Below, piece by piece: positions 1 through 64,000 of a stretch of 64,000 nucleotides of DNA (within the stretch, counting starts at the first letter, position 1; every line of letters begins with the position of its first letter). The stretch spans positions 186,001 through 250,000 of the forward strand of contig CAJXSL010000005.1 in NCBI GenBank assembly GCA_913060875.1, written 5' to 3'. Made by a program: the position numbers and the translations under genes. This stretch comes from an uncultured Desulfobacteraceae bacterium. GTDB taxonomy: Bacteria > Desulfobacterota > Desulfobacteria > Desulfobacterales > UBA5852. The notes below the pieces were generated by a model. It saw only the letters and a program-made list of their open reading frames with translations, had not been told where the DNA came from and ran no database searches.

Positions 1-698
1 CCCTGGCCGATTTCTCACGGGCCATTGCGCTGGCCCCCACCCTGGCCGAGGCACGCTACAACCGGGGCACGGCCCATTTTCACCTGAAAAACCACGGTCG
101 TGCCATGGCGGATTTCAATGCCGCCATCGAACTGAAACCGACTTTTGTCATGGCCTACATCAACCGCAGCGGAGTCTGCATGGCCACGGGTCGGTTCGAC
201 CAGGCCATCGCGGACTGCACGGCAGCCATCGCTTTGAATCCACGAATTCCTCAGGCCTACAGCAACCTGGGAAGCGCCTATGCCCGAAAGGGCCTTTACC
301 GCCGGGCCATCGTCATTTTCAACATGGCCATGGCCCTTGGCCCCATGGATGCCGGCATCTGCTACAACCGGGCTACCGCCTATTTTTTTTCACATCAGTA
401 TGGCAAGGCCATCACCGACTTCTCCCGTGTCATCGCCCTAACACCGGAACAGGCCATGGCTTATTTCTACCGCGGCTTTGCCTATGCCGAAAGCGGGCAG
501 CCCCATCTTGCCGTGTCCGACTGTACCCGGGCCATCGCCCTGAATCCAAATCTGACAGCCGCCTATGAACTGCGGGGTGCCGTCCATATGCTGCGCCTGA
601 ACAATAAAGCCAATGCCTGCGCCGACTGGGAAAAAGCCTGCGAACTGGGCGCCTGTCGTTATTATCTCCTCTCCCGGGAAAAAGGCGATTGCCGGTAG
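1..698 (+). CDS. TPR repeat protein, 5' end outside window
   Basis: The open frame enters from the left edge (frame beginning at base 3) and stops at 698. It encodes consecutive 34-residue tetratricopeptide repeats with the usual pattern (A-x-x-x-[YF]-x-x-[RG]-G ... A-[IL]-x-D-x-[ST]-x-A-I-x-L-x-P), at least six in the visible part. TPRs form helical scaffolds for protein-protein contacts, and the partner cannot be told from the sequence. The first Met inside the window (base 105) sits in the middle of a repeat, so it is not the true start. The last about 30 residues leave the repeat pattern and contain two Cys. The true N-terminus, and any signal peptide, lie outside the window. Confidence 0.85.
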   Translation, partial: LADFSRAIALAPTLAEARYNRGTAHFHLKNHGRAMADFNAAIELKPTFVMAYINRSGVCMATGRFDQAIADCTAAIALNPRIPQAYSNLGSAYARKGLYRRAIVIFNMAMALGPMDAGICYNRATAYFFSHQYGKAITDFSRVIALTPEQAMAYFYRGFAYAESGQPHLAVSDCTRAIALNPNLTAAYELRGAVHMLRLNNKANACADWEKACELGACRYYLLSREKGDCR

Positions 699-746
699 AC
701 CGGCGACCGTGTATAGAGGCAAACGAAAGCATCCCCCCAATAACGC

Positions 747-776
747 TTGACACTCTTTCCCCCACCCCTTTAAACT
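747..776 (+). promoter_or_regulatory. Candidate sigma-70 promoter for the amidase
   Basis: TTGACA at 747-752 is followed after 18 nt by TAAACT at 771-776. It lies about 210 nt upstream of the amidase start in a stretch with no gene. The -35 is consensus and the -10 matches partly. Confidence 0.4.
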
Positions 777-983
777 TAATTCGTACGGCCCTACAGAGAC
801 GCATCCCTGCGCTTTCGAATGACATCAGTGCGGCCACTTATACCCCTTTTTGACCGGCCGTGTACCCCCCGATCGCTCAACCGGCCTTGCGTTTTCTTTT
901 GTAGGGGCATGCATTCAAGTCATCATCGCGACAGCGGCGCTTCCTGCGAGGCGAAAGCCGGAGCACTACCTGAAAGGAAACCC

Positions 984-2399
984 ATGCACCATCTTGGAGA
1001 CCTGCTGGATCTGGACGCGACCGACCAGGCGGCGCATATTCGCCGCAAGGACGTTCAACCCATTGAGCTTGTGGATGCCGCCATCGCACGCATCGAAACA
1101 CTGAATCCGAAGCTCAACGCCGTGGTGACGAAGATGTTCGACCAGGCCCGGGAGACCGCCAGGGGGAGCCTGCCGGAAGGGCCCTTCACCGGCGTGCCCT
1201 TTTTGGTGAAAGACATTCTCGGAATGTGTGCCGGAGTCCCCATGACCCTGGGGTCGGCCCTTCTGCGCAACTTTGTCCCCGACCACGACAGTGAACTGGT
1301 CCGCCGCATGAAGCGTGCCGGGCTGATTATCTTAGGGAAGACCAACGTCCCCGAATTCGGTATTCTCCCGACCACGGAGTCCACCCTGTTCGGCCCCTGC
1401 CGCAACCCCTGGAATCCGGCGCACTCCACCGGCGGCTCCAGCGGCGGGGCGGCAGCAGCGGTGGCCTCCGGCATGGTGGCCATGGCCCATGCCAACGACG
1501 GCGGCGGGTCGATCCGTATTCCGGCATCGTGCTGCGGTCTCTTCGGCCTGAAGCCGACCCGCGGGCGCAATCCGCTCGGGCCGGACTTTTCCGAAGGCTG
1601 GGGCGGGCTGGTGGCCGAGCATGCCCTCACCCGCTCGGTGCGCGACAGCGCCGCCCTCCTGGACGCTACGGCCGGGCCCGATATCGGGGATCCCTATTGG
1701 GCGCCGCCGGCAGCACGCCCCTTTCTCCGCGAGGTGGGCGCCGATCCCGGCACCCTGCGCATCGGCATCCTGACATCCCCGGACTTTCCGGTGCATAGGG
1801 ATTGCGAAAAGGCCGTCCAGGCCGGCATGGCTTTGTGCCGCGATCTCGGTCATATTCTCGAAGAAGCGCCCCTGACCCTCGACGTCAGCATCGAACACTT
1901 TTCCGCCTGTGTTAAGGTCATTATTGCGGCCGGCACGGCCTCGCTGCTCAAAATGCTGGGCGCCGCCCGCGGGCAGGTGGAGCCAGTTTCATGGGCGCTT
2001 TACGAAACCGCCCAAGGTATCGACGGGGCCGATTACGTCCTGGCCCTCGAGCAGCTGCAGCGCAGCTCCCGAGCCATTGCCCGGTGGTTCACCCGCTATG
2101 ACGTATTTATGGCCCCGGTGGTGTCGGAGCCGCCGCCGCGCCTGGGCCAATTCGACCCGACCCCGGACAACCCCCTGCAGGGCTTTGAAAAGGCCGAGCA
2201 TTATGTGCATCTGGCCCCCCTTGCCAATGTCTCCGGGCAGCCGGCCATGTCCGTCCCCTTGTATTGGAACGATGCGAACCTCCCGGTGGGGGTCCAGTTC
2301 ATGGGCCGCTTCGGCGATGAAGCCACCCTGTTCCGACTGGCGGCCCAGTTGGAATCCGCCCGGCCCTGGGCCCATCGGCGTCCCCCGGTTTCTGCCTGA
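984..2399 (+). CDS. Amidase signature family hydrolase
   Basis: A 471-residue amidase-signature (AS) enzyme that hydrolyses a carboxamide to acid and ammonia; the substrate is unknown. The Ser-cis-Ser-Lys triad is visible: Lys76 (FLVKD), the glycine/serine-rich GGSSGG at about 150-155 with the cis-Ser, and the nucleophile Ser176 in DGGGSIRIP. The length is normal for stand-alone AS amidases. The frame is open back to 819, but I chose the ATG at 984 because GAAAGGAAA lies just upstream and the family fold begins here. No GatB/GatC genes are nearby and the C-terminus looks like an acylamidase, so GatA of the amidotransferase is unlikely. The next genes encode a TetR regulator and an AcuI-like reductase; a metabolic link is possible but unproven. 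Confidence 0.87.
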
Positions 2400-2412
2400 G
2401 CCTGTTGGCTGC

Positions 2413-2452
2413 CCCACAAATCAGACGGTCGGTTGACATCCTGATTTGTGGG
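2413..2452. repeat. 12-bp perfect inverted repeat enclosing a -35 box
   Basis: The arms CCCACAAATCAG (2413-2424) and CTGATTTGTGGG (2441-2452) are exact reverse complements separated by 16 nt. The loop contains TTGACA (2433-2438), the likely -35 of the downstream tetR-acuI transcript. There is no T-tract after it, so it is not a classical terminator. It may be an operator or an RNA hairpin at the amidase 3' end. Confidence 0.6.
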
Positions 2453-2475
2453 TGGTAGGTGAGACCGACCGGTCT
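2433..2475 (+). promoter_or_regulatory. Putative promoter and TetR operator for the tetR-acuI operon
   Basis: TTGACA (2433-2438) is followed about 17 nt later by a weak -10 (TAGGTG region, 2456-2461). Immediately downstream is AGACC-GACC-GGTCT (2462-2475), whose core GACCGGTC is a perfect palindrome. AGACC/GGTCT half-sites are typical of several TetR-family operators such as the NemR box. The position fits autorepression by the regulator encoded directly downstream. Confidence 0.45.
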
Positions 2476-2503
2476 GTCTGACAACCTTTTTGGGCATGAA
2501 GCC

Positions 2504-3145
2504 ATGAATCTCAAAGAACACATTCTGGAAGAATCCCTGAAGCTGTTTTCGCTCAAAGGGTTTCTGAGCACCTCCATGAGCGACATCCTGAAGGCCTGCG
2601 ACACGTCCAAAGGCGGTTTCTATAACCATTTTGCCAGCAAGGAAGCCTTATTGTTCGAGGTCATCGATCGGGCACGCCGCAACTGGCGTGCGAAAAACCT
2701 GGATGGTCTCGAGGCCGTCGCCAGTCCGCTGGGCCGGATCAAACGACTCCTGCAGAATTACCGCGACCGCTACCTGAAGGACACCGGAAATATGCCCGGG
2801 GGATGCCCCTTCATCATGCTGGCCGTGGAGTTGGCCGACCAACACGCCGGCATCGCTCAAGAACTCAACCGAGGGTTTTCAGGTTTGAAAAACAAAATCC
2901 AACGGTTGCTGGTCAGGGCCCAGAGCGCCGGTGAAATCGGCCCGGAAGTGAACACGGCGAATGTTGCCGAAATGCTCTTTGCCGGCATGCTGGGCGCCTC
3001 GGTGATGTTCGGATTGGACAAATCATTTGAAGGGCTCGATGCCAGAATCAACAGCCTGATCGCCTATCTGGACGAACTGGGCAATGCAAGCCCGCATAAA
3101 CAAGCCACCCCAACCGTCAATTCAAGCCAAGGGAGCAACCCATGA
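2504..3145 (+). CDS. TetR/AcrR family transcriptional regulator
   Basis: A 213-residue one-component repressor. Residues about 1-50 form the TetR HTH domain, with the recognition segment around TSKGGFYNHF (residues 34-43) followed by SKEALL. The C-terminal 150 residues are the helical ligand-binding domain, which includes a Cys (PGGCPF). I chose the second Met of the open frame (2504) because the HTH domain starts there; the Shine-Dalgarno is weak. The stop codon overlaps the ATG of the reductase gene (ATGA), so the two are probably translationally coupled. A palindromic AGACC-N4-GGTCT site lies about 30 nt upstream. By analogy with acuR-acuI of Rhodobacter it could respond to acrylate-type ligands; this is inference. 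Confidence 0.88.
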   Translation: MNLKEHILEESLKLFSLKGFLSTSMSDILKACDTSKGGFYNHFASKEALLFEVIDRARRNWRAKNLDGLEAVASPLGRIKRLLQNYRDRYLKDTGNMPGGCPFIMLAVELADQHAGIAQELNRGFSGLKNKIQRLLVRAQSAGEIGPEVNTANVAEMLFAGMLGASVMFGLDKSFEGLDARINSLIAYLDELGNASPHKQATPTVNSSQGSNP

Positions 3146-4146
3146 CACTACCGAATGAATTCAAAGCGCTGGTCGTCACGGAAAGCGACGACAAACAATT
3201 CCTGAGGACCGTCGAAACCAAGACCATCGACGACCTGCCCGCGGGGGACGTGGTCGTGCAGGTGAACTATTCGTCCCTCAACTACAAAGACGTATTGTCC
3301 GCCACAGGGAATCGCGGCGTCACACGCAGCTATCCCCACACCCCGGGCATCGACGCCGCCGGCATCGTGTCCGCCAGCACGGATGCCCGCTTCAAGCCGG
3401 GGGACGAGGTCATCGTCACCTCCTATGACTTGGGGATGAACACCGCCGGAGGGTTTGGGCAGTATATCCGGGTGCCGGCTGACTGGGTGGTGCCGCTGCC
3501 CCCGGGGCTGACCCTGCGCGAGGCCATGATCTACGGCACCGCCGGATTCACGGCGGCGCTTTCCGTGCATCAAATGATCGCCAACGGCGTCCGGCCGGGG
3601 GACGGTGATATCCTGGTATCGGGCGCCACCGGCGGCGTCGGCAGCATGGCCGTGGCGATTCTGGCCAAGAGCGGGTATGCCGTGACGGCCGTCAACGGGA
3701 AGACGGATGCCACCGACTACCTGACGGCCATCGGCGCCCAGGCGGTGATCAGCATCGAAGATGCCAGCGACACCAGCAGCCGCCCCATGCTGAAGGGCCT
3801 CTGGGCAGGTGTCATCGATGCCGTGGGCGGCGATATCCTGGCCACCGCCATTAAATCCATGCAGCCTTATGGGACGGTCACCTGCTGCGGCAACGTGGCC
3901 TCCCCGGACCTGCCGCTCAATGTCTACCCCTTTATTCTGCGGGGGGTGACCCTCATCGGCATCGATTCCCAGAACTGCCCCATGCCGCTGCGGCAGGACG
4001 TCTGGCAGAAAATTGCCTCGGACTGGAAGGTCGACGGGCTGGATACCCTGGCCACCGAGGCGTCCTTTGATGAACTGGACCAGCGCATCGACATGATGAT
4101 CCAGAGAAAGCACAGAGGCCGCACGATCATCCGCATGACCGATTGA
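3142..4146 (+). CDS. acuI: AcuI/YhdH-type acryloyl-CoA reductase (NADPH), MDR superfamily
   Basis: A 334-residue zinc-independent medium-chain reductase. The N-terminal GroES-like half carries SSLNYKD (44-50) and HTPGIDAAG (66-74), signatures of the YhdH/AcuI branch. The Rossmann half carries GATGGVGSMA for NADPH binding. AcuI reduces the toxic electrophile acryloyl-CoA to propionyl-CoA. The length matches E. coli AcuI (about 324). The start codon overlaps the tetR stop, and a strong hairpin terminator follows, so tetR-acuI looks like a closed two-gene operon. Other enoyl-thioester or quinone reductases of the family are possible alternatives. Confidence 0.82.
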   Translation: MTLPNEFKALVVTESDDKQFLRTVETKTIDDLPAGDVVVQVNYSSLNYKDVLSATGNRGVTRSYPHTPGIDAAGIVSASTDARFKPGDEVIVTSYDLGMNTAGGFGQYIRVPADWVVPLPPGLTLREAMIYGTAGFTAALSVHQMIANGVRPGDGDILVSGATGGVGSMAVAILAKSGYAVTAVNGKTDATDYLTAIGAQAVISIEDASDTSSRPMLKGLWAGVIDAVGGDILATAIKSMQPYGTVTCCGNVASPDLPLNVYPFILRGVTLIGIDSQNCPMPLRQDVWQKIASDWKVDGLDTLATEASFDELDQRIDMMIQRKHRGRTIIRMTD

Positions 4147-4175
4147 TACGGGCCAAATTTATTTGCCCATCTAAC

Positions 4176-4216
4176 GAGAAAAAGGCGCCGCATGCGGTCA
4201 TGCGGCGCCTTTTCTC
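4176..4216. terminator. Bidirectional intrinsic terminator between acuI and asd
   Basis: GAGAAAAAGGCGCCGCATG (4176 onward) pairs with CATGCGGCGCCTTTTCTC ending at 4216 around a 4-nt CGGT loop. A/T-rich flanks on both arms allow it to act on the rightward acuI transcript and the leftward asd transcript, which converge here. Confidence 0.85.
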
Positions 4217-4249
4217 ATCCGGTCAGGGCACTCGGTTTGCCTTTAGCCC

Positions 4250-5368
4250 TCAGGCCTTTTCCTCCAGAAGAATGCGCAGCATCCGCCGCAGGGGTTCGGC
4301 CGCCCCCCAAAGGAGCTGGTCGCCCACCGAGAAAGCGGTCAGGTATTCCGGCCCCATGTTCAGTTTGCGAAGACGGCCCACCGGCACGGACAGGGTGCCC
4401 GTCACCTTGGCCGGGGTCAGCGCCTGCAGGGTAATGTCCTTCTCATTCGGCACCACCGACACCCATTCATTGTGGTCGGCAATCAAGGCCTCGATCTCAT
4501 CCAGCGGCAGGTCACGGGTCAGTTTGATGGTAAACGCCTGACTGTGGCAGCGCATGGATCCAATGCGCACGCACTGGCCGTCAATGGGAATCGGATTGGC
4601 CTCACGCCCCAGGATTTTATTGGTTTCGGCATAGCCTTTCCATTCCTCCTTGGTCTGACCGCTTTCCATGGGCCGGTCAATCCAGGGAATCAAACTGGCC
4701 GCCAGCGGGGCCCCGAATTTTGCCGTCGGGAAGGCATCGCTGCGGATCGTGTGCGTGACCTGCTGGTCCAGCGCTTTGATGGCCGTGGCCGGATCGTCCA
4801 GCAGCGCGGCGGCATCCGAACCGATATGCCGCATCTGGGCCACGAGTTCCCGCATATTTTGAGCCCCGGCGCCGGAAGCCGCCTGGTAGGTCATCGATGT
4901 CATCCATTCCACCAGGTCCTTTTCGAAAATTCCCCCCAGGGCCATGAGCATGAGGGAAACGGTGCAGTTACCGCCGACAAATGCTTTGATGCCCCCGGCC
5001 AGGGCCTTGTCGATCACCTGCCGGTTGACCGGATCGAGGATGATCACGCCGGCCGGGTCCATCCGCAGGGTCGAGGCCGCATCGACCCAGAAGCCCTGCC
5101 AGCCGTTCTGGCGCAGCTGGGGATACACCTTTTCCGTATAACTGCCGCCCTGGCAGGACACGATAATGTCCATTCCGGTCAGGCGCTCCAGGTTGTAGGC
5201 GTCTTCCACCAGGGGGACATCGAAGCCCACCGCCGGCCCCGCCTGCCCGACCTGGGAGGTTGAAAAGAAAAGCGGATCGAAGCCGTTAAAATCGTTTTCT
5301 GCCAGCATCCGGTCCATAAGGACCGAGCCGACCATCCCCCGCCATCCGATAAAGCCGACACGTGTCAT
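4250..5368 (-). CDS. asd: Aspartate-semialdehyde dehydrogenase
   Basis: A 372-residue enzyme of the proteobacterial Asd type (E. coli 367) that reduces beta-aspartyl phosphate to aspartate semialdehyde with NADPH, for Lys, Met, Thr and diaminopimelate synthesis. Visible are the N-terminal nucleotide motif [11 protein letters not shown] (5-15), SCQGGSYT (71-78), and the catalytic Cys135 in GGNCTVSLM. The frame is open to 5407, but the ATG at 5368 has AAGGAG 8 nt upstream and begins exactly at the family N-terminus. It is preceded on its strand by a terminator-like hairpin (5425-5469) and ends at a bidirectional terminator, so it is probably monocistronic. Confidence 0.96.
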
Positions 5369-5424
5369 CACCTTTGCTCCTTGTTCATTGTATCGTTCAT
5401 GGCACACCCCATAGAAGCGATCTC

Positions 5425-5469
5425 AAAAAAAAAGCCTCCGCGAACCCGTTGCTGGTTCAGAGAGGCTTT
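5425..5469 (-). terminator. Terminator hairpin 60 nt upstream of asd
   Basis: Read leftward, AAAGCCTC (complement of 5462-5469) pairs with GAGGCTTT (complement of 5431-5438), with an inner GAACC/GGTTC stem, followed by a run of nine T (complement of 5425-5433). It is a textbook intrinsic terminator in the asd direction. It may end the transcript of the small upstream genes or act as an attenuator in an asd leader. Confidence 0.75.
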
Positions 5470-5490
5470 GATCTGCGCTGTGTGCTGTCG

Positions 5491-5697
5491 CTAATGCCGT
5501 TTTCCGAACCGACCTTTTCCCGGGCGGGTCATCCGTTTGGTGCCCCGCTTGGTCATCGTGTCAGGTTTGAGTGTGGTCCGGCAGCCCGTTGGCATGGTTT
5601 CAGCTTTCAAATTGTTTAGGGTCGCGCGTATGGTTTCGGTTACTCTCCTGCAATCCATTCCAAAAGTCAACCTCTCGGGCACTTTTTCCCACGGCAT
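5491..5697 (-). CDS. Possible small basic protein, doubtful
   Basis: A 68-codon open frame ending just before the terminator at 5425-5469. The C-terminus is strongly basic (RPGKGRFGKRH). A GGGGGA element lies about 10 nt before the ATG. I do not recognise the family. The position between a small membrane-protein gene and a good terminator suggests something is transcribed here, but a non-coding RNA or UTR would explain it equally well. Confidence 0.25.
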   Translation of the reverse strand: MPWEKVPERLTFGMDCRRVTETIRATLNNLKAETMPTGCRTTLKPDTMTKRGTKRMTRPGKGRFGKRH

Positions 5698-5724
5698 GGT
5701 CAGATCGGTCCCCCATGCTGCAGA

Positions 5725-5982
5725 TCACGCCAGCAGCCGGGCTGCCAAAACGGCCAATCCCAGCAATCCAAGACCCGCAGCCATACAGAGGAGACCCAAC
5801 TGCCGGTTGGTCATCCGCGGCCGGGTACGCCGGGGCGGCCGTTCGGGGTGCTTATGGGCATGCGGCGCGGCGTAGAGATCTTCTACTTCGCGGGATGGCA
5901 GGTAGTCCAAATCCCAGTGGGTGGTCCGGCGGACTTTATCGCGTTCAACCGAAACGCGTTTTTTCCCGGCGATATTGGTCAT
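5725..5982 (-). CDS. Small protein with one C-terminal membrane helix
   Basis: An 85-residue protein, not recognised. The first 60 residues are polar and basic (start MTNIAGKKRVSVERDK, a stretch rich in H/P/R near the middle). The last about 22 residues (LGLLCMAAGLGLLGLAVLAA) form a single hydrophobic helix, so it looks tail-anchored in the inner membrane. The frame is open to 6012, where a TTG preceded by GAAGGG is an alternative start. It lies downstream of the PPOX-fold gene on the same strand with about 60 nt between them, so they may be cotranscribed. Confidence 0.55.
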   Translation of the reverse strand: MTNIAGKKRVSVERDKVRRTTHWDLDYLPSREVEDLYAAPHAHKHPERPPRRTRPRMTNRQLGLLCMAAGLGLLGLAVLAARLLA

Positions 5983-6041
5983 GGCAAAAACCGCTGTAAA
6001 GCGCGGCCCCAAAACCCTTCTTTTTTTCGGATTCGAAAAGC

Positions 6042-6452
6042 TCAGGTCGCGTCCGGCGGCGCGATCAGCGGCCTCACATCGGTCACTTTAAAACGGATGG
6101 CCGCAACGATGGCGTTGGCGGATCGATTGCCGGCCACCTTGCGGATGTTCTCCCGGAAAGAATCCAGCAATTCGCCATAGCGCTCGAAGGCATCCAGTTC
6201 GAGATACAGCCGCACGCCCTTCCAATCCGTGGGGGATTCCCCGGGTTCAATCACGATGAAACTGGCTTTGGGGTTTTCCTGAAGGTACTGGAACGATCGG
6301 TTGTCACCAACGGCCATGATGACCGTATCTTCGTCGATCATGCGCGGCGATCCGAAAACGGCCGCATTGACATCGCCTTTTTTATTGGCCGTGGCCAGGG
6401 CGCCAATCCGTGTTTTCTTATTGAACATTTTCATCACGTGTTTACGATCCAT
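6042..6452 (-). CDS. Pyridoxamine 5'-phosphate oxidase-like FMN-binding protein
   Basis: A 136-residue split-barrel flavin-binding protein of the PPOX-like superfamily. The fold signature runs from TRIGALATANKKGDVNAAV (15-33) through the strand DTVIMAVG to KASFIVIEPG and LYLELDAFERYG. These small proteins bind FMN, F420 or haem and act as reductases or oxidoreductases; the substrate cannot be read from sequence. The start ATG at 6452 is the first Met. Upstream lies a GGGGGTATACCCCC palindrome that may be regulatory. Confidence 0.78.
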   Translation of the reverse strand: MDRKHVMKMFNKKTRIGALATANKKGDVNAAVFGSPRMIDEDTVIMAVGDNRSFQYLQENPKASFIVIEPGESPTDWKGVRLYLELDAFERYGELLDSFRENIRKVAGNRSANAIVAAIRFKVTDVRPLIAPPDAT

Positions 6453-6568
6453 GGCGTCACCTCGTCTTTAATAGGGTGGAGACTCTATGAATGAGGATAA
6501 TACCGATCGGAGACCAGGCAACCAGGCACTGGCGGCGATGGCCGCCAACATGAACTCGGCACCTATGA

Positions 6569-6582
6569 GGGGGTATACCCCC
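6569..6582. promoter_or_regulatory. Perfect 14-bp palindrome GGGGGTATACCCCC
   Basis: It is self-complementary over 14 bp and lies about 117 nt upstream of the PPOX-fold gene start in a gene-free stretch (6453-6997). It may be an operator. No partner regulator is evident. Confidence 0.35.
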
Positions 6583-6732
6583 CAAAAAGCGCACCATTTT
6601 TTATCGATTGAAAAACCCATTCCGAGAACTACATTAAGTTTGTGACCCTGCAAACGGGTATATATCCGGGCCCGAACGACCCGGCTTTGGGTTCCCCCTG
6701 GAAGGGGGGGTGCTCCAATAGCGAGAAACAAT

Positions 6733-6855
6733 AGGCGTCAGGAGACAGAATTCAGGAGCCAGAAGGATTTTGATGTCGCTTCGCTCCGTCTTTTGGAAAA
6801 ATAACAAATGAGCCGAGGGCGATGACTTTATTCTGACTTCTGGATTCTGACGCCT
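6733..6855. repeat. Long imperfect inverted repeat in gene-free stretch
   Basis: AGGCGTCAG (6733-6741) pairs exactly with CTGACGCCT (6847-6855), and CCAGAAG (6759-6765) pairs with CTTCTGG (6837-6843). Both arms are built from purine-rich units resembling TCAG-GAG-CAGAATTCAG. They enclose about 70 nt. It looks like a decayed intergenic repeat. The rest of 6453-6997 shows no convincing gene. Confidence 0.45.
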
Positions 6856-6997
6856 GAATTCCTATACGACGATTACGGCGGAGCCAATGATCTCTGACCT
6901 GGCCCACAGGACCAGGTTTTCTGGACCGAATAAACAACAAAATCAGCAGGCAATACACCAGCGTAAGGCATATATCTTCGGCACATCAGGAGGCACT

Positions 6998-7492
6998 ATG
7001 GCAGACAATTCCAACTCTAAAAAGGCCGCGATGTTCATGGCCATCTTGCTCAGTGCCCTCATCCTCAGCGCATGTGGCGGCAAAAATTGGTTCTCCTACA
7101 CGGGCAGGGAAGCCAAGCCCGAAAACCGCTTCACCTTAAACGAGGGCGGCCCCCATGCCGTTATCTGGCATTCCCCCGATTTCGAGCTGCATTATCGCTA
7201 TCGTCTCGAAAACAATCGATTGACCGTGGAAGGACAGGTGGTCCGCCAGAACCGGATCAAGCATTTTCACCAGATCAAGGCGAGGATCAACATCCACATG
7301 CTCGACGCCAACGGGATCATCCTCGACACTCACCGCCTGTGGTCCCAGAATGGTTCCGACGTATACGGCGGGCTCAGATGGACGTTTCACAAGAGTTGGC
7401 CGCTTCCGCCGGGGAACCGGGCCGTCGGTTTCAGTTTCAGCGGCACGGCTGGCGACAACGACACCGATTGGGAGTTCTGGCAAACACCCTGA
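6998..7492 (+). CDS. Small lipoprotein of unknown function
   Basis: A 164-residue protein with a clear lipoprotein signal: charged start (MADNSNSKK), hydrophobic core, and lipobox LSAC followed by GG (Cys about 27), so it should be lipid-anchored after SPase II cleavage. The mature part is beta-rich, with segments such as HAVIWHSPDFELHYRYRLEN and a tryptophan-rich end, and may form a small beta-sandwich. The start ATG at 6998 has AGGAGG 6 nt upstream; the frame open to 6887 is therefore not used. I do not recognise a family. It stands alone, with a weak hairpin and a short T run after it (about 7552-7569). Confidence 0.8.
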   Translation: MADNSNSKKAAMFMAILLSALILSACGGKNWFSYTGREAKPENRFTLNEGGPHAVIWHSPDFELHYRYRLENNRLTVEGQVVRQNRIKHFHQIKARINIHMLDANGIILDTHRLWSQNGSDVYGGLRWTFHKSWPLPPGNRAVGFSFSGTAGDNDTDWEFWQTP

Positions 7493-7760
7493 ACCGCATT
7501 CCCTGGTAACAATAATTCATTATGGATCATGCTTCACCGACCTCAGTTAAGCCCCGCTGCGGGTTTTCCATGTGCAGGGCCGGGTCAAACATCCACCGCT
7601 ATTTCTCCCACTCGCTTTGGCAGGTTCATTATGGCCCAGCGTCATAATGCATTGCATTGACCTGCAGCCCTGTGCTTTATATGGTGGTAGGGCGTCGCCA
7701 AGCCCCTTCTTCGAAGCCCATGAAGACCCGCAAGGGTTGATCGGCACAAAAGGGACCATC

Positions 7761-8450
7761 ATGATGAAAACATTCGCCCGCTCTAAATTCGTGGCATGGA
7801 TGATGGCTATTTTGCTGGCAACGCCCGCGCTGACAGCAATAGCGGAAGAGACTTCACCGGAGGCCATCGACGTCCGCTGGGTGATGGCCGGAATGGCCAG
7901 GGACGCCGATGGGTCACGACCCGTCACCGTTCCGCCGAAGGCCCGTCTGCGCACCGGTGACAAGTTGAAAATGTACTTGAAAACGCGCCACCCCTGTTAT
8001 TTCTATTTATTTCATCAGGGACCGGACAGCCGGCTGACATTGCTCTTTCCACCATCGCTGCCGACCAAAGCCCTCAACGGCGGCGCCCGCATGACGATCC
8101 CCGCAGAAGGGCAGTGGTTCGAACTGGACGAACAGACCGGCACCGAAACCTTCCATGTGCTGGTCTCCGCCACACCGCTGCGGTCCATCGAGACCCTGTA
8201 TCGTGACTACCAGCAACAGGGAAGTGAAAACGATACCGCCTACATGCGGCTGCTCGCGGCGATCGAGCGCCTCCAATTAAAGCAGCGTCCCCTGACCAGC
8301 AAAGCGGAACGGCCGATTTCCATCGGTGGCACCATTCGCGGTGCCGGGGACAAAGACAAGGCCTCCGAAGAAAGCCGGCTGGATCATCTTGCGGAAGACA
8401 TTGCCGCAACCAACGTTTTCTGCAGGACCTACACAATTGAGCACCACTAG
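7761..8450 (+). CDS. Secreted DUF4384-domain protein
   Basis: A 229-residue exported protein. An N-terminal signal peptide (about residues 1-28, ending ALTAIAEE) is followed by a DUF4384-type domain: RLRTGDKLKMYLKTRH, then HPCYFYLFHQGPDSRLTLLFP and an AEGQWFELDEQTGTE segment. DUF4384 domains often occur with serine/threonine kinases, caspase-like or stress-signalling proteins in the envelope. ATG at 7761 follows AAAAGGG; ATG 7764 is possible. The 3' end overlaps the likely TTG start of the CHASE2-PP2C gene by 14 nt, so the two are probably coupled and work together. Confidence 0.78.
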   Translation: MMKTFARSKFVAWMMAILLATPALTAIAEETSPEAIDVRWVMAGMARDADGSRPVTVPPKARLRTGDKLKMYLKTRHPCYFYLFHQGPDSRLTLLFPPSLPTKALNGGARMTIPAEGQWFELDEQTGTETFHVLVSATPLRSIETLYRDYQQQGSENDTAYMRLLAAIERLQLKQRPLTSKAERPISIGGTIRGAGDKDKASEESRLDHLAEDIAATNVFCRTYTIEHH

Positions 8451-10554
8451 GGCCCGACGACTGCGCGCGGGTATCGTCGCGGCCGGTGCCGCCCTCCTGC
8501 TGGTCCACCTGCTGCAATGGCTGCTGCCCAATGTCATCGACACGTGGAACCACCGCATCCACGACAGGCTGTTTCGGTTCCGCGCCGCATCGCAGACCTT
8601 CCGGCCGGTCTACGACGATACCGTGGTTCACGTCGACATCAATCAATCCACATTGCAACGCCTGAACCGCCGTCGAATCGATCGGCGCCACCATGCCCGG
8701 GCCATCGTCAACCTCAAGTCCATGGGAACCACAGCCCAACTCTATGATTTCGTTTTTGCCTCTGAGCGTTCCCCCCTTGAAGATCGTGAGCTGGTCGAAG
8801 CCGCCCAGGCGGCCGGGAACACCTATTTCGGGCTGGTCCTGCTCCTGGAACGAATGCGATTCCATAAAACCGCCAATGCCTCGGTAGCATCCGCACGACA
8901 CTATTTGAAGGCCACCGGCTGGCAGATCCACACGGCAGCCGATCCGAACGACATACCCGAGGCAGTGGATGCCATTGTCACCTTCCCCCGCCTGGCCCAG
9001 GTGTCCCGCGGCTTGGGCAGCCTCAACCTGCAATATGACACCGATGGGGTCTACCGCCGCTATCCCCTGCTGCATCGCTACCAAAACAAATTCTATCCCA
9101 GCATTGTTCTGCGCACGGTGTGTGACTACTTGCAGGTTCCCCCGGAAAGAATCTATTGGGAACCCGGCCCCACCCTGCGCCTGGCATCGGCCCGACGGCC
9201 CGGATCCCAGGAGTTGCGCGACATCAGGATTCCCGTGGATCAGAACGGCAACATGATCATCGATTTCATCGGCAATTGGGATCGCCTGCGGCATTACAAT
9301 TTTTCCGATATCCTCCAGGCTTCCGACAACCCGGCGGAAATGGCCCTGTGGAAAAATGAACTGGGGGGGAAAATCGTGGTCGTATCCGAAATATTGAGCG
9401 GCGCCTCGGATGCCGGGCCGGTCCCCACGGACACCCACTATCCGCTAAGCGGTGTGCACGCCAACGCCTTGCACACCATCCTGAGCGGCACTTTCTTCCG
9501 TCCGCTACCGATAGTTTCCCGTATCCTTCTCGAAGGGGTCATCGCCAGCCTCGCCATTGCCGCCTTTGTCTATCTGCCGGCCATGGGATTCGGCGCCGCC
9601 GTCCTCATTATTACGGCGGCTTACAGCGGCGGCGCCGTCCTTGCATTTCTACACGCCCATCGGCTGCTCGATGGCGTCCTGCCCGGCGGCATGCTCATGG
9701 TTATCCTGGTAGGACTCCTGGTCCATCGCGCCATCGAAAGCACCCGGTTGTCATTGGAAGCCGAACGGGAAAGAGATCTTGTGGAAAAGGAACTGGAGAT
9801 CGGGCGACGAATTCAGGCCGATTTTTTTCCCGCCCACCTGCCATCCGTCCAGGGCTGGCAAATGGCCGCAATCATCAGGCCGGCCAAGCAGGTGGCCGGA
9901 GACTTTTACGATATTTTCGAAATCAATGGCACCCGCAAAATCGCCCTTGTTATCGGCGATGTGTGCGACAAGGGGGTCGGGGCCGCCATGTTCATGGCCT
10001 TGTTCCGGAGCTTGATCCGGGCCTTGTGCCTGCAGCGATCGGCCGAAGAACCGCCATTCCCGGATCAGGATCGCCAATGGGTTCCAAACCTGCTCCAGCG
10101 CACCATCCAGGAAACCAATAATTATATCGCGGAGACACACGAACAGGCATGCATGTTCGCCACCCTTTTCTTTGGCATTCTCGATACCGGCACGGGTGAC
10201 CTGGATTACGTCAATTGCGGCCATGAACCTCCGTTGCTGATGACCCCCGAAGGCCGAAGGGCGCATTTATCGCCCACCGGGCCCGCAGCCGGGTCGTTTC
10301 CGGACATCCCCTTCGCGTGCCGATCCATCCACATGAACCCGGGAGATCTCTTCTTTGCCTGCACGGATGGGGTGATCGAAGCCCCCGACCAGAACAACCA
10401 GATTTTTCCGAGAAGCCAACTCGACCCGATTCTGCGCTCATCGCATTCATCCCTCGAAGACAAATTGAACGCCATCGTCGACGCTGTGGACCTTCACAGC
10501 AAGGGCAAACCACAATTCGACGACATCACCATGCTCTCCGTCAAACGGCTATAA
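8437..10554 (+). CDS. CHASE2 sensor with PP2C/SpoIIE phosphatase domain
   Basis: A 705-residue membrane phosphatase. Order: N-terminal membrane helix (about 9-30), periplasmic CHASE2 sensor domain (about 40-360), three membrane helices (about 363-440), a short coiled coil, then a SpoIIE/RsbU-type PP2C domain (about 453-705) with the metal-binding VAGDFYD, GDVCDKGVGAAMFMAL and the C-terminal DDITML motif. It should dephosphorylate a Ser/Thr-phosphorylated anti-sigma-antagonist (STAS) protein in response to an envelope signal. I prefer TTG 8437 (AGGA about 11 nt upstream, short overlap with the DUF4384 gene). The frame is open to an ATG at 8326, which would create a 125-bp overlap. No STAS or RsbW-like partner is adjacent. 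Confidence 0.88.
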   Translation: MSTTRARRLRAGIVAAGAALLLVHLLQWLLPNVIDTWNHRIHDRLFRFRAASQTFRPVYDDTVVHVDINQSTLQRLNRRRIDRRHHARAIVNLKSMGTTAQLYDFVFASERSPLEDRELVEAAQAAGNTYFGLVLLLERMRFHKTANASVASARHYLKATGWQIHTAADPNDIPEAVDAIVTFPRLAQVSRGLGSLNLQYDTDGVYRRYPLLHRYQNKFYPSIVLRTVCDYLQVPPERIYWEPGPTLRLASARRPGSQELRDIRIPVDQNGNMIIDFIGNWDRLRHYNFSDILQASDNPAEMALWKNELGGKIVVVSEILSGASDAGPVPTDTHYPLSGVHANALHTILSGTFFRPLPIVSRILLEGVIASLAIAAFVYLPAMGFGAAVLIITAAYSGGAVLAFLHAHRLLDGVLPGGMLMVILVGLLVHRAIESTRLSLEAERERDLVEKELEIGRRIQADFFPAHLPSVQGWQMAAIIRPAKQVAGDFYDIFEINGTRKIALVIGDVCDKGVGAAMFMALFRSLIRALCLQRSAEEPPFPDQDRQWVPNLLQRTIQETNNYIAETHEQACMFATLFFGILDTGTGDLDYVNCGHEPPLLMTPEGRRAHLSPTGPAAGSFPDIPFACRSIHMNPGDLFFACTDGVIEAPDQNNQIFPRSQLDPILRSSHSSLEDKLNAIVDAVDLHSKGKPQFDDITMLSVKRL

Positions 10555-10628
10555 CCGCAACCGCGCCCTGATCCCTGAAACGTCTTCATCGAGGCAAATG
10601 AAAAAGGTCTTTGAATTCACGGCATAGG

Positions 10629-11963
10629 TCAAACGGCCACCTTCACCGGATGAGGGGACTGCGGATCAGAAGCAACTGCGCGACGATGCCGATGAAAAAC
10701 CGGGGCCGCTTCCGCATCGAATTCGGTCAGGATAGACTGCAGGCGTCGCTGCAAAACCGGGTAGGCGAAATGGCGCCGGGCGATAGCGTAATTTCTTTCG
10801 GGACCGGTGAATTTGGTTTCCCCTTCCAGCAGTATGCGACGCGCCTGGGCGACCACGTCCGGCGTCAGGTATCCATCCAGGGTCAGGAACTCGAAGCCCA
10901 GCGGCTCGATATCGGCGATAAAGCTGTCATAGCGGTTTAAGACCACCGGTTTTTTCAGGTAAATGGCTTCCAGCAGACCATTGCCGAAGCCCTCGTACAG
11001 GCTGCAGAAGGTCACCAGGTCGGCCGCGGCATAGACCGTCCACAAGGAAAATTGACCTTTGTCTGCGGCCGTTTCACGCCAGGGGCTGACCACATTGTCC
11101 TTGATGAGGCGAAGATCGACGCCATTGGCGCGGGCCGCCGACTGCAACCACTCCCCGTAACCCACCCCTTCGTCCCCGTCTTCATGGGAAATCACCAGTT
11201 TGCAGCGCGGATTGTCCAGGGCTTTGACCAGCTCGAACACATGTTCGATCCCCTTGCGCTTGATCAGACGGGTCGGCTGCAGCACCATCAGGTCATCCGG
11301 GGCCAACCCGATGACCTGCCGAAAACGGTTGACCTCGGCCGGATCCACGCGGGGAGGCCGGTCGAAGTCCAGGACGTTGGGAACAAGGGTCGCGGCAAGA
11401 CCGCGGCGATGCGCCAGGTCGCGCCGGGCCAGCGAGTTGATCACCACGTGGCGCACATCCGGCAGGTCAGCCGGAAACGCCATGGGAAGAAATTCACCAA
11501 TGGCATTGATGGCAAAGCGTTTACGCTCCCAGAAGAAATCATGATGATGGGCAATGGTCGCCATTCGGGTCTCGGAAATGGTCTCGGCCAGCGCCAGCCC
11601 CAGGGGAATATTCATGGGAATCGTCATAGCATTCTCAATCACGAACAGATCGATGTCGAATTGCCGCACAAACGCTTGCAGCTGGTTTTTCAGGGCAACA
11701 CGCATGCGGTGAATCAGGTCGGTAATGCCGGGATTGCGGCGTGTCCTTCCAAAGACGTTTTCGGCAATATGGGCGATCTGGCCATGTTTGAAGTGGGCTT
11801 CAGGGGCGAGAAAGCTGTCGTTCGGGTTGCGATCCAGTTCCCCGGCAAACCAGAAGCACTGGTGGCCGTCCAGCGCCAGTACCTGGGCCCATTTAGAGGC
11901 TTCCAGACTGACACCGTCGGTACCTGCAAACCGCGTTGATATGAAACCGATCCGTCTGGCCAT
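10629..11963 (-). CDS. GT4-type glycosyltransferase
   Basis: A 444-residue GT-B fold glycosyltransferase. The N-terminal domain starts MARRIGFISTRFAGTDGVS, the usual acceptor-domain opening with a GTDGV loop. The C-terminal nucleotide-sugar domain contains LQPTRLIKRKGIEHVF and the EX7E-type EGFGNGLLEAI motif. Donor and acceptor are unknown. The ATG at 11963 has GGAGAAAGG directly upstream; the frame open to 12005 is rejected. It is convergent with the CHASE2-PP2C gene and not part of an evident polysaccharide cluster. Confidence 0.85.
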   Translation of the reverse strand: MARRIGFISTRFAGTDGVSLEASKWAQVLALDGHQCFWFAGELDRNPNDSFLAPEAHFKHGQIAHIAENVFGRTRRNPGITDLIHRMRVALKNQLQAFVRQFDIDLFVIENAMTIPMNIPLGLALAETISETRMATIAHHHDFFWERKRFAINAIGEFLPMAFPADLPDVRHVVINSLARRDLAHRRGLAATLVPNVLDFDRPPRVDPAEVNRFRQVIGLAPDDLMVLQPTRLIKRKGIEHVFELVKALDNPRCKLVISHEDGDEGVGYGEWLQSAARANGVDLRLIKDNVVSPWRETAADKGQFSLWTVYAAADLVTFCSLYEGFGNGLLEAIYLKKPVVLNRYDSFIADIEPLGFEFLTLDGYLTPDVVAQARRILLEGETKFTGPERNYAIARRHFAYPVLQRRLQSILTEFDAEAAPVFHRHRRAVASDPQSPHPVKVAV

Positions 11964-12463
11964 GCCTTTCTCCTCAAACCCCGTCGGCGATTTGGGCCGC
12001 CCCAAACCGGTGCAGGTCAGGCCCTGCCAGGAAGTTTCGGTGGAATCCGATCTTCCTCCCTGGCATCGCTTTCAGGCTAAAAAAAGCAAAGATTGTTCCA
12101 AAGCATTTGAACACGGGTATTATCGGTGATTTTTCTCTCCGCTAAAACGGTTCGATGTCTGCCCCTGAAACGCATGGCAATGATTGAGGACGAAAGGACA
12201 TGAGTGCGTCTATCCCCCTTGATTAATTTAACTATTTACCATTTTTCGCATCGTTTCTTTTCAGGCTTTCCAGTTACGGCACAAGATGTCGCCCTGCCAT
12301 AACAAACGATTGCCGGGAGATAAGAAAAAAGCCGCCGATACCCAGGACGGCCGAAAGGGCGGACGCAGGGATAGGAATTTCTTTCCACAATCGTGCGAAA
12401 ATGAAGTGCCAGAATGCACGTGAAATCAATTCGACCGGGGCGATCGGCCTCTCCTGGGGGCCC
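11964..12463. other. Gene-free stretch upstream of the peroxiredoxin gene
   Basis: I see no convincing gene. One leftward open frame (about 12260-12470) reads like a short hydrophobic segment (PIPASALSAVLGIGGFFLI) but has no usable start, so it may be a relic. The right edge carries the peroxiredoxin promoter. Confidence 0.4.
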
Positions 12464-12491
12464 TTGACAAATATGGATAAATCCTAAAAAT
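12464..12491 (+). promoter_or_regulatory. Candidate sigma-70 promoter of the peroxiredoxin gene
   Basis: Consensus TTGACA (12464-12469) followed after 15-16 nt by an A-rich -10 (TAAAAAT, 12485-12491), 55 nt before the ATG. Confidence 0.5.
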
Positions 12492-12545
12492 GAAGACGGC
12501 ATCTGCCGCTGTCGAAAACAGGCCCAATATCAAGGAGGAATAAGC

Positions 12546-13010
12546 ATGGCGACATTACAAACGGGGGATACCGCACCGGATTTTTCCGCCCCGGACCAAA
12601 ACGAAACCACCGTTCGTCTGGCCGATTTCAAAGGCCGCAGGCTCTTTGTCTTCTTCTACCCCAAAGCCAACACGTCCGGGTGAACCACCCAGGCCCAGGC
12701 GGTGCGGGACGCACTGCCCGAACTGACAAAGGCCGGCGTGGCCGTTATCGGCATCAGCCCGGACAAGGTGGCGCAACAAAAAAAATTCGACGACAAACAC
12801 GGGCTGGGATTTCCCTTGCTCAGCGATACGGACCACCGGATCGCCGAAGCCTGGGGCGTATGGGCCGAGAAGAAAATGTACGGCAAGACCTACATGGGGA
12901 TCGTGCGCTCCGCCTTTCTGGTCGACGAAAAAGGCAGCATCGCTGCCACCGGCTACAAGATCAGTCCGAAGAACACGATCCCTGCCCTGAAGGAATGGCT
13001 GGCGCTTTAA
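12546..13010 (+). CDS. Selenocysteine-containing peroxiredoxin (BCP/PrxQ type)
   Basis: A 154-codon gene read through an in-frame TGA at 12681-12683 (codon 46). The protein is a BCP/PrxQ peroxiredoxin that reduces peroxides. Upstream of the TGA is FVFFYPKANTSG and downstream TTQAQAVRD, matching the family active site PKANTPGCTTQA exactly, with TGA at the peroxidatic Cys. The frame stays open to 13010 and continues through typical PrxQ features (VIGISPD, LLSDTDH, GIVRSAFLVD), so the protein is not truncated. No other Cys exists in the chain; the usual resolving Cys five residues later is Gln51, so an external thiol must regenerate it. AAGGAGGAA precedes the ATG. A hairpin fitting a bacterial SECIS starts 14 nt after the TGA. 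An inactivating mutation is the alternative but is much less likely. Confidence 0.9.
12698..12718 (+). promoter_or_regulatory. Putative bacterial SECIS hairpin
   Basis: GGCGGUGC (12698-12705) pairs with GCACUGCC (12711-12718) over 8 bp, including one G-U pair, with apical loop GGGAC. The loop begins 22 nt after the UGA, within the 16-37 nt window known for bSECIS elements, and has G at its first positions as expected for SelB binding. Confidence 0.65.
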
Positions 13011-13146
13011 TCAGATTATCACCCGCGGTTAGATCGTATCACGGTGCCATGCGGCAGGAGCAGTAACTTAAGATCAGCGCTTGAGGATAGCCAATACCTG
13101 GAATAGGAAACGGCCGGAATCGGATGGCCCTTTTCGGTCCCCTTTG

Positions 13147-14118
13147 TCAAAAGACGGCCTTCACTTCCTGACGCATGGCGGCGGGTATACCCTCGAAGAT
13201 GGTGGCATATTGCGGCGACAGGCCAATATCTTCCCATAGGAGCTTCGGATCAACGGCGAGATTGAAATTGTAGGTCTTAACGGCACCCGGTGTTTCCATA
13301 CCCGAATGGGGCCGTATCCTGCGCATCGGGGTCAGCACGGCGGTCAGCAATAGCGCCAGCCATTGGGGCATGCGGATGACCCGTGCCTTGGGGAAATAGG
13401 GTCGGGCGACACGGAGGAAGTCGGTCCAGGTTGACGGGAGACGATCGCCAAAGGGCAGGATGCCCGAATAGGCCTGTTCGGCACAGGCAATCATGGCCAT
13501 GGCGGCATCGGCGACATGCAGATGGGTGTAAATGTTTTTGCCGAGACCTGGAAGAATAAGGTGGCCGGCGCGCAACTGGCGGAAATACAGATCGCGGATA
13601 CCATACACATGCGGCAATCGAAGAGCCGCAAAGGATATACCTGCGGATGCGGCCATCGCCGACAATTTCTGTTCGGTATCCACCTTGATGCGGCCGTAAT
13701 CCAAGGCTGGTTTGGGCTTCGTGTCGGCATTCACGGGGGAAGCCGAATCCCCGTATACCAGCAGGCTCGAGCTGTAGACAAAGTGCTTGACCCCAGCTTC
13801 GATCGCCGCCGCCATAAGGGCCACCGATCCATCCAGGATGGAAGGCTTCAAAGTCGCGTAGGATTCAAAGGTCGCCCGGGCGCCAAGGTGAATGATGCCG
13901 TCAACATTCTTGACCGCCGATTTGAGGCTCGCGGGCTTTTTCAGATCGGCCATGACGAAATCGGCGTCGAAATGACAAATCTCGCAATCATCGCCACGCC
14001 GGCGGGTCATCAACCGGGGATGATACCCCCCAACGGAGAGCTGGCGAGCGACTTCATACCCAATGAATCCGGAAGCCCCGGTCACCAGCAATTTTAATTT
14101 TCCGGCATTGCTTGTCAT
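13147..14118 (-). CDS. NAD-dependent epimerase/dehydratase (extended SDR)
   Basis: A 323-residue extended short-chain dehydrogenase. Rossmann motif TGASGFIGYEVA (13-24), DADFVMADL for the second acidic region, GIIHLGA, the catalytic YGRIK (YxxxK) and an upstream SSS triad (VYSSSLLVYGDS). The relatives act on nucleotide sugars or on sterol/flavonoid-like alcohols; the substrate is not clear. The ATG at 14118 starts at the family N-terminus; a TTG at 14142 with GGTGAG upstream is an alternative. An SRPBCC-fold gene lies directly upstream on the same strand, so the two may be cotranscribed. Confidence 0.82.
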   Translation of the reverse strand: MTSNAGKLKLLVTGASGFIGYEVARQLSVGGYHPRLMTRRRGDDCEICHFDADFVMADLKKPASLKSAVKNVDGIIHLGARATFESYATLKPSILDGSVALMAAAIEAGVKHFVYSSSLLVYGDSASPVNADTKPKPALDYGRIKVDTEQKLSAMAASAGISFAALRLPHVYGIRDLYFRQLRAGHLILPGLGKNIYTHLHVADAAMAMIACAEQAYSGILPFGDRLPSTWTDFLRVARPYFPKARVIRMPQWLALLLTAVLTPMRRIRPHSGMETPGAVKTYNFNLAVDPKLLWEDIGLSPQYATIFEGIPAAMRQEVKAVF

Positions 14119-14200
14119 TTCAGACGCCCCGAGAGAGTTCAAGTTGTGGGCTCACCCGTTATGTTTCCTTCCGGATCGCTTAAAGACAGTGCCGTAAACT

Positions 14201-14590
14201 TCAAGCAAGCAAACGCTGGATGCGGTTCAGGGCTAGCCGGCACACAATGCCGTACCCGGCGGCCCAGATCGGCACGTCAAAATAGAGTCGGCAACGATTT
14301 TCTTCGATAGCTTCGACGCGGTGACCAGTGGCCGCCAAGCCCCCGACCCGCCAGTCCCAATTTCGGTTTGGCCTAAAGGTCTCGATGGTGAAAGGCACCC
14401 ATAAACCAATCGGCGTGCAAATTCGACCGGCCAAACCAGCATGGATAAACCGTTGCGGGCTGTCGACCGCTCTGACGGAAGGCCCCCACCGCGGCCATGT
14501 CCGGGTATCCGTGATAAGCCGCCAAACCCTTTCGGCCGAGGCATTCATATCTTTACCAAAAGCAACCGCCGATGGCATACCTTGCTCCAT
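14201..14590 (-). CDS. SRPBCC (START-like) family protein
   Basis: About 129 residues with the START/polyketide-cyclase-like pattern: an N-terminal strand leading to NASAERVWRLITDTRTWPRWGPSV, then GLWVPFTIETFRPNRNWDWRV. This fold binds hydrophobic ligands in a deep cavity. The start is uncertain: ATG 14590 is used here, while the frame extends to 14626 with a hydrophobic leader (MIFLPFVLGIPA) that might be a genuine N-terminus. It lies upstream of the epimerase gene, which suggests shared handling of a small lipophilic molecule; this is inference. Confidence 0.6.
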   Translation of the reverse strand: MEQGMPSAVAFGKDMNASAERVWRLITDTRTWPRWGPSVRAVDSPQRFIHAGLAGRICTPIGLWVPFTIETFRPNRNWDWRVGGLAATGHRVEAIEENRCRLYFDVPIWAAGYGIVCRLALNRIQRLLA

Positions 14591-14647
14591 TGCCGGGATA
14601 CCCAAAACAAACGGTAAAAAGATCACGACGCATAATCTGATGTAGGT

Positions 14648-15169
14648 TCAGTGGGGCGTTTCAAAGGGATCTAATAGCATTTCCGAATGGTCGGCATCGT
14701 CCGGTTTGACATCCGGATGGTCATTGATGAAGCGGGCACAGGAGTTCCAGCGCAGCACGGCATCCTGGTTGTCCGGGTCACAGCCCGCCAGAGCCTCTCC
14801 GTAAGCCGTCATGGCTTTGGTAAACCAGGCGTGCGCCATATTACCGGATTGCGGTCCGCCCAGTTTGAGGTGGTATTTGGCCCGGCGCTCATAAATAATC
14901 CCGGTGTAATAGGCTTTGCAGTAAGCCGAGCTGAGACGGGCCACGATTTCCCGGGCATTCTCGAAGTTCGGCCGCAACCCCCCTTCGGAAAACTTGTCCG
15001 TCAGGGCCAAGAGCATGGTGATCAAAGCGTCCTGGTTGTCGGGGTCCACTGCCAGAATGTCCAAGCAGATGCTTTCAGCCTCGTCGGGTTCGTTTTGCAG
15101 GCGATACCCCTTGGCCATTTCGAGCGCTGCGGGAACCGCTTCCGGCTTGATGGTTTTCAAATCGACCAT
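14648..15169 (-). CDS. TPR-like tetratricopeptide protein
   Basis: A 173-residue soluble helical protein. Residues about 14-65 read as TPR units (AAALEMAKGYRLQNEPDEAE, ICLDILAVDPDNQDALIT), and a further unit is seen near AFTKAM-AYGEAL. It has no signal peptide. The ATG at 15169 has GGAGG 6 nt upstream, so the longer frame to 15205 is rejected. Function unknown; likely an adaptor. It lies on the same strand as the SRPBCC and epimerase genes but with a 57-nt gap. Confidence 0.72.
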   Translation of the reverse strand: MVDLKTIKPEAVPAALEMAKGYRLQNEPDEAESICLDILAVDPDNQDALITMLLALTDKFSEGGLRPNFENAREIVARLSSAYCKAYYTGIIYERRAKYHLKLGGPQSGNMAHAWFTKAMTAYGEALAGCDPDNQDAVLRWNSCARFINDHPDVKPDDADHSEMLLDPFETPH

Positions 15170-15435
15170 GGCGACCTCCTGATTTGGGGTGTCATCAATT
15201 CGCAATCCTTAACAGTTAAGAATACGGAGCATTCCCTCATTTTCAAGTATCCGTCCCATGCGTTCGTAATTGTTTGCGTTTTCCGGACGTGCTGTCGACG
15301 ATCGACGCCTTCCGCCCGGTGACATAAGGGTGACCTTGACTTACTATGTCCTTATCCCACGGGTGAAGCTGCTCGGCCTGGAAGTATAACCTATTGCAGC
15401 ATTCCCGGCCTGTTGCGATCGACATTAGAAGCCAT

Positions 15436-15551
15436 TTCAAAATTAGGGTTTTCGTTCGAGATCAAGGCGTGACCGAGAATCAGCCCGCAGGCATACTCAA
15501 GTATGTCGAGGACTTGAGACGAGGACACAACGCCGATATCGGGCGAAAAAA
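15436..15551. repeat. Possible intergenic repeat-like element
   Basis: A stretch bounded by TTTTCGTTCG (about 15450) and CGGGCGAAAA (about 15550), imperfect inverted termini. It looks like a dispersed intergenic repeat by style, but I found no second copy in the window. The remainder of 15170-15596 holds no convincing gene. Confidence 0.25.
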
Positions 15552-15596
15552 CTTTTTTGAGATAGTTTCTAATCATTTGTCCCGGATGGTACGGCA

Positions 15597-16079
15597 ATGG
15601 ATGCTGATCTATATCTTAGAGGGAAGTACACTTTCCGCCTCAACGCGCAGAAGCTCATTCTGGTTAAAAAATCCGTCGAAAGTCGACGCCATGTGCTGAT
15701 GAAAGCGCTGTTATGGGGCCTTTATCTGCCGGACTACCCCGGACTGCAAGTCGAAGTGTCGATTGGGTACAAGTACAAACCCGACCTCGTTCAGATGGAT
15801 GCCGATGGTCCCCTCTTTTGGGCCGAAGCTGGCCGGGTCGGTGCGGAGAAATTGCGCCGTCTGTTGAAACGCTTCCCGCGCACCCATTTCGCCCTGGCCG
15901 CCTGGGGATCAGCGCTTGCTCCTCTGGAGACCCGCATCCGGCGTCAATCCCGCGGTGTAAAACGCGTGGCTCCGGTGGATATCATTGTTTTCCCCAAAGA
16001 TGCCGGCACCCGTTTCATCGATCCCCGGGGACACATTCGCGTCGCACACAACGATCTGAACTGGCTGAGAATAGCGTGA
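15597..16079 (+). CDS. YaeQ-like protein (restriction-endonuclease-like fold)
   Basis: A 160-residue protein whose middle resembles YaeQ: ESRRHVLMKALLWGLYLP (28-45), then KPDLVQMDADGPLFWAEAG (61-79) and KLRRLLKRFP. YaeQ has a PD-(D/E)xK-like fold; here Pro62-Asp63 and Glu77 could be the core, but the expected Lys is replaced (E-A-G), so catalysis is doubtful. The start ATG at 15597 has only a weak GGA upstream. Stand-alone gene, function unknown. Confidence 0.5.
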   Translation: MDADLYLRGKYTFRLNAQKLILVKKSVESRRHVLMKALLWGLYLPDYPGLQVEVSIGYKYKPDLVQMDADGPLFWAEAGRVGAEKLRRLLKRFPRTHFALAAWGSALAPLETRIRRQSRGVKRVAPVDIIVFPKDAGTRFIDPRGHIRVAHNDLNWLRIA

Positions 16080-16204
16080 CCACTTATCGGTGACAGTTCG
16101 ATGAAGATTACCGGGGGGACAACCGAAACAACTCGGGATCTCATTCCATAGAGTGGTCGCGCCATACCGCGCATGACATACGAAGTGATAATGATCCGAT
16201 CGTT

Positions 16205-17350
16205 TTATCGCTGTTTTTCCATGCGCAGCAGCACCCAGGCGAGCACACCGTACAGCGCCACGCAAAGCCACATCTGCTTCCAGACAGGCAGGAGCATACC
16301 GAAGTCACCGCCCATCTGATTGAGCCCGAGGAACATTCGGATCGCGGGGATCACGGGTATATACTGGATGATGGCGGAGATGGGCGCCGGGATCGCCTCC
16401 AGCGGCCAGATAAAGCCGGAGCCGAAGACGAGGGGCATGGAACTGAACATGACGATGGGCCCCGCCAATTCCCTGCGGGGGAGCAGCAGGCCTAAACAGG
16501 TACCGAAGCAAGCCGCGCCCAGCAGGAACGGTAGAATGACCATGTTGAGTTCCAAAAAGTCGGCATGTCGAGGAATCGCATAGAACTGGAAGCCGAAGCC
16601 GAGATAGAACATGCAGAGGGGCCAGTAGATGGCCGTGAAGAGACCCGTTCGCACCACCAGCAGTTTCAGGGAGGCGGCTTCCTGACGGTAAGCCCGTTCA
16701 CCGTCACGCCGCGCTTCGTTCTCCAGACCACCCAATATCCCCAGGCCCAGAACAAGGGTCTGGTGCAGGATGACGACAAAAATAGCCGGGGCCACATAGT
16801 TCACATACCCGGCCGTCGGGTTAAAAACAGAACGCAAGTTCAATTCCAAGGCGCTGTGCCGTTCCGCCGCCAGCGGCAGGGCTTGCCCGGACACGAGCAT
16901 GCGGTTGATCTTCGCCTCCGCCGCCAGCGTCGAACCCGCCCCGGCCAAACCTTCCAGCACGGTACTGAAAACCAGGAAATAGCTTGCATCGCCCGCATAA
17001 GAGAGAGTGGGTCGGCGGCCCAGCAGAAGATCCCTGTAGAAGTGTTCCGGAATAACCAGGATCCCGGCCAACTTTTCGCGGATAAAGATGTCCCGGGCCG
17101 CTTCGATAGAATGGGCGCGGCACGCGAGCTTGACCTGCGGCGTTGCATCCACCATGCGCTCCAGCCGCCTGCTCAGCTGGCTGCCGTCGAGGTTGACGAC
17201 GACCACCGGCTGATCTCGCGGGACCTGCTTGACATAGGGAAGCGGGTAGAGAAAAAAGTAAAATAAGACGCCGCCAAAGACGGTGAGCCCTATGATCGGG
17301 GTGGCCCAAACAGCACGCCATTCATTGCGCATGAGTGCCAGCAGGGTCAT
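16205..17350 (-). CDS. ABC-2 type transporter permease
   Basis: A 381-residue inner-membrane protein of the YhhJ/YbhR kind. One N-terminal helix (about 18-38, GLTVFGGVLFYFFLYPLPYV), a large periplasmic domain (about 45-190), then five or six C-terminal helices with the P-rich family signature near FGSGFIWPLEAIPAPI. The start ATG at 17350 overlaps the stop of the upstream permease gene (ATGA). It is the last gene of the efflux operon. No ATPase gene is encoded in the operon. The longer open frame reaching 18067 is the antisense-type extension and not used. Confidence 0.88.
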   Translation of the reverse strand: MTLLALMRNEWRAVWATPIIGLTVFGGVLFYFFLYPLPYVKQVPRDQPVVVVNLDGSQLSRRLERMVDATPQVKLACRAHSIEAARDIFIREKLAGILVIPEHFYRDLLLGRRPTLSYAGDASYFLVFSTVLEGLAGAGSTLAAEAKINRMLVSGQALPLAAERHSALELNLRSVFNPTAGYVNYVAPAIFVVILHQTLVLGLGILGGLENEARRDGERAYRQEAASLKLLVVRTGLFTAIYWPLCMFYLGFGFQFYAIPRHADFLELNMVILPFLLGAACFGTCLGLLLPRRELAGPIVMFSSMPLVFGSGFIWPLEAIPAPISAIIQYIPVIPAIRMFLGLNQMGGDFGMLLPVWKQMWLCVALYGVLAWVLLRMEKQR

Positions 17351-18519
17351 GCCGCCGCCTCCCCTGACCGGGCCCTGCCCGGACCGGCAAAGCGGGGTGC
17401 CAGGGCCAATGCCACCAGGCCGGGCAGAAGCAGCAGACCAAGTGCTGCCAGCTGGGGTATGGCCATTTCCACCGGAGCACCGTAATTGGCCTGGCTGATC
17501 TGGATCTCGATGTAATGGCATATCGGTATGAGGCTGCGCCAGATCCTGGCCGCCAGGGGCATGTCCGAGACCGGGAAGGTTACACCCATAAACGCCAGCG
17601 CCGATGCCACAAGGACGACGGCAATGCTGATGCTGCGGGCCGCGTCCCGGGTAAGGAGAAAGATCAAACAGGCGGCGCCGGTGCTGGCCCAGGCGGTCAT
17701 CAACTGGGCGACCAGGAGAAGCGACCAGTCTCCGTGCATGGGCCAGCCGAGCCCGCCATACATAACCGTGAGGGAAAAAAGGCCATGGAGCCAGAACAGG
17801 GCGGTCAAAAACACCATCTTGGCCAGCAAGGCGCGCACGGGGGTGCCGCCCAGCCATCCTGACAACGTGTGCTTGCGATGCACCGCCGACAGGGAGAGAA
17901 TGGGCCCTATCCCCATCATCATCTGCCAGATGGCGGGAAGGATGGCGGAAACGAGAAACTGGGTGTAATTTTTGGCCGCGTTGAAAAGGGGCACGGTTTG
18001 GTTGGCGACTGGCAGCGCGGCGGAAAGGGCCCCATCGAGCACCGGTGTGACCGAAGCCAGGTTCCACACCGTCTCCACCGTGGCGGTGTAGGTCCCCTGG
18101 GCTTGCAGAACGGCGGCATTGATCACCTTTTGGGTCAGCAGGAACTGACCGTTGGAAAAAACGGTGACCCGGGGCGGTCGCCCGCGCAGGGTTTGTTCCT
18201 CAAGTCCCCGGGGCAGTATCACCAGGCCGTAGATATGACCGGCCTTGAGGGCTGATATGGCCTGGGGTACCGCAAGAAACGTGTCGTCCATTTTCAGGGA
18301 CGGACTGGCCTCGAAATGCCTGACAAGGGCGCGTGACGTCCTGCTTTTGTCCAGATCGACCACGCCAACGGGGAGTTCGGTGGCGATGCCCTGGGAAAAG
18401 ATCCACCACATGGTGAAAGCGAGGAGCAATGGCACCCAGGTCACCAGGGACAGCAGCCAGGGATCGCCCACGAGGTCGTCGACTTCCCGGCGCAGCAGAT
18501 GGGTGGAAGATGGTTTCAT
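17347..18519 (-). CDS. ABC-2 type transporter permease
   Basis: A 390-residue paralogue of the downstream permease with the same layout: N-terminal helix (about 22-42, SLVTWVPLLLAFTMWWIF), periplasmic domain carrying GVVDLDKSRTSRALVRHF, and a C-terminal bundle including LIFLLTRDAARS and the VTFPVSDMPLAARIW signature. The two permeases probably form the membrane heterodimer of an exporter together with the HlyD-like adaptor and TolC-like channel. It overlaps the downstream start by 4 nt and its own start touches the stop of the adaptor gene. Confidence 0.88.
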   Translation of the reverse strand: MKPSSTHLLRREVDDLVGDPWLLSLVTWVPLLLAFTMWWIFSQGIATELPVGVVDLDKSRTSRALVRHFEASPSLKMDDTFLAVPQAISALKAGHIYGLVILPRGLEEQTLRGRPPRVTVFSNGQFLLTQKVINAAVLQAQGTYTATVETVWNLASVTPVLDGALSAALPVANQTVPLFNAAKNYTQFLVSAILPAIWQMMMGIGPILSLSAVHRKHTLSGWLGGTPVRALLAKMVFLTALFWLHGLFSLTVMYGGLGWPMHGDWSLLLVAQLMTAWASTGAACLIFLLTRDAARSISIAVVLVASALAFMGVTFPVSDMPLAARIWRSLIPICHYIEIQISQANYGAPVEMAIPQLAALGLLLLPGLVALALAPRFAGPGRARSGEAAA

Positions 18520-19496
18520 CAGTTCTCGATCAGTATGCTCATGCCCGCCCGCAAGTTTGCGATGGCGGTCACCGGCCGGGCCTCGATCTCGAAGCTGCGC
18601 ATGTCGAAACCGGCATCGCTGGTGGTGGCCCGCCAGGTAGCGAAATCCCCCATCACGGCGACGTGGTCGACCCGGAAACGATACCGCTTTTCACCGAGCG
18701 CCGGAATGCGTGCGGTAAATTCCGTTCCTTTGGTAAATTCGGATAGCCGATCCTCACGGATGTGGAAGACGGCCCATGCATCGTTGATATCCATGATCGT
18801 GACCACCGGAAATCCCTGGGGGGCCAACTCGCCGCTGCGCAACAACACCTGGGTCACCTCGCCGTCGTGGGGACTTTTGATGCGCGTGTCGGCGGCATAG
18901 ACTTCAACTTCAGCAACGGTTCCGGCGGCCATACGGGCCTTGCTTTGGGCCGCCTTCTTGGTTTCCTCCCGGGCCCCTTCCAGGGCCAGTTGGTACATTT
19001 GGTAGGCGGCGCTGCTCGCATAGCGCGCCGATTGCCGTTTGGTATGAACCTCATCACGTTCCTGCTCCGGCACGACACCGTCGCGGTAAAGGTTGTCGAC
19101 ACGCTGGAAGGTCTTTTCCATCAGATCGGCTGCGGCCTTGGCCCGCTGCCAATTGTCGCGGGCCGCTGCGATTTCTTGTTTGCGGGCGCCTGTATCGACC
19201 TTTTGGGCCAGCGCTTCCGCTGCCTCCTTGCCTGCCCTGGCCTGTGCCAGCTTGGCATCGATCTCCGGACTGTATAGGGTAAAAATGAGATCGCCCTCGT
19301 TCACCGGGTCTCCTTTGCGTACCAGAACCTGGTCGATCCGGCCGGCGACCTTCGAACTGACACTGTACGCCTGAGCATCGATCTGGCCTTGTATTGCCTC
19401 CGGTTTCGGCTGGTAGGCGTACCAGAACGTGCAGCCGAGCCAGACAACGGCCGTAGCGACCAGGGCGACAATCACGAACCTCCGCACAATACGCAT
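18519..19496 (-). CDS. HlyD/MFP family periplasmic adaptor
   Basis: A 325-residue membrane-fusion protein. N-terminal anchor (about 7-28, FVIVALVATAVVWLGCTFWY), first lipoyl half with AQAYSVSSKVAGRIDQVLV, a long coiled-coil hairpin (about 80-190, rich in A/E/K/Q), second lipoyl half with IKSPHDGEVTQVL, and a beta-barrel. It should bridge the ABC-2 permeases and the TolC-like channel across the periplasm. It overlaps both neighbours by 1 nt, which indicates tight translational coupling. Confidence 0.92.
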   Translation of the reverse strand: MRIVRRFVIVALVATAVVWLGCTFWYAYQPKPEAIQGQIDAQAYSVSSKVAGRIDQVLVRKGDPVNEGDLIFTLYSPEIDAKLAQARAGKEAAEALAQKVDTGARKQEIAAARDNWQRAKAAADLMEKTFQRVDNLYRDGVVPEQERDEVHTKRQSARYASSAAYQMYQLALEGAREETKKAAQSKARMAAGTVAEVEVYAADTRIKSPHDGEVTQVLLRSGELAPQGFPVVTIMDINDAWAVFHIREDRLSEFTKGTEFTARIPALGEKRYRFRVDHVAVMGDFATWRATTSDAGFDMRSFEIEARPVTAIANLRAGMSILIEN

Positions 19497-20953
19497 CAGC
19501 GCTCCTCGATTCCCTTTTCGTTTTGATAGGTAAAAAAAGCCTCGGGCCTGTCGCCGACCGCAAGCAACTTGGCAAGTCCGACGACATAACGGTACACCGC
19601 CGCCGCACGCTGGGTCTCGACGCCGGCGCGAAACAGTTCCGCGTCCACCACATCGAGTGAGGTGGCGAGTCCCTGACCGAAGGCCTTACCCCGAAGCTGC
19701 ATGTTTTCCTCGGCCAATTGGCGGCTGGAGCGCAGTCCTTCAAACTCCTCCAGCGCCTGCAGGACCTGGCGGTACGTCTTCTCCACCAGGACAGTGAGAT
19801 CGTTTTCCGCCTGCCTGTGCAGGTGATCGATCCGCTTTATGGCAATTTCTGCGGCCTGCAATTTACTACCGCGGCCGGAACGGTCCACCAGCGGTACACT
19901 GACCCCCACACCGACAAGCCAATCCGGCACAAGCTCGGACACCAGGTCGTCCTCCTCATAGACACGGTAGTTGCCGAACAGGGCGACGGTAGGGAAAAAC
20001 TTGCCTTTCTCCATCCGGACCACGCCCTCGGCCTGTTGTTTCTTGGTATCGAGCAGATCCAGTCCCGGATAATGGGCCAGGGTTTCGCCAACAAACGCTT
20101 CGAGCTCCGGCAGCGAATCGGCCAGGAACAGTTTGTCCGTGGGCATGACCGGCACCGGCGACCTCAAAATTTTGGCGAGGGCGACGCGGGCAATTTCAAG
20201 GTCACGCTGGGCTTTTTTCCGCTCAACAACCGCTTTATCGAAGGAAACCTCCGACTGCATGCGCTCCACCCGGGCGATCTGGCCCTGCTGTTCGAGCCGA
20301 ACGGCCTGATCCCGGTGGTGCTTGAGACCCGCTTCGACCGCCTGTCGGGTTTCCAGCACTCGGGCGGCCAGCACAGCGCCGAAATAGTAGTGGACCAGGT
20401 GCTCGAACTGCTTCAGGGATTCAAGGCGCAGGTCCTGTCGACGCTCACCCACCGCGGCGGCCGCGATATCCTGGGCAGCGTTTATCCGGCCCCCGGTAAA
20501 AACCGGCCAGGTGGCCGTAAGGGAACTGTCCAGATTGCGGCGTTCGGCAATGGTCGTGGTGAGCCCGGCGTTGAGTTGGGCCGAAGACAACCCATAGGAA
20601 GCAGCCAGCTGGCTTATGATCTGTGCGGCCTCTCCGCCGGCTTCCATGCTGTCAAGGAGGTCATCCGGAGAGAGTTGAACCGCGTCGTCAAGATAGATAT
20701 AGTTGGCCGAAAGCGAAACCGCGGGCAGGTAAAGCGCGCGGGCCCCTTTTTGTTGATGCTCGGCTTCCTGCACTTTGGCGCGGGCCGCAAGGATTCCGTC
20801 GTTTTCAGTTTCAAGTAAATGCCAGGCCTGGGCAAACGACAGGTGGGTCGCGCCATTCGCGCGGCTGCTGTGAGCTATACCACTCATGACCAGCACAAGA
20901 ATCAAAGCGGTCAACGCAACAACTGGCGACCTGCCGAAATGGGCGGTCTTCAT
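19496..20953 (-). CDS. TolC-like outer membrane efflux protein
   Basis: A 485-residue outer-membrane factor. Signal peptide (about 1-33, ending RANGATH), then the duplicated OEP helical repeats: ALYLPAVSLSANYIYLDD in the first half and KFFPTVALFGNYRVYEEDD in the second, each leading to a beta-strand. The length suits a TolC trimer subunit. The ATG overlaps the stop of the small upstream gene (ATGA), so translation is coupled to it. It provides the outer-membrane exit of the exporter. Confidence 0.92.
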   Translation of the reverse strand: MKTAHFGRSPVVALTALILVLVMSGIAHSSRANGATHLSFAQAWHLLETENDGILAARAKVQEAEHQQKGARALYLPAVSLSANYIYLDDAVQLSPDDLLDSMEAGGEAAQIISQLAASYGLSSAQLNAGLTTTIAERRNLDSSLTATWPVFTGGRINAAQDIAAAAVGERRQDLRLESLKQFEHLVHYYFGAVLAARVLETRQAVEAGLKHHRDQAVRLEQQGQIARVERMQSEVSFDKAVVERKKAQRDLEIARVALAKILRSPVPVMPTDKLFLADSLPELEAFVGETLAHYPGLDLLDTKKQQAEGVVRMEKGKFFPTVALFGNYRVYEEDDLVSELVPDWLVGVGVSVPLVDRSGRGSKLQAAEIAIKRIDHLHRQAENDLTVLVEKTYRQVLQALEEFEGLRSSRQLAEENMQLRGKAFGQGLATSLDVVDAELFRAGVETQRAAAVYRYVVGLAKLLAVGDRPEAFFTYQNEKGIEER

Positions 20954-21336
20954 AACAAGTCATCCTTATCCCCGGGAAGCTGGCCATCCACACCCGATAA
21001 TTGCGTTCGCACGCCATCCCCCTTCTCCGGGTTTGCAATACCGTTTGGGGCTTGGATGTTTGCGGCCAGCGTCCATACGGAATGGTTGATCTGACCGAAT
21101 TCCGAAAAGGCAGCAGCCAATTGCAGGCCCAGCGGACTTTTCGCCGCGTCGGTTCCACGGCTTGGCCAGACGATGTGGATGCTCAAATCGTTTCCAATGT
21201 GACGGTTCTGGAAAAGTACGATGTTCTCCGCCGCGGCATTCCCCTCCGGTGGCAGAAGGTTTTGAAAGGCCGTCATGGCTTCGTTTCTTTCTTTTGTAGA
21301 GTGGGACCTAAGGTGTATGATCTCGAGCCAATCCAT
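20950..21336 (-). CDS. Conserved-looking small protein, first gene of the efflux operon
   Basis: A 128-residue soluble protein without signal peptide. It opens MDWLEIIHLRSHS and has a central NDLSIHIVW followed by KSPLGLQLAAAFSEFGQINHS. I do not recognise a named domain, but the pattern looks like a compact alpha/beta protein rather than a random frame. The ATG at 21336 has GAGGG upstream, and the stop overlaps the TolC-like start by 4 nt. It therefore appears to be the promoter-proximal gene of the exporter operon, about 40 nt downstream of the predicted sigma-54 start site. Confidence 0.65.
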   Translation of the reverse strand: MDWLEIIHLRSHSTKERNEAMTAFQNLLPPEGNAAAENIVLFQNRHIGNDLSIHIVWPSRGTDAAKSPLGLQLAAAFSEFGQINHSVWTLAANIQAPNGIANPEKGDGVRTQLSGVDGQLPGDKDDLL

Positions 21337-21388
21337 GATGCCCTCGTTTTCGAGCCCGTAAAGAGGTTATTCGTTTCTAATGGAACAG

Positions 21389-21404
21389 AGCCAGAATCGT
21401 ACCA
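21389..21404 (-). promoter_or_regulatory. Sigma-54 promoter of the efflux operon
   Basis: On the minus strand 21404-21389 reads TGGTACGATTCTGGCT, against consensus TGGCACG-N4-TTGCW. It has invariant GG and GC separated by exactly 10 nt and differs from the consensus at only two defined positions. Start site predicted near 21378, about 42 nt before the first gene. Confidence 0.75.
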
Positions 21405-21458
21405 GAAATTTTTTATAAATATATCAATGCCATATAAAATCATCATCCACTTACTACC

Positions 21459-21486
21459 AAATAAAACAGTTTTGCCTGTTTTATTT
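21459..21486. promoter_or_regulatory. Palindromic enhancer-like site (UAS) for the sigma-54 activator
   Basis: AAATAAAACAG (21459-21469) and CTGTTTTATTT (21476-21486) are perfect 11-bp inverted repeats with a 6-nt spacer. The centre is about 95 bp upstream of the predicted sigma-54 start, typical of an activator binding site. It could also fold as a hairpin. Confidence 0.55.
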
Positions 21487-21548
21487 GAAAGTTTATTGCA
21501 ATTTTCTTTTAAATATGACAGTCGTAAAAAAATGAAGACTGGGGGGGT

Positions 21549-21640
21549 TACCCGGATATTGAACGTGTTCGCGATGTTCATTGGCAAGTCCCTGATAACG
21601 CGACCAATGAGCATCGCGGGCGTGCCCGCAGGGTGAAATG
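21549..21640. repeat. MITE/REP-like palindromic element, copy A
   Basis: The left end begins TTACCCGGATATTGAACG, and the right end read in reverse begins AACCCGAACATTTCAC. The core GCGATGTTCATTGG (21571-21584) pairs with CCAATGAGCATCGC (21604-21617) over 14 bp with one G-U. Related copies lie at 36296-36428 and 40428-40458. Confidence 0.6.
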
Positions 21641-21672
21641 TTCGGGTTGACGTGCACTCGTCAAAGGAGGCG

Positions 21673-23229
21673 ATGGTGGTGGACGAGAACGAATTTTTTC
21701 GGCAGGCCACCCTGCGGATTTCCGGCGGACTTGACATCGAGGCCGCCATGGCGCGGTGCATGGACTATCTGAAGCGGTTCATGCCCGTGTCCGGCATGCT
21801 CTTCGGTCTCTATGAACCGGAGCTGAACGTGGGCCGCATGCTGGCCTCGGTTTGGCTGTCCCGGCTTCCCAAGCCGGCGGAAACCATTGCGTTTCCCAGT
21901 GAATTCTGGGGGTGGATAAAGCAACGGTGGGCCCGGGAGCCGCAGGTCCGCATCATCAACGATGTCGCGGCGGAAGATCCCATCCGCCGGCGAATCTTTT
22001 CGAAAATCTTTCCCGAAGGCATGTCCCACCTGATCATGGACATCGCGCTGGAGTCCAAACGAATCGGGGTGCTGGAATTGTGTGCCGAGGGACGCGACCA
22101 GTATCGGCAAAGGCATGCCGACCTCTTTGCCCTGCTCCACGATCCGTTTGCCATCGCGTTTTCCAACATCCTGCAGCACCGGGAGGTCCTGCGGCTGACG
22201 GATATGCTGGCCGACGACAACCGCTACTTGCGCCGACAGATGGCGGCGATGACCGGGGACACCATTATCGGCGCCGATTTCGGACTGCGCAGCGTGATGG
22301 CAATGGTGCAACAGGTGGCGCCCCTGGACAGCCCGGTACTGCTCATGGGCGAGACCGGCACCGGCAAGGAGGTGATCGCCAACGCCATTCACTTCTCTTC
22401 GGCGCGAAAGGATCACCCCTATATCCGGGTCAATTGCGGCGCGATCCCGGAAAATCTGGTGGACAGCGAACTCTTCGGACACGAAAAGGGCGCCTTCACG
22501 GGCGCCATTGCCCGCAAGCGCGGCCGCTTCGAACGCGCCCACACCGGGACCATCTTCCTCGACGAGGTGGGGGAGCTGCCCCCGGCAGCGCAAGTGCGGC
22601 TCCTCAGGGTGCTGCAGCAGCGGGAAATCGAACGGGTGGGCGGCACCGACGTCATCCCCGTGGATGTTCGCATCATCAGCGCCACTCACCGGAATCTGGA
22701 GGCAATGGTGCGCGACGGCAAATTCCGGGAGGATCTGTGGTTCCGCCTCAACGTATTTCCCATCATGATCCCGCCGCTGCGCCAGCGCATCGACGACATC
22801 CCGGCCCTGGTAAGCCACTTCATCGAATTGAAGTCCAAGGAACTGAAGATGGGAAGCCTGCCCAGCGTTCCCCAGGGCGAACTGGAACGGCTGCAGCAGC
22901 ATGACTGGCCCGGCAATGTCCGGGAGCTGGAAAACGTGGTGGAACGCGCCATGATTCAAAGCCAGACCGGCCGGAACCGCGGGGTGCTGGTCTTCCAGGG
23001 CCTGGCCGGCCCGGCCGGAGAACCGCCGATGACGAACGGAGGCCGGTCGGATTTACCCCTCGCTCCCCTGGATGAAATGATCGCCGCCCATATCCGCAAG
23101 GCGCTGGTCCAGACCGGCGGCAAGGTGGAGGGCGAAAAGGGGGCCGCCCGGCTGCTGGGGCTGCACCCGAGCACCCTGCGCGGCCGCATGAAAAAGCTTG
23201 GCATACCCTACGGCCGCCGGAGCAAATAA
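21673..23229 (+). CDS. Sigma-54-dependent transcriptional activator (GAF-AAA-HTH)
   Basis: A 518-residue enhancer-binding protein. An N-terminal GAF-like sensory domain (about 15-170) is followed by the AAA+ domain with Walker A GETGTGKE, the sigma-54 contact loop GAFTGA and Walker B GTIFLDEVGELP, and a Fis-type C-terminal HTH (AARLLGLHPSTLRGRMKKLG). ATG 21673 has AAAGGAGG directly upstream; the frame open to 21652 is rejected. It is divergent from the exporter operon, whose promoter matches sigma-54, so it is the probable activator. The GAF input suggests a small-molecule signal rather than phosphorylation; no receiver domain is present. Confidence 0.93.
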   Translation: MVVDENEFFRQATLRISGGLDIEAAMARCMDYLKRFMPVSGMLFGLYEPELNVGRMLASVWLSRLPKPAETIAFPSEFWGWIKQRWAREPQVRIINDVAAEDPIRRRIFSKIFPEGMSHLIMDIALESKRIGVLELCAEGRDQYRQRHADLFALLHDPFAIAFSNILQHREVLRLTDMLADDNRYLRRQMAAMTGDTIIGADFGLRSVMAMVQQVAPLDSPVLLMGETGTGKEVIANAIHFSSARKDHPYIRVNCGAIPENLVDSELFGHEKGAFTGAIARKRGRFERAHTGTIFLDEVGELPPAAQVRLLRVLQQREIERVGGTDVIPVDVRIISATHRNLEAMVRDGKFREDLWFRLNVFPIMIPPLRQRIDDIPALVSHFIELKSKELKMGSLPSVPQGELERLQQHDWPGNVRELENVVERAMIQSQTGRNRGVLVFQGLAGPAGEPPMTNGGRSDLPLAPLDEMIAAHIRKALVQTGGKVEGEKGAARLLGLHPSTLRGRMKKLGIPYGRRSK

Positions 23230-23415
23230 TTTTAGGGCCTCTGGCACACCGACAAAATTATGGGGTGCGTGACTTGTAGCGCCACGTTTCCAGCTTTAAA
23301 TTGATCCATGCAGATAGACCTGGTACCGCAGAGCAATCGTCGTTTCACCGATGGCATCCGCCTCACCATTGGAATCACACGTGCCATAAACTCCTGACTA
23401 TCAAGGAATACTCCC

Positions 23416-25911
23416 ATGATTACCGTTGCAACAGGCCAGGCCGAAGGCATTGAAACCCGTGCGGTGATCCAGTCCGTCTTATCGCAATGCCAAAACCAGC
23501 TCGGCGGTGTGACGCCCCAGGCCGGGGTCGTCCTGGCCGGGGGCAATTTCGACCATCAGCGCATGCTGGACGCTATCCACCGCCACTACCCGGAGATCGA
23601 ACTGGTGGGATGCACAACGGCCGGCGATTTCTCGAATCGTCTGGGGTTCAGCGATGATTCCATCAGCCTGATGCTGTTTCATGCCGATGACGTGGAGATC
23701 CATGCCGGCGTCGGCCGCAACCTGACCCAGGACCCGAAAGGGGCGGTCCAGTCGGCCGTGGCCCAGGCACGCAGCAAACTGTCCACGGAACCGAAGTTTG
23801 GCCTGGCCTTTCCGGACGGCTATGACAAACGCTTCGACCCCTTGATGGAAATCCTCAGTCAGGAACTGGGGATCGAATGCCCGGTCTTCGGGGCGGCAGC
23901 CGGGATGCAATGGACCGAAGAGCAGAAGATTTTGCAGTTCTACAAAAACGAGGTTCTGGAAGATGCCCTGCCGATCCTGCTCTGGGCCGGGCCGGTGGAA
24001 TATGCCTTTGCCATTGCCAACAGCTGGAAACCGGTGGGCAAAAAGATGCCCGTTACCGCATCCACCGACCGCACGGTCCAGCGCATCGGCGACATGGCGG
24101 CGGTCGATTTTTACCGCTATTACCTCGGGGATCATACCGAGCCGGCCCGGGAATTCATCCTTGCGGTCTATGAAGACGGCAGGGACCACGCCTACCTGCG
24201 GGCCCCCATCGTCTACAACCCGGATGCCAGCATCACTTTCACCGAATCCGTCCCCCAGGGTGCGACCGTGCAATTGACCGAGGCCATCCGTGAAGTCATC
24301 ATCGATGATACCCGGCGTACGGCCGAATCCCTTATCCGGGGCATTCCCTTCCAGCCCCGGTTTGGCATGGCCTTCTCCTGCGCTTTTCGCAAAGAAATCC
24401 TGGGAACCCGCACCCAGGAGGAACTGCAGATCCTGAAGGATGTTCTTCCTCCCGGACTGCCCCTGAACGGATTCTACAGCTTCGGCGAGATCGCCCCCCT
24501 CGAGCGCCACCAGCCCACGCGGTTTCACGGTGCCACGCTGATCACTCTGCTGGTCGGTCAGAAGGCGAGCCTGTCTCCGCCTGAGATGGCGCGCATCGAC
24601 GATAAGGCTGACCTTGCCCATGGCTCACCAGAAGCCTTGGGGTCGGATCAGCTCCTGCGGGAGAATGACTATCTGCAACACAAACTCAAACGCTCTGAAG
24701 CCTATCGCAGGCGCATCGAGGATCTGAAAGACTTCAATGCGGCCATGCATCGCACCATTCTCCAGGAGGTCGAAGAGGCCCGTATCGAAATTCTTAAAAA
24801 GGATGCCGATATCCGCAAGAGCGAGGAGAAGTACCGCCGCATCGTGGAGACGGCCGGGGAAGGCTTCGTGCTCATGGATGAACGCATGCGCATCGTGGAT
24901 GTCAACGAGGCCTACTGCCGGATGGTGGGCTACCCCCGGGAAGAAATCCTTGGCAGGACACCGCTGGATTTCACTTCCGAGGAATACCGTCAGATCCTGT
25001 GGGCCAACCGCGACAAGCTGATGGGGCAGGAATACCGGAAGATTGAAAACGTTGTGGTGAAGAAAAACGGACGCCAGGTGCCGGTGCTGATTCATGGCAA
25101 CCGGCTGCGGGACGACGCAGGGAAGGTCATCGGCAATATGGCCTTCGTGACGGATATGAGCGAACACAAAAAAGCGCTGGTCCTGGCGGGGGAGGTTCAG
25201 AAAAGCCTGCTCCCCCAGCAGAACCCGCGCATACCGGGGTTCGATGTGGCCGGCCGCAATGTGTCATGCGATGAAATCGGCGGCGACTATTTCGATTTTT
25301 TCTGGCACCGGGAGCACCCCCGGAACCCCTTCAGCCTCGTGGTCGGGGACATTACCGGGCACGGTGTGGACTCGGCCCTGCTCATGTCTTCGGCCCGCTC
25401 GTACCTGCGGATACGGGCCTCGCAGCCCGGGACGGTATCCGAAATTGTTTCCGCCATGAACGTGCAGCTGGCCCAGGATGTACTGGACAGCGGCCGATTC
25501 ATGACCCTGTTCTACCTCACCGTGGACCCGGCGGCCGACACCCTCCACTGGGTCCGGGCCGGACATGATCCCGCCCTCCTTTACAGTCCCGACCGGGATG
25601 CCTTCGAAGAGCTGGACGGACCGGGCATCGCCCTGGGTGTCGACGCCACGTACGCCTTCGAGGAAAACAGCAAGACGGGACTCAGGGACGGGCAGCTCAT
25701 CGCCATCGGCACCGACGGCATCTGGGAGGCCACCAGCAAGGATGGCCGAATGTTCGGAAAGAATCGGTTCCGTGAAATTTTGCGCCGGCACGCAGCCGCA
25801 GGGGCCGATGACATTCTCAGTGCCGTCTATGACGATCTGAAAGCATTTACCGCCGGCCGAAAATCCGATGATGACATCACATTGGTGATCTTGAAAATAA
25901 ACCGCCGATAG
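23416..25911 (+). CDS. FIST-PAS-PP2C (SpoIIE) signalling protein
   Basis: An 831-residue cytoplasmic sensor phosphatase. FIST_N (about 1-215, with GVVLAGGNFDHQRM and ELVGCTTAGDFS) and FIST_C (about 230-375, ending LPLNGFYSFGEIAP) form a ligand-sensing module often linked to small-molecule sensing. A short coiled coil (about 415-470) leads to a PAS domain (about 472-581) and a SpoIIE-type PP2C domain (about 600-831) with IGGDYFDFF, GDITGHGVDSALLM and the C-terminal DDITLVIL. Its substrate is likely a phosphorylated STAS antagonist. No membrane helix. The combination of FIST with PAS and PP2C in one chain is uncommon. Confidence 0.92.
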   Translation: MITVATGQAEGIETRAVIQSVLSQCQNQLGGVTPQAGVVLAGGNFDHQRMLDAIHRHYPEIELVGCTTAGDFSNRLGFSDDSISLMLFHADDVEIHAGVGRNLTQDPKGAVQSAVAQARSKLSTEPKFGLAFPDGYDKRFDPLMEILSQELGIECPVFGAAAGMQWTEEQKILQFYKNEVLEDALPILLWAGPVEYAFAIANSWKPVGKKMPVTASTDRTVQRIGDMAAVDFYRYYLGDHTEPAREFILAVYEDGRDHAYLRAPIVYNPDASITFTESVPQGATVQLTEAIREVIIDDTRRTAESLIRGIPFQPRFGMAFSCAFRKEILGTRTQEELQILKDVLPPGLPLNGFYSFGEIAPLERHQPTRFHGATLITLLVGQKASLSPPEMARIDDKADLAHGSPEALGSDQLLRENDYLQHKLKRSEAYRRRIEDLKDFNAAMHRTILQEVEEARIEILKKDADIRKSEEKYRRIVETAGEGFVLMDERMRIVDVNEAYCRMVGYPREEILGRTPLDFTSEEYRQILWANRDKLMGQEYRKIENVVVKKNGRQVPVLIHGNRLRDDAGKVIGNMAFVTDMSEHKKALVLAGEVQKSLLPQQNPRIPGFDVAGRNVSCDEIGGDYFDFFWHREHPRNPFSLVVGDITGHGVDSALLMSSARSYLRIRASQPGTVSEIVSAMNVQLAQDVLDSGRFMTLFYLTVDPAADTLHWVRAGHDPALLYSPDRDAFEELDGPGIALGVDATYAFEENSKTGLRDGQLIAIGTDGIWEATSKDGRMFGKNRFREILRRHAAAGADDILSAVYDDLKAFTAGRKSDDDITLVILKINRR

Positions 25912-25917
25912 TAAAGC

Positions 25918-26106
25918 TCATTCCTCGAACAGAATCCGGTGATCCACCAGGTTCATGCGCTTGATCCTACCGCGGACGACGCGCTGGTCGCCAAAAATAC
26001 CCATCAGGCGATACCCGCCTTCTTCGTCAGGTTCGATGATATCGACCGCCTCCATGAGCAGCGTCTCTTCTCCGTCTTTGACCAAATAGGCATTGGCTTC
26101 ACACAT
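25918..26106 (-). CDS. CooT-family nickel-binding protein
   Basis: A 62-residue protein that matches CooT: N-terminal MCEANAYL with Cys2, the acidic middle VDIIEPDEEGG and the C-terminal GRIKRMNLVDHRILFEE. CooT dimers bind one Ni(II) through Cys2 and are linked to carbon monoxide dehydrogenase maturation in Rhodospirillum. The start overlaps the 3' end of the DUF3842 gene by 8 nt, which supports a two-gene operon. No CODH gene is in the window. Confidence 0.85.
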   Translation of the reverse strand: MCEANAYLVKDGEETLLMEAVDIIEPDEEGGYRLMGIFGDQRVVRGRIKRMNLVDHRILFEE

Positions 26107-26524
26107 GATCGAGCACCTCCTTCAATCGTTTGTCCACCAGCAGTTGAACCATGTGGGGCAGGGGCTCGGTCACCACCCCGATGATGTCGGTATTTTCCTG
26201 ATGCAGCGGCAGCAGGAGCTTGCATGCCGGACTGGAGGTAACGGCTTCCGCAATTTTGGGCGTCACCTCCCCCAGCATGGCGTTGGCCCACGTGATGGAC
26301 ACCGGCCCGATGATGCAATCCGCGCGGGCAATCGTGCAGCAAATGGCATTTTCGCCGGACGCGCACCGGTTGGCGCCAGCCCGCAGCATCTGGGAAGCGG
26401 CAATGGCATTGGTGCCCAGGGCGTTGAGTTCGATATCTTCGCCGTATGCGGCTTTGAGATACTTGATAACCGTCGCGCCGATGCCCCCACCCTGACCGTC
26501 AATCACACAAATATGTTTTTTCAC
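26099..26524 (-). CDS. DUF3842 family protein
   Basis: About 141 residues, starting at a GTG (26524) with AAGG upstream: KKHICVIDGQGGGIGATVIK is a Rossmann-like nucleotide-binding opening, followed by LNALGTNAIAASQML and PLPHMVQLLVDKRLKEVL. It matches the DUF3842 family, for which no activity is established. Pairing with CooT is a recurrent arrangement as I recall it. The frame is open upstream to 26602, but the hydrophobic extension there (WFLLTSWLFFWCV) is not part of the family. Confidence 0.8.
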   Translation of the reverse strand: MKKHICVIDGQGGGIGATVIKYLKAAYGEDIELNALGTNAIAASQMLRAGANRCASGENAICCTIARADCIIGPVSITWANAMLGEVTPKIAEAVTSSPACKLLLPLHQENTDIIGVVTEPLPHMVQLLVDKRLKEVLDHV

Positions 26525-26725
26525 GATAACCTTCTTGAAACGAAAATACGTCACGCACCAAAAAAAAAGCCATGAAGTCAGCAGGAACCATTTTCCTGTC
26601 AATGCCTTCGTGGCCTTAAGTTCTGTATTGAATGATGGTGTGCGGCACCTTCATGATGCCTTATGTGTTTTTTCTATCCTATCCCTGCGAGCAGTGTCAA
26701 GGCCCGATAAGGCCGATAGATTTGG

Positions 26726-26988
26726 TCAGCCGCTGTTTTGGGCACGGGCCTGCAGTTCGATCACCGCACGATTTTTCTTTACCGGTGGCGGAACGGTATC
26801 CTTTTCAAAATGATCGAGGCACGCCACGCAAATTTTTTCGGATGACCGCTTGGCCCCTTTTTCATTTCCGCCATCGGATTGCCGACATGGCCGGCAAACC
26901 GCTCCAGGGCTTGGGAATAGTGTTTCAACCGCTCGCCCAACAGCAGAATCACACGATCACCCTGACGGAATCCATAAAATCTCGCCAA
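26726..26988 (-). pseudogene. Small CxxC protein split by a -1 frameshift at A5G4
   Basis: The first frame runs from a TTG/GTG near 26988 through ILLLGERLKHYSQALERFAG to MAEMKKG, then turns into nonsense. The -1 frame continues sensibly with AKRSSEKICVACLDHFEKD and ends with a stop at 26726-26728. The switch point is AAAAAGGGG (complement of 26854-26862). Shifting -1 after AAG restores one chain of about 85 residues with a CxxC motif. It is either a one-base deletion in a homopolymer, a sequencing error, or programmed frameshifting at the dnaX-like AAAAAG. Family unknown. The rest of 26525-27091 shows nothing. Confidence 0.5.
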
Positions 26989-27091
26989 AGCTAATTAAAG
27001 ACTAACCCGGCCCAAACAATCTCCAAATAAGACAGCGCTCAATTATGGGGCCAGTTGTCTATACCTCATGAACCCAACAAGGAGGCGTTTG

Positions 27092-28624
27092 ATGAAACTG
27101 CGGTGCTTACGCAAAAAAACTTCGATGTTAAAAGGATGGATCGTTTTATTGGCCTGCGGGCTTGTCCTGTCCGGGCTGCCGCTCAGCCAGACAGCCGCCG
27201 CCGGGCATGATGCCCAGGCCAAGTATGTCTTCCTGTTTATTGGCGACGGCATGGGGCTGCCCCAGCGCATGGCCGCCACCCAGTATACCCAGAAGACGCT
27301 TGCCATGGATACGTTTCAGGCCCAGGGCATCACCACCACCCATGCCGCCGACCGCTTCATCACCGGTTCGGCTGCATCGGCCACGGCGCTGGCAGCCGGC
27401 GCCAAGACCAACATCGGCATGATCGGCATGACCCCGGATCAGCGCCATGTCCGGACCATCGCCGAAATCGCCAAGGCAAACGGCATGAAAGTGGGCATCG
27501 TCTCCAGTGTCTCCATCGACCACGCCACGCCAGCCGCCTTTTATGCCCATGTCCCCAAGCGGAGCCAGTACTATGACATCGACCTGGCCATTGCGAAAAG
27601 CGGTTTCGATTTTTTTGGCGGCGGCGGCCTGAAAGACCCCGCCAACAAGAAGGGCAATGCCACCACGTTCAAGGGCAACGCCCTGGACGCCATCAAAAAA
27701 GCCGGCTATCAGGTTGTCGACAACAAGGATGACTTCAAGAAGTTGTCCCCCGCCGACGGCAAGGTGCTGGCCTACAATGCCTGGCTGCAGGACGGCAAAG
27801 CCCTGCCCTACGCCATGGACATGACCGCCAAGGATATCACCCTGCCGGAATTTACGGCCAAAGCCATCGAAATGCTCGATAATAAAAAGGGGTTTTTCCT
27901 GATGGTGGAAGGGGGCAAGATCGACTGGGCCTGCCACGCCAACGACGCGGCAGCCTCGATCCACAACACCCTGGCTTTTGACCAGTCGGTTAAACTCGCC
28001 ATGGATTTCGCCCAAAAACATGCCGACGAGACCCTGATCGTGGTCACCGGTGATCATGAATGCGGCGGGCTGACATTGGGCTTTGCCGGCACGAAATACG
28101 CGTCCCACTTCGATATATTGAGCCATCAGAAAGTCTCGTTCACCAAATTCACCGATGACATTCTCGCCGGCTATATCAAGGAAAACGCCGGGTCCTGTAA
28201 GTTGGAAGACATCAAGCCGATGATCACGGAAAACTTTGGCCTGAAATTCAAAGGCGACCCCAAAGCGGACCAGCTGGTGTTGACTGCCGCTGAAATCGCC
28301 CAGGTGGAAGATGCCTTCATGCGCAGCCTGGTCGGGGAAAAGGCCCATTCCAAGAACCAGGAGACCTATCTGCTTTACGGCGGCTACGACCCCCTGGCAG
28401 TGACCCTGACCCATCTGCTCAACCAGAAGGCCGGCCTCGGTTGGACATCCTACAAGCACACCGGTGTACCGGTTTCCACATCCGCCGCCGGGGTTCTGGC
28501 GGAGACCTTCAACGGCTACTATGACAACACGGACGTGGCTCTGAAAATCATGCGCGCCATGGGCATCGACGGCAAAATCCATTATGCCGGAGCAGCGCCG
28601 CAAGTATCGGTTGCGGCCAAATAG
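27092..28624 (+). CDS. Alkaline phosphatase (PhoA superfamily), exported
   Basis: A 510-residue periplasmic phosphomonoesterase. Signal peptide (about 1-37, ending SQTAAAG). Active-site motifs in order: metal site FIGDGMG, nucleophile region TGSAASATALAAG, metal ligands in DHATPAAFYAH, VEGGKIDWACHANDAAASI and VTGDHECGG, and the late HTGVPVSTSAAG. These match bacterial alkaline phosphatases using two Zn and one Mg. The ATG at 27092 has AAGGAGG upstream; the earlier ATG (27068) overlaps that site. I see no clear Pho box. Confidence 0.9.
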   Translation: MKLRCLRKKTSMLKGWIVLLACGLVLSGLPLSQTAAAGHDAQAKYVFLFIGDGMGLPQRMAATQYTQKTLAMDTFQAQGITTTHAADRFITGSAASATALAAGAKTNIGMIGMTPDQRHVRTIAEIAKANGMKVGIVSSVSIDHATPAAFYAHVPKRSQYYDIDLAIAKSGFDFFGGGGLKDPANKKGNATTFKGNALDAIKKAGYQVVDNKDDFKKLSPADGKVLAYNAWLQDGKALPYAMDMTAKDITLPEFTAKAIEMLDNKKGFFLMVEGGKIDWACHANDAAASIHNTLAFDQSVKLAMDFAQKHADETLIVVTGDHECGGLTLGFAGTKYASHFDILSHQKVSFTKFTDDILAGYIKENAGSCKLEDIKPMITENFGLKFKGDPKADQLVLTAAEIAQVEDAFMRSLVGEKAHSKNQETYLLYGGYDPLAVTLTHLLNQKAGLGWTSYKHTGVPVSTSAAGVLAETFNGYYDNTDVALKIMRAMGIDGKIHYAGAAPQVSVAAK

Positions 28625-28771
28625 CGCCGGAGCCACGAAAACGTGACAGGGCACGCCAGCCGCACATGGCTGACGTGCCCTCACGGTTTGCATGTACCCC
28701 GGCGGCGCCCATCGACGGCCGGTAAACAAACGAAAAACCCAAGCAAGCATTTCAAGAAACCAAAGAAAGCC

Positions 28772-29968
28772 ATGCAAAACAATCGATCGCGTTATATGGA
28801 CCCCCTGGTCGTCGCCATTTTCACCGTTCTCTGCCTGATCATGGCGGTGATCCCGACAGGTTTCGAAGACCGGGTGGCAAACGAAGCCGTCCGCTGCCGT
28901 GGCGAGGTGCTCGAGGTGGACAACAGCAGTGTCCAGGAACTGGGGCTCATCAAAACCGGCGACCAGACCGTCACCCTGCGTCTCCTGGACGGCCCCTATG
29001 AAGGCCGGGTCGTTTCGGGCAACAATCCTTTGATGGGCATGATGGATCGCGACAAGGTGTTTGCCCCAGGCGATACGGCCCTGGTGGTGCTGAGCCTCGA
29101 TGCGGCCGGCAACATCGCCTTCGTCAACCCCCAGGAGCACTACCGGCTAGGTCTGGTGGTGCTCCTGATAGGGCTTTTTGCCCTTTTCCTCATCGGATTC
29201 GGCGGCTGGACCGGCGTGAAGGCCTTGCTCTCCTTCGTGCTTACGGCCCTCGCCCTCTGGAAACTCCTGGTGCCGCTCATGCTCAAGGGTGTCGATCCCA
29301 TCTGGCTGACCCTGGGGCTGGTGGCCTTTCTGACGGCCGCCATCCTTTTCCTGGTGGCCGGCTTCAACCGCCGGGGAGTGGCGGCCTTTACCGGGGCCTT
29401 CCTGGGAGTACTGACCAGTTGCCTTCTGGCCATCGTATTCACCCACAAGCTTCACCTGCACGGGGCAGTCATGCCTTTTGCGGAAACCCTCCTCTACGCG
29501 GGCTTCAATCACCTGGACCTGACCCGGATCTACATTGCCGCCGTCTTTCTGGCGGCCTCGGGGGCTGTCATGGACCTGGCCATGGATGTCTCCGCCAGCA
29601 TGTATGAAGTGGTGCAGAAAAAACCCCACATCACCCGCATGGAAGCCCTGGCATCGGGAATGACCGTCGCCCGCGCGGTGGTGGGCACCATGACCACCAC
29701 CCTTTTGTTTGCCTATTCCGGCGGGTTTATCACCCTGCTGATGGCCTTCAAGGCCCAGGGCGTGCCCCTCACCAATCTCTTCAACGTTATTTATGTGGCC
29801 GCCGAGGTTCTCAAAACCCTGGTGGGCAGTTTCGGGCTGATCATGGTGGGACCGTTCACCGCCGTGGTGGGTGCCGTGCTGTTTGTCCGGAAGCCTGAGA
29901 GGGTTCCGGACAAAGCGTGCGATGGGAAACTGGACGAGGATCTCGCCATGCAGGCCCCTTCGTCCTGA
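28772..29968 (+). CDS. YibE/F-like membrane protein
   Basis: A 398-residue multi-helix inner-membrane protein. An N-terminal helix (about 8-28), an extracytoplasmic beta-rich domain (about 30-120, containing VTLRLLDGPYEGRVVSGNN), then about seven helices with HITRMEALASGMTVARAVVGT and DLAMDVSASM, typical of the YibE/F-like family. Activity is unknown. ATG 28772 is chosen because the hydrophobic N-terminus begins there; the frame extends upstream to 28643 in polar, non-family sequence. Confidence 0.85.
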   Translation: MQNNRSRYMDPLVVAIFTVLCLIMAVIPTGFEDRVANEAVRCRGEVLEVDNSSVQELGLIKTGDQTVTLRLLDGPYEGRVVSGNNPLMGMMDRDKVFAPGDTALVVLSLDAAGNIAFVNPQEHYRLGLVVLLIGLFALFLIGFGGWTGVKALLSFVLTALALWKLLVPLMLKGVDPIWLTLGLVAFLTAAILFLVAGFNRRGVAAFTGAFLGVLTSCLLAIVFTHKLHLHGAVMPFAETLLYAGFNHLDLTRIYIAAVFLAASGAVMDLAMDVSASMYEVVQKKPHITRMEALASGMTVARAVVGTMTTTLLFAYSGGFITLLMAFKAQGVPLTNLFNVIYVAAEVLKTLVGSFGLIMVGPFTAVVGAVLFVRKPERVPDKACDGKLDEDLAMQAPSS

Positions 29969-30123
29969 ACGAACACTTCCACCGTATGGGCCAAGCCGCG
30001 GCAATTCGTCTTGCCGCCGCCAGCCCCCAAAGGTATAGTATCTCCGGTCGTTCCCGGCCGGCCCCCGTGGCCCGGCGGTCAAAATCCAATTCAGACCTAA
30101 TTCAGCCCGGAGAAGCATACCCC

Positions 30124-30846
30124 GTGGACCCCAAGATCGAACTCCGCCATCTAAACCTTCAATTGGCCAGTGGTGCCGATATCCTCAGGGATATCACCCT
30201 CCATGTTCCCCCCGGCAGCATCACGGCCATTATCGGCCCGAGCGGCAGCGGAAAGTCCTCCCTGCTGCGCTGCATCAACCGCCTTTGGGAACCCCCGCCC
30301 GCCAGTGTCTATCTCGACGGAAGCGACATCACTGCCATGGATGTTCTCGATTTACGCCGGCGGGTCGGCATGCTCTTTCAAACCCCCGCCCTCTTCGAGG
30401 GGACCGTCAGCGACAATATCGGCTATGGACCGGGGCTCCGGGGGCAGGCCATGCGCCCGGGCCAGGTCGACAAACTGCTCGGGATGGCCAGCCTGGATGA
30501 CGCCCTGGTGGACAAACCGGTGGATCAGCTTTCCGGGGGGCAGGCCCAGCGGGTGGCCCTGGCACGGACGTTGGCCAACCAGCCCGATGTGCTGCTGCTG
30601 GACGAACCCACCAGCGCCCTGGATCCGGCTGCGACCCTCAAAATTGAACGCTCGATACTGCATCTGCGGGACACCCTGGGCCTGACCGTGCTCTGGGTGT
30701 CCCACGCCTTTGAACAGGTGGAACGCACGGCCGATCAGATCATCCTCCTGGTAGACGGCGAAGTGGCCGAAGCCGGTACGACACAGCAGGTTCTCTCCGG
30801 CAACCACCACCCGCTGATCGACGATTTTGCGGCCGGCCGGCTTTAG
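30124..30846 (+). CDS. fetA: ABC transporter ATPase, FetA (YbbL) type
   Basis: A 240-residue ABC ATPase. Walker A IGPSGSGKSS, Q-loop region LFQTPALFEG, signature LSGGQAQR, Walker B VLLLDEPTSALD and the H-loop VSHAFEQ. The partner is the UPF0014 permease 17 nt downstream, which makes this FetA of the FetAB iron exporter rather than a phosphate importer. The start is GTG 30124 with GGAGAAG upstream; the frame open to 29917 runs into the previous gene and is rejected. Confidence 0.88.
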   Translation: MDPKIELRHLNLQLASGADILRDITLHVPPGSITAIIGPSGSGKSSLLRCINRLWEPPPASVYLDGSDITAMDVLDLRRRVGMLFQTPALFEGTVSDNIGYGPGLRGQAMRPGQVDKLLGMASLDDALVDKPVDQLSGGQAQRVALARTLANQPDVLLLDEPTSALDPAATLKIERSILHLRDTLGLTVLWVSHAFEQVERTADQIILLVDGEVAEAGTTQQVLSGNHHPLIDDFAAGRL

Positions 30847-30863
30847 ACGCGAAAGGTTAGATT

Positions 30864-31634
30864 ATGTTTGGATCCCTGACATGGTTGACGCGTATCCTGG
30901 GCGCTCTCGTGCTGGTGGTGGTCGCCGCCCTGATTTCCAAACGGCAGAAGGTGGATCTGGAAAAGGACATGCTGACGGCGGTCGTCCGTGCCTTTGTCCA
31001 GTTGATCGCCATCGGCTATGTTCTCGAATTCATTTTTGCCGCCGAGGGACCGCTCTGGATCCTGCTCGTTGTGGCGGTAATGGTCGGCATTGCCGGCTAC
31101 ACGGCTGGCCAGCGCGGCCAGGGCGTGCCCCGCAGTCTGGTGGTCGCCACGGCAGCGGTAAGCTGCGGGGCTTTCTTTACGGTCGGCGCCCTGCTTCTCC
31201 TGCAGGTCTTCCCCTACCAGCCGCGCTATATCATTCCCATCGCCGGCATGATCGTGGGCAACAGCATGGTGGTCTGCGGCCTGGTCATGGCGCGGCTGCG
31301 GGACGACATTCACCTCCAGAAACCCCTGATCGAAGCCGCCCTGGCCCTCGGTGCATCCCAGCGCCAGGCCATGAGCGGCCAGTTGAAGCGCGCCATGCGT
31401 GCGGCCATGACCCCGATTGTGGACAGCACCAAAACCGTCGGCCTGATATCCCTACCCGGCGCCATGACCGGCATGATCCTGGCCGGGGCACCGGTGCTGG
31501 AAGCCGTACAGGTACAGATCATCGTCATGTACATGCTCATCGGCGCCGCCGCCATCAGCGGATTGACGGCCGCCTATCTGACCTACCGCCAGTTTTTCAA
31601 CCGGGCGCACCAGTTGATCGAGATCAAGCCGTAG
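30864..31634 (+). CDS. fetB: FetB-type ABC permease (UPF0014)
   Basis: A 256-residue membrane protein with seven predicted helices. UPF0014 signatures: RAFVQLIAIGYVLEFIF, IPIAGMIVGNSMVVCGLVMARL and KTVGLISLPGAMTGMILAG. FetAB exports iron and protects E. coli against oxidative stress. It starts 17 nt after fetA and should be cotranscribed. Confidence 0.9.
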   Translation: MFGSLTWLTRILGALVLVVVAALISKRQKVDLEKDMLTAVVRAFVQLIAIGYVLEFIFAAEGPLWILLVVAVMVGIAGYTAGQRGQGVPRSLVVATAAVSCGAFFTVGALLLLQVFPYQPRYIIPIAGMIVGNSMVVCGLVMARLRDDIHLQKPLIEAALALGASQRQAMSGQLKRAMRAAMTPIVDSTKTVGLISLPGAMTGMILAGAPVLEAVQVQIIVMYMLIGAAAISGLTAAYLTYRQFFNRAHQLIEIKP

Positions 31635-31877
31635 GCATTCCTACCTCACCCGCTTTCCCTACCCGCCACAGCGTCCCGGCATGCGCTGGCTTCGCCGCCC
31701 AACGTCCAAACGCGCCAGACCAAACATTAACCCCAAGCTTATCACTTCCTAACGCAGCGATGAAAAAAGGGATAACCGGTTACCAAACAACAACCGCCTT
31801 GGGGCGATTGTGCCAAGCGAAGTCCAGGCCTGAAAAAGGCCCCGCCCAACATGGGCATGATGTCGTCCCAAGGCATT

Positions 31878-32984
31878 ATGGAGCAGGCTATCCCTATGAG
31901 TCCGGCAATCCTTCCCACGACGGAACCCAGCAGTCGATTCTCCCTCACAGGGTCACCCCTTGGCCCTGTCGGCCTTGCCTCGGAGTCGTTGGGATGGCTC
32001 CGGTCACACGGTATAACGGCCGGCGTCACGCCCACTATCGCCGGCCTCCTGATGCTGGGGGTATGTCTTATTGGCTTTCTCGCCGCCAACGGAAGCCATC
32101 GCCTTTTTCAGCACTTTCGCTACCTGACGCACAATCAGTCCCATGACGGAAACAAAATCGACTTGAACGCTTATGGTCTTGCCGCCACCTGCCGAATTCC
32201 TTCGATCGGCGACAATTTATCCGGCATTACCTACTGTGCGCAGAGCAAAACATTATATGCGGTCACCAACGGACCTTCCCGGGTCTATCAGCTGGACCTC
32301 GACGGCCATTGCCTGCGGGAAATTCCCCTGGTCGGGTTCCACGATGTTGAAGGCATTTCTTATTTGGGCGGCCAGCGGTTTGCCGTGATCGAGGAGCAGC
32401 GCCATATCGTCAATGTCGTCCGGATCGATGGCCAAACGACCGTCATCGATCGTTCCGCGGTAATCATTGCGCTTCAGGCCGACATGAAGAAACAGGACAA
32501 CAAGGGATTTGAGGGCGTGGCCTACGATGCGTCAAAACGCTGTCTCTATGTGGTCAACGAAAAAAGACCCCGCCAGCTCATGGCCATCGAAGGTCTGGTT
32601 CACCAGGGCCACCCCCTCCGGATTCGAATGGAACCGGATCTGATGCCCGGCGGATGGTACATGACCGATTTAGCCGGCCTGCATTTCGATGCATCGACCC
32701 GGAATCTGCTGCTGGTCAGTCACGAATCGCGTTGGGTATCGGAAGTATCCCCGGAGGGGAAGCGGATCAGTTTTCTGAATCTTGAGAAAGGTTCCGCCGG
32801 GCTTCAAGAAACTGTCGATCAGCCTGAGGGCATTACCATGGATGAGGCCGGAAATATCTATATCGTCAGCGAGCCGAATCGATTCTATCGTTTTTCCCGC
32901 ACGGGCGATACGATTCGAGCAAACCAAGCGCTGCAGGCCTCGGTCGGCATAAACGCAACGCCCACCGCCCCGACACGACCTTAG
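31878..32984 (+). CDS. SdiA-regulated-like beta-propeller protein, membrane-anchored
   Basis: About 368 residues. A polar leader is followed by one membrane helix (about 48-66, AGLLMLGVCLIGFLAANG) and an extracytoplasmic propeller of the SdiA-regulated/esterase-like family: GDNLSGITYCAQSKTLYAV, GFHDVEGISYLGGQRFAVI, NKGFEGVAYDASKRCLYVV, QPEGITMDEAGNIYIVSE. The ATG at 31878 has AAGG 7 nt upstream; ATG 31851 and 31896 are alternatives. Function unknown. Confidence 0.78.
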   Translation: MEQAIPMSPAILPTTEPSSRFSLTGSPLGPVGLASESLGWLRSHGITAGVTPTIAGLLMLGVCLIGFLAANGSHRLFQHFRYLTHNQSHDGNKIDLNAYGLAATCRIPSIGDNLSGITYCAQSKTLYAVTNGPSRVYQLDLDGHCLREIPLVGFHDVEGISYLGGQRFAVIEEQRHIVNVVRIDGQTTVIDRSAVIIALQADMKKQDNKGFEGVAYDASKRCLYVVNEKRPRQLMAIEGLVHQGHPLRIRMEPDLMPGGWYMTDLAGLHFDASTRNLLLVSHESRWVSEVSPEGKRISFLNLEKGSAGLQETVDQPEGITMDEAGNIYIVSEPNRFYRFSRTGDTIRANQALQASVGINATPTAPTRP

Positions 32985-33025
32985 TCCGCAACCGGTCAGC
33001 CGAGCCGCGCCACAAGGTTCCGCCA

Positions 33026-33835
33026 TCAGGCATCGCACCGCGCGCGCAAAGGCCCCTCCCCGAAAAGAAATCTGAAAATCCAGTCGAATCCCAGCAGGAG
33101 AAGTTCCGTTTCGCTGTTGCGTATGGCGTCGAGACGCTCCGGCGGCACGTCATAGCGGGATAAGAAACTGCTGTCGAAAACGAAACGCCGGAAGGTATCC
33201 ATGTTGTAGCTGGCCATGAAGGCCATTTTCATGGCCGGGCTGTCCACGCCGGCCGGGCCGAAGGGATTGCTGCGAAAACGGCCGGCGATACGGGCCCAGC
33301 GCCCATTGACGTCGTTGTAGGCCTCCATCTGCTGATCGGCCATCCAATCGCGGCCTGTCCACGACCGTTCTTCATCGTGTCCACGACAATGCGAGTGGCG
33401 CACCAGGAAGCAGTCCATCCGCATGGGTCCTTCGCCTTCGCCGGACATGGCCGGCTCCAGGGGGTAGGCCCGGCAGGCATAGGGGCGGTCCTCGTAAACG
33501 GCGCACCCCGCCGCGGACAAAAACGCACAAGGCTTTCCCGGGCGATCGCTCATGTTCAGCATGACGTTGGGAAAATACGGCATATCACGCAGTGCGGTCG
33601 TGGTATGGTTCATCAGGAACGCCTCGGAAGTCATGCCGAGATTATTTTTCAGGCGGATGATGTCATAGGGATACAGGTACATGTCGGCGTCATGGCAACA
33701 CCGGGTGAAGCAGGCCACACCAGGATGGCAGGCAAACCGGAACGTGCCATCTCCCAGCAGCATTCGCCGGCCCTCGCCTTCGGGAGGATCTTGCATCTCT
33801 TCCATCTGACCTGTCTCCCTGTCCGATCCCGACAT
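33026..33835 (-). CDS. YkgJ-type cysteine cluster protein
   Basis: A 269-residue protein with the YkgJ metal-chelating pattern: FRFACHPGVACFTRCCHDA (CxxxxxxCxxxCC), then KPCAFLSAAGCAVYEDRPYACRAYPLE and a last Cys in MDCFLVRHSHC. Such clusters bind Zn or an Fe-S centre; the role is unknown. ATG 33835 has AAGGAG upstream. Confidence 0.85.
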   Translation of the reverse strand: MSGSDRETGQMEEMQDPPEGEGRRMLLGDGTFRFACHPGVACFTRCCHDADMYLYPYDIIRLKNNLGMTSEAFLMNHTTTALRDMPYFPNVMLNMSDRPGKPCAFLSAAGCAVYEDRPYACRAYPLEPAMSGEGEGPMRMDCFLVRHSHCRGHDEERSWTGRDWMADQQMEAYNDVNGRWARIAGRFRSNPFGPAGVDSPAMKMAFMASYNMDTFRRFVFDSSFLSRYDVPPERLDAIRNSETELLLLGFDWIFRFLFGEGPLRARCDA

Positions 33836-34380
33836 GATGGCTCCTTTCAATCTTATCCAATTGCGGTGAAGCGCATTGCGGGTCAACCCTGCATCCCACT
33901 TTCCAATGGGTTACCTTCATCACGTCAGGAATCATTTTTCAAGCCCAGTGGAACCCCAGGGCGGGAATCACCGCCGCTGGCTTACTGGATTACTGCCTTA
34001 AACATGCTTATCTTTTTTTCAATCGAGACCAACGGTTTCACCGGTCCATCCAACCCGAACCGGACCCATTATGGGCGGACGATACGGCAAATACGGCGAT
34101 ATCAAGCGACGCCAGGTGTTGCGCCGCGGTCGCAGGGAAAGAACCCGACTGGAAAGGTCTGGTCCCGCCGGTCTTCACCACCGGAAGAAAACGCGGCCCC
34201 ACCGGGAAAGTCACGCCCCCCATCCAATCCGAAGGCATACTAAACGCTACCGCTGCCCCCTGTAAAACTAATGTAAAGCCCCTTGAAGAATTGGAGACGA
34301 TCCTCAATATTATCCGTGAGTGAACCCAAATTGTAACCATGGGATCATGATGCCGCCCACCACCACGAGGAGTCGTCGCC
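33836..34380. other. Gene-free stretch
   Basis: No convincing gene. A possible promoter for the radical SAM gene is TTGAAG (34282-34287) with TATTAT about 19 nt later. GAGGAG at about 34369 is the ribosome-binding site of the next gene. Confidence 0.4.
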
Positions 34381-36177
34381 ATGCCAACACGGCCCCGTAA
34401 GATTCTTCTTGTCTACCCGTCCATTCCCCCCGATACCTATTGGAGCTTCAGTTATGCCCTGCGGCTCGCACGCAAAAAATGTGCGATGCCGCCCCTGGGG
34501 CTGCTGACGGTGGCCGGATTGATGCCTGACGATGTTGAGCTGCGACTGATCGATATGAATTTCCAGCCCTTGCGGACCGCCGATATCGAGTGGGCCGACC
34601 TGGTGTTCCTCTCGGCCATGCTGATCCAGCAAAAAGCCCTGCACCGCATTGCGGCCCGCTGCCGGCGCTTGAACACACCGGTGGTGGCCGGCGGCCCTTA
34701 TCCTTCCACGGCCCCGGAGGAGATGGTTGACGTCGATCATGTGCTCTGCGGTGAGGTCGAAACCCTGATGCCGACCTTCCTGGCGGATTATGCCCGGGGC
34801 CGGGCCCGCCGGGTTTATGCACCACCGCCGCCCCCCGATCTGGCGCACACCCCGCTGCCCCGTTTCGATCTTCTCGACCTCAAGGCCTACGCTTCCATGG
34901 CCGTCCAATATTCCCGGGGCTGCCCCTTTCACTGCGAGTTCTGCGATATCTGGCAACGCTTCGGCAACCGGCCGCGCCTCAAAGCCGTGCCCCAGGCCAT
35001 CGCCGAACTGGAGTCCCTCTACCGGCTTGGCTGGCGGGGACCGGTCTTCATTGTCGACGACAACTTCATTGGCAACCGGCGGCGCGTCAAAACCGAACTC
35101 CTGCCGGCCCTGGCCCGCTGGCAGCGGCGCCGCGGCAACCCCTTCCGGTTCTACACCGAAGCCAGTGTCGACCTGGCCGAGGACGATGACCTGATGACGG
35201 CCATGGTGGCCGCCGGCTTCCACGAAGTCTTCGTGGGCATCGAAACCCCTTCCCCCCGGTCCCTGGCCGAAACCGGCAAACACCAGAACCTCAGGGGCGA
35301 CCTGGCCGCAGCCATCCGCCGCATCCAGCGGGCGGGACTGGAAGTCATGGGGGGGTTTATCGTAGGCTTCGACAGCGACGGGGAGGAAATCTTCGACCGG
35401 CAGATGACCTTCATCCAAAACAACGCCATCCCCCAGGCCATGGTGGGACTCCTGACCGCCCTGCCGGGTACACGTCTTTTTCAGCGGCTCCAGGGGGAAG
35501 GCCGGCTCCGCTCACAGGCGTCGGGCAACAACACGCACGTTTTCCAGACCAATTTCCATCCCCGCATGGGCGACGCGAAACTCACGTCCGGCTACCGCCG
35601 ACTGCTGTCCGACCTTTACGGCAACAATCTGCGCAACTATTTCCAGCGCTGCAACCACCTGCTGGACAACCTGGGGCCGCGCGAGTTGGACGATCGGGTG
35701 CCCTCCTGGCGGGAGGGCATGATCCTCCTGCGCTCCCTCCTGCGCCAGCCGTTTACCCCTTACGGCTGGCAATACCTGAAATTCCTGGCGCGCAACCTCA
35801 CCCGGCATGCCGACCGCTTCTCCCAGGCCGTGAAATACAGCATCGTGGGGCACCATTTCCACCGCATCACCCGGGAACTTTTAAAATGCGAAAAGGCGGC
35901 CGCAGTGCTCGAATGCATCTATGAACGCCTCCGGGACCAGTTGCCCGCGGGGGAGAAACAATCGGCCACCAGTCCGCCGGTTGCCGACGCCCTGGTGGTG
36001 TCCGCCTGGCAGTGGAGCCAAGCGGCCCTGGCCGACGCCCGCCGCCGGATTGAAAGCCTCCATGAAGATTTCCGGGACGACCTGCTGCAACAGTACGCCA
36101 TCGTGGCCGAGAAAGTCTGGAATCTGTTCCGCCCCTTTGCCGGCGAACTCTGCCGCCATAATGCCGGACGCCACTAG
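34381..36177 (+). CDS. B12-binding radical SAM protein (DUF4070, HpnP-like)
   Basis: A 598-residue enzyme with an N-terminal cobalamin-binding domain (KILLVYPSIPPDTYWSFSYA, then VVAGGPYPS), a radical SAM core with CxxxCxxC in YSRGCPFHCEFCDIW, and a DUF4070-type C-terminal region (about 400-500). Relatives include the hopanoid C2-methylase HpnP and other methylases. No hopanoid genes are nearby, so the substrate is unknown. The last about 90 residues (after LLKCEKAAAVLECIYERL) are a helical extension. Confidence 0.85.
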   Translation: MPTRPRKILLVYPSIPPDTYWSFSYALRLARKKCAMPPLGLLTVAGLMPDDVELRLIDMNFQPLRTADIEWADLVFLSAMLIQQKALHRIAARCRRLNTPVVAGGPYPSTAPEEMVDVDHVLCGEVETLMPTFLADYARGRARRVYAPPPPPDLAHTPLPRFDLLDLKAYASMAVQYSRGCPFHCEFCDIWQRFGNRPRLKAVPQAIAELESLYRLGWRGPVFIVDDNFIGNRRRVKTELLPALARWQRRRGNPFRFYTEASVDLAEDDDLMTAMVAAGFHEVFVGIETPSPRSLAETGKHQNLRGDLAAAIRRIQRAGLEVMGGFIVGFDSDGEEIFDRQMTFIQNNAIPQAMVGLLTALPGTRLFQRLQGEGRLRSQASGNNTHVFQTNFHPRMGDAKLTSGYRRLLSDLYGNNLRNYFQRCNHLLDNLGPRELDDRVPSWREGMILLRSLLRQPFTPYGWQYLKFLARNLTRHADRFSQAVKYSIVGHHFHRITRELLKCEKAAAVLECIYERLRDQLPAGEKQSATSPPVADALVVSAWQWSQAALADARRRIESLHEDFRDDLLQQYAIVAEKVWNLFRPFAGELCRHNAGRH

Positions 36178-36295
36178 CCCGAACATTTCATGAAAATTTT
36201 CTACACAATAAATTTTATGCTACTATTCAGGGGTATCAAAGCTATTCGGGGTACAATTTTCAGGTGGCACTTTGTACCCTTCGCCGATTTCCAAA

Positions 36296-36428
36296 GTCAT
36301 AGAAATACCCTACGGGCGCGACCGAGATGCTCATTGGCCGCGTTATCAGGGGCTTGCGGTACAGGCGTACAGCGACGCCCCTGATGCCTTACCCATGAAC
36401 ATCTCGAACGCGTGAAATATCCGGGTTA
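36296..36428. repeat. MITE/REP-like palindromic element, copy B
   Basis: Outer arms CGAGATGCTCATTGG (36323-36337) and CCCATGAACATCTCG (36392-36406) pair with two mismatches. Inner arms ATCAGGGGC (36345-36353) and GCCCCTGAT (36377-36385) pair perfectly. The end reads CGCGTGAAATATCCGGGTT (36409-36427). It shares ATGCTCATTGG-CGCGTTATCAGGG with copy A. Confidence 0.65.
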
Positions 36429-36446
36429 GGCGCTTCCCGAAGACAA

Positions 36447-36489
36447 AAAACCTCACGCCGCCCCCTTGAGGGGACGTACGTGAGGTTTT
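36447..36489. terminator. Intrinsic terminator downstream of the acyl-CoA synthetase gene
   Basis: AAAACCTCACG (36447-36457) pairs with CGTGAGGTTTT (36479-36489) around a second hairpin CCCCTTGAGGGG. Read leftward it ends in TTTTTTG. It probably terminates the acyl-CoA synthetase transcript. Confidence 0.8.
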
Positions 36490-36581
36490 GATTTTCCCTT
36501 TGTCCCACCAGAAAAGAAGCGCCAAGCTCAAAGCGTCAAGCTTAAAGGGGGACGGCAAAACGGCTTGGGCCGCTCTTTATC

Positions 36582-38237
36582 TCACGCCTTGAACATGTCG
36601 CGGTAGGTCTCCCGCATGTCCCGTTTCAAAATCTTGCCGGTGGGGGTTTTGGGCAAGGCATCGACGATGACGACACTCTTGGGCACCTTGAACCCGGCCA
36701 GCTCCTTCTTGCAGAGGGCGACGACCTCCTCTTCGGTAATGGTTTCGCCCTGGCGGGGCACCACCACGGCCGTTACCGCCTCCACCCACTTGGGATGGGG
36801 CGTGCCGATGACCGCCACTTCCTCCACCCGCTTGTCCAGATAGATGGCCTCTTCCACCTCCCGGGTGGCCACGTTCTCCCCGCCGGTCTTGATCATATCT
36901 TTTTTGCGGTCCACCACGGTAATGTAGCGATCCTCATCCAGTTCCCCGATGTCCCCGGAGTGGAACCAGCCCCCCTGCATGGCGGCTTCGGTCTTTTCGG
37001 GGTCCTTGAAATACATGATCATGGCATGGGGCCCCTTGCCGCAGATCTCCCCCGGTGTCTTCACCGCATCGATGGGGCTGAAGGCATCGTCCTCCAGGCG
37101 GCTTTCCATATTGAGCCCGGCCATACCGGCGGAGCCCAGCTTGGTCAGGGCGTCTTCGGCTTTCAGGATGGTGTGGTAGGGGGCCAGTTCGGTCTGGCCG
37201 TAGTAGTTGTAGACCTTGCAGCCGGGCAGGCGTTCCATGATCTCCTTCAACACTTCCACCGGCATAATGGAGGCCCCGTAGTAGCACTTGGTCAGGCAGG
37301 AAAGATCGTATTTGTCGAAATCCGGGTGGCGCAAAAGGCCGATCCAGACCGTGGGCGGGGCAAAAAACATGTTGGCCCGGTAGCGGTCGATGGTTTTCAG
37401 AATCGCGCCGATGTCCGGCGCCATCAGGATGTTGGTGCCGCCCACATAAAAGATGGGGTTCAGGAAAACGTCGCGCTGGGCGCAGTGGTAGATGGGCAGG
37501 GCGTTCACGTTGATGTCGCCGGTTTCGTAGCCCCCGTCGATGATGGCCCCCATGTACTGGGCGATCAAGGCCTGGTTGGAGATAATGACCCCCTTGGGAA
37601 GGGACTCGGTGCCGCTGGTGTAAGTCATCTGGCAGGGGTCTTCGATGTGCAGGATAACGTCCGGTTCGGTGTCCGGCGCCTGATCAACCCAGGCGTCGAA
37701 GGCCATAAACCGGTCATCCGCCGGCGCCTCCCCCGCCCCCTGGTCGGACCACACCAGGTGCTGCACGGTGGGCATCTCGCCCAGCACGTCTTCGACAAGA
37801 CCGAAGAGGGCGTCTTCAACGATGAAGACCTTGCTCTCCGAGTGGTTGATGCAATAGGAGATGTCCGGCCCGCGCAGAAGATAATTGATGGCCAGGTAGA
37901 CCGCCCCGATCTTGCAGCAGCCCAGCCAGGTGAGCACATGGTGCAGGGTGTTATGGGCCAGAATGGCCACGCGGTCGTATTTCTGCACCCCCAGGCCGGT
38001 CAGGGCGTTGGCGGTGCGGTTGCAGGCCGCCTCCAGTTCGGCATAGGTCAGTTCTTGGTCACCGAAAATGAGGGCGGTCTTGTCGGGGTGGTGGTAGGCC
38101 GTGCGGCGCACCATGTCGGCAATCACCCACCGGTTGACCCGGTTGTAGCGATCCATCAGAAATTCGAGGTTTTCCTTGTCCAGGAGATTGAAACGGGCCT
38201 TTTCCTCTTCGGTCATCGGTCGAACGTCTGCTGTCAT
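36582..38237 (-). CDS. Acyl-CoA synthetase / AMP-forming ligase
   Basis: A 551-residue ANL-superfamily enzyme that activates a carboxylic acid to acyl-AMP and then acyl-CoA. Phosphate-binding loop MTYTSGTESLPKGV, A5-type motif NYYGQTE, A7 GGWFHSGDIGELDEDRYI, A8 DRKKDMIKTGGENV and the C-terminal catalytic Lys in PKTPTGKILKRDMR. Medium- or long-chain fatty acid is the likely substrate but is not proven. The ATG has GGAGGATC upstream. Expressed alone; terminator downstream. Confidence 0.88.
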   Translation of the reverse strand: MTADVRPMTEEEKARFNLLDKENLEFLMDRYNRVNRWVIADMVRRTAYHHPDKTALIFGDQELTYAELEAACNRTANALTGLGVQKYDRVAILAHNTLHHVLTWLGCCKIGAVYLAINYLLRGPDISYCINHSESKVFIVEDALFGLVEDVLGEMPTVQHLVWSDQGAGEAPADDRFMAFDAWVDQAPDTEPDVILHIEDPCQMTYTSGTESLPKGVIISNQALIAQYMGAIIDGGYETGDINVNALPIYHCAQRDVFLNPIFYVGGTNILMAPDIGAILKTIDRYRANMFFAPPTVWIGLLRHPDFDKYDLSCLTKCYYGASIMPVEVLKEIMERLPGCKVYNYYGQTELAPYHTILKAEDALTKLGSAGMAGLNMESRLEDDAFSPIDAVKTPGEICGKGPHAMIMYFKDPEKTEAAMQGGWFHSGDIGELDEDRYITVVDRKKDMIKTGGENVATREVEEAIYLDKRVEEVAVIGTPHPKWVEAVTAVVVPRQGETITEEEVVALCKKELAGFKVPKSVVIVDALPKTPTGKILKRDMRETYRDMFKA

Positions 38238-38531
38238 GATCGGGATCCTCCGCTGGGTTGAATGTCACAATGCTGTCAGTTCAGGAATGCATCCACAATT
38301 CTCCGGGTACCCACCTCAAAGGGGACTAAAAAATGAAGCCAATCTTAGCGAAAAAAACACTTTAAACTGAATGGACGCTATTTAGCAAATTCTCAAAATT
38401 TTTAGCCCCGACGCGCGTTGCTGTCAAATGAATTCGCCGATCAGGGCCATCAAAGGAGGGGACCGCCTGTTTTGCAATCAAGGCGATAGCAGAGTTACGT
38501 CAGACTTATGTCCATAAGAAAGGAATTCAGA
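38238..38531. other. Gene-free stretch upstream of the acyl-CoA synthetase gene
   Basis: I see no gene. It should hold the leftward promoter of the synthetase gene, but I could not place one with confidence. Confidence 0.3.
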
Positions 38532-38557
38532 AAGGCGAGGCCCAAAGGCCTCGCCTT
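38532..38557. terminator. Strong hairpin AAGGCGAGGCC/GGCCTCGCCTT
   Basis: A perfect 11-bp stem (38532-38542 with 38547-38557) and a 4-nt CAAA loop. The T-tract is weak on either side. It may be a terminator. The following 38558-38779 is gene-free and contains the palindrome GTTACGTAAC (38707-38716) and several GC-rich short helices. Confidence 0.55.
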
Positions 38558-38779
38558 ATTGGAGGAAAGGTAGATTAGCACATATGTCTACCTCGGCGCC
38601 TTGCGGATATGGCGTTGCCGCGAGGCACCGTTTATAGGGTAGGCATGCACAACAGGGTGTCAAGCATGGCACGGGCGGCCCCCGATGAACCTTTTGGTCG
38701 GCAACCGTTACGTAACCCATAAAGGACCTCGGGGAGATTCCGCCCAAGCGAATGAAACCTACAACCACTGGAGTCGACA

Positions 38780-39328
38780 ATGAAACATTTACGCAAGCAA
38801 GCCAAAATCCGACAATTCATCACTGCATTTGTCGCCGGCATTTTCCTGCTGGGCCTTGTTCCCGGCACGTCCTGCGCCGAGATGATTTTTAAAAAAGCGC
38901 TGAAATTCCAACAAAAATTCGCCCCCCCAATCATGCTGGATCAAACCCTCATGAACGTCAACGTGCCGCTCGACATCGCCAACATGCCGGGGCCATGGGA
39001 AAATGCCAAATTCAAAGCCGCGGCGGTCGTCTATTTCCTGGATGCCGCCAGTGAACCGGTGGGATATGGCGCCAGCAGCGGGGGTCTGGAAGAGGGTGCC
39101 CCTATTGATGTGGCGCTTGCCAATGGCAGCTACAGCGGCACCGTTGTTTTTCCGATCAAGGCCGCGGCGGGAACAATTACCGGCAAAACCTGCTGTTTTG
39201 TCATCTTGATGGCCGAATTGGGGAATCAACGCATGTTCATTGGCACTTCCATGGGCGGCACCGCCCCCAATTCCTGTGATGGCTTTATTAACCTTGATAT
39301 CCCCCCCGGCACTATTATCAACTTTTGA
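38780..39328 (+). CDS. Secreted protein of unknown function
   Basis: A 182-residue protein with a clear signal peptide (about 1-33, FVAGIFLLGLVPGTSCA). The mature chain looks like a small beta-sandwich: VPLDIANMPGPWENAKFKAAAVVYFLD, YSGTVVFPI, KTCCFVILMAEL. It has three Cys in the mature part, with a CC pair. Not recognised. The gene is followed 39 nt later by a second secreted protein gene, so they may be cotranscribed. Confidence 0.7.
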   Translation: MKHLRKQAKIRQFITAFVAGIFLLGLVPGTSCAEMIFKKALKFQQKFAPPIMLDQTLMNVNVPLDIANMPGPWENAKFKAAAVVYFLDAASEPVGYGASSGGLEEGAPIDVALANGSYSGTVVFPIKAAAGTITGKTCCFVILMAELGNQRMFIGTSMGGTAPNSCDGFINLDIPPGTIINF

Positions 39329-39367
39329 GATTTAGAAAACGGACGCGCGCATCCACAGGAGGTTGTC

Positions 39368-40183
39368 ATGCAAAAAAGCCACATTGGCTATATTTTCATT
39401 GCCCTGCTCACCCTGCTGGCCGCTGTACCCTGCCAGGGGGGCGAAATCACGCCGGCAGCGTCAACGCCGACATTCCAACTGGCCAATCCGCCCGACATCA
39501 CGGTGGCCCCCATCGCCTACGCGGGGCCGCAGCTTTCCGATATCGGCATGAAGCTCATTACCTACCATGGCCCGGATCTGTCAGATATCACTTTAGACCC
39601 CATTGTTTTTGACAACCAATCCATTGCCATTGCCAAGAAACCGGCCCTCCAAATGGCCGCCGCCCCGCCGAACCTGGCAGGATCGGTCGCCCGGGCCGCC
39701 CAGCGCCTTCCCGGCGTCCAGCCCGGCTTGAAAATCCTGTCGCCCAAACCCGGCCAGACCCTCACCGGCAGCGTGCCCTTGGAGGTTGAAATCACCGGCT
39801 GGCAGGGGGTTCCCAGGGTCGATCTGGCCTGGTGGTGGAGCCCGGCCGCCTCCCCGGGCCAATGGCCCGCCACCCCCCAAGGCATGACCGTCCGGGAGCA
39901 TCTCAATGGTCAGACCCGCATCATCATCCCCCGGGCCGCCTTTGCAAAGCCCGGTCTGTGGCGACTGCAAGCCTCGGTTAAACTCTCGGACACCCGGCAG
40001 GTGATCGACGATGTCAGCTTTACCCTTGCCGGTCCCCTGCAACCGATCGTCCCTAAACCCAAGGTACCCGGTGCGGTGACCAGTGCCCCAGCGGCCACCG
40101 GGAGCCTGCAACCGCAGCAAGCCGCACCCAACCGCGCAACAGGGATGAAGCCCATTCCAAAGGATATGATAAAAAAGCAGTAG
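39368..40183 (+). CDS. Secreted protein with Ig-like domain, unknown function
   Basis: A 271-residue exported protein (signal peptide about 1-25, LTLLAAVPCQGG). A low-complexity part with repeated [PG]-DI/DLSDI segments (VAPIAYAGPQLSDI, ITYHGPDLSDI) is followed by an Ig-like fold (about 120-225: LKILSPKPGQTLTGSVPLEV ... PGLWRLQASVKLSDT) and a Pro/Ala/Gln-rich tail. Possibly binds the envelope surface. Follows the other secreted gene with an AGGAGG-like site before its start. Confidence 0.7.
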   Translation: MQKSHIGYIFIALLTLLAAVPCQGGEITPAASTPTFQLANPPDITVAPIAYAGPQLSDIGMKLITYHGPDLSDITLDPIVFDNQSIAIAKKPALQMAAAPPNLAGSVARAAQRLPGVQPGLKILSPKPGQTLTGSVPLEVEITGWQGVPRVDLAWWWSPAASPGQWPATPQGMTVREHLNGQTRIIIPRAAFAKPGLWRLQASVKLSDTRQVIDDVSFTLAGPLQPIVPKPKVPGAVTSAPAATGSLQPQQAAPNRATGMKPIPKDMIKKQ

Positions 40184-40247
40184 GTTGTTTTTAGCGTCAA
40201 GCGCCGTCCGCATGGTGGGAGGCCTCAGATGGCCCCCGCAAGGGAGC

Positions 40248-40469
40248 TTAAAATGGTGCTTTCAACATGCGGTCGATTCCGAGGATAGCGTCCTTAATGG
40301 TGGCATGCCATATAAGCGCTTGTGTTATTTGTTTATTTAGCTTGGTCCCTTGAAACCCTGGCCCCTGGGCCCCATAATCGACTCTCAAGTACCAGCACAA
40401 CTTCGCCGATAAAGACAGACGAGCCAAACCCGGATATTTCACGCGTCCGAGATGCTCGGGCGTACGCAT
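40248..40469 (-). CDS. Small open frame with possible transposon-derived sequence
   Basis: A 73-residue open frame. Its N-terminal codons are made by repeat copy C, and the rest (LCWYLRVDYGAQGPGFQGTK, then QALIWHATIKDAI) looks like real protein sequence rather than random. I suspect a remnant of a mobile-element gene, but cannot name a family. No Shine-Dalgarno is evident. Confidence 0.3.
   Translation of the reverse strand: MRTPEHLGRVKYPGLARLSLSAKLCWYLRVDYGAQGPGFQGTKLNKQITQALIWHATIKDAILGIDRMLKAPF
40428..40458. repeat. MITE/REP-like element, partial copy C
   Basis: AACCCGGATATTTCACGCGT followed by CCGAGATGCTC; it matches the reverse complement of the end of copy B at 27 of 28 positions, then diverges. 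A half-copy. Confidence 0.6.
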
Positions 40470-40525
40470 GGTATAGAAGCAGCCGGAAACCGCTCGTCCA
40501 CGGAAGGAAGGAAACCCGTCGATTC

Positions 40526-40924
40526 ATGGGAAGCATTAGGACGACATACGACATGCCGAACGACCTGACCATCGTCACGGCGGCCGGCAGGATGAAACCG
40601 GTTGATTTTCAGGAATGGACCGCAAGCTACTACAGGGGCAGGGTCACGTCCCTGACCTTATGGGACCTCAGGCAGGCCGATCTTTCTGAAATCAAGGCCG
40701 AAGATCTCAGAAAAGACGCCATCCATACCAGAAACATGGCCGTCGTCCGCAAGGGCGGTAAAACCGCCATCGTATCGGGAGATGCCCTGGCCTATGGATT
40801 GAGCCGGATGCTCGAAACCTTCTATGAACTTGAAAACGTCCCCTTTGACATGGAGGTCTTTCGGGATGTTGAAGAAGCAAAAAGTTGGCTGGGCATGCCA
40901 ATGGAAGGTGGACATGGTGATTAA
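40526..40924 (+). CDS. STAS/SpoIIAA-like domain protein
   Basis: About 132 residues with the alternating strand-helix pattern of STAS/SpoIIAA-like proteins: LTIVTAAGRMKPVDFQEW, VTSLTLWDLRQADLSEIK, NMAVVRKGGKTAIVSG, VPFDMEVFRDVEEAKSWL. Serves in regulation or membrane association in other bacteria; here unknown. ATG 40526 has AAGGAAGGAAA about 15 nt upstream. The possible phosphorylation Ser of true antagonists is not obvious. Confidence 0.6.
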   Translation: MGSIRTTYDMPNDLTIVTAAGRMKPVDFQEWTASYYRGRVTSLTLWDLRQADLSEIKAEDLRKDAIHTRNMAVVRKGGKTAIVSGDALAYGLSRMLETFYELENVPFDMEVFRDVEEAKSWLGMPMEGGHGD

Positions 40925-41062
40925 GATCGCCTTCTTCATATCGAGCACGAAAGAAAGAGGCCCGGCGCCAGGTTCCTTAAAACGGGCATGGAAGTCCGGA
41001 GCTTTCGGTTCCGGCCGTTTTTCGAACGCGATACCGCCCTGCAATGGCTCACGACTGCGCCG

Positions 41063-41569
41063 TCATGACTGCGGGCCCGGGGTCTTCCGCTTTTCCTGGC
41101 GCCATTCCCAGGGGGCTTTCGGGTTTTTGTCACCCCACAGCCCCATCCCCGCCTTGCGGGCTTCGGCCTCGGTATCGGCGTAGTCCTGCCGGTCCACATA
41201 CTGCTGAAAATACCAGGCATACCCTGCCTTGAGGATCTCCAGATTCAATTCACGGCCATCCTCGAGAAAAACCGTGGCAATGGTCCGGTCAAACCGGTCG
41301 ATACCGACGAGCCGATACATGATGATCTTGCCGAAACACTGCTCGGTGGTGAACTGCTTGGCCTTTTCGCCGAAAGGCTGCCCTTCCTCGGGGCAGTCGA
41401 TGCCGTGCAGCCGCAATTTGACCAACTTGTTCTCAGCCTCGAGAATCGAGATCGAATCCCCGCTGGTGACACCAACGACACGGGCGGTTAAAAGGTCGTC
41501 CGATTGGGCGGCAGCAGCGAAGATCAGGCCGGCCAGCAACAGCAAACCCATGATCGAAAATCGTCGCAT
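41063..41569 (-). CDS. Secreted thermonuclease-like nuclease (SNase fold)
   Basis: A 168-residue exported nuclease. Signal peptide (about 1-22). SNase catalytic set: Asp38 in TSGDSI, Arg53 in LRLHGIDCPE, Glu61 or Glu62, and Arg95 in DRFDRTIA. These correspond to D21, R35, E43 and R87 of staphylococcal nuclease, so it should be active. ATG 41569 has AGGAGGGG upstream. It is followed by no close neighbour in the same direction. Confidence 0.88.
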   Translation of the reverse strand: MRRFSIMGLLLLAGLIFAAAAQSDDLLTARVVGVTSGDSISILEAENKLVKLRLHGIDCPEEGQPFGEKAKQFTTEQCFGKIIMYRLVGIDRFDRTIATVFLEDGRELNLEILKAGYAWYFQQYVDRQDYADTEAEARKAGMGLWGDKNPKAPWEWRQEKRKTPGPQS

Positions 41570-41628
41570 ATCCCCTCCTGCCATTGCTTCAACCTGCTGT
41601 CAATCGTGATCGTCCAGGGTACCACGAA

Positions 41629-42312
41629 TCATCTGCCAAGGTAATGCTTATCCCCCTGCACCCACCCCAGGTACAGGACCAGTCCATCGAACTGCACCGC
41701 CGAGTGGACGTTGTTCTTCTTCGCTTTGATCCCGAACAGCGCCGCATAGCGGGCGAATTCATCGAACCCCCGGTCCTCGGGACTGAATGAGTGCACCAGC
41801 ATAAGGGCGATTCCCGCCTGGAACTTGCGGGCCATCAGTTTGGCGGATACGGTGCGGTGGAGCAGTTGGTAGGGGGTGTTCATCACGTCATCGACCGGAA
41901 GATTGAGCTCCGAGCAAAGGAATTCGAGACGCGCCTGCTTCCCGGCGGAGGGATTCTGGAACCATTCCGATACCCGTTTGTCGAAAGGCTCATCCACCTT
42001 GCCTTCGACGGTAATGCTGACAAGTTGATCGGCAGACTTCGCCAGAACAAAAATGTCGTTCTGGCTGGCGGCCCGGCCGCCGGGGAGCGGCACCTTGTGC
42101 TCCGGAATCGCCAGCAAAGGCTCAATATGTTTGAAGGTTGCCGAATCGGAGTTATCGAAGGCCTGGCGCACACAGGCCGGAAAGCCATCCGCTTCCTGCC
42201 AGCAATAAGCCAGAGTCCGGGCCGAATAGCCGGTCTTCCACTGTTTGTCCGGCTCCGCCAGAAATGGCCGCCAATCGTCGGCCGACCGTGCCGGTAGGTA
42301 AATTGTGTTCAT
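41629..42312 (-). CDS. DUF6946-like protein with possible PD-(D/E)xK core
   Basis: A 227-residue soluble protein. The central block NDIFVLAKSADQLVSITVEG followed by KVDEPFD (about 85-111) has the spacing of a PD-(D/E)xK nuclease core: Asp86 and Glu103-Gly-Lys105. The family resembles DUF6946. A nuclease or helper role is possible. It lies 59 nt upstream of the secreted nuclease gene on the same strand. Confidence 0.55.
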   Translation of the reverse strand: MNTIYLPARSADDWRPFLAEPDKQWKTGYSARTLAYCWQEADGFPACVRQAFDNSDSATFKHIEPLLAIPEHKVPLPGGRAASQNDIFVLAKSADQLVSITVEGKVDEPFDKRVSEWFQNPSAGKQARLEFLCSELNLPVDDVMNTPYQLLHRTVSAKLMARKFQAGIALMLVHSFSPEDRGFDEFARYAALFGIKAKKNNVHSAVQFDGLVLYLGWVQGDKHYLGR

Positions 42313-42580
42313 GTGGAATCAGTGCTCCCTCAATACAGCATTAAAGACCCATATTTTAACCAGCCGCTTCCCGTGCGTTCGCTCCAACCACCGGTTCCGC
42401 TTTCGAATACCCCGGCTGGCCGCAAATCGAGACAGTTATCTGAGAACCATTCTTAACACGCTGTGATTGTTTAGCAATATGGATTATCTGTTCTGGTTAG
42501 CACGTATTGAACCAATTCTCAAACGTTCGGTCGACACAACATCGAATATGCCGCGGGCAGCTGGCCGGGGGCTTCCGTGC

Positions 42581-43939
42581 CTAATGGTTGAAGGCGGTCG
42601 GCTGGGGCGGTGCCGCCGTCTTCCGGTGGCTTTCCATCAATATCACGCCGGCGGCCACGATGATGGCGGTGATCACCAGGAAGGGCACGAACATGTCTTT
42701 CTGAACGGCGCCCCAGATGATGTAGAGAGAACCGGCCGCGGCCAGCAGGGGGGCAACAAAACGGGCGCCTGGCCCCAGATCCCGGTATTTCCGCATGACC
42801 CAGGCGTAGATGGCGATGTAGATGACATACAGAAACGCAATGGGGAGCTCCGAAATATCCATGAAGCCCCCCCACCAGCCGGCAAAATTGCCGTACCAGA
42901 CCACCAGCCACAGGGAAGACATGCCCAGGCCCAGCCAGGCCGAGTTCAGCGTGCTGTTGGTGCGGGGATGGAGGCGTTTGAAAAAATCGGGGGCCGGCCC
43001 CAGATTCCGAGAGGCGATGGCGTACATGCCCCGCGCCGATCCCATGATCAGGCCGTTCAGGGTTCCCAGGCAGGAGATGATCACGAAGACGGTCAGCAGC
43101 GTGCCGGCGATGTTGCCGAAAATCAGGGAAAAAACCTTGACCGGGGCGTCGTCGCCGGCGGCAATCACCTGGTCGTTGGACAGGGCGCCGGATATCCCGA
43201 GGTAGTAGAGCATGTAAATCAGAATGATGAAGATGGTGCCGGCCACCAGGGCGCGCGGCAGGGTCCGTCTGGCATCGCGCAGCTCGGCATTGATGGCCGT
43301 GGCGATGATCCAGCCTTCATAGGCAAACGCCGTGGACAGCGTGGCCACGGCCAGCCCTCCTCCGGAGGATACGGTTTGGGCACTGTGGGTAAAACTCTCG
43401 ATCGTCTGGCCGTTCGACAGGCCGGCGATGGTGCCGACGATGGCCACGAGACACAGGGGGATCAACTTTATGACGGTTGCCAAAACCTGCCATTTGCCGG
43501 CCAGCACCGGCGAATAGCAATTCAACAGGAAAAAGCCCACCAAATACACCGCAGCAATCGTCCAGACCCCCTGGTCGAGTCCGAACAGCACCGCTGTGTA
43601 ATTCGCGGAAACCCATGCCAGCACCGCCACCAGAGTGGGGTAGTAGATCAATGTCATGAACCAGGCCACAAGGTAGCCGGCCTTGCGGCCATAGGCCTCT
43701 TCGAAATAATCCACCACGCCGTTGACCTTTTCGATGCGGGTGGCGATGTTAGCGAACACGTAGGCCGTGACCACCATGATGGCCCCGCCAATGAGCCAGG
43801 CGAGCAGGGCCGTGGGCAGACGGCCGCCCGAAGCGACGAGGACATCGTCCGCCTTGAAGAATACACCGGAACCGATCACGATCCCCACGACCATGGCGGT
43901 TGCCGTCCAAAAGCCATACTTTTTTTCAAGCGCATTCAT
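42581..43939 (-). CDS. APC-family amino acid permease
   Basis: A 452-residue inner-membrane transporter with about 12 helices. It opens with the APC signature YGFWTATAMVVGIVIGSGVFF, where the unwound G-S-G segment of helix 1 binds substrate, and has IAAVYLVGFFLLNCYSP and ALVAGTIFIILIYMLYYLG. The amino acid is unknown. ATG 43939 begins at the signature; the open frame to 44155 is rejected. The region upstream carries direct repeats TTATTCGCCA. Confidence 0.85.
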   Translation of the reverse strand: MNALEKKYGFWTATAMVVGIVIGSGVFFKADDVLVASGGRLPTALLAWLIGGAIMVVTAYVFANIATRIEKVNGVVDYFEEAYGRKAGYLVAWFMTLIYYPTLVAVLAWVSANYTAVLFGLDQGVWTIAAVYLVGFFLLNCYSPVLAGKWQVLATVIKLIPLCLVAIVGTIAGLSNGQTIESFTHSAQTVSSGGGLAVATLSTAFAYEGWIIATAINAELRDARRTLPRALVAGTIFIILIYMLYYLGISGALSNDQVIAAGDDAPVKVFSLIFGNIAGTLLTVFVIISCLGTLNGLIMGSARGMYAIASRNLGPAPDFFKRLHPRTNSTLNSAWLGLGMSSLWLVVWYGNFAGWWGGFMDISELPIAFLYVIYIAIYAWVMRKYRDLGPGARFVAPLLAAAGSLYIIWGAVQKDMFVPFLVITAIIVAAGVILMESHRKTAAPPQPTAFNH

Positions 43940-44390
43940 TGTGCAATGTGTCCTTGTTCCCGTTTCATCTGAATGAAGCCGCCGGGCCATGCGGCCGGCC
44001 GCCAATGCGTCCTGCCCGGCAGTAAAATCCCGCGTTTCAAACAGGCAGCCGCAACCGCAAGGCAGCGACCATACGCCCATCAATGCCAGTTGACAAGCCC
44101 CATCTTTCCGGTGGACCGCCGCTTTCCGCAGAGACAGGTCATACGGCACAGGCATCGATAATGAAGTCGTTGTAAAACAAACGCTTGCATTCTTTTCTCC
44201 GTAGCTTTTTATTCGCCAAACATTACGACATAATCACATGAATATATATTTATTCGCCATTTTTGACGATTTATGCGGATGCAGGCATCACCATGAACGA
44301 ATGCCGCATCTTCGCGGAAACGACCGCCGCGCCAACCTTCAGCCAGCACAACGCGCCGCCGCCAGTTGGAAAACGCTTTAGCAAAATTAT
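43940..44390. other. Divergent intergenic stretch, AT-rich
   Basis: No gene seen. Two direct copies of TTATTCGCCA about 40 bp apart (near 44209 and 44250) may belong to a promoter of the permease gene. The base composition falls towards the HTH/NTase module. Confidence 0.35.
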
Positions 44391-44450
44391 CTATAGTTAA
44401 TTTTTATTAACTATAGTTGACTTTTATTATTTATAGTTTATTTTAAAAGA
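44391..44450. repeat. Three 20-bp tandem direct repeats upstream of the HTH gene
   Basis: CTATAGTTAATTTTTATTAA (44391-44410), CTATAGTTGACTTTTATTAT (44411-44430) and TTATAGTTTATTTTAAAAGA (44431-44450). The first two match at 17 of 20. One repeat is about two helical turns, as expected for cooperative repressor binding. They end 18 nt before the ATG of the HTH protein. Confidence 0.7.
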
Positions 44451-44468
44451 AAAAAGAAAGGCGATCCA

Positions 44469-45404
44469 ATGCGCCCTATTGCTTCCACACAAAGCCCACT
44501 TCTTTATCCTCTGAACGAAATCTTTGGCACCCAAGCCCATGTTAGGCTTCTTAGAGTCATGGCCACTGAGGTGGAGGGCCCCCTCACGATGACAGACCTT
44601 GCCAACAGAGCCGGCCTGACAGTACCCGGCGCTAAAAAAGCGATCGAGCGGCTTGTTCGGTCGGGCTTTGTATGTCCGATCGGAGGCGGCCGCCATCGTC
44701 AATATGAAATATGCCGTTCGGATCGACTCATGCGGATCACTATCGACTTGTTCAAAGAGGAAAGGGATCGCTTTGGTCGATTGTGCACCGCAATCGCCAA
44801 GGCGGCCAGCGGACTTTCGCCACCGCCCCATGCCGCCTGGCTGCAACTAGGCTTCAAAAAAATCCATGACCTGCTGACAGTGGGGTTGTTGCATGACGCC
44901 GGCGAATTGGCGTCCGCCAAAAACCGCCTGCGGGATCACCTCAATACCATCGAAAAGGATTACAACCTTACCATCGAGCTTGAAGGCTATACCAAAGCGG
45001 AAATTACCGACGCCCAATTCGACAAGGCACGTATTTTGTACGGACATGTACCGACTCAGGGTCGAAGCGCGCCCGACAAGTCAGCGCCCCCTTTGACCCA
45101 CCAGGAAAATGATCTTCGGCGACAAGATATGATCCGTCGATTGGCCCGTGCTATCGAGCGGGATGCGTCCCTAATATCGCGCGCCAAAATCCATCTCGAT
45201 AGCTTGTTACAGGAAGATCAGGGGCCGGCCGCAAGCGATCTCAAGGAGTGGCGGGATATTTTGGAGATGTATCCACTCCACCGCCTGCTGCGTTTTTTAC
45301 AATCGTCGAGCGAACGGGCGACCCGCCTGAACCAAAGCAACCCTTTTTTAGCGGTATTGCCCCCGGAAGAACGTCGCCGCCTGGAGAATGGTCATGACAC
45401 GTGA
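44469..45404 (+). CDS. Winged-helix protein, partner of the nucleotidyltransferase
   Basis: A 311-residue protein. An N-terminal winged helix (about 35-70: LTMTDLANRAGLTVPGAKKA with IERLVRSGFV) is followed by a long helical region and a C-terminal part rich in charged residues (LARAIERDASLISRAKIHL, LHRLLRFLQSSS). No enzymatic motif. Three tandem repeats precede it, so it is likely an autorepressor. The 3' end overlaps the nucleotidyltransferase start. The layout is that of a toxin-antitoxin or AbiE-like module. Confidence 0.75.
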   Translation: MRPIASTQSPLLYPLNEIFGTQAHVRLLRVMATEVEGPLTMTDLANRAGLTVPGAKKAIERLVRSGFVCPIGGGRHRQYEICRSDRLMRITIDLFKEERDRFGRLCTAIAKAASGLSPPPHAAWLQLGFKKIHDLLTVGLLHDAGELASAKNRLRDHLNTIEKDYNLTIELEGYTKAEITDAQFDKARILYGHVPTQGRSAPDKSAPPLTHQENDLRRQDMIRRLARAIERDASLISRAKIHLDSLLQEDQGPAASDLKEWRDILEMYPLHRLLRFLQSSSERATRLNQSNPFLAVLPPEERRRLENGHDT

Positions 45405-45930
45405 ACAGCTGGAGCACGCGATTCGTGCGGCCTGCGATGTCGCCAATGACGACCAGTTATGGGTTTTCGGATCCCAAGCGATCTTGGGAACCTATCCAGA
45501 CGCGCCGGAACCCATTCGCACCTCGATCGAAGTCGATGTCCAGCCAAAAAACCGCCCGGAGGCTACCGATGCAATCGATGGCGCATTGGGCGAACTTTCC
45601 ATGTTTCACCAAACCCATGGTTTCTATGTCCATGGCATCAGCATCGAATCGGCAATGCTTCCGAAAGGGTGGCAAGACCGGACAGTGTCCGTTTGCGACC
45701 CCATAGCCACCCATGGCAAAACAGGTCTATGCATTGAGGTGCATGATCTTGCCGCCAGCAAGCTGGCCGCCTATCGCGAAAAAGACAGAGATTTTGTCCG
45801 CATGCTCCTCATCGAAAATATGATTGAAGCGAAGATTCTTTTGGAAAGGATTCGAACGATGCGGCTGGGAAAACAGTTGCGCAATCGTCTTGCAGCTTGG
45901 ATTCAAATGACGGTAGAGGAATTGCATTAG
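45394..45930 (+). CDS. DUF6036-like nucleotidyltransferase
   Basis: A 178-residue protein with a minimal Pol-beta-type core: VFGSQAILG (24-32) and TSIEVDVQ (43-50), giving Gly26-Ser27 and acidic Glu46/Asp48, then a hydrophobic strand and a helical C-terminus (DLAASKLAAYREKDRDFV). It resembles DUF6036/AbiEii-like NTases that act as toxins or tRNA/NTP modifiers. The ATG at 45394 has GGAG upstream and overlaps the HTH gene by 11 nt, so the pair is coupled. A third catalytic acid is not obvious. Confidence 0.7.
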   Translation: MTREQLEHAIRAACDVANDDQLWVFGSQAILGTYPDAPEPIRTSIEVDVQPKNRPEATDAIDGALGELSMFHQTHGFYVHGISIESAMLPKGWQDRTVSVCDPIATHGKTGLCIEVHDLAASKLAAYREKDRDFVRMLLIENMIEAKILLERIRTMRLGKQLRNRLAAWIQMTVEELH

Positions 45931-46021
45931 CCCCTGGTAATAACTATCCCCTTCGCCCTTCTTGGCGAGCTTTGCGGCTTTGCGTGAAACTTGCCTGTTT
46001 GTTTTAGTTCTTCTTCCCTTC

Positions 46022-46897
46022 CTATTCGACGATCTCGTAGCTGCTGGCATTCACAGGCGCATTCAGGTTGGGCAGGACCCGTTCCAGGATGACCCCGTTG
46101 CGGGCGGGGTAGGGGTAGCCGAAGGTCGTGCGGATGGCCGTGGAAACGAACTGCACGGCCCGGTCCAGTGCGATGGGCAGGCTGTCGCCCTGGAGCAGGG
46201 CGCCGACGATGACGCTGGCGAAGGCATCGCCGGTGCCCGGGTAGTAGGCCGGGATGTATTGGCAGTCGATTTTCCAGAAGCGTCCGTCGTCACGGTCGCA
46301 GGCCATGACGGCCGAGGTCTTCTCCTTTTCGGGCACCGGCAGGCTGGTGATGATGACTTTGCGGGGCCCCTTGTCCGCCAGGCGCAGCATCCACGCCTTG
46401 ATACGCTCCGGGGAAATGGTCGCGGGCACGGGTTCGTCGAGCAGGAACGCCGCTTCGGTAAAATTGGGCGTGATGACGTCGGCCTTGGCGATCAGGCTGC
46501 GCATGCCCCGGATCATCTCGGGCGTCATGGTCTTGTAGGGCTTGCCGTTGTCGCCCATGACCGGATCGACCACCACAAGCTGGTCCGGGCGGGAAAACGT
46601 GTCGATGAAGCCGGCCACAATGGCCTCCTGCTGCGGCGAGCCCAGAAAACCGCTGTAAATCGCGTCGAAATCCACATCCAGCTGCTGCCAGTGGGTGACA
46701 ATAGCTTCCATGGCGGCGGTCAGGTCCGTGAAGCTGAAATCTTCGAAACCGCCGGTGTGCGTGGACAGCACGGCCGTGGGCAGGGGGCAGACCTGGACGC
46801 CCATGGTGGAGAGGACCGGAATGACGACGGTCAGGGAGGCCCGGCCAAAGCCGGACAGGTCGTGGATGGCGGCGGTGCGGGGCACGGGATTTTTCAT
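46022..46897 (-). CDS. pdxY: Pyridoxamine/pyridoxal kinase (PdxY-like)
   Basis: A 291-residue ribokinase-superfamily kinase that phosphorylates pyridoxal or pyridoxamine in B6 salvage. Motifs: AIHDLSGFGRASLTV at the N-terminus, VVVDPVMGDNGKPY, ITPNFTEAAFLL, and the anion-hole GTGDAFAS with the catalytic Asp. ATG 46897 follows GAGG; the longer frame to 46942 is rejected. This housekeeping-type gene sits between the HTH/NTase module and the type I restriction operon. Confidence 0.85.
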   Translation of the reverse strand: MKNPVPRTAAIHDLSGFGRASLTVVIPVLSTMGVQVCPLPTAVLSTHTGGFEDFSFTDLTAAMEAIVTHWQQLDVDFDAIYSGFLGSPQQEAIVAGFIDTFSRPDQLVVVDPVMGDNGKPYKTMTPEMIRGMRSLIAKADVITPNFTEAAFLLDEPVPATISPERIKAWMLRLADKGPRKVIITSLPVPEKEKTSAVMACDRDDGRFWKIDCQYIPAYYPGTGDAFASVIVGALLQGDSLPIALDRAVQFVSTAIRTTFGYPYPARNGVILERVLPNLNAPVNASSYEIVE

Positions 46898-47203
46898 AGG
46901 ATAACCTCGGATCGAATCTATGTCGGTTTTCTCTGAGTGCATCGGAATATGCGCGTGGGATCTCTTTACGGCGGCTTCAACGATTTTTCAACCGCAGGGA
47001 GAGAAAAAAGATTGGAGTATTCTGTATACCGCTTAACTCTTCGCAGGTGTGCAAATCGGCGATTCAAAATATGTCGGCATCTTTCTCGAGGTTGGCCTTT
47101 CGATTGACAGCCTTTCGGCCGGCGTTTTCATCTTTCAAAACCGACTGCCGGCAGATATTTAGGTAGGTCGGATCAGACCAATGGGATCCACTGGCCAACG
47201 TCA
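46898..47203. other. Gene-free stretch
   Basis: I see no gene, RNA or clear repeat here. It lies between the start of the pyridoxamine kinase gene and the end of the restriction operon. Confidence 0.35.
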
Positions 47204-47926
47204 CTAAGCGAGTTTAAAGCTATCAAGATCTTCCTTGCGCTTACGCCAATCAGGCAGGCATCGGGTCAACAATGCATAGAACGCCTTGGAATGGTTGTGG
47301 TGCTTGAGGTGACATAACTCGTGCATAATGACATATTCTATGCAGTGCACAGGCACTTGAACCAATCGGGTGTTTAAAGTGATGCGGCCCTTCGGGCTGC
47401 AGCTGCCCCAGCGCTTTTTCATAGTCCGAATGGTTGTCAAGGGCTCCGGGACGCCATGCCGGGATGTAACAGCACTGCACTTTTTCAAATACCGTCCAAG
47501 GGTTTCAATGGCACGTTTGCGGTACCATTCATCAACGGTCCTCTTTACGATTGGTAAATTTTTATTGTCGGGAACATTTACCCTCAGAAAGCGACCGATC
47601 AGTTTTGAGGATCGTATTTCTGCTTGGAGCACCTTCAATCGATATTGCCTGCCAAGATAGACGAGGGTTTCACCGCTGACATATTGTTTAGGCGCAGGCA
47701 ATGGATGGTAGGTTTGAACTTGGTCGAGCTTGCTTGAAATCCATGCGGCTTTTTTGGCGATGGCGGAATCAATTTCAGCAACCCTTGAGTCGAAAGGCGC
47801 AAACACATCGACGGACAAATCCGGCGAGACAACAATCCGCAGCTTCTTTCTGTCACAGCGCTTTAGGTTATAGGAGATCTGGCGGGAACCGAATTGGATC
47901 GTACGGACTTCGATTTTATTCTTCAT
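47204..47926 (-). CDS. M48-type metallopeptidase (YgjP/DUF45), last gene of the hsd operon
   Basis: A 240-residue protein of the YgjP (DUF45) family. The zinc motif HELCHLKHHNH provides HExxH plus a nearby His, and RWGSCSPKGRITLNTRLV is the family hallmark. These proteins often follow hsdR; their role there is not established. The start ATG (47926) overlaps the hsdR stop by 11 nt. The longer frame upstream (to 48208) is rejected because it lies in hsdR. Confidence 0.85.
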   Translation of the reverse strand: MKNKIEVRTIQFGSRQISYNLKRCDRKKLRIVVSPDLSVDVFAPFDSRVAEIDSAIAKKAAWISSKLDQVQTYHPLPAPKQYVSGETLVYLGRQYRLKVLQAEIRSSKLIGRFLRVNVPDNKNLPIVKRTVDEWYRKRAIETLGRYLKKCSAVTSRHGVPEPLTTIRTMKKRWGSCSPKGRITLNTRLVQVPVHCIEYVIMHELCHLKHHNHSKAFYALLTRCLPDWRKRKEDLDSFKLA

Positions 47927-50900
47927 TGGCGATGGCCACTTCGATGCACTTGTCAATGATGGCATCCTGATCGTCCAAGGATATCTGGATTCCGCTCTTT
48001 TCCATAGCGTCAAACAAAATATCATCGATCTCGCCACGCATCTTGTTGATGGCATCAGGGTTCGTGCGCCAGTCACGAATCTTATGGGGGGCAATTCGAT
48101 CGACAATCTGAATGGCCGTCTCAGCCAGCGGTCTTTCGATATCACCCCCATAGCCGGCCATTCTTTCCCGAATCTGGCCATAGTAACGGCGGGCCATATC
48201 CCGTCCAACCAGCGTATCCGGGATATTGTCTTCGGTGTGGGTGACGACTTTTTCGGAAATATCCTTGATTTTTTCCAGGGCTTCCAAGGCCTGCAACCGC
48301 CCCTGATGATAGGCCTCGATCACCTCTTCCAGCAGCTTGGAAAATTTCTTGTAGAAGGCCGGATCTTTGGCCATTTCCTGTTCGATGGCATGCCGAGTGG
48401 CCGAGGCGATCATATCCGCCTTGGCATCCGTGCTTTTGCCATTTTCTTCTAGAACTTTCTGGCGCTCGGCGGCATTGAGCAAATTAATGGGGTTGCATAG
48501 CTGCTGCACCTCATCGGCACCGACATGCATATCGATAAGTTTTTTGATTTTGGGTTCGTACTCCGAAAAATCGATAGTCTCCTGAAACCGCTGGCAGACG
48601 TCAGCCCGGAGGTTCTGAAACATTTTGAGATCTGATTTGTAGCGTTGAATGGTTTTGACCGGTGTCTCTTCCAGAAAACGGCTGGACGACAAGGCCAGGG
48701 CCAGGTTCCGTGCAAACCGGCTGAAGCGTTCGTAAAACTTGTTACGCAAGTCATCGTCCCGCAGGTGAAGCGCGTAGGTTTCAGGATCGCGGGATCCTTT
48801 CACCGGATCAAACAGCTCCCACAGGCTGGAATGCAGTTGGGGCAGTTCAGCGGCTTTCTCGCTAATGTAGGTGACCGTTTCCTCTAAATCCATCCGGTCA
48901 TAGTCCGCCAGTTGACTGTAGAAATCGATGGCTTCGTCAAGATTTTCGATCACACCACTATAGTCGAGGATTAAGCCGTATTCCTTGGCATCGTGCAGAC
49001 GATTGACCCTGGCGATGGCTTGCAGCAGGGTGTGCTCCTTGAGCTTTCGGGCCAGATAGAGCACGGTGTTGCAGGGGGCGTCAAAACCGGTGAGCAATTT
49101 ATCCACCACAATGATAATCTCTGGCGTATCACCGTGTTTGAAAGCGTTGATGACCTGCTGATTGTATTTCTTCTCGGACCCGTAACGGTCCATCATCTCC
49201 TGCCAGAAAACCGATTCCCGTTCCGAGGGACCTGCGCCCTTGTCCTCGCCCTCTCGCTCGGTGGGGGCTGAAATCAATACCTCGGACGTTACCATGTCGA
49301 AACCGTCCAAGAACTGTTTGTAGCGCAAGGCCGTTTCCTTGCTGGGCGTCACCAATTGCCCCTTTAGCCCGGTATTTTGGAAAAACACGGCATAGTGCAG
49401 GCTCACGTCCCAGGCGATCATGCGGACTTTCTGCTGTGCTTTGTTAAGTTGACGCTCGGTGGAAAATTTACGTTTGAGATCGGCCCTTTGATCCTTGGTC
49501 AGCCCACGGGTCTCGATAGCAAACCAATTATCAATAGTCCCCTTTTCAACTGTCTGGGGAACATGGCGCGCTTCGTAGAGCAAGGGCACCACTGCCTTGT
49601 CTTCCACAGCCCGGGCGATCGTGTAAGGCGGTTGAAACAAATCACCGAACTGGAGGAAGGTATTCTTTTTGGCGGACTTGGCCAGGGGCGTGCCCGTAAA
49701 CGCGATAAAGCAGGCCCCCTTAAGTGCCAACTTCATCCGGGCATGCTGCTCGCTGTATTGGCCGCGATGGCCTTCGTCCACCAGGACAAAGGTATTGCGA
49801 TCGGCACGGGTCAACCTGTTGTTGGCGGTAGCCGTGGCAAATTTATGGATCAACGTGGTGACGATGTGGGTACGATGATCCAGCAGCAAATCCACCAGGT
49901 GCTTGCCGGTGTTGGCCTGTTCCGGCTCCAGGTTGCAGGCACGGAAAGTTCCGCAGATCTGGTCGTCCAAATCGATGCGATCCGTCACCAAAACAATTTT
50001 GGGATTGGCAATGCCTGGATGTAACGCCAAAGACTTGGCCAGCATCACCATGGTCAGGGACTTGCCGCTGCCCTGGGTGTGCCAAACCACGCCGCCCGGA
50101 CGCGGACTTTCCGCCGAAGCGCTCAGCACGCGCTTTATGATGTCTTTAACGGTAAAATATTGCTGATAGCGGGCAATCTTTTTGACACCGTTATCAAACA
50201 GAATGAACTGGTAGACCAGTTCCATCAGTCTCTGGGGCCGACAGAGCGCATACAGTGCCCGGTCCTGTTCGTAGATCTCACGCCCCTCTTCGAGCATGGC
50301 GAGGAAGGTGCCGCGCGATTCCAGAAAAGGTCCGGACAGCAGGCGGTCAGACTCTTCAGGCGTCAGCGGTTGGCGGATTAACTGCAGAATGGGCTCATCG
50401 ATCCCGGTTTCTTTCCACGCCGACCAAAATTTGCGCGGCGTACCTGTAGTGCCGTACTGGGCCTTGTCCCGGGCCAGTGCCAGCAAAAGCTGACTGTAGA
50501 GAAAGAGCTGGGGAATGCCATCCCTGGCCTGATAGCCGGCCAGTTGCTTGATGGCTGCATCAATGGGATCTTTTTTTATATCGGCGTAGGCGGAGCGTTT
50601 GCATTCGATCACCACCAGGGGGATACCATTCACGAAAAGCACGATGTCCGGGATATAGTGTTTGTCCAGCCCCACCCGCTCCACCTTGAACTCGGCTGTG
50701 CAGTGATAGCTGTTGTTGGATGGATTTTTCCAGTCGATGAAGTCGATGGTAAAACTCTTGGTATCGCCCTCTATGGTCTGCGGCTCACTGGTGCCCAGGC
50801 AAAGCAGGTCATAGGCCTGTTCGTTTTGATGGAGCGCACCGGTGACACGGAAGTCTTTCAATTTTTGAACAGCGCCCTGGATGGCGTTTTCCGTAAACGG

Positions 50901-51134
50901 ATGGACAGCCCCCTTGAAGGTGAAGCGGCAGTGCGCCCGGATGTAGTCCACCAGCAGCGGTTCCAGAATCGCCCCCCCCAGGCGATCCCCCCGCATCCGG
51001 TTGGCTTCGTCGGGCGGCAGGTATTCCCAGCCCAGTTGCATCAGCAGGTGCAAAGCCGGCAGCTGGGACTGGATCTTCTCCAAGTAGCTGGGCCGTTCAT
51101 GAAAACCAATACCGAATCCGGATTGTTCTTCCAT
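47916..51134 (-). CDS. hsdR: Type I restriction endonuclease subunit R
   Basis: A 1072-residue HsdR. N-terminal nuclease domain with IPDIVLFVNGIPLVVIECKR (PD-ExK core), then the helicase part with Walker A WHTQGSGKSLTM, the DEAD-like motif LVDEGHRGQY, FTGTPLAKSAKKNTF and the late VDKLLTGFDAPCNTVLYLARKL. It cleaves and translocates DNA as part of the HsdRMS complex. ATG 51134 is the first Met of the family start. It ends overlapping the M48-type peptidase gene. Confidence 0.95.
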   Translation of the reverse strand: MEEQSGFGIGFHERPSYLEKIQSQLPALHLLMQLGWEYLPPDEANRMRGDRLGGAILEPLLVDYIRAHCRFTFKGAVHPFTENAIQGAVQKLKDFRVTGALHQNEQAYDLLCLGTSEPQTIEGDTKSFTIDFIDWKNPSNNSYHCTAEFKVERVGLDKHYIPDIVLFVNGIPLVVIECKRSAYADIKKDPIDAAIKQLAGYQARDGIPQLFLYSQLLLALARDKAQYGTTGTPRKFWSAWKETGIDEPILQLIRQPLTPEESDRLLSGPFLESRGTFLAMLEEGREIYEQDRALYALCRPQRLMELVYQFILFDNGVKKIARYQQYFTVKDIIKRVLSASAESPRPGGVVWHTQGSGKSLTMVMLAKSLALHPGIANPKIVLVTDRIDLDDQICGTFRACNLEPEQANTGKHLVDLLLDHRTHIVTTLIHKFATATANNRLTRADRNTFVLVDEGHRGQYSEQHARMKLALKGACFIAFTGTPLAKSAKKNTFLQFGDLFQPPYTIARAVEDKAVVPLLYEARHVPQTVEKGTIDNWFAIETRGLTKDQRADLKRKFSTERQLNKAQQKVRMIAWDVSLHYAVFFQNTGLKGQLVTPSKETALRYKQFLDGFDMVTSEVLISAPTEREGEDKGAGPSERESVFWQEMMDRYGSEKKYNQQVINAFKHGDTPEIIIVVDKLLTGFDAPCNTVLYLARKLKEHTLLQAIARVNRLHDAKEYGLILDYSGVIENLDEAIDFYSQLADYDRMDLEETVTYISEKAAELPQLHSSLWELFDPVKGSRDPETYALHLRDDDLRNKFYERFSRFARNLALALSSSRFLEETPVKTIQRYKSDLKMFQNLRADVCQRFQETIDFSEYEPKIKKLIDMHVGADEVQQLCNPINLLNAAERQKVLEENGKSTDAKADMIASATRHAIEQEMAKDPAFYKKFSKLLEEVIEAYHQGRLQALEALEKIKDISEKVVTHTEDNIPDTLVGRDMARRYYGQIRERMAGYGGDIERPLAETAIQIVDRIAPHKIRDWRTNPDAINKMRGEIDDILFDAMEKSGIQISLDDQDAIIDKCIEVAIANEE

Positions 51135-51143
51135 GGGAGGCTC

Positions 51144-52346
51144 CTATGGTTTTACACGCACTTCACCGGTTAGCAGCTTTTGCATGAGACCGCGTTTTTG
51201 TTTCTCAATGAATTTGAGCTGCCTTTCCATATCAGCAATCTCTCTATCTGCCTCGGCAAGCACATTTGAGATAGCCTGCTGCTCATCTATTCCCGGCAAC
51301 GGCACCCTGATCAATGAAAATTCCCGCCACCTTAGACTTCCCCGCCTATCAACTGATGAGTTGGTCGATATTGAAAATATGTGCCGAAATGTCTCTGTTT
51401 TAAATACGGCATATAAATATTCCGGAACAACCTTCTCAGAACACTCAAAAACGGTATAAATAGGGCTGACAATCCCTGCGTCGTGTTCAGAAACCAGTCC
51501 TATTGAACCTTCCTCAATATGGTTGGAAGGATATCCAAACCAGCCGCGCCGGATGATTTTATAATTGGAAGTGTCCTCGCTAAAAACCTTTTTTCCGAAG
51601 TACTGGGACGATTCAACAAAGCCTTTATGTTTCGAGCATGATAATACGGTTGCCTTGCCATTTCCTTTGTTTCGCTCCGAACGTTCTTTTGCTATTTCCC
51701 TTAACGACGGGCATGCCCAATCAATCGGTAAATCGAAAAAACGATGTGCTTCCCGGCCCTTTTTTTTCATGAAACCGGGCAATCTTGATTTACCCATTAA
51801 CAATTGCTGCATAAGCGCTTTTTTCTGGTCTTTTTTTTGGAAGATGAGTTTTCGGGTTTGGTTGATGGCCTCATCCCATGTTGAGATTAATCCAGATATT
51901 AGCTTTTGAGTTTCGAGGGGGGGGATTTGGACTGGGATAGCGGCAAAATCTTTATAATAAAGCCTCAACCGGTCACCCGTAATGCCGTATGAGTAGGATT
52001 TCAGCTTGTGAAGCATAGCGGGAGTTTTTAAAAAATAGTAAGCAAATTGCGAATCGATATCCCCATTTGGTCTGCATACGACATAGGCGGGGCTCACCAA
52101 TCCATCCTGCTTAACCACGGCCACAGCCCCCTGCCACATTCGCATCATGTTGTATACAATATCCCCGGATCTCACCAGGAGGCTTTTCTCTGGTGGAAGA
52201 TCTGGAGCCATTTTACGGGATAAGGTTTCCCTATTTACGATTCCTGAATTCATCGTTACAGACAATACCGGCAATCCCTTTTTACCGGCTTCTCTGCTGT
52301 TTTTAAACAAATTCCCCAGTCTGGTTTCTATCATTGAAAGATTCAT
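51144..52346 (-). CDS. hsdS: Type I restriction specificity subunit S (full length)
   Basis: A 400-residue HsdS with two target-recognition domains and two conserved coiled-coil regions: PPLETQKLISGLISTWDEAI near the middle and PLPGIDEQQAISNVLAEADREI near the end. It determines the recognised DNA sequence. It overlaps the rhuM gene by 4 nt (ATGA). A second, half-length S gene lies at the other end of hsdM. Confidence 0.92.
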   Translation of the reverse strand: MNLSMIETRLGNLFKNSREAGKKGLPVLSVTMNSGIVNRETLSRKMAPDLPPEKSLLVRSGDIVYNMMRMWQGAVAVVKQDGLVSPAYVVCRPNGDIDSQFAYYFLKTPAMLHKLKSYSYGITGDRLRLYYKDFAAIPVQIPPLETQKLISGLISTWDEAINQTRKLIFQKKDQKKALMQQLLMGKSRLPGFMKKKGREAHRFFDLPIDWACPSLREIAKERSERNKGNGKATVLSCSKHKGFVESSQYFGKKVFSEDTSNYKIIRRGWFGYPSNHIEEGSIGLVSEHDAGIVSPIYTVFECSEKVVPEYLYAVFKTETFRHIFSISTNSSVDRRGSLRWREFSLIRVPLPGIDEQQAISNVLAEADREIADMERQLKFIEKQKRGLMQKLLTGEVRVKP

Positions 52347-53392
52347 TTCTTTTGTTCTTTTAAGTTGCTAATCGAACGCTGCTTTTCCAACCGTTTCATT
52401 TTCGCTGTTGCGATTTCAAAATGATGTTCGACAAGTGTCGCGTCGTTAAAATGTAATTCCTGGTATTTTTCATATTCTAACCGCGCCTTCTCTATAGCGT
52501 CATCATGGCTGATCTTTCCGGCGTGAGCTAAAATCTCCCGGTCGCTGATACGCAGGAACTCATCAAGCTTCGCTATCCAGTCCTGCATATACATTGGTTT
52601 ACGATTCAGGGCCTGGAATTCGGCAAATTCCAGATAGATGGTGACGATGCGGTTCAGGGCATCCAACTCCTGCTCGGTGAGATAATTCTTGGCAATTTCG
52701 GCATCGGCTTTTCGGGGCTTGTCGCCGGCCCAGGCGGTGAGGCCCATGTTCGCTCTGTTGGCATCCGCGCGCCCGGCCACGATTTCGGCGGCGGTGTGGC
52801 CATGGGCGGCCCAGTGCATTTTATTCTGGACGACGGAAAAGAAATGGCGGGACATTTCGGTATTGGGGTCGTAATCGATGCTGGTGGCATAGATATCCAA
52901 CACCTTGCGCCAGAACACCTTTTCAGAAGAGCGGATGTCGCGGATACGGGCCAGCAGTTCGTCGAAATAACCGCCGCCGCCGGCCTGCTTGAGGCGTTCA
53001 TCGTCCAGGGTGAACCCCTTGATAATATATTCGCGCAGCCGCTGGGTGGCCCAGATGCGAAACTGGGTGCCGCGATGGGAACGCACCCGATAACCCACGG
53101 AAATAATGACATCAAGATTATAAAAAGCCACTTGGCGGGTTACGTGACGGCCGCCTTCCGGTTGAACCGTTGCATATTTTGCAACAGTTGATTCGCGACG
53201 CAATTCGCCTTCTTGATAAATGTTATTGATGTGCCGCGATATTACTGACTTGTCGCGCTGAAATAAAGTTGCTATCTGATTGAGAGACAGCCAGACAGAT
53301 TCTTTTTCCAGCCGCACATCAATCCGTGTCTGACCATCCTCGGTCTGATAGATCAGGATATCGGATTCTGGAATGGGCAAGTTGTCGGACAT
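52343..53392 (-). CDS. RhuM family protein inside the hsd operon
   Basis: A 349-residue RhuM (virulence protein RhuM) family member: MSDNLPIPESDILIYQTEDG, then VWLSLNQIATLFQRDKSVIS with a HTH-like segment, TRQVAFYNLDVIISVGYRV and FRIWATQRLREYIIKGF. RhuM genes are often inserted in type I restriction loci and may act as accessory nucleic-acid-binding proteins; the function is unknown. ATG 53392 has AAGGGA upstream. It sits between hsdM and hsdS. Confidence 0.88.
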   Translation of the reverse strand: MSDNLPIPESDILIYQTEDGQTRIDVRLEKESVWLSLNQIATLFQRDKSVISRHINNIYQEGELRRESTVAKYATVQPEGGRHVTRQVAFYNLDVIISVGYRVRSHRGTQFRIWATQRLREYIIKGFTLDDERLKQAGGGGYFDELLARIRDIRSSEKVFWRKVLDIYATSIDYDPNTEMSRHFFSVVQNKMHWAAHGHTAAEIVAGRADANRANMGLTAWAGDKPRKADAEIAKNYLTEQELDALNRIVTIYLEFAEFQALNRKPMYMQDWIAKLDEFLRISDREILAHAGKISHDDAIEKARLEYEKYQELHFNDATLVEHHFEIATAKMKRLEKQRSISNLKEQKK

Positions 53393-53408
53393 AAGCAATC
53401 CCTTAATT

Positions 53409-54950
53409 CTATTGAATAAAGCCCAGTTCCTTCAGATAACCGTTCATTTTCTTGCGTGTCTCAACCAATTCGGTTTCGATCGCCTCGATTTCGTCCTGCA
53501 CAGCCTTAATGTCGATCTCCGGCTCAGGCTCAAAAGTGTCGACATAGCGCGGGATGTTGAGATTAAACTCGTTTTCCTTGATTTCCTTGAACGTGGCCGC
53601 ATGGGCATACTTGTCGATGCTTTTGCGTTTGCGGAAAGTGGCTACGATTTTTTCGATATCCTGGGGCCTCAGTTTATTCTGGTTGGTGCTTTGTTCATAT
53701 TCGCGGCTCGCATCGATAAAAAGGATCCGACGGTTCACTGCCCGCGCTTTATCGAAAATCATCAGGGCGGCGGGGATGCCGGTGCCGAAAAACAGGTTGG
53801 CCGGCAGGCCGATGACGGCATCCAAAAGGTTTTCACGGATGACCGCCTCCCGGATCTTCCCCTCCTGGCCGCCACGGAACAACACCCCATGGGGCACCAC
53901 CACGCCGACCCGGCCGCTGCCTTCCACGGCGGTGGCCAGCATGTGGGATATAAAGGCCCAATCGCCCTTGCTTTTGGGGGGGATGCCGCGCTGAAAACGG
54001 CCGAAGCGGTCTCCGGCCGCCATCTCCTGTCCCCATTTGTCCAAGCTGAAAGGCGGGTTGGCGATGACCACATCAAATTTCATCAGATTACCATGCTGAT
54101 CTTTAAATAAGGGATGCCGCAAGGTATCTTCCCATCCGATGTGGGCCGCATCCACACCATGCAGGAACATGTTCATCTTGCACAAGGCCCAGGTGCTGCC
54201 GTTCATTTCCTGTCCGTAGAGGGCATAGTCATCCGAACCCACCTGCTTCCCCGCCCGGATAAGCAGGGATCCGGAACCGCAGGCAGGGTCGCAGATGCGA
54301 TTACCGGATTGGGGCGCCACCAATCTGGCCAGGGTTTCGGACACGGCGGCCGGGGTATAAAACTCCCCGGCTTTTTTACCGGCGCTGGCGGCAAATTTTT
54401 CGATGAGATACTCGTAAACATCGCCGATGACATCCATGTGACCCACGGATTCTTTACGCAAATCCAGATCCACCAAGTCTTCCAACAGGGTTTTCAGGCG
54501 GTTGTTGCGCTGGCGCGTCTGCCCCAGGTTGGCTTCGCTGTTGAAGTCGATATTGCGAAACACATTGTGAAGTTTGGCTTTGTTGGCATCTTCAAGCTGC
54601 TCCAACAGAATATTGATGAGAGCACCGATATTGCTTTGCGTCCGACGCTCGTAAAGGCTGTCGAAGGTGGCAGGGAAGCTGTCTTCGATTTCATTTTTGT
54701 CGCCCATCAATTCTATCTGCGGGATATAAAAACGCTCGAGCTTCATGGCCCGCTCGATGCGCAACCGGTTGCCGCGGTATTTTTTCTCAAATTCCGCCAG
54801 TTTCGATTTATGGATATCACTGAGGTATTTCACAAACAGCATGGTAAGGATGTAGTCTTTATACCCCGCAGGATCGATAACCCCGCGAAAGGTGTCACAG
54901 GCCCGCCAAACCGTATTGAAAATCACATCACGTTTTTGCTCGTCATTCAT
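53409..54950 (-). CDS. hsdM: Type I restriction modification subunit M
   Basis: A 513-residue N6-adenine methyltransferase. SAM-binding motif ICDPACGSGSLLIRAG, catalytic NPPFSLDKW and AGEFYTPAAVSETLARL. It starts with the HsdM_N helical domain (FNTVWRACDTFRGVIDPAGY). With HsdS it methylates the target sequence and protects self DNA. It lies 13 nt downstream of the half-length S gene. Confidence 0.95.
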   Translation of the reverse strand: MNDEQKRDVIFNTVWRACDTFRGVIDPAGYKDYILTMLFVKYLSDIHKSKLAEFEKKYRGNRLRIERAMKLERFYIPQIELMGDKNEIEDSFPATFDSLYERRTQSNIGALINILLEQLEDANKAKLHNVFRNIDFNSEANLGQTRQRNNRLKTLLEDLVDLDLRKESVGHMDVIGDVYEYLIEKFAASAGKKAGEFYTPAAVSETLARLVAPQSGNRICDPACGSGSLLIRAGKQVGSDDYALYGQEMNGSTWALCKMNMFLHGVDAAHIGWEDTLRHPLFKDQHGNLMKFDVVIANPPFSLDKWGQEMAAGDRFGRFQRGIPPKSKGDWAFISHMLATAVEGSGRVGVVVPHGVLFRGGQEGKIREAVIRENLLDAVIGLPANLFFGTGIPAALMIFDKARAVNRRILFIDASREYEQSTNQNKLRPQDIEKIVATFRKRKSIDKYAHAATFKEIKENEFNLNIPRYVDTFEPEPEIDIKAVQDEIEAIETELVETRKKMNGYLKELGFIQ

Positions 54951-54963
54951 TTGTCGTCCTTAT

Positions 54964-55545
54964 CTATCCACTTTTTCGAATCGCTTTAACGCAGGCCGCT
55001 GTAATCAAACTCACACGTTTTTCAGCCAATTGGTGCAGAAGCGCGCACTCCTTCTGCATGAGCATGGCCAAATCGGCAACCTTCTCTTGGGTTTCAAGGG
55101 GAGGTACAGGCACATCGATGCCTTCCAGCACCGCACGTTTCACCACCGGCATATTCACGCCTCGCCCGCTATGCTGGTTCAGGTAGTGGGCCACGGGTTC
55201 CTGGTTGAGATACCATTTCAGGTAATTCGGCAGGATCTGACGGGTATTAATCCGAATAATGAAAAAACAGGCGGCTGCCAGAACGTCATCCGGCAAATCG
55301 TCCTTTACCATAACGGTAAAATTTCGAGCCCCCCGCGCCATAAATAAAAGATCCCCCGCCTTCAGGGTCCAATCCTTTGAAGATTTCACCGGATTGAAGC
55401 GCACCATGGTGTCCACCTCATACGAGAGGCTGTCCGCATTCACATCTCGGGCTTGGAGCAAACAATATGGACCGTCGTCCTGGGGTACGATCCGGCCCCG
55501 GGTGATATAGCCACTCTGAATTTCAGATAGTGCATCGAGTCTCAT
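54964..55545 (-). CDS. Half-length type I specificity subunit S
   Basis: A 193-residue HsdS-like protein with only one target-recognition domain (about 1-120, MRLDALSEIQSGYITRGRIV) and one coiled coil (PPLETQEKVADLAMLMQKEC). Half-length S subunits can work as homodimers or as regulatory partners. ATG 55545 is the family start. It is the promoter-proximal gene of the hsd operon and divergent from the CBASS-like operon. Confidence 0.88.
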   Translation of the reverse strand: MRLDALSEIQSGYITRGRIVPQDDGPYCLLQARDVNADSLSYEVDTMVRFNPVKSSKDWTLKAGDLLFMARGARNFTVMVKDDLPDDVLAAACFFIIRINTRQILPNYLKWYLNQEPVAHYLNQHSGRGVNMPVVKRAVLEGIDVPVPPLETQEKVADLAMLMQKECALLHQLAEKRVSLITAACVKAIRKSG

Positions 55546-55714
55546 AGCCCCATTCAAATAACACAGTATGATAGTAACTGCAAATATATTTACAATATTT
55601 TTATTTTATTTTATGCAATATATAACATCTTGCTGAAATATTATTTGACATTAAATCATTTTGTATTACAGTTATGTTCATCTTGCGATAACTTTTATTT
55701 TGAAAGGAGCGTCC
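55546..55714. promoter_or_regulatory. Divergent AT-rich promoter region between hsd and CBASS-like operons
   Basis: 169 bp, strongly AT-rich compared with its neighbours. TTGACA near 55644 and TATTAC about 13 nt later are a poor pair. GAAAGGAG lies just before the first CBASS-like gene. Both operons should start here. Confidence 0.45.
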
Positions 55715-56221
55715 ATGACCATTGATGACGATCAGAAATTTCAGGTGCTGTTAACCCAGCTTCAGGAGCGCTACTGCGCTTCGCACAATATGAGGGAGCG
55801 AAGCACGCAGTTTGCCTTATGGATTTCCGGCATGGCCATTGGGCTTGCGTGGCTCTTGATCAGCCAACCCGGTATGACGCTTATGCAGCGAATTGCATTG
55901 ACGTTGTTGATAGGAGCGCTCTCCGTCGGCAGTTTCATTTTTATGAAAGGCTTGCAGAAGGGCTTCAACAACAACCGCAAGGCCATGATCGCCTGCGAAA
56001 AGTCATTAGAGCTGTATGAAACGGGGGTTTATTTAAAGGAATGCCCGCTGCTGCCCGACGCCTATGCCCAAAACAGCCACCGATGGAGCGATCATTTCAA
56101 CACACTGATTGTTTGGCTATCGATTGTCATCCTATCGCTGGTCATCCTCACATGGACATGTCCTCAGGCACCTGCCGAAAATTTGCAGACCATTCAAACC
56201 CAAGAACAGAAGGAGCGATAA
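55715..56221 (+). CDS. Three-helix membrane protein, likely CBASS effector (SLATT-like)
   Basis: A 168-residue protein with predicted helices at about 33-50 (FALWISGMAIGLAWLLIS), 58-78 (MQRIALTLLIGALSVGSFIF) and 128-149 (HFNTLIVWLSIVILSLVIL). The N-terminal and inter-helix parts are helical and charged. Small multi-helix proteins next to CD-NTases usually form pores after binding the cyclic nucleotide; the family (SLATT-like) is inferred, not shown. ATG 55715 has AAAGGAG upstream. The next gene starts 3 nt after its stop, so one operon. Confidence 0.72.
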   Translation: MTIDDDQKFQVLLTQLQERYCASHNMRERSTQFALWISGMAIGLAWLLISQPGMTLMQRIALTLLIGALSVGSFIFMKGLQKGFNNNRKAMIACEKSLELYETGVYLKECPLLPDAYAQNSHRWSDHFNTLIVWLSIVILSLVILTWTCPQAPAENLQTIQTQEQKER

Positions 56222-56224
56222 AAA

Positions 56225-57208
56225 ATGACCGACCTTCATAAGGAGTTTGGCACATTTCATGACCGTATTGCGTTAACGTCAGCGAAAAAAGCAACCTTGC
56301 GCACCGCCCGCGATGCAATTCGCGAACGTATTCGCAAGTATTTTCGCGAAAACCTGAAATTGAAGATCCCCAAATTCCGCGGGCAAGGCTCTTATGCCAT
56401 GGGTACAACCGTCAATCCGATTGGCGGGGAATATGATATCGACGACGGTGTCTACCTCCAGCATTTGGACAACCAAAACGACAGCGACTGGCCGGCAGCG
56501 GCTACCGTCCATCAATGGCTGGTTAAGGCCACCGATGGCCATACCAGTGAAAAACCGATGGACAAACACACCTGCGTTAGGGTTCGGTACGCCGGACAAT
56601 ATCATGTGGACCTGCCATCTTACGGCGAGCTGAATGGTCTATACCTGCTGGCCGTTAAGGACGAACCCAAATGGCGCCATAGCGATCCGCTGGCTTTGAC
56701 GGATTGGTTCGTTGAACAGGTAAAATTACAGGGGGAACAGCTTAGAAGGGTTGTTCGATATCTGAAAGCCTGGGCTGATTTTCAATCCAACCGGCGCGGT
56801 AAAATGCCCAGCGGACTGATCCTTACCGTCCTCGCCGCCCAGAACTTTAAAAGCCACGAGAGGGATGATGTCGCTCTGACCGATACGATTCAAGCAATTT
56901 CAGATGCCGTAAGCACAGCTTTCTACGTTTTTAATCCGGTTGACATCAGCGAGGAGTTGACGGCCCGCTTAACCGATATTCAGAAAACTCGCTTTCAAGA
57001 TGCCATTAAAAAAGGTGCTGAAGACGCAAACGAAGCCGTCTCAAAGAAAGACAGCCACGCAGCATCCAAACAATGGCGCAAACACTTGGGGGACCGTTTC
57101 CCTCTGGTGGCTAAAAAGAACGACAACGGCACGGCAAAACATACGGCTGCCAGCATAGCTGCGGTCCATGCCCGAAAGAATCCGCCCAAACCGTGGAGCT
57201 GGCGCTAA
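56225..57208 (+). CDS. CD-NTase (cGAS/DncV-like nucleotidyltransferase)
   Basis: A 327-residue cyclic oligonucleotide synthase. Catalytic core: GQGSYAMGTTVNP (54-65, Gly55-Ser56), GEYDIDDGVYL (69-78, Asp71 and Asp73) and the third acid Asp129 in YHVDLPSY. This is the pattern of active CD-NTases used in CBASS. The OAS-like helical domain follows. It should make a cyclic di- or trinucleotide in response to phage. The C-terminus ends PPKPWSWR, with no terminal Gly as usually seen in CD-NTases that are conjugated by Cap2-type enzymes. The stop overlaps the start of the E2-like gene (TAATG). Confidence 0.9.
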   Translation: MTDLHKEFGTFHDRIALTSAKKATLRTARDAIRERIRKYFRENLKLKIPKFRGQGSYAMGTTVNPIGGEYDIDDGVYLQHLDNQNDSDWPAAATVHQWLVKATDGHTSEKPMDKHTCVRVRYAGQYHVDLPSYGELNGLYLLAVKDEPKWRHSDPLALTDWFVEQVKLQGEQLRRVVRYLKAWADFQSNRRGKMPSGLILTVLAAQNFKSHERDDVALTDTIQAISDAVSTAFYVFNPVDISEELTARLTDIQKTRFQDAIKKGAEDANEAVSKKDSHAASKQWRKHLGDRFPLVAKKNDNGTAKHTAASIAAVHARKNPPKPWSWR

Positions 57209-57963
57209 TGTCGCAGTGGTATCAGCATAACCACAGCCTGTTTCGCGAAGAACGTAAAAGGCTGGCGGAAGCATGCGAGCTGATGATGCTCTCAGTTGTC
57301 GCGCCGGGTTTTCCTATCAATTCAGCCGTATTAACAAACACTGAATGCGCTATCGCCCATGGGACATATTCGATCCAAGCAAAAGACGGGCGTGGTGAAA
57401 TCGAGTATGGCATCACCCTATGGACACCTCCAAATTATCCCAAATTGCCACCAGTTTTGTTTGGCAACGATCCCAAATTGCCGACTGAAAATATCGATCG
57501 CCATATCCCCTTTAATGGGCAAGCCTGCCTTGCTGTTAATAGCGAAATTGAGCTGCATTGGCCTCCCGGGTCAAACCTGGTTGATTTCATCGAGAAACTG
57601 GTTGCTCCGTTCTTAGCCTGGCAAGCCTATTATGACGCATTCGGTTACCCGCCTTCCTGGGGTGGAAGGTCGCATGGAAACAAGGGCATTTTTGAGTTTT
57701 ATACCGATATTCTCGGAATGAGCGGCGATAAGATCATTGTAGGTTTCATGAAATTGCTTGAAAGGAAAAAACCGCCGAAAGGCCATGAAATCTGCCCATG
57801 TGGTTCAGGAAGAAAGCTGCGCGATTGTCATCAAAATCTACTGAATGAAACACGCCGCATTCTCAACCCGAAAAAGGTGAGGATGGATTTGGCGATAATA
57901 GACGGAAATTCGGGCCCAAAAATTACCCGTAAAAAAAGGATCCCGCCCTTTCGGCACAAATAA
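57208..57963 (+). CDS. E2-like (Cap2-type) protein fused to a SEC-C motif
   Basis: A 251-residue protein. The first about 150 residues have E2-fold features: NYPKLPPVLFGND, then HIPFNGQACLAV with the catalytic Cys107, and WPPGSNLVDFIEKLVAPFLAW. This matches E2-only CBASS proteins of short type II systems. A C-terminal SEC-C metal motif CPCGSGRKLRDCH (Cys196, Cys198, Cys207, His208) is added; SEC-C binds zinc. No E1 domain is fused. It overlaps the CD-NTase stop by 1 nt, so translation is coupled. Confidence 0.8.
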   Translation: MSQWYQHNHSLFREERKRLAEACELMMLSVVAPGFPINSAVLTNTECAIAHGTYSIQAKDGRGEIEYGITLWTPPNYPKLPPVLFGNDPKLPTENIDRHIPFNGQACLAVNSEIELHWPPGSNLVDFIEKLVAPFLAWQAYYDAFGYPPSWGGRSHGNKGIFEFYTDILGMSGDKIIVGFMKLLERKKPPKGHEICPCGSGRKLRDCHQNLLNETRRILNPKKVRMDLAIIDGNSGPKITRKKRIPPFRHK

Positions 57964-57986
57964 AACACGGTGATTAGGAGATGATT

Positions 57987-59219
57987 GTGATTGAAGAAAA
58001 AAGGCGACCGCGACAATCGTTTACACGCGCCCTGAAAAATATTGCCGATCGGATCGATTCGCATATCACGTTCGAGGCAGAATATTACAACAGTTTTTTA
58101 CATAAGAAGGAGCGGGTCGTTTTCCGAGTCAATGCGCTGTGGGCCTTCGGATCGTGGGCCAAGGGGGCGCTGGACTGCGGCGACTTGGACCTGATGGCAG
58201 ACATCAGCATGGTGGAAGGCTTCATGCCATTTGAAAGTGTCATCCGCCGAGTTTTGGTAAAAAGGGCGCGGGATGTGCGCCTTTATATCGGAACGCCTGA
58301 AAAGAACAGTTCAAGGGCAATCATCGAAGACGCGATCTTGATATGGTCGCCTGAAAATCGTGATTGGAAAGCCAATATTGCCGGCATCAAGTCCAATCCA
58401 GCAATAAAAAGATTCCAGCGAAAAACGGACATCATTCCGTTGCGCAACGAACAGTTATATGCCGAGATTGACGCAATTGAGGCGGTTGTGGACTTACGGG
58501 AAAAAGGCATCTTGGATTGGTCGTGGGTTCCCTTTCCGGAAAAGGAACCCGAAATAGACAAATGGACCTCTACATCAAAGAAAGCATTTGAGCGGATTTC
58601 AAATCACAGTGGTGTAAAAACGGCAACGGCAATGAAACACGTCATCAACTGGTTTGAGAAAAACGAACCCATCAGGACATGGAAATTCGATAACGATAAC
58701 AGAGCCGCCTTTTGGATAAACGGAAAACGTATCCATGTAGGCAGGCCGTGCCTTGATCAATTTTACATCGATCACCATTCTTGCAGTGGCATAATGCTTG
58801 TCCCCCACATAACCAAACGCGGACCCAATGGTATATGGCATATTCGTCGGGGGAAAGAGCATCCACTTGAAAAAATGTTTTTGAGGGCAAGCGGCTTCAC
58901 TATAGTGGGTTCGGATGGTAAGCCCGATATCATTGAAGCAATTTCAGGCTGGGAGTCCGTTAATTTAATCGAAATGTTCAGAAGCTGCAAAGACGCTGAA
59001 GAATTCCTCGAGGATATTTCTGAAGATTTAACGGATGATTGTAAGATTGGCAAAATATCGAGCAAAGACTTGCTTAACGCCATAAGTTGTGTTGACCAAC
59101 TTTCAATTGATTGGGAATTCTATGCAATTACGATAAAAGGCACTCGTTTTGATGGGGAAAAATTTGGCCGCCCAAAGCCGGAAGAATTGATGACACTTTT
59201 AAACACTGACAGAGCGTAG
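57987..59219 (+). CDS. Second nucleotidyltransferase-fold protein in the CBASS-like operon
   Basis: About 410 residues. A minimal Pol-beta core is visible: ALWAFGSWAKG followed by CGDLDLMADI, giving Gly-Ser and a D-x-D (about Asp66/Asp68), typical of MNT-type NTases rather than CD-NTases. The remaining 300 residues form an unrecognised domain with several conserved-looking segments (AFWINGKRIHVGRPCLDQFY, GFTIVGSDGKPDIIEAI). GTG 57987 has AGGAG at a proper 6-nt spacing; ATG 57981 touches that site. It is the last gene of the operon (18-nt gap to the E2 gene), and such a gene is not a known core CBASS component. Confidence 0.7.
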   Translation: MIEEKRRPRQSFTRALKNIADRIDSHITFEAEYYNSFLHKKERVVFRVNALWAFGSWAKGALDCGDLDLMADISMVEGFMPFESVIRRVLVKRARDVRLYIGTPEKNSSRAIIEDAILIWSPENRDWKANIAGIKSNPAIKRFQRKTDIIPLRNEQLYAEIDAIEAVVDLREKGILDWSWVPFPEKEPEIDKWTSTSKKAFERISNHSGVKTATAMKHVINWFEKNEPIRTWKFDNDNRAAFWINGKRIHVGRPCLDQFYIDHHSCSGIMLVPHITKRGPNGIWHIRRGKEHPLEKMFLRASGFTIVGSDGKPDIIEAISGWESVNLIEMFRSCKDAEEFLEDISEDLTDDCKIGKISSKDLLNAISCVDQLSIDWEFYAITIKGTRFDGEKFGRPKPEELMTLLNTDRA

Positions 59220-59321
59220 AAAGAGGTAATTTGCACATCGATTAGTGTGGGAAACCCTGGATGGTCCATATCCGTGAAAATCTGTGCTGACCAGTGGCTA
59301 TCCCAAGTCCTTTGCTACCCG

Positions 59322-59362
59322 CAAAAATAAAAAGGACTTAGCCCGCATGGGGCTAAGTCCTT
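59322..59362 (-). terminator. Terminator of tRNA-Phe
   Basis: Read leftward: AAGGACTTAGCCC pairs with GGGCTAAGTCCTT (59332-59344 with 59350-59362), followed by TTTATTTTT. It is an intrinsic terminator just after the tRNA. Confidence 0.85.
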
Positions 59363-59368
59363 GATATA

Positions 59369-59445
59369 TGGTGCCGAGGGACAGATTTGAACTGCCGACA
59401 CGGGGATTTTCAGTCCCCTGCTCTACCGCCTGAGCTACCTCGGCA
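59369..59445 (-). tRNA. tRNA-Phe (anticodon GAA)
   Basis: 77 nt including an encoded CCA. Acceptor stem TGCCGAG/CTCGGCA, D-arm GCTC-AGGCGGTAGAGC, anticodon arm with ACTGAAAATC (GAA anticodon), and T-arm GTTCAAATC. It lies at the right border of the defence region, with its 3' end toward it. Confidence 0.95.
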
Positions 59446-59638
59446 AACACACTGGTTTGCTTTCCGGCGTCCCCGTGATGATCGTTTCAGGTCCGCCAAA
59501 AACGAACAAGCTATATGGCACAGCTCGGTCGGTCTGTCAAGCAATTTCGAAAGCGTTTTGAATCTTCCGAATAGCGTTGCGGGACCGGGATTCCGTATCG
59601 CTTAGGCATGGCCCTGCCATGCCTTCGGCCACCGCCCG

Positions 59639-60388
59639 TCAGACCACCTTGCGCAGGTCGCCGTACAAATGCTGAACCAGGGTGCAGGCCGCCAGGGTGG
59701 CGGTTTCGGCCCGCAGGATGCGGGGCCCCAGGGTAGCCAGCTGAAAGCCGGCCCGGGCGGCCGCTTCGGCCTCTTCCTCGGCAAAGCCGCCTTCCGGGCC
59801 CACCACCACCAGCACTCGCCGGGGAGAATCCGCGTCGCCATCGATCACCGCCGGCAGGGGTTCGCGGGCGCCTTCCCAGAACATGATGCAGGTGTCGTAC
59901 TGGCCGGCCTCCCGGACAACATCTTCGAGCCGGCCCTTCGGCAGGATGTCCGGCACCCGCCCCCGGCGGCACTGCTTGACGGCCTCCCGCGCAATCCGCT
60001 CCCAGCGCGCCGTGCGCGCGGCCTGGCGTTTGGCGTCCGGCTGGGGCACCGACCGGGCGGACAGGAAGGGCCACCACCGGGTCATGCCCAACTCCGTCAG
60101 CTGGCGCAGCAGGAGATCCATCTTCTGGTCCTTCAGCAGGGCCTGGGCCACCACGAGTTCACCTTCCGGTTCCCGGGGTGAGGGAAACCGGCTCAGCACC
60201 TCCAACACCACCTGGTCCCGGGTCACGGTCCGGATACGGCCCTCGCCCTGCATGCCGCCGCCATCGGAAAGGCCAACCACCATACCGGGCTTCAGCCGCA
60301 GGACTTTGCCCATGTGGCGGGCTTCCTTCCCTTCGATGGTGACGACCTCACCGGCCAGGTCGTCCGGTCTGATGAAAAAATAGCGCAT
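59639..60388 (-). CDS. rsmE: 16S rRNA (uracil-1498-N3)-methyltransferase RsmE
   Basis: A 249-residue SPOUT methyltransferase that methylates U1498 of 16S rRNA. N-terminal PUA-like domain (MRYFFIRPDDLAGEVVTIEG with KEARHMGKVLRL), then the knot with LVVAQALLKDQKMDLLLRQL, VVVGPEGGFAEEE and LGPRILRAETATLAA. Length normal. It starts at the first ATG and has no close partner. Confidence 0.95.
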   Translation of the reverse strand: MRYFFIRPDDLAGEVVTIEGKEARHMGKVLRLKPGMVVGLSDGGGMQGEGRIRTVTRDQVVLEVLSRFPSPREPEGELVVAQALLKDQKMDLLLRQLTELGMTRWWPFLSARSVPQPDAKRQAARTARWERIAREAVKQCRRGRVPDILPKGRLEDVVREAGQYDTCIMFWEGAREPLPAVIDGDADSPRRVLVVVGPEGGFAEEEAEAAARAGFQLATLGPRILRAETATLAACTLVQHLYGDLRKVV

Positions 60389-60553
60389 GGGCTTAATTAA
60401 AATGGGAAGCGAAATGGTGCAAACCCTTTTTTGGGGGCGGCTTCAGACGGGGTCTCGATCTTGACACTCTACCCCCCCTGTGGTAGCGTTCCTTCGATTT
60501 ATATCGACGGACAGGTGCGCTGTATAATTGCTTCCAGCATCCAAGAGGGATCC

Positions 60554-61318
60554 ATGGCCGAACAACGCCCCCCGCATGACGCCCAGGGTCCGGAAGAGGA
60601 CGACGCCATCATCGAATTGACGGACGTCGTAGACTCACCGGAAACCGCCAGCGAAGAGATCATCGAACTGACGGAAGTTGTCGCGCGTGACGCCGGCGAA
60701 GACGATGAAATCATTGAACTGACCGACGTGGTGGACACCGCTCCGGCCCCGGAGGCCGAAGTGGACCAGCCGCCGGCCGAGGATCCGGTGATCGAACTGA
60801 CCGAGGTGGTTCCTGAAGAAGACAACGCCCTCGAAATACTGCTGGAGGAAAGCGAGGCCGAGGCTTCCGAAGAGGCGCCTCAGGCCGCCAGCGTGGAAGA
60901 GTCCACCAGCGGTGATCTGGCCTTTGCCGAGATGGAACTGGATATCGAAGACCGCAAGGAAGACGAGCTCTTCGATTCTCTGGGCATGAACCTGGAGGCC
61001 GGTTTGATTGAACCCGGTGCCGATTCCGACGAACTGGATTTCAATCTGAGCACCCAGGAACTTTCCGACGCCATCGATCTGCTGGACGCCAAACTCGCTG
61101 AAGATCCGCCCCGGCAGCCGGCCATCGAAAAAACCGCAGACGACCAGCCCGTCTCCCTGGAATCCGACCAGTTGGAGGCCGCGCTTGAAAACGTCATCAA
61201 AAAGATGTTCAAGGAAAAAATCGACCACTTGCTGAACGATGCCATCGAAAAAACGGTTTCCACGGAAATGGAGCGCCTGAAGGCGCAGTTGCTCGGGGAC
61301 GATCCGAAAAAGCCATAA
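60554..61318 (+). CDS. Acidic repeat protein with PopZ-like C-terminus
   Basis: A 254-residue, very acidic soluble protein. The N-terminal half carries four copies of [AE]IIELT[DE]VV (about 18-26, 35-43, 52-60, 78-86) in disordered sequence. The last about 50 residues (LENVIKKMFKEKIDHLLNDA then IEKTVSTEMERLKAQLL) resemble the DUF2497/PopZ oligomerising helices. That would suggest a scaffold that forms a polar matrix. ATG 60554 has AGAGGGA upstream; the frame to 60431 is rejected. A terminator follows. Confidence 0.6.
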   Translation: MAEQRPPHDAQGPEEDDAIIELTDVVDSPETASEEIIELTEVVARDAGEDDEIIELTDVVDTAPAPEAEVDQPPAEDPVIELTEVVPEEDNALEILLEESEAEASEEAPQAASVEESTSGDLAFAEMELDIEDRKEDELFDSLGMNLEAGLIEPGADSDELDFNLSTQELSDAIDLLDAKLAEDPPRQPAIEKTADDQPVSLESDQLEAALENVIKKMFKEKIDHLLNDAIEKTVSTEMERLKAQLLGDDPKKP

Positions 61319-61363
61319 CCGTCGGGGACACCGACAGCAAATAGGGCCTGGAAACGCGATTGT

Positions 61364-61389
61364 GGGGATTATTCTATAATCCCCTTTTT
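61364..61389 (+). terminator. Intrinsic terminator after the acidic protein
   Basis: GGGGATTAT (61364-61372) pairs with ATAATCCCC (61376-61384) around TCT, followed by TTTTT. It ends the acidic protein transcript 24 nt before valS and may also act as valS leader attenuator. Confidence 0.75.
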
Positions 61390-61412
61390 CAATTTAAGAA
61401 GGAGTGGGTTGC

Positions 61413-64000
61413 ATGAATGCGGATGTGCTGACAAAGGGGTACGAACCTCACGAAGTGGAAAAAAAGTGGTACCAGTACTGGGAGTCCAACGGGTCTTTCG
61501 CGGCCAGGGATAAAGACGCCGCCCCCGCCTATTCCATTGTCATTCCGCCGCCGAATGTCACCGGCGTCCTCCACATGGGGCACGCCTTGAACAACACCAT
61601 GCAGGATGTGCTCTGCCGCTACCGGCGCCTCAAGGGCGACAACGTCCTGTGGATGCCGGGGACCGACCATGCCGGCATTGCCACCCAGAATGTGGTCGAA
61701 CGCCAGCTGGCCGCCGAAGGTTTGACCCGCCACGCCGTGGGCCGGGAAAAATTCATCGAAAAAGTATGGCAATGGAAGCAGGAATCCGGCAACGCCATTA
61801 TCAACCAGCTCAAAAGCCTGGGCGCCTCCTGCGACTGGAACCGTGAGCGCTTCACCATGGATGCGGGCCTCTCCCAGGCGGTCCGCAAGGTTTTCGTGCA
61901 GTTGTATCGCGAAGGATTGATCTACCAGGGCGACTATATCATCAACTGGTGCCACCGCTGCCATACGGCCCTGGCGGATCTCGAGGTGGAGCACGAAGAA
62001 CTGGACGGCCATCTCTACCACATCCGCTATCCTTTCGCCGACGGATCAGGCGCCATCGTGGTGGCCACCACCCGGCCGGAAACCATGCTGGGCGATACGG
62101 CCGTGGCCGTCAACCCGGACGACGAGCGCTATACCGCCATATCGGCCACCCATGTCATCCTGCCCCTGCTGAACAGGGAAATCCCGATCATCCGGGACAG
62201 CTACGTCGACATGGCCTTCGGCACCGGCGGCCTCAAGGTCACACCGGCCCACGACCCCAACGATTTCGAGATCGGCCGCAAGCACGACCTGCCCGCCGTG
62301 AAAGTGATCAATGACGACGGCTTCATGAACGATGAAGCCGGACCGTTCAAGGGGCTGGAGCGGATGGCCTGCCGGGAGGCGGTGGTCAAAGCCCTCGAGG
62401 AAGAGGGGCTGCTGGTCAAAATCGAACCTCACCGCCACAGTGTGGGCCACTGCTACCGCTGCAAAGAAGTGGTGGAGCCCAATCTCTCCCGGCAATGGTT
62501 CGTGGCGGCCAAACCCCTGGCCGAAAAAGCCATTGCGGCGGTCAAATCGGGGAAAACCCGCATCATCCCTGCAAGTTGGGAAAAGACCTATTTCGACTGG
62601 CTGGAGAATATCCGGGACTGGTGCATCTCCCGCCAGATCTGGTGGGGCCACCAGATTCCGGCCTGGACCTGTGCGGCCTGCGGCGAGATGGTGGTGGCCA
62701 TGGAAGCGCCGACCACCTGCCCCGCCTGCCAGGGCAGCGACCTGGTTCAGGACACCGACGTGCTGGACACCTGGTTTTCTTCGGCCCTGTGGCCCTTCTC
62801 CACCATGGGCTGGCCGGAAGAAACCGATCTGTTGAAAACCTTCTACCCCACGTCCGTTCTGGTGACCGGTTTCGACATCCTCTTTTTCTGGGTGGCCCGC
62901 ATGATGATGATGGGGCTGCACTTCATGGACGACATCCCTTTCCACGATGTCTACGTGCATGCCCTGGTACGGGACGAGCACGGCAAGAAAATGAGCAAGT
63001 CCAAGGGCAACGTCATCGATCCCCTGACGGTCATCGACGAATACGGCGCCGATGCCTTCCGGTTCACCCTGGCCGCCTTCGCCGTCCAGGGCCGGGATGT
63101 CAAGATGTCCGAAAAACGGGTCGAGGGTTACCGCCATTTCGTGAACAAACTCTGGAACGCGGCGCGGTTCAGCCTGATGCACATCCAAAAGGCCGGCGGG
63201 GAAATCGATCGCACCAAGCTTTCCCTGGCGGACCGCTGGATCCTGTCACGCCTCAGCCGCATGAGCAGCAAAGTCGCTGACGCCCTGGATGATTATCGCT
63301 TCAACGAAGCCGCCGCAGCCCTGTATAAATTTATCTGGCACGAGTTCTGCGACTGGTATCTGGAAGCGTCCAAACCGGCTCTGTACGGTAACGATGCCGA
63401 CCAAAAACAGGCCGCCCTGGATGTCCTCTACCGCGTTCTCAAAGACACGCTGGTGGTCCTGCATCCGCTGATGCCCTTTGTCACCGAAGAGATCTGGCAC
63501 AAACTGCCCGGAACCGACGGTTCCATCATGCAGGCCGCCTATCCGGATGCCAACAGCGCCGGCGTGGCCCTGGATGAACAGGCCGAAGCCGACATGGAAC
63601 TCGTGATCGGGATCATCACCGGCATCCGTAACATCCGGGGCGAGATGAACATCGCCCCGGCCCTGAAGCTTACGGTGGTGGTGCAGACCGATGACGACCC
63701 GGTGGCAAAAACGTTGCAGGATCACCTGGCCCTGATCACCAACCTGGCCCGGCTCGAAAGCCTGGCGATTGAAAAAGTGGGCGCAAAGCCCAAGGCGGCC
63801 GCCACGGCCGTTATCGAGGGCGCCACTATTTTCGTATCCCTGGAGGGCATCATCGACTTCAACCAGGAAGCCGCCCGCCTGACAAAGGAAATCGGGAAAG
63901 TCGACAGCGAACTCACCGTCCTTAACAAAAAGCTCGGCAACGAAGACTTCCTGAAAAAGGCCCCCGCAGCCGTCGTCGACAAGGTCAAGGGCCAGCATGC
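61413..64000 (+). CDS. valS: Valyl-tRNA synthetase, 3' end outside window
   Basis: At least 862 residues of a class Ia synthetase. ATG 61413 has AAGGAG upstream. N-terminal HIGH motif in PPPNVTGVLHMGHAL (HMGH about 54-57), GTDHAGIATQ, editing domain TTRPETMLGDTAV, WCISRQIWWGHQIP, and the KMSKS at about 526-530. It ends in the C-terminal coiled coil typical of ValRS (AARLTKEIGKVDSELTVLNK). The gene runs off the right edge. Confidence 0.97.
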   Translation, partial: MNADVLTKGYEPHEVEKKWYQYWESNGSFAARDKDAAPAYSIVIPPPNVTGVLHMGHALNNTMQDVLCRYRRLKGDNVLWMPGTDHAGIATQNVVERQLAAEGLTRHAVGREKFIEKVWQWKQESGNAIINQLKSLGASCDWNRERFTMDAGLSQAVRKVFVQLYREGLIYQGDYIINWCHRCHTALADLEVEHEELDGHLYHIRYPFADGSGAIVVATTRPETMLGDTAVAVNPDDERYTAISATHVILPLLNREIPIIRDSYVDMAFGTGGLKVTPAHDPNDFEIGRKHDLPAVKVINDDGFMNDEAGPFKGLERMACREAVVKALEEEGLLVKIEPHRHSVGHCYRCKEVVEPNLSRQWFVAAKPLAEKAIAAVKSGKTRIIPASWEKTYFDWLENIRDWCISRQIWWGHQIPAWTCAACGEMVVAMEAPTTCPACQGSDLVQDTDVLDTWFSSALWPFSTMGWPEETDLLKTFYPTSVLVTGFDILFFWVARMMMMGLHFMDDIPFHDVYVHALVRDEHGKKMSKSKGNVIDPLTVIDEYGADAFRFTLAAFAVQGRDVKMSEKRVEGYRHFVNKLWNAARFSLMHIQKAGGEIDRTKLSLADRWILSRLSRMSSKVADALDDYRFNEAAAALYKFIWHEFCDWYLEASKPALYGNDADQKQAALDVLYRVLKDTLVVLHPLMPFVTEEIWHKLPGTDGSIMQAAYPDANSAGVALDEQAEADMELVIGIITGIRNIRGEMNIAPALKLTVVVQTDDDPVAKTLQDHLALITNLARLESLAIEKVGAKPKAAATAVIEGATIFVSLEGIIDFNQEAARLTKEIGKVDSELTVLNKKLGNEDFLKKAPAAVVDKVKGQH

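Follow-up and report, generated by a model that had tools for sequence, protein, structure and literature searches.

The window, a 64,000-nucleotide stretch of the genome of an uncultured Desulfobacteraceae bacterium, encodes a nucleotidyltransferase (NTase)-fold protein of 412 amino acids in an intact open reading frame on the forward strand (57981..59219). The preliminary description had placed this frame at 57987-59219; the frame is real, but its start is the ATG at 57981, with TAGGAG just 5′ of it, and the position given, 57987, is a GTG in the same frame two codons further in. The NTase gene is the fourth of four co-directional genes. The first (55715..56221, forward strand) encodes a SLATT-like membrane (TM) protein that none of the library models matches and that is found beside the cyclase in relatives too; it is presumed to be the CBASS effector. 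It is followed by a CD-NTase, a DncV/cGAS-like cyclase of CBASS (56225..57208, forward; NCBIfam NF041078, 1.3e-72), and an E2-like CBASS protein with a SEC-C motif (57193..57963, forward; PADLOC E2, 6e-41). These three genes fit a type II short CBASS (cyclase, E2, and TM effector). The NTase gene begins after a 17 nt gap behind E2, closely spaced and on the same strand as the cyclase and E2 genes in this genome. Directly 3′ of the island is a tRNA-Phe (GAA) gene at 59369-59444, a possible integration site of the island.

Beside the NTase island, the genes of a type I restriction-modification (RM) system are all present on the reverse strand: hsdR (47916..51134), hsdS (51144..52346, 400 amino acids), and hsdM (53409..54950), with a gene for a RhuM-family protein inside the operon (52343..53398). 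Next to hsdM on the same strand is hsdS2 (54964..55557), which encodes a single-TRD HsdS-like protein (half-HsdS) of 197 amino acids and marks a slot that holds variable cargo genes. We found hsdS2 in 17 of 389 sampled genomes.

Between hsdS2 and the cargo lies a divergent promoter region (55558-55714) with three boxes, conserved across genomes irrespective of cargo. Box A (CACAGTATGATAGTAACTGCAA, 55562..55583, forward) has the pattern CAC[AG]GTA-N8/9-ACTGCAA, which occurs in 15 of 18 hsdS2 loci (0.0 expected from dinucleotide shuffles), and half-sites of the ATCTTGCA type were seen 15 times, whatever the cargo, against 0.22 expected; because the patterns were derived from these very sequences, the excess is a measure of conservation and not an independent test. 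Box B (TGCAATATATAACATCTTGCT, 55614..55634, forward) is an imperfect inverted repeat, and box C (TACAGTTATGTTCATCTTGCG, 55667..55687, forward) overlaps the -10. These two boxes flank a promoter-like TTGACA-16-TACAGT (55645..55672, forward; TTGACA at 55645, TACAGT at 55667) of the CBASS and NTase unit. The best promoter-like site (10/12) precedes the TM gene, and the total number of sites found is not above chance. There is no promoter-like site directly 5′ of the NTase gene, nor is there anything in the window there that resembles the box-bearing region, which stands before the SLATT-like gene. The NTase probably shares one transcript with the SLATT-like, cyclase, and E2 genes of the CBASS, a module unrelated to it, from the operator-bearing promoter of the slot. 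This layout is consistent with insertion of the CBASS between promoter and NTase, or with addition of the NTase behind the CBASS.

In a search for a regulator gene, no further exact copies of box A were found in the same genome outside the locus. The boxes change where hsdS2 has strongly diverged (GCATCA...TGATG in locus L087), and these few sequences suggest that HsdS2 itself might be an autoregulator that binds them.

The NTase protein is predicted to consist of an N-terminal Pol-beta-like palm, a helical middle (residues ~148-228), and a C-terminal mixed alpha/beta domain (~230-412); its AlphaFold2 model has a pLDDT of 90 and a pTM of 0.79. The GS...DxD core claimed earlier is there: GS (57-58), AKGA, and CGDLDL (66-71) are all present, beyond chance, and the motif reads GS(57-58)-X9-D68-L-D70. 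Of the 24 relatives aligned, whose identity to the window protein reaches down to 26%, 23 retain the core. In the alignment, S58, A60, G62, A63, C66, D68, and D70 are kept in 23/24 and G57 and G67 in 24/24. The third acid was said to be unclear, and we agree: the candidate column D117, which was placed by predicted strand order and not by model coordinates, has D in just 14 of the 24 sequences, N in 6, and G, S, or E in the rest. Elsewhere in the alignment, R147, D150, R155, Q158, and a G-P-N-G at 281-284 are invariant, and D150 was considered as a candidate alternative third acid. Pairwise dN/dS values of 0.16-0.23 show that selection acts on the protein (purifying).

From the motif and its conservation, we predict that the NTase is catalytic. 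The lack of a conserved third metal-binding acid counts against this, as does the loss of GS and DxD in one RM-linked relative (G027/L021; locus L009:7199-8557). This copy is the only relative from which the DxD is gone. In its open frame, GS has become GP and DLD has become ALN; it also carries an insertion of about 40 residues, yet is 40% identical to the window protein over residues 6-134. Both features would fit a pseudoenzyme that transfers nothing: a nucleotide or second messenger would bind to the palm, and the C-terminal domain would pass on the signal. We consider this unlikely, given the 23 relatives that retain the core and the long tree branch of the odd copy (1.24), which is compatible with its decay.

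The NTase family is without a specific model in Pfam, NCBIfam, PADLOC, or PHROG, and the window protein alone has no useful match in Pfam, NCBIfam, or PADLOC. The Pfam profile DNA_pol_B_palm matches 20 of 24 family members (best 1.2e-5) over the GS...DxD core only, and the match is absent or under the curated cut-off in six members examined singly. Sequence searches of the PDB gave nothing but sub-threshold Pol-beta palm matches. Foldseek returned a weak Pol-beta palm match for the model and weak Tic22/TTHA0547 matches (E 4e-3 to 5e-2) for the whole model and for residues 186-412; against viral structures, it returned solely weak matches, to unnamed and Tic22-like proteins. Based on the predicted structure, we tentatively describe the C-terminal domain as Tic22/TTHA0547-like, a likeness with no bearing on function. 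The C-terminus matched no known unrelated enzyme.

The protein had been named an MNT-type NTase. The nucleotidyltransferase assignment holds, based on the motif, its conservation, the Pol-beta-palm profile matches, and the fold model, but the MNT type is doubtful. MntA (HEPN/MNT, PF01909) and the NTase are both Pol-beta-superfamily proteins with GS...DxD, and both are encoded by accessory genes. However, MntA-type proteins have a GSX10DXD motif and are paired with a HEPN gene (PMC7641770). The family described here differs: its 23 conserved members have GSX9DXD, there are about 300 extra residues, and no HEPN partner was identified among the neighbors scanned, a subset of all neighbors. Motif spacing and the weak profile matches suggest that a Pol-beta palm fits the NTase better than MNT does. 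Searches of the same genome for PF14792 and PF01909 gave no useful comparison sequence.

The Pol beta/family X palm (PF14792) is the best profile family and has GSX9DxD (GSxxRGA...GDxD) in common with the NTase, as well as weak structural matches, but only the palm core aligns. The third catalytic Asp expected on the following strand in family X is not conserved (column 117), the lyase, fingers, and HhH domains were not found, and the C-terminal domain is unrelated. The shared motif and palm matches, together with the gene order NTase-ERCC4-RecQ in loci L010 and L011, could point to a PolX-like DNA-end or repair NTase that works together with the RM system or the ERCC4 nuclease and RecQ helicase. 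Such a role is quite unlikely: in addition to the missing Asp and domains, ERCC4-RecQ can fill the slot with no NTase present (L085; the L083 sequence stops after the nuclease), and the NTase is also found without ERCC4-RecQ.

In the preliminary description, the NTase was the fourth gene of a CBASS operon and could AMPylate a partner such as the CD-NTase or keep something inactive until infection. Its place behind E2 and the ability of MntA-type proteins to AMPylate an operon partner (PMC7641770) speak for this reading; the locus evidence speaks against it from both sides. The window SLATT-like, cyclase, and E2 proteins had zero tblastn matches in 33 loci (454 kb) around NTase relatives, although the queries were the window's own proteins, so very divergent CBASS types could escape, and repeats (L009/L021, L006/L018, and L013/L032) leave fewer than 33 independent loci. 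At E 1e-30, relatives of the cyclase were detected in 10 of 389 genomes. Eight loci that contain a close relative of this CBASS (L052-L058, L061) lack the NTase; their SLATT-like, cyclase, and/or E2 genes keep the same order, and some are degraded or truncated where a contig ends. The NTase occurs alone or with other modules. The CBASS-gene claim therefore falls, and the claimed action on the operon is not supported. AMPylation of the CD-NTase is unlikely, and very little probability goes to the reading as a whole, in which the NTase AMPylates a partner from the operon, be it the CD-NTase, E2, or another, or keeps the system silent before infection in the manner of an MNT antitoxin; the GSX9 rather than GSX10 motif and the lack of an identified HEPN partner also weigh against it. 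Co-transcription with the CBASS in the window genome could have created a local functional link.

The cargo of the hsdS2 slot varies. It consists of CBASS genes in the window, L052, L056, L058, and L079; an MBL-fold gene with or without E2/ThiF/JAB in L080, L082, L084, L086, and L087; an ERCC4 nuclease with or without RecQ in L083 and L085; the NTase alone in L009; the NTase followed by ERCC4-RecQ in L010 and L011; and other genes in L081. The window pairs CBASS with NTase, and both modules therefore behave as independent cargo. The NTase gene is divergent from hsdS2 in 4/4 Desulfobacterales copies; three adjoin it directly, and in the window the CBASS stands in between. Such constancy would suit an RM-linked factor that modulates HsdR, HsdM, or HsdS activity, but no Hsd homologues were found in the loci searched around the Pseudomonas and Variovorax copies, and RM loci of the same type occur without the NTase. 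Protein matches to the RM system (33 loci, tblastn) are confined to Desulfobacterales, with the exception of one RhuM homologue in L033. We regard an RM-modulating role as highly improbable.

NTase relatives were found in 15 genome loci and 12 viral contigs; a search of phage records with the NTase gave no match. They are present in four Desulfobacterales genomes, including the window genome, whose copies form one clade in the tree (support 100/100), and on megaplasmids of Pseudomonas, Variovorax, and Caballeronia. Many Pseudomonas copies lie within prophages, and the Pseudomonas prophage and megaplasmid copies have neither RM nor CBASS. In one Pseudomonas prophage (L027), the NTase gene is located between HTH repressor/anti-repressor genes and the integrase, a zone that is a usual seat of lysogenic accessory genes. 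Clusters of neighboring genes recur across many other Pseudomonas NTase loci. No directly adjoining gene is a conserved partner from locus to locus, which makes it less likely that the NTase requires an antitoxin or a substrate partner.

We conclude, with a probability of roughly 0.6, that the NTase is a stand-alone, probably anti-phage accessory enzyme of mobile and defense loci and not a CBASS component. The company its genes keep suggests the anti-phage role. The family is small and would combine the Pol-beta-like palm with a family-specific C-terminal domain and work as a stand-alone enzyme. During infection, the NTase may transfer NMP to a substrate of the cell or the phage, the likeliest acceptor being the 3′ end of a nucleic acid such as tRNA, as with the MenT/AbiEii toxins, and the C-terminal domain may supply recognition of the target or trigger. 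It would act independently of cGAMP signaling, tied to the CBASS by position and shared regulation only.

The nucleic-acid substrate is predicted by analogy. Since no partner gene stays constant beside the NTase, MntA-type AMPylation (PMC7641770) is the weaker of two analogies; tRNA-modifying NTases (PMC10435456) are the better one, without a sequence match for membership. AbiEii/MenT (DUF1814) toxins (PMC10435456) have Pol-beta-like motifs, accessory loci, and a two-part layout in common with the NTase, but the likeness is at superfamily level only: none of the 24 members matches the DUF1814 (AbiEii/MenT) profile in Pfam at E 0.1, and no antitoxin gene was identified.

There is precedent for defense genes that lie within a type I RM locus and are controlled by an RM-proximal repressor (PMC12255303). 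The EPEC RMS-DarTG2 locus with RptR (PMC12255303) resembles the slot in having defense genes in a type I RM locus, a shared promoter, and three operator repeats. The slot differs in that it is divergent beside hsdS2 and has other boxes, and a separate regulator gene was not found; the RptR site TAGCTA is absent from the window. We found no open-access paper on this NTase gene or the hsdS2 slot. A bolder and rather unlikely reading is that the slot is an RM plug-in site for defense, whose divergent three-box promoter drives any module, with HsdS2 maybe as controller, and that the NTase is an antitoxin-free, single-gene anti-phage plug-in. If so, the family would represent a new NTase of this kind. 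Alternatively, the cargo genes of the slot may work for the RM system.

The lead of a fourth CBASS protein with the cyclase as its AMPylation target is removed, and two testable leads replace it. One is an unnamed NTase family common to RM islands, megaplasmids, and Pseudomonas prophages. The other is an RM-linked, commonly regulated slot where CBASS, ubiquitin-like conjugation, helicase-nuclease, and NTase modules interchange, and whose position offers a way to discover further defense modules.

Two of the slots (L082:2982-7154 and L084:903-5144) encode an LmuA-like MBL-fold protein, an E2-ThiF-JAB fusion (about 780-830 amino acids), and a small unnamed protein; this cargo is a candidate ubiquitin-like conjugation defense module. 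The helicase-nuclease module (L083, L085:5422-8772, L010, and L011) is made up of an ERCC4-HhH nuclease, a 23S_rRNA_IVP-like protein, and a RecQ-like helicase. In L052 and L080, the first reading frame in the slot after the divergent promoter is small and SNase-like (KVIDGDTF..., named by eye).
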